This document shows positions 1 to 7,834 of a stretch of 7,834 nt of DNA, piece by piece (within the stretch, counting starts at the first letter, position 1; the number at the start of each line of letters is the position of its first letter). Location: positions 1 to 7,834 of the forward strand of contig JAGACY010000458.1 in assembly GCA_017613855.1 (NCBI GenBank). The letters are read 5' to 3'. The position numbers and the translations under genes were made by a program. The DNA comes from Pseudomonadota bacterium (GTDB lineage: Bacteria; Myxococcota; Bradymonadia; UBA4248). The notes under the pieces are model-generated. The model searched no databases, was not told the origin of the DNA, and worked only from the letters and a program-made list of their open reading frames with translations.

Positions 1-78
1 GAGTACTCTGGGGCTGAATTGTTACTAATAATCAAGAATATGAATCTGAGGCGGAGCTGTTTCCCCAAAAGGTGCGCA

Positions 79-106
79 GGCGTATTGCACCAACGGTGCA
101 ATAGCC
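79..106 (+). repeat. Bulged hairpin repeat, copy A
   Basis: The basal stem GGC (79-81) pairs with GCC (104-106), G82 is unpaired, and TATTGCACC (83-91) pairs perfectly with GGTGCAATA (95-103) around the triloop AAC. This makes 12 base pairs with a single bulged G. Copies B, C and D share the same plan: short basal stem, bulged G, stem beginning TAT and ending ATA, small loop. Their stem sequences differ, so structure seems to be conserved more than sequence. I do not recognise the family. It resembles REP-type palindromes in size and tandem arrangement only. Confidence 0.8.
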
Positions 107-115
107 GGAGCGGCA

Positions 116-147
116 GGGCGTATGGCGGCCGAAGGTCGCCATAGCCC
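116..147 (+). repeat. Bulged hairpin repeat, copy B
   Basis: GGGC (116-119) pairs with GCCC (144-147), G120 is unpaired, and TATGGCGGCC (121-130) pairs with GGTCGCCATA (134-143) through one G-T wobble, closing a GAA triloop. It lies nine bases after copy A in the same orientation, forming a tandem pair. It ends only eight bases before the TATAAT at 155-160, so it occupies the place where a -35 element would be expected. Confidence 0.8.
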
Positions 148-154
148 GACCATA

Positions 155-160
155 TATAAT
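155..160 (+). promoter_or_regulatory. Candidate -10 box TATAAT for kinase 1
   Basis: This is a perfect six-of-six match to the sigma-70 -10 consensus. No good -35 hexamer lies 16-18 bases upstream, because that interval falls inside hairpin copy B, and there is no TG extension. If used, transcription would start near 167 and leave a leader of roughly 95 bases before the ATG at 262. The assignment rests on the single hexamer. Confidence 0.35.
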
Positions 161-231
161 GATGTAAACAGATACGAACGCGTCTACCCCATAATTTGCC
201 CAACCCCATCGCCTGGGGTATAGTCGTAAAG

Positions 232-251
232 AGCGCCATAAGGAGGGCGCT
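232..251 (+). promoter_or_regulatory. Hairpin presenting the Shine-Dalgarno of kinase 1
   Basis: AGCGCC (232-237) pairs perfectly with GGCGCT (246-251), and the eight-base loop (238-245) contains AGGAG, the core of the only strong ribosome binding site near kinase 1. The site lies 15-16 bases before the ATG at 262, longer than usual. The hairpin decides the start: it makes the ATG at 262 much more likely than the in-frame TTG at 196, which would place this site inside the coding region. Whether the loop exposes or hides the site from the ribosome is not decidable by eye. Confidence 0.45.
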
Positions 252-261
252 TTATTTCGCT

Positions 262-2766
262 ATGGTAGGTGTCGTGTCTAATCAGAAATGCCGATTATGC
301 CTAAAGATTAATCCGCCAGGGAGCCGCTTTTGCAATTATTGCGGTAATGACCTGACGTTCTCGATTCAGCCCGATGGACTGCTGCCGCCCGGCGCAATTC
401 TGCGCGGGAGCTACGTCATTGAAAATGTCATTGGCGAAGGCGGTATGGGCGTGGTCTATAGCTGCCATCACAAAACCCTCGGGACGCGCTATGCACTTAA
501 AGTGCTCGACCCAAAACTTGCCAGAATGGACATTCTGCGTCAGCGTTTTTTGGCCGAAGCCAAGATTCAGGCAACCGTGCGGCATCCTCATATTGTGCAC
601 GTGCTCGATGTCATCGACAGCGACAAAGATGGCGGAATTCCTGGAGTTCTGGCGATTGTCATGGAATACGTCGCTGGCGAGGCGCTCGACCAGAAGCTCG
701 AAGCGGGACCGCTGAGCGAGAAAGATGCCGTGTCGTGTGCGCTCGTCGTGCTCGATGCCATTGGGTTTGCGCATCATGCGGGCATCGTCCATCGCGACCT
801 CAAGCCCTCGAATATTATGATTAGCGCCGAAGAGGCCAAAGAAGCGCTCTATCGCGGCGTCAAGGTCATGGATTTCGGCATTGCCAAGCTGCTGCAGGAA
901 CAGGAACAGCGCACGGTAACTGGTGCACACATGGGAACGCTCCGTTACATGGCACCCGAGCAGATCGAAAATGCGCGCGATGTCGATGAACGATCCGATC
1001 TGTATGCCATTGGTTTGTCGCTTTATGAGCTGCTGTGCGGCCGAACGCCGTTCGAAGAATACCGCGAATTTGAGCTCATCAAGGCCCAGATGTCGATGAA
1101 ACCGCCTTCGATGCGTACCTTCCGGAGTGACATTTCGAACCGGCTCGAGGCGATTGTCATGAAATCGCTCGAAAAAGACCGCGCCAACCGTTATCCGAAT
1201 GCCGAGTCATTCCAGCGTGCACTGCTCTCGCTGGGAGGGTACGATGATATTCCGCTCATGCTCAACCCCAATGATGGTGCGGCAATCGTGCCGACTAACC
1301 AAAAATTGCAGAAGAAAATTGAGCGTGCCATTGCCAAGAGCAATGAGGCTGCAGGCGATTCAAAACCAGGCAAAAAAATTCGGAATTCGGCAGCAAAAGT
1401 CAATGTAACCGAAAATCTGCCCAAAGCACTTCAATCGGCAAGACTGGCTTCGCAGTCATCCATGAAAGCTGCTGCACCGTCTGTTGATCCTGTTGCCAAA
1501 ACGGAAGCTTCGGAGCCCAGAAAGGATAAATCCAGACATCATAAGTCGATTGTTCAGATTTCGCGCGAGAAGAAGGCTGCGTCAGCTCCCGGGACTCCGT
1601 CGAGAACTTTTAAACGCAATCCAAGCAGAATTTCTCAGTTGGGAAAAGGCGCAAATTTAAAATCGACTGCCGAAAAACCTTCATCAGAAGATGTATCCAA
1701 GAATGCCAAAAGTGTGGCTGAGAAGCCCGTTTCTTTAGCAAAAGCGAAACCGGTTTCTTCCGAAAATAATAAAAAAACATCGAATCCCAATCAAAAACCT
1801 ATTTCTTCCGATAAGAATAAAAAGACTTCGAATACAAAGAGCAAAGCACCTTCGGGCGAGAACAACAGACGTCCAAGCCCTGGGCAAATGCAGAAAAAAT
1901 CGGCGCAAGCACCCGCACTGCAAGCCAAATCGGCTTCACCTGCACGCAAAAAATCCAATCTCGCGCTTAAACTACTCGTTTTTGCTATCATTGTATTAAT
2001 TGTAGTTGGCTATTTCCTGCGTTCCGGTCATCCGGATGAAGAAACGGCACCGGCAGAAATCATTCAGCCCAAAGATGTCGTTGAAAATGATGATATTGAT
2101 GATGTATCAACATTGCCGCTGAAAATTATTGAAACCCCAACCGGACGCATGACGGTTGTACCGGCTGCACGGCATTGGGTGAGCAATAATAAGAGCGATG
2201 AATTGCATCAAATTGAGCTCAAAGAAGCATTTGCCATCGATCAGGTTGAAGTTTCTTATTATCAATATGAAAAGTGCGTCGATGCCGGGAAATGCCCGCC
2301 GCTTGGTGTAAAACCGGACGATCTCAATCTGCCTGTGACTAATATTGGCTTCGGAAGTGCACAAATCTTTTGTCAGTTCGCACAAAAAACTCTGCCCACG
2401 CGCGAGCAATGGGAGGCAGCTGCACGCTTTGGCGGCGAAATTAATGGTATTACGCATGTCAATGTGACATGTGAAAATATTCATTTTGGGGCGTCATTGC
2501 GAGGCGAATGTAAAGGTAAAAATAGCGCATCCCCCGAAAATGTTTATGCTCGCGTGCAAAGCGGAAATCCAGGCCATATCCTCAATATGCTCGGCAATGT
2601 CCGCGAATGGACTTCGACGCCCGATAAACACGATTCACAAAAAAATATCACAAAAGGCGGAAGCTATTTATCGGATAGATCTGAGATTAATATCAGCGTG
2701 GATACCACGAACCCATTAAACAGTGGTGCCGCTGATTTGGGCTTCCGTTGTATAAAATTGTTATAA
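262..2766 (+). CDS. Membrane-spanning Ser/Thr kinase with zinc ribbon and FGE-fold domain
   Basis: The 834-residue protein is a Hanks-type Ser/Thr protein kinase. An N-terminal zinc ribbon (C10, C13, C24, C27) precedes the kinase domain at about 51-330, with glycine loop GEGGMG 58-63, ATP lysine K80, helix-C E99, HRDLKPSN from H177, DFG 204-206 and APE 231-233; all catalytic residues are present. A Lys/Ser-rich linker (about 345-566) holds three 16-residue repeats. One membrane helix (about 568-586) follows, then an outside domain of the FGE/SUMF1 fold with C672/C678, LPTREQWE at 711, GNVREW at 778, GGSY at 799 and GFRC near the end. The two catalytic cysteines of true FGEs appear replaced by S804 and I809, so this domain probably senses or binds and does not make formylglycine. 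I chose ATG 262; an in-frame TTG at 196 would add 22 residues with no ribosome site. The kinase half is visibly GC-richer than the rest. Confidence 0.93.
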   Translation: MVGVVSNQKCRLCLKINPPGSRFCNYCGNDLTFSIQPDGLLPPGAILRGSYVIENVIGEGGMGVVYSCHHKTLGTRYALKVLDPKLARMDILRQRFLAEAKIQATVRHPHIVHVLDVIDSDKDGGIPGVLAIVMEYVAGEALDQKLEAGPLSEKDAVSCALVVLDAIGFAHHAGIVHRDLKPSNIMISAEEAKEALYRGVKVMDFGIAKLLQEQEQRTVTGAHMGTLRYMAPEQIENARDVDERSDLYAIGLSLYELLCGRTPFEEYREFELIKAQMSMKPPSMRTFRSDISNRLEAIVMKSLEKDRANRYPNAESFQRALLSLGGYDDIPLMLNPNDGAAIVPTNQKLQKKIERAIAKSNEAAGDSKPGKKIRNSAAKVNVTENLPKALQSARLASQSSMKAAAPSVDPVAKTEASEPRKDKSRHHKSIVQISREKKAASAPGTPSRTFKRNPSRISQLGKGANLKSTAEKPSSEDVSKNAKSVAEKPVSLAKAKPVSSENNKKTSNPNQKPISSDKNKKTSNTKSKAPSGENNRRPSPGQMQKKSAQAPALQAKSASPARKKSNLALKLLVFAIIVLIVVGYFLRSGHPDEETAPAEIIQPKDVVENDDIDDVSTLPLKIIETPTGRMTVVPAARHWVSNNKSDELHQIELKEAFAIDQVEVSYYQYEKCVDAGKCPPLGVKPDDLNLPVTNIGFGSAQIFCQFAQKTLPTREQWEAAARFGGEINGITHVNVTCENIHFGASLRGECKGKNSASPENVYARVQSGNPGHILNMLGNVREWTSTPDKHDSQKNITKGGSYLSDRSEINISVDTTNPLNSGAADLGFRCIKLL
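1747..1890 (+). repeat. Three 48-bp tandem repeats in the kinase 1 linker
   Basis: There are three consecutive 48-base units (1747-1794, 1795-1842, 1843-1890), each coding 16 residues of the pattern K-P-[VI]-S-S-[ED]-x-N-K-K-T-S-N. The first two are close and the third has drifted, reading KAPSGENNRRPSPGQM. They lie in the disordered, basic, cytoplasmic linker between kinase and membrane helix. The unit keeps the reading frame, so copy-number change would alter only tether length. Confidence 0.7.
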
Positions 2767-2774
2767 TATGCTTC

Positions 2775-2798
2775 GCCTATGCGGTGCCCGCATACGGC
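2775..2798 (-). repeat. Bulged hairpin repeat, copy C
   Basis: Read on the minus strand, the basal stem is GCC/GGC (2796-2798 with 2775-2777), the G opposite C2795 is unpaired, and TATGCGG pairs perfectly with CCGCATA across a three-base loop (2785-2787). The basal stem is GCC...GGC where the other copies have GGC...GCC, a compensated change that supports selection on the fold. It begins eight bases after the kinase 1 stop codon. Confidence 0.75.
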
Positions 2799-2804
2799 TC
2801 GCCT

Positions 2805-2836
2805 GCGGGCTATTTCGCTGCACGAAATACGCCCGC
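2805..2836 (-). repeat. Bulged hairpin repeat, copy D
   Basis: On the minus strand GCGGGC (2831-2836) pairs with GCCCGC (2805-2810), the G opposite C2830 is unpaired, and TATTTCG pairs with CGAAATA around a five-base loop (2818-2822). This makes 13 base pairs with a single bulge. It stands six bases from copy C in the same orientation, so C and D form a tandem pair inverted relative to A and B on the other side of kinase 1. No T-tract follows on either strand, so a terminator role is not obvious. Confidence 0.8.
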
Positions 2837-2933
2837 GTTCCAAATTTTAGACGGCGAACGGGACTGCATGGATTTCGAATAATCCTGTTCACTCAATTGC
2901 ACATCGCGTATTCTGAATTTCTATCAATAGCTA

Positions 2934-2973
2934 TAGACTCACTCCAGTGACAGGATCAAAAGAAAAGAGTCTA
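2934..2973. promoter_or_regulatory. Dyad symmetry upstream of kinase 2, possible operator
   Basis: TAGACTC (2934-2940) and GAGTCTA (2967-2973) form a perfect 7-bp inverted repeat with a 26-base loop. Overlapping the left arm is the palindrome TCACT-CC-AGTGA (2939-2950). The segment is 150 bases or more before the kinase 2 ATG. It could bind a regulator or form RNA structure; the sequence alone does not say which. Confidence 0.3.
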
Positions 2974-3123
2974 CTTTTGGTATCAGATGATGTATATAGC
3001 CATGTGTCCTTTTGCTCTGGGCAAGAGGTATGTCTGCCGCTTATGAAGTTGTGGCTTTGGATACAATTTCAAAAGTCAGTTCGTTAAGCTATAAGGTTTT
3101 CTCATATTATTAATCAAACAAAC

Positions 3124-5508
3124 ATGGATCAATCGGTAACAAATAGTCATTTGGATCTCTCGGAAGACTCTGCTTATGAGAGTACCGTACCATATCTTCA
3201 AAGCGTGAGAAGCCCGCGTGAGTTGGATTCTCAAATTCCAACACCGCCTGCATTGAGTCAAAAGTATCGTTTTATCAAAGAAATCGGACATGGTGCGCAG
3301 GGCAGAATTTATCTTGCTGAACATATCTTCACACATACAAAAGTATCCATCAAACAGTTTAATATACATTCTGTAAAGACCTGGAAAGAATATGATTTGT
3401 TTAAACGCGAAGCTCAGGTATTGGCTTCGCTGCACATCAATGGGGTTGCCCGGTTTTATGAAGCCATCGAAAGACTGGAGGATGAGCCCCCCTGCTCATT
3501 TATTATTCAGGAATTCATTGAAGGTGATTCGCTTCAGACTATGCTTAAACGCGGACATCGCTTTTCGATGGTCGAAATCTGCGATATGATTATGCAAATA
3601 CTGTATATCCTGCACAGTTTGCATAATCATACACCGCCTGTCATTCACAGAGATATCAAGCCTTCAAACCTGATGCTGACACCACTTGAGGGCGGTGGAT
3701 ACCATGTGACGATTATCGACTTTGGTGCTGTTTCAAACCCGCAGATTCAGGGCGGTGGTTCTACTGTTGCCGGTACGTATGGCTATATGCCGCCGGAGCA
3801 GATGACGGGACATACCGTTCCGGCGAGTGATATTTATGCGGTTGGTGCGGTAGCGGTTCAGTTGTTTACCGGAAAAGCGCCTTCCGATTTGGAAGTCAAA
3901 GATTTTAGAATTATCTTTGAACCCGAAATGGAAGACAAACCTCATGCGCTCGTTGCGACATTGCGAAGCATGCTCGATCCGAAGGTAGAAACCAGGCAAG
4001 CCGATATTCGAGAGTTGATTCGTCTGTTTCATCAGTTCAGAGCCAATCAGTTTGAAATTCAGAACAAAAAAACTGAGGAAGTTCATTATGAACCGACTTA
4101 TGAAGAAAAACTCAACAAAGTGAATTTCATTGGTCAGGAAGGCAATCTGGAGTTGTGGGATGGTTTGCCCGATTCGACCAATCGCGATATGATTGCGTTG
4201 TATACCCACTATTTGAAAACACTGTCTGCCAATACGAATCGTGATAATGGTTCTTCAGAAGACGACTATTATGCTTTTGAAGATAAAAAACAGGTTTCAG
4301 CACGCAATAAATCATTTGCCCTGGTCTTATTTTTTATGGCTTTTTGGGGGGCTGTGACGGTATTTTCGCTGTATATCACGAAATTGACAGGCTGGCATGC
4401 CATTCTCTTTATATTCATCATGGGTATTCCCTGTATGATTGTGGCTCTGGTTGAATATAACAGACTAAAAGTCAATCGGACACGGCCTTTTTTGGCGAGT
4501 ATATATCATCATAGAGAATATCGTTCCATTCTCAAGGGGGAGGCTCCTTTATTTCAGGAACTCATTCAATCGGGGCGAAAAGCAATCGCTACGATAGTAG
4601 ATGTCCAGTATATCAATACACCCTCTTACAATGTCGAAGACAATCCTAAAGGGAAATTGCGCAAATTTGCATCGCATCTGGCTTGTCATGATGATCCGGC
4701 TTTTCTGATTCGATATAAATTTAATCCCCCCGATGATGTTCGCAGTGAAGATCTGGTTCATAATTATATTACTTATGGGGAACCGGAATATCATTACCGG
4801 GTGGGGGACAGGCTTCCTGTATTGTATACAATCTATAACAGCTATTTTAACCAGGTTGTCAGCAGCATGCCATTCCCGCTTCCCATTTATGACTTGCGAG
4901 GATTCCATGATATCATCTATAGAAGCTATGCCGTTGATACGCGTCAGGAAGTATTAAAAACCAATTTGTGTTTTGATGTAAAACTGGACTATGTACTGGA
5001 TCAATTAAATCCGGAAATTGCAAACAAATTATGCAGTCTTAATGATATCATTGTAAGGCTTAAGCCCAAAAAAAGTTACAAGGAAAGCGATATTTACCAA
5101 ATAGATCGTGAGCTGTTTTGCTTACATTCGGATAATCCCGAAGTCAATGCCCTGCTTGTTCCATATCATACTTATTATTTGTTTTCCCATAAATTTCATG
5201 AGCTTCATCGCACCATTATGTCCGTTCTTGCAAAGATGGCATTCCCGGAACGCAAGTTCACCGATAAATTGCTGAGCCGCAACAAACCCATTGAAGATGC
5301 CGTCGATGCAATAAGAACTTATTTGTCGCTCAAGCCTCGATCGTATGTTTTGCCCGATTTCGGTGCCATTGCGGAATTATGTCTCGTCTATAACCGTGGA
5401 GCTTTGCCTGACGAGATGGTCAACCTATTATTCCAGGTTCGTGTGGATGGAGATGCAAATCCGGAACTCAGACGCGAGCTTGGTAAGCTAACAGCACCTG
5501 TTCGTTAG
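3124..5508 (+). CDS. Ser/Thr kinase with two membrane helices and unknown C-terminus
   Basis: The 794-residue protein starts with a polar, probably disordered tail (1-46). A Hanks-type kinase domain (about 48-305) follows: glycine loop GHGAQG 55-60, ATP lysine K77, helix-C E96, HRDIKPSN from H175, DFG 199-201, and PPE (223-225) where APE is usual. All catalytic residues are present, so it should be active. After an acidic linker come two hydrophobic helices (about 398-418 and 424-443), which would form a membrane hairpin with both kinase and C-terminus in the cytoplasm. Residues 445-794 match nothing I recognise firmly. The part around 490-600, ending in a GDRLPVLY stretch and then PFPLPI, loosely recalls DUF3592-type beta domains, but this is a guess. 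The start has no evident Shine-Dalgarno; the nearest AAGG is 27 bases upstream. The stop is 114 bases from the stop of the convergent gene. The partner is unknown. Confidence 0.9.
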   Translation: MDQSVTNSHLDLSEDSAYESTVPYLQSVRSPRELDSQIPTPPALSQKYRFIKEIGHGAQGRIYLAEHIFTHTKVSIKQFNIHSVKTWKEYDLFKREAQVLASLHINGVARFYEAIERLEDEPPCSFIIQEFIEGDSLQTMLKRGHRFSMVEICDMIMQILYILHSLHNHTPPVIHRDIKPSNLMLTPLEGGGYHVTIIDFGAVSNPQIQGGGSTVAGTYGYMPPEQMTGHTVPASDIYAVGAVAVQLFTGKAPSDLEVKDFRIIFEPEMEDKPHALVATLRSMLDPKVETRQADIRELIRLFHQFRANQFEIQNKKTEEVHYEPTYEEKLNKVNFIGQEGNLELWDGLPDSTNRDMIALYTHYLKTLSANTNRDNGSSEDDYYAFEDKKQVSARNKSFALVLFFMAFWGAVTVFSLYITKLTGWHAILFIFIMGIPCMIVALVEYNRLKVNRTRPFLASIYHHREYRSILKGEAPLFQELIQSGRKAIATIVDVQYINTPSYNVEDNPKGKLRKFASHLACHDDPAFLIRYKFNPPDDVRSEDLVHNYITYGEPEYHYRVGDRLPVLYTIYNSYFNQVVSSMPFPLPIYDLRGFHDIIYRSYAVDTRQEVLKTNLCFDVKLDYVLDQLNPEIANKLCSLNDIIVRLKPKKSYKESDIYQIDRELFCLHSDNPEVNALLVPYHTYYLFSHKFHELHRTIMSVLAKMAFPERKFTDKLLSRNKPIEDAVDAIRTYLSLKPRSYVLPDFGAIAELCLVYNRGALPDEMVNLLFQVRVDGDANPELRRELGKLTAPVR

Positions 5509-5622
5509 CAGTGTTTTGCTGGGGAACGTGCAATCTAAAGACTTTATCATTCAGTTTTTAGAAAGCAACGTCCCCTGGGCAGAATGCCATAACCCGGGAG
5601 TGAGGTGATTTGAAATATCGGG
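5509..5622. other. Structured gap between convergent genes
   Basis: The tail-to-tail gap contains two inverted repeats. The first pairs GGGG and ACGTGC (5521-5531) with GC, ACGT and CCCC (5565-5575), with one bulged A on each side. The second is a perfect 10-bp stem, CCATAACCCG (5587-5596) with CGGGTTATGG (5619-5628), around a 22-base loop; its right arm includes the TAA of the minus-strand gene. Neither is followed by a clear run of T on either strand, so they are not standard intrinsic terminators. They may still separate the converging transcripts. Confidence 0.45.
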
Positions 5623-6636
5623 TTATGGGTTACATGCCGATTTGTCGTCCTTGCAGCCATTAGAACATTTCTTATGGCCTGCTGATACATAGTAGAGCTT
5701 GCCATCACTTGTTTTTTTGCATTCTCTATAGAATTCATTGTTGTTGACGCATTGTGTAGGGACGATTTCACCTTCGTTCTGGCATGCGTTGTTTTTGGTT
5801 GTGATGCATTTGGCCTGGTCGTCAATGACTAAGCAGGTGAGCGCTTTATTGCAGATTCTTTGCGTGATTCTATCACTTTGGCAATTGAAAGCCGTATTTC
5901 CTTCACAGTAGGGAACGAAATTCGCTTGATCGCATTTATCTCCCTGAATGCATTTTTCGTCGGCAGAGCACATGCCTGTACCATAGTAACATTCGGTCTG
6001 TGAATGTCTTCTCAAATGAAGCACATCACCATTGCGGGATTTTTCACATCGATAGATGATTTCAAATGCTTTCCCCTTTTTATCTGTTTCACAAAACTCA
6101 AAAAGTGCATTTTCTTTATCACAGCTTTCGCCGCCGTGTTTTCCAAGATAATTTTCTGATTCTTCTTGATTTGATTTTCCTTTACTTATTCTATCATGAA
6201 TTCGTTCATATTTATCACCGGCTGATGAACGGTAAAAGAAATCGCCGTTAGTCGTTTTTTCACATTTAAATGTGTGTTTTAGACTTTCTCCTAAACCTAG
6301 AATTGTTTCAACTTTATATGTTGAATTCTCATCATAACATCGTTCTTCTTCTGACATACATTTAGCATAATACAACGCCTGGGCCGCGCCTATTTCAAAT
6401 TCAACGCAAGTTTCGGCGAGTCCGTCGATTCCATGATGACTGCAGTCGCGTGCTTGTACAACGTCTTTTTCACAGTAGAGCAGGATTGTGCCATCGCAAC
6501 TTTCCACAAATGTTTTTTGATCACAGGGGTCCCCTTCCTGGGCTTTAACTCTTTCGGGTTTTGCCTGTGCCATGGAGCATAGCATCAGGAACAGTGCGGT
6601 TATGATAACGATCTGTGCAGGTTGTTTTGTTTTCAT
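5623..6636 (-). CDS. Secreted cysteine-rich protein, unknown family (largest paralogue)
   Basis: The 337-residue protein has a typical signal peptide: basic start, hydrophobic core about 9-22 and AQA before the cut after residue 25. It should leave the cytoplasm. By hand count the mature part has 26 cysteines, an even number consistent with disulfides. It opens with a GDPCD module in which cysteines follow C-x8-C-x7-C-x9-C. A second copy near the middle, starting GDKCD, keeps the same spacing. After each come units ending C-x-K-[ST]-x-x-G-x-x-[YF], the last reading SDGKLYY. The same units occur in the two upstream paralogues. Unlike them it lacks the C-terminal RPKD motif and ends in a short Cys-rich tail. 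I chose ATG 6636 because a good AAGGAG lies seven bases upstream; a TTG one codon earlier is less likely. No enzymatic motif is visible and function is unknown. It is last in a probable three-gene operon. Confidence 0.85.
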   Translation of the reverse strand: MKTKQPAQIVIITALFLMLCSMAQAKPERVKAQEGDPCDQKTFVESCDGTILLYCEKDVVQARDCSHHGIDGLAETCVEFEIGAAQALYYAKCMSEEERCYDENSTYKVETILGLGESLKHTFKCEKTTNGDFFYRSSAGDKYERIHDRISKGKSNQEESENYLGKHGGESCDKENALFEFCETDKKGKAFEIIYRCEKSRNGDVLHLRRHSQTECYYGTGMCSADEKCIQGDKCDQANFVPYCEGNTAFNCQSDRITQRICNKALTCLVIDDQAKCITTKNNACQNEGEIVPTQCVNNNEFYRECKKTSDGKLYYVSAGHKKCSNGCKDDKSACNP

Positions 6637-6643
6637 CAAAAAG

Positions 6644-6649
6644 CTCCTT
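6644..6649 (-). promoter_or_regulatory. Ribosome binding site of the 337-residue secreted protein
   Basis: AAGGAG on the minus strand stands seven bases before the ATG at 6636. This strong, well-spaced site fixes the start at that ATG and not at the TTG one codon upstream. Confidence 0.75.
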
Positions 6650-6703
6650 ATTGGTTTTGATAGTGTGTATCATTAGATTGTCATAGAAAATTCGTCATTG
6701 ATT

Positions 6704-7459
6704 CTAGAATGGCAGATCAATTTGCTTGTCTTTTGGTCGCAGATCCCCTTGTTTTTTCTTTTTGGAGGAAGATGATTTCTTTTTTGAATTTGAAGAAGAT
6801 TTAGATTTTTCTGAATCATCGAATGGCAGATCCACAGTGGTGTCTCTGGGCTTGTTTAAATCTTTGTTTTTGGGTTTGCTAATCTTTGTGACTTTGTAGA
6901 TTAATTCACCATTCGAATTCTTTGCGCAGCGAAACAGCATTGTTTTTGCATTTCCATTTTCACTGACTTGTTCGGATTCAACGTATTCGTTCTCCTTTTC
7001 GCATTTGTCGCCTTGTTTTATATTTTCTCGTTGAATTACTTCAAGCGGTTGTCGGTCAGCGCTGAACTTTTTATAATACAGTTTGCCGCTGGCAGCTTTT
7101 TCGCAGCGCAGGAATTCAGTTTTTTTCAAACCATTAATCGTTTTTTCACGAATGATTTTGTCATTTTCTACATAGCACTGATCTGCTTCGTTTATACAGC
7201 TGACTTTTCCTGAGATGACAAATTCTGCACATGTGTATTGCTGATCGAGTCTTGTCATGGATGCACAATCGTGGGCTTTGACTTTTCCTTTAATACATCT
7301 CATGGCATAATCACCCATGCAAAAACTTTTAAATGATGCAGTGTCGCAGTCATCTCCTGCTTTTGGCTTGGAATTATTCGGAGCAGCAAAGGCAACAGAG
7401 CTCATGAACAGGAGTATGGCTGTACATAAAACTATAAAGACAATCGGATTATTTTTCAT
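6704..7459 (-). CDS. Secreted cysteine-rich protein with Lys/Ser-rich tail
   Basis: This 251-residue protein has a clear signal peptide (hydrophobic core about 6-23, cut after AFA at 25). The mature protein has ten cysteines by hand count. The N-terminal module starts GDDCD and follows C-x8-C-x7-C-x9-C-x11-C-x10-C-x6-C, then a unit ending CEKAASGKLYY; a second, shorter unit ends CAKNSNGELIY. The last third is a Lys/Ser-rich, probably flexible tail between two copies of a short motif: KPRDTTVDLPF and, at the very C-terminus, RPKDKQIDLPF. The DLPF part of both copies comes from an identical 12-base stretch (6707-6718, 6821-6832). The tail could bind an anionic surface polymer, or the end motif could be a sorting signal; both are guesses. 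Both neighbouring gaps, to the paralogue on each side, are 67 bases. Family not recognised. Confidence 0.85.
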   Translation of the reverse strand: MKNNPIVFIVLCTAILLFMSSVAFAAPNNSKPKAGDDCDTASFKSFCMGDYAMRCIKGKVKAHDCASMTRLDQQYTCAEFVISGKVSCINEADQCYVENDKIIREKTINGLKKTEFLRCEKAASGKLYYKKFSADRQPLEVIQRENIKQGDKCEKENEYVESEQVSENGNAKTMLFRCAKNSNGELIYKVTKISKPKNKDLNKPRDTTVDLPFDDSEKSKSSSNSKKKSSSSKKKKQGDLRPKDKQIDLPF

Positions 7460-7468
7460 AGGTAAAGA

Positions 7469-7474
7469 TTCCTT
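7469..7474 (-). promoter_or_regulatory. Ribosome binding site of the 251-residue secreted protein
   Basis: AAGGAA on the minus strand lies nine bases before the ATG at 7459, supporting that start. A small 5-bp dyad, TTCGA-ATGA-TCGAA, sits just upstream in the same 67-base gap. No terminator or clear promoter is visible there, consistent with co-transcription with the gene further right. Confidence 0.6.
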
Positions 7475-7526
7475 CTTGTTCGAATGATCGAAATTTCTGA
7501 AAATGTTTTATGCCGCAATTTGTTGA

Positions 7527-7834
7527 TTAAAACTGCAGCTCAATTGCGGAGTCTTTGGGACGAGGATCCTTGTAAAAATAGTATTGTTTTCCGTCTGATG
7601 CTTTTTGACATTGATAATGCTTGTCAGTTATTCCGTGTTCGGTTTTTTCTTTTCGTGTTATAGTGTCATTTAAATCAGAACATACATCTTTTTTAGAAAT
7701 ACACTGTGCGTATTCTAAATCTGCTGTTTGCATGCATGTTTTGTATTCTGGAATTTTTTGACAATTCACTTTTCTAATTTGGTCGTCAATACATTCTAAT
7801 AAATAATTGCCATTACAGGTGGGTTTAAAGGAGA
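7527..7834 (-). CDS. Cysteine-rich paralogue, 3' part only (runs off the window)
   Basis: This is the 3' end of a gene whose start lies beyond the right edge. The frame stays open to the window end and gives 101 codons. A GTG at 7769 would be a possible start, but the 21 codons before it encode the expected second and third cysteines of the module (SFKPTCNGNYLLEC), so that GTG is internal. The fragment keeps x7 and x9 spacing between module cysteines two, three and four, then x8, x10 and x6, and ends in a unit with CQKASDGKQYY. Its C-terminus, RPKDSAIELQF, matches the end of the 251-residue neighbour. A signal peptide is expected upstream but not visible. It is first of the three visible genes of the probable operon. 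Confidence 0.8.
   Translation of the reverse strand, partial: SFKPTCNGNYLLECIDDQIRKVNCQKIPEYKTCMQTADLEYAQCISKKDVCSDLNDTITRKEKTEHGITDKHYQCQKASDGKQYYFYKDPRPKDSAIELQF

What the first reader, a model, noticed from the sequence alone, without database searches (positions are those of the whole stretch)
79..2836. Four-copy family of bulged-G hairpins with compensated stem changes
Seen directly: copies at 79-106, 116-147, 2775-2798 and 2805-2836 share one plan, namely a 3-6 bp basal stem, one unpaired G on the 5' side, a 7-10 bp stem starting TAT and ending ATA, and a 3-5 base loop. Inner stems differ (TGCACC, GGCGGCC, GCGG, TTCG) yet each is matched by its complement, and copy C swaps the basal GGC/GCC for GCC/GGC. 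Such compensation suggests that the fold is what is kept. I know no named element with exactly this signature. REP/REPIN palindromes are the nearest analogue, but they conserve sequence more.
Basis: partly seen in the sequence, partly recalled or inferred. Interest (0 to 1): 0.75.

Follow-up and report, generated by a model that had tools for sequence, protein, structure and literature searches.

The report
Strand-specific bulged-G hairpin repeat family
A group of gut myxobacteria carries hundreds of short DNA hairpins that keep one bulged G and their fold while their stem letters change freely, and copies on the same DNA strand keep several thousand bases apart, which points to a little-known single-stranded DNA signal.

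Summary
The window holds two same-strand hairpin pairs, A+B (+) and C+D (-), flanking a kinase-FGE gene. The family is large. Strict copies run at 16-20 per 100 kb in four sampled relatives, about 620-810 per genome by extrapolation. 8 of 9 genomes of the order carry it. The core is C-[G]-TAT...ATA-G; 7 of 10 modelled pairs change on both sides. Mismatches are tolerated mainly on the bulged-G strand (inner stems 35 versus 6 mirror types), G.T is rare, and orientation is nearly random to genes. This favours folded single-stranded DNA over RNA. Same-strand sites avoid each other: pairs under 4 kb are 13 same-strand, 76 opposite. Against the nearest relative 3 of 116 hairpin bases changed, versus 42% of fourfold sites. 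It resembles REP elements and attC sites but fails defining tests of both. My leading, unproved reading is a site of a strand-specific ssDNA recombinase or a domesticated relative. No partner protein was found.

The parts
79..106 (+). Hairpin A: basal GGC/GCC, bulged G82, inner TATTGCACC/GGTGCAATA, loop AAC
   Evidence: same in L001:1556-1583 but for one loop base
116..147 (+). Hairpin B: basal GGGC/GCCC, bulged G120, inner TATGGCGGCC/GGTCGCCATA (one G.T), loop GAA. Second member of the + pair; 14 nt lie between ATAG of A and CGTAT of B
   Evidence: in L001 two substitutions, both giving G.A
2805..2836 (-). Hairpin D (first of the minus-strand pair): basal GCGGGC/GCCCGC, bulged G opposite + base 2830, inner TATTTCG/CGAAATA, loop TGCAG (or 8 bp with a T.G pair and a 3-nt loop)
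   Evidence: identical in L001:4280-4311
2775..2798 (-). Hairpin C (second of the minus-strand pair): basal GCC/GGC, bulged G opposite + base 2795, inner TATGCGG/CCGCATA, loop GCA; 13 nt between ATAG of D and CGTAT of C
   Evidence: identical in L001:4250-4273
262..2766 (+). Protein kinase with C-terminal FGE-sulfatase domain, the gene lying between the two hairpin pairs (context, not part of the element)
   Evidence: Pfam PF00069, PF03781 on 268-2766; 92.6% aa identity to L001, fourfold-site divergence 155/367

Best explanation
A high-copy family of extragenic sites that act as folded single-stranded DNA on the strand carrying the bulged G. Each unit is one hairpin, or two in the same direction with about 14 nt between ATAG and CGTAT. 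The readable signal is the bulged G between a nearly invariant C-G pair and T-A, A-T, T-A pairs; the rest of the stem only has to pair. Most likely the sites are, or descend from, recognition ends of a strand-specific ssDNA recombinase, working like IS200/IS605 ends, REPs or integron attC sites, with a dimer reading the two hairpins. Two units on one strand inside one stretch of exposed ssDNA would be cut out together with the genes between them, so only well-spaced same-strand units survive; opposite-strand units do not see each other. Shown: family, core, covariation, strand asymmetry, dimer geometry, same-strand exclusion, long conservation in place. Inferred: ssDNA rather than RNA, protein recognition, and excision as the cause of spacing.
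For: Core and covariation. Strand asymmetry of tolerated mismatches: inner stem purine-type 35 versus mirror 6 (p 5e-6), basal pairs 2-3 43 versus 2, same direction in every gene context. G.A is as frequent as G.T (16 and 15) and G.T is only 15 of 1950 variable inner pairs, against G.U 33 of 418 pairs in 19 tRNAs of the sampled contigs. Orientation at the nearest gene end is even: 67 into, 66 away at stops; 31 and 23 at starts (187 of 293 clusters, the rest lying in ORFs of a simple caller or at edges). Close dimers: of 130 multi-hairpin clusters 116 are same-strand pairs, 9 same-strand triples, 5 mixed; linker 14 nt in 73 of 131 neighbouring pairs. Same-strand exclusion: pairs of sites under 4 kb 13 same versus 76 opposite, 32.0 same expected by within-contig shuffles, P 0.0005 (the floor of 2000 shuffles). 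Alternation is seen in G001, G002, G005 and G145 separately (39/17, 35/16, 17/4, 51/22); nearest-neighbour alternation (0.710) is explained by same-strand spacing alone (circular-shift null 0.688, sd 0.021). Precedent: for some attC pairs with the folded strand on the lagging-strand template, excision falls with distance, and a like effect is stated for IS608 (PMC5371416, passages). TnpAREP and TnpA of IS200/IS605 bind ss hairpins strand-specifically and contact the loop or stem irregularities (PMC8266576, passages).
Against: No partner enzyme: Y1_Tnp is not found in G005 and G145, both rich in hairpins, and is present in G126, which has none; RAYT not found in 4 of 8 carriers; no integron integrase above cut-off. 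The two sites of the window kept place and nearly every base at fourfold divergence 0.42-0.47, which looks like host function rather than mobility. No excision footprint or clean empty site was seen; the one present/absent site differs by about 300 nt, far more than the hairpins. In PMC5371416 the length effect held only for part of the constructs, and no sharp drop at 500-800 bp was seen. The spacing could equally be a functional requirement. The tRNA control says nothing on G.A because ARAGORN brackets standard pairs only. Opposite-strand sites under 400 nt are not random in order (-+ 16, +- 1), which this model does not explain.
Confidence: 0.42

Rival explanations
1. Host-function DNA sites: the chromosome uses these strand-addressed hairpins, for example for replication restart or primosome loading, a Chi-like signal or nucleoid organisation, and needs a unit every several kilobases on each strand (median same-strand gap 7.4 kb). 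Spacing is functional, not the result of deletions.
For: Near-complete conservation in place between the window and L001 (3 of 116 hairpin bases changed; fourfold sites 0.42). Orientation kept in 6 of 6 sites that I took as orthologous between G004 and G005, although some stems changed. A unit of score 24 or more lies within about 2 kb upstream of rpsL in 8 of 8 genomes. Same-strand regularity, strands independent of each other.
Against: Sites come and go between close species, one orthologous hairpin has a broken core (L028), and the rpsL-flank unit differs in orientation between genomes. No known protein or process with such a signal. Only a small excess on the G-rich strand (185 versus 143 hairpins, clusters not independent).
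Confidence: 0.28
2. RNA elements: mRNA or antisense-RNA hairpins (3'-UTR stabilisers, terminators or protein-binding sites) read from the bulged-G strand.
For: Hairpins fold very stably as RNA. Clusters lie mostly between genes, most densely between convergent genes: 64 clusters for 161 gaps, 136 for 523 codirectional, 31 for 152 divergent. The mismatch asymmetry demands one functional strand.
Against: Orientation is not tied to the neighbouring genes; between codirectional genes 80 clusters are antisense and 56 sense, so most of those would not lie on the transcript. G.T is rare and no commoner than G.A. Flanks of the pairs on the bulged-G strand are A-rich on both sides, not U-rich. No Rfam match at the gathering score.
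Confidence: 0.12
3. Classical REP/RAYT elements of an unrecorded family.
For: Number, size, extragenic place and a stem irregularity match REPs. RAYT-type genes over cut-off in 3 of 9 genomes, weaker matches in 2 more. Of 14 Y1 loci in carrier genomes 6 hold hairpins, and in 3 of these the cluster is a triple, a form that is 11 of 292 clusters overall.
Against: No invariant 5' tag; close dimers direct, not inverted; RAYT not found in 4 of 8 carriers and matched in the non-carrier G126; the L061 and L064 RAYTs sit beside a different repeat, seen in translation. Six clusters in about 39 kb of Y1 loci is no more than the general density would give (about 7 to 8 at 19.4 per 100 kb).
Confidence: 0.08
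4. Mutational relics: palindromes kept alive by template-switch (quasi-palindrome) correction, without function.
For: Stem lengths change symmetrically between orthologues (L022 versus L021).
Against: Such correction would remove the bulge, yet the bulge is G in 262 and A in 3. The core CGTAT...ATAG is kept, and mismatches are strand-asymmetric.
Confidence: 0.05

Closest known systems
REP / BIME / REPIN elements with RAYT (TnpAREP); GTAG and CGTC super-families (PMC3733652, PMC8266576; abstract, passages and two sections of the first, passages of the second)
   Same: Hundreds of copies of short extragenic palindromes per genome, often dimers, many downstream of genes; the E. coli REP stem carries a required bulge; TnpAREP reads the ss hairpin on one strand.
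   Different: No invariant 5' tag; stem sequence free; close dimers head-to-tail (the paper calls head-to-tail dimers negligible in CGTC families); no RAYT found in half of the carriers; same-strand exclusion.
Integron attC sites (PMC5371416, passages)
   Same: Recognition by ssDNA fold with extrahelical bases rather than by sequence; strand-specific; distance between sites can matter for excision.
   Different: No invariant AAC/GTT at fixed places in our profiles; no IntI above cut-off; not cassette arrays: intervals of kilobases, core genes among them.
IS200/IS605 (IS608, ISDra2) transposon ends and their non-autonomous derivatives
   Same: Hairpins read on one strand, with an unpaired or mismatched stem base contacted by TnpA (PMC8266576, passages); both ends in direct orientation (recalled).
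   Different: IS608 uses an unpaired T; here G, with no transposase between; Y1_Tnp not found in two carrier genomes.
Chi and similar strand-specific chromosomal signals (recalled, no call)
   Same: About a thousand copies per genome, read on one strand.
   Different: Linear octamer without a fold; no hairpin.

Membership tests
REP (GTAG/CGTC super-families) | Unpaired GTAG or CGTC-type tag at one end of the hairpin | tested here: not met
   Flank profiles show no invariant tetranucleotide: among 37 copies with a basal stem of exactly 3 bp the best 5' flank column is A 27 of 37 and the best 3' column G 30 of 37
REP (GTAG/CGTC super-families) | High-copy 20-40 nt extragenic palindromes | tested here: met
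   16-20 strict copies per 100 kb in four genomes; 234 of 292 clusters scored as intergenic, 42 in ORFs, 16 at contig edges
REP (GTAG/CGTC super-families) | Dimers in inverted (HH or TT) order | tested here: not met
   Two-hairpin clusters 116 direct, 3 mixed; but opposite-strand sites under 400 nt do occur, -+ 16, +- 1
REP (GTAG/CGTC super-families) | Cognate RAYT in carrier genomes | tested here: not met
   NF047646 has no match at E<=1e-5 in G002, G005, G006, G145; matches in non-carrier G126 below its cut-off; the assemblies are drafts of unstated completeness
IS200/IS605 ends | Bulged hairpins in direct orientation on one strand | tested here: met
IS200/IS605 ends | Y1 HUH transposase in the genome | tested here: inconclusive
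   PF01797 in 7 of 9 genomes, not in carriers G005 and G145
IS200/IS605 ends | Cleavage sites with guide tetranucleotides | not tested
   needs cleavage data or clean empty sites
Integron attC | Conserved AAC/GTT cleavage box (letters recalled; PMC5371416 states 3 conserved nucleotides) | tested here: not met
   Only CGTAT/ATAG is invariant or nearly so in the profiles
Integron attC | Integron integrase IntI | tested here: not met
   TIGR02249: 0 of 9 genomes over the cut-off; 8 of 9 have weaker matches, as do all 14 control genomes
Intrinsic terminators | U-run after the hairpin, oriented with the upstream gene | tested here: not met
   A-rich on both sides of the bulged-G strand; orientation at stops 67 to 66
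Rfam families | Match to a curated covariance model | tested here: not met
   0 at gathering score; at E<=5 one 9.2-bit RgsA match against a gathering score of 88.4

The most novel reading that the evidence does not exclude
A new class of chromosomal signal: hundreds of fold-defined, nearly sequence-free single-stranded DNA addresses, each valid on one strand only and spaced by an exclusion rule acting within but not between strands, used by the host through a protein not yet known.
Probability: 0.25. Interest if true: 0.88.

Novelty: new variant of a known kind. Interest (0 to 1): 0.72.

Why it matters
It is a natural family in which selection on a folded strand can be read from hundreds of copies per genome: one bulged base and four pairs fixed, everything else free but paired. 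The within-strand exclusion is a genome-scale trace that no paper listed by my searches describes in its title or abstract start, and it makes a simple prediction about exposed single-stranded DNA in living cells. If a binding protein is found, the family would give a new fold-specific ssDNA reader, and a way to ask whether REP-like repeats are selfish or useful.

Tried and rejected
RAYT/REP membership: rejected on tag, dimer order and RAYT distribution. Integron attC: rejected on integrase and core. Terminator or mRNA element: rejected on orientation and flanks. My first idea that units are paired brackets around genes ([+ gene -]) came from alternating orientation (lag 1 opposite 142, same 59). 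It was dropped when shifting one strand against the other reproduced the alternation (0.688 versus 0.710) and when no pointing towards the nearest gene was found (98 into, 89 away). Recent horizontal spread of the flanked kinase was dropped because fourfold divergence is alike inside (0.42) and outside (0.47).

Controls: reversed sequence gave 0 with the strict scan, but with my relaxed score it gave 136 hits at threshold 24 and 0 at 28, against 560 and 444 in the family, and 0 in the outgroup at 20 and above. I set the reversed control aside because reversal keeps palindromes, and show the spacing result at both 24 and 28. The per-genome shuffle over-counts the expectation at short range, because close opposite pairs can be relabelled as same; one search repeats the pooled test without that fault. 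Dropped rows: mixed-orientation sites (number not printed; 19 of 309 at threshold 24), L045 (overlaps L148), and one G004/G005 block at 76% identity left out as a likely paralogue (same orientation). Partner-sequence similarity: the +- pairs gave p 0.008 in one of four tests, not followed up. Plasmid collection: no match. Script runs that failed: (an all-N locus), repeated; the tRNA part, repeated.
Full report
WHAT IS THERE. The window carries two pairs of hairpins. A (79-106) and B (116-147) lie on the + strand; D (2805-2836) and C (2775-2798) lie on the - strand and, read on that strand, come in the order D, C. Each has a basal stem, one unpaired G, an inner stem opening TAT and closing ATA, and a short loop. 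The pairs flank a gene for a protein kinase with an FGE-sulfatase domain (Pfam). Folding z-scores are -3.2 to -5.0. No Rfam family reaches its gathering score in the window, and lax scans of the two sites gave one weak chance-like match.

THE ORGANISM. No genome is held for the window. A scan of genome contigs with the second kinase gave 42 loci, all titled Myxococcales or 'Proteobacteria' MAGs, several with ruminant-gut names. L001 (UBA4248) is syntenic, 84% identical in that kinase.

THE FAMILY. In 43 sequences (the window and L001-L042) 106 of 440 single-bulge hairpins are bulge G plus TAT; the next class has 7. In contig samples the strict form occurs 85 times in 518 kb (G001), 38 in 194 kb (G005), 80 in 400 kb (G145) and 65 in 400 kb (G002), and 0 times in 256 kb of G126 (lengths include some masked N). 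In 140 genomes drawn from the phylum only G001 and G002 match at E<=1e-4 (stricter filters, 52 candidates scored per genome). In 57 genomes of the class 5 match at the very strict E<=1e-8, all of this order; weaker copies elsewhere in the class are not excluded by that call.

THE SIGNAL. The innermost basal pair is C-G in 104 of 106 copies. In a census of TAT...ATA stems on both strands, a single 5' bulge is G in 262 and A in 3, 22 stems have no bulge, and 281 have no basal stem within the allowed offsets. The 225 with a 3' C bulge are the same hairpins read from the other strand, and the 33 with a 5' C bulge look like the other strand of copies with a 2-bp basal stem, by my reading. T-A, A-T, T-A follow by the scan's definition. 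Beyond that, 7 of 10 modelled pairs change on both sides, all 270 cells pair, and no shuffle of 500 reaches the covariation score (the 27 copies were picked as well-paired ones of one length, so the 100% is partly by choice). In 433 copies of a slightly relaxed scan, mismatches in the inner stem are G.T 15, G.A 16, G.G 4, A.A 0 against their strand mirrors A.C 3, C.T 1, C.C 1, T.T 1 (35 to 6, p 5e-6). In basal pairs 2-3 the count is 43 to 2. So the fold of the bulged-G strand is what matters. G.T makes up 15 of 1950 variable inner pairs, against 33 of 418 in 19 tRNAs of the sampled contigs. ARAGORN's brackets list only standard pairs, so the G.A side of that control is empty by construction. 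In the window's own relative both changes in hairpin B turn a pair into G.A.

UNITS AND PLACES. Of 292 clusters 162 are single, 119 double and 11 triple. Doubles are 116 direct and 3 mixed; of the triples 9 are direct and 2 mixed. Between ATAG of the first and CGTAT of the second hairpin there are 14 nt in 73 of 131 neighbouring pairs; the window has 14 and 13. Flanks of the pairs are A-rich on both sides of the bulged-G strand. Clusters: 136 between codirectional genes (80 antisense, 56 sense, p 0.048), 64 convergent, 31 divergent, 3 mixed-orientation, 42 inside ORFs of a simple caller, 16 at contig edges. In the contig sample not chosen by a gene, orientation relative to the nearest gene end is even: 67 into and 66 away at stops, 31 and 23 at starts; 93 of 293 clusters fell inside called ORFs and were left out.

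SPACING. Neighbouring clusters alternate in orientation: 142 opposite, 59 same, repeated on other contigs (26 to 11 at threshold 20, 21 to 13 and not significant at 24, 21 to 8 at 28). Over all pairs the opposite share is 0.75-0.86 from 1 to 4 kb and 0.36-0.60 beyond. Shifting all minus sites against plus sites leaves alternation at 0.688 (sd 0.021) against the observed 0.710, so the strands are independent and the rule acts within a strand. With mixed sites dropped and anything within 500 nt merged, pairs of sites less than 4 kb apart are 13 same-strand and 76 opposite (289 sites); shuffling labels within contigs expects 32.0 same, P 0.0005, the floor of 2000 shuffles. At the stricter threshold the numbers are 8, 62 and 23.9. 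Opposite-strand sites closer than 400 nt are almost all in the order - then + (16 to 1), which I cannot explain.

EVOLUTION IN PLACE. Between the window and L001, 3 of 116 hairpin bases differ (1 in A's loop, 2 in B, none in C or D) while fourfold sites differ at 155/367 in the flanked kinase and 121/257 in the next gene. The similar values speak against a recent transfer of the flanked gene. In six sites that I took as orthologous in the close pair G004/G005 the orientation is the same in all six; stems differ in some yet still pair (second hairpin of L028/L024; L022/L021; L195/L194) and are unchanged in others (L215/L214, L208/L207); the first hairpin of L028 has lost its core while L024 keeps it. 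One site is present in G005 and absent in G004. Upstream of rpsL a unit of score 24 or more lies within about 2 kb in 8 of 8 genomes (G002 24, G003 26, the others 28 or more), not always in the same orientation; inside the rpsL-rplQ stretch only hits of score 21-24 were seen.

PARTNER. Y1_Tnp matches occur in 7 of 9 genomes but not in carriers G005 and G145. RAYT (NF047646) matches occur in 4 of 8 carriers and in the non-carrier. Of 14 Y1 loci in carriers (about 39 kb) 6 hold a cluster, about what the general density gives, but 3 of the 6 are triples, which are rare elsewhere; I did not follow this. Two RAYTs lie in ORFs with their own, different repeats (L061, L064). No integron integrase reaches its cut-off. 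All these assemblies are drafts, so absences are soft.

READING. The strand asymmetry, the scarcity of G.T, the indifference to gene direction and the within-strand exclusion fit folded single-stranded DNA read by a strand-specific protein. Direct dimers with a bulged base recall IS200/IS605 ends; freedom of stem sequence recalls attC sites. For some attC pairs with the folded strand on the lagging-strand template, excision falls with distance (in one construct from 1.17e-3 at 60 bp to 5.25e-5 at +3000 bp), and the authors state a like effect for IS608; the effect did not hold equally for all constructs (PMC5371416, passages only). If same-strand units can be excised together with what lies between them, selection would leave the pattern seen. 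That step is inferred. The strong conservation of the window's own sites argues that some units serve the host, and a purely functional spacing is a close rival. REP facts were taken from PMC3733652 (abstract, passages, sections 6 and 14) and PMC8266576 (passages). No paper describing this family showed up in the listings, which cover open-access PMC papers only.

Noticed in passing
L209:8202-8280, L210:2836-2915, L214:13430-13610 and others of G002, G003, G004, G005, G146: In a sub-group the bulged hairpin is embedded between G-runs and followed by a hairpin of G-run, short loop and C-run, so that two G-runs could compete for one C-run.
   Followed up: no
Sampled contigs: Opposite-strand units within 400 nt are ordered - then + in 16 cases and + then - in 1.
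   Followed up: partly
L052, L055, L061: Three Y1-transposase loci have a triple hairpin cluster close by; triples are 11 of 292 clusters elsewhere.
   Followed up: no
L061, L064: RAYT-like domains lie in frame in long ORFs beside translated repeats of the type AGVSPA..SARAGRP; the L061 ORF looks like a DNA methylase of a restriction system (by eye).
   Followed up: no
L049 and L050: Nearly identical small IS200-type transposases in two different genomes (G004, G002), suggesting recent transfer (by eye).
   Followed up: no
Sampled contigs, examples (place not noted): A long perfect palindrome TATTATGTAAACTCG-ttta-CGAGTTTACATAATA; its arm resembles the XerD half of dif (recalled).
   Followed up: no
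L194:2110-2500 (G005): Tandem repeats of about 56 nt (counted by eye) upstream of the rpsL operon, lacking in the G004 orthologue.
   Followed up: no
window 5623-7832, minus strand: Three Cys-rich secreted-type ORFs in a row (the last one cut by the window end); the two complete ones have 55% and 46% aa identity to L001, while the kinases keep 84-93%.
   Followed up: partly
window 3585-3631: Perfect 14-bp inverted repeat inside the second kinase gene.
   Followed up: no
L026 versus L023: Alignment of two close species is broken by kilobase-scale length differences near hairpin sites; too few sites to test whether breaks favour hairpins.
   Followed up: partly
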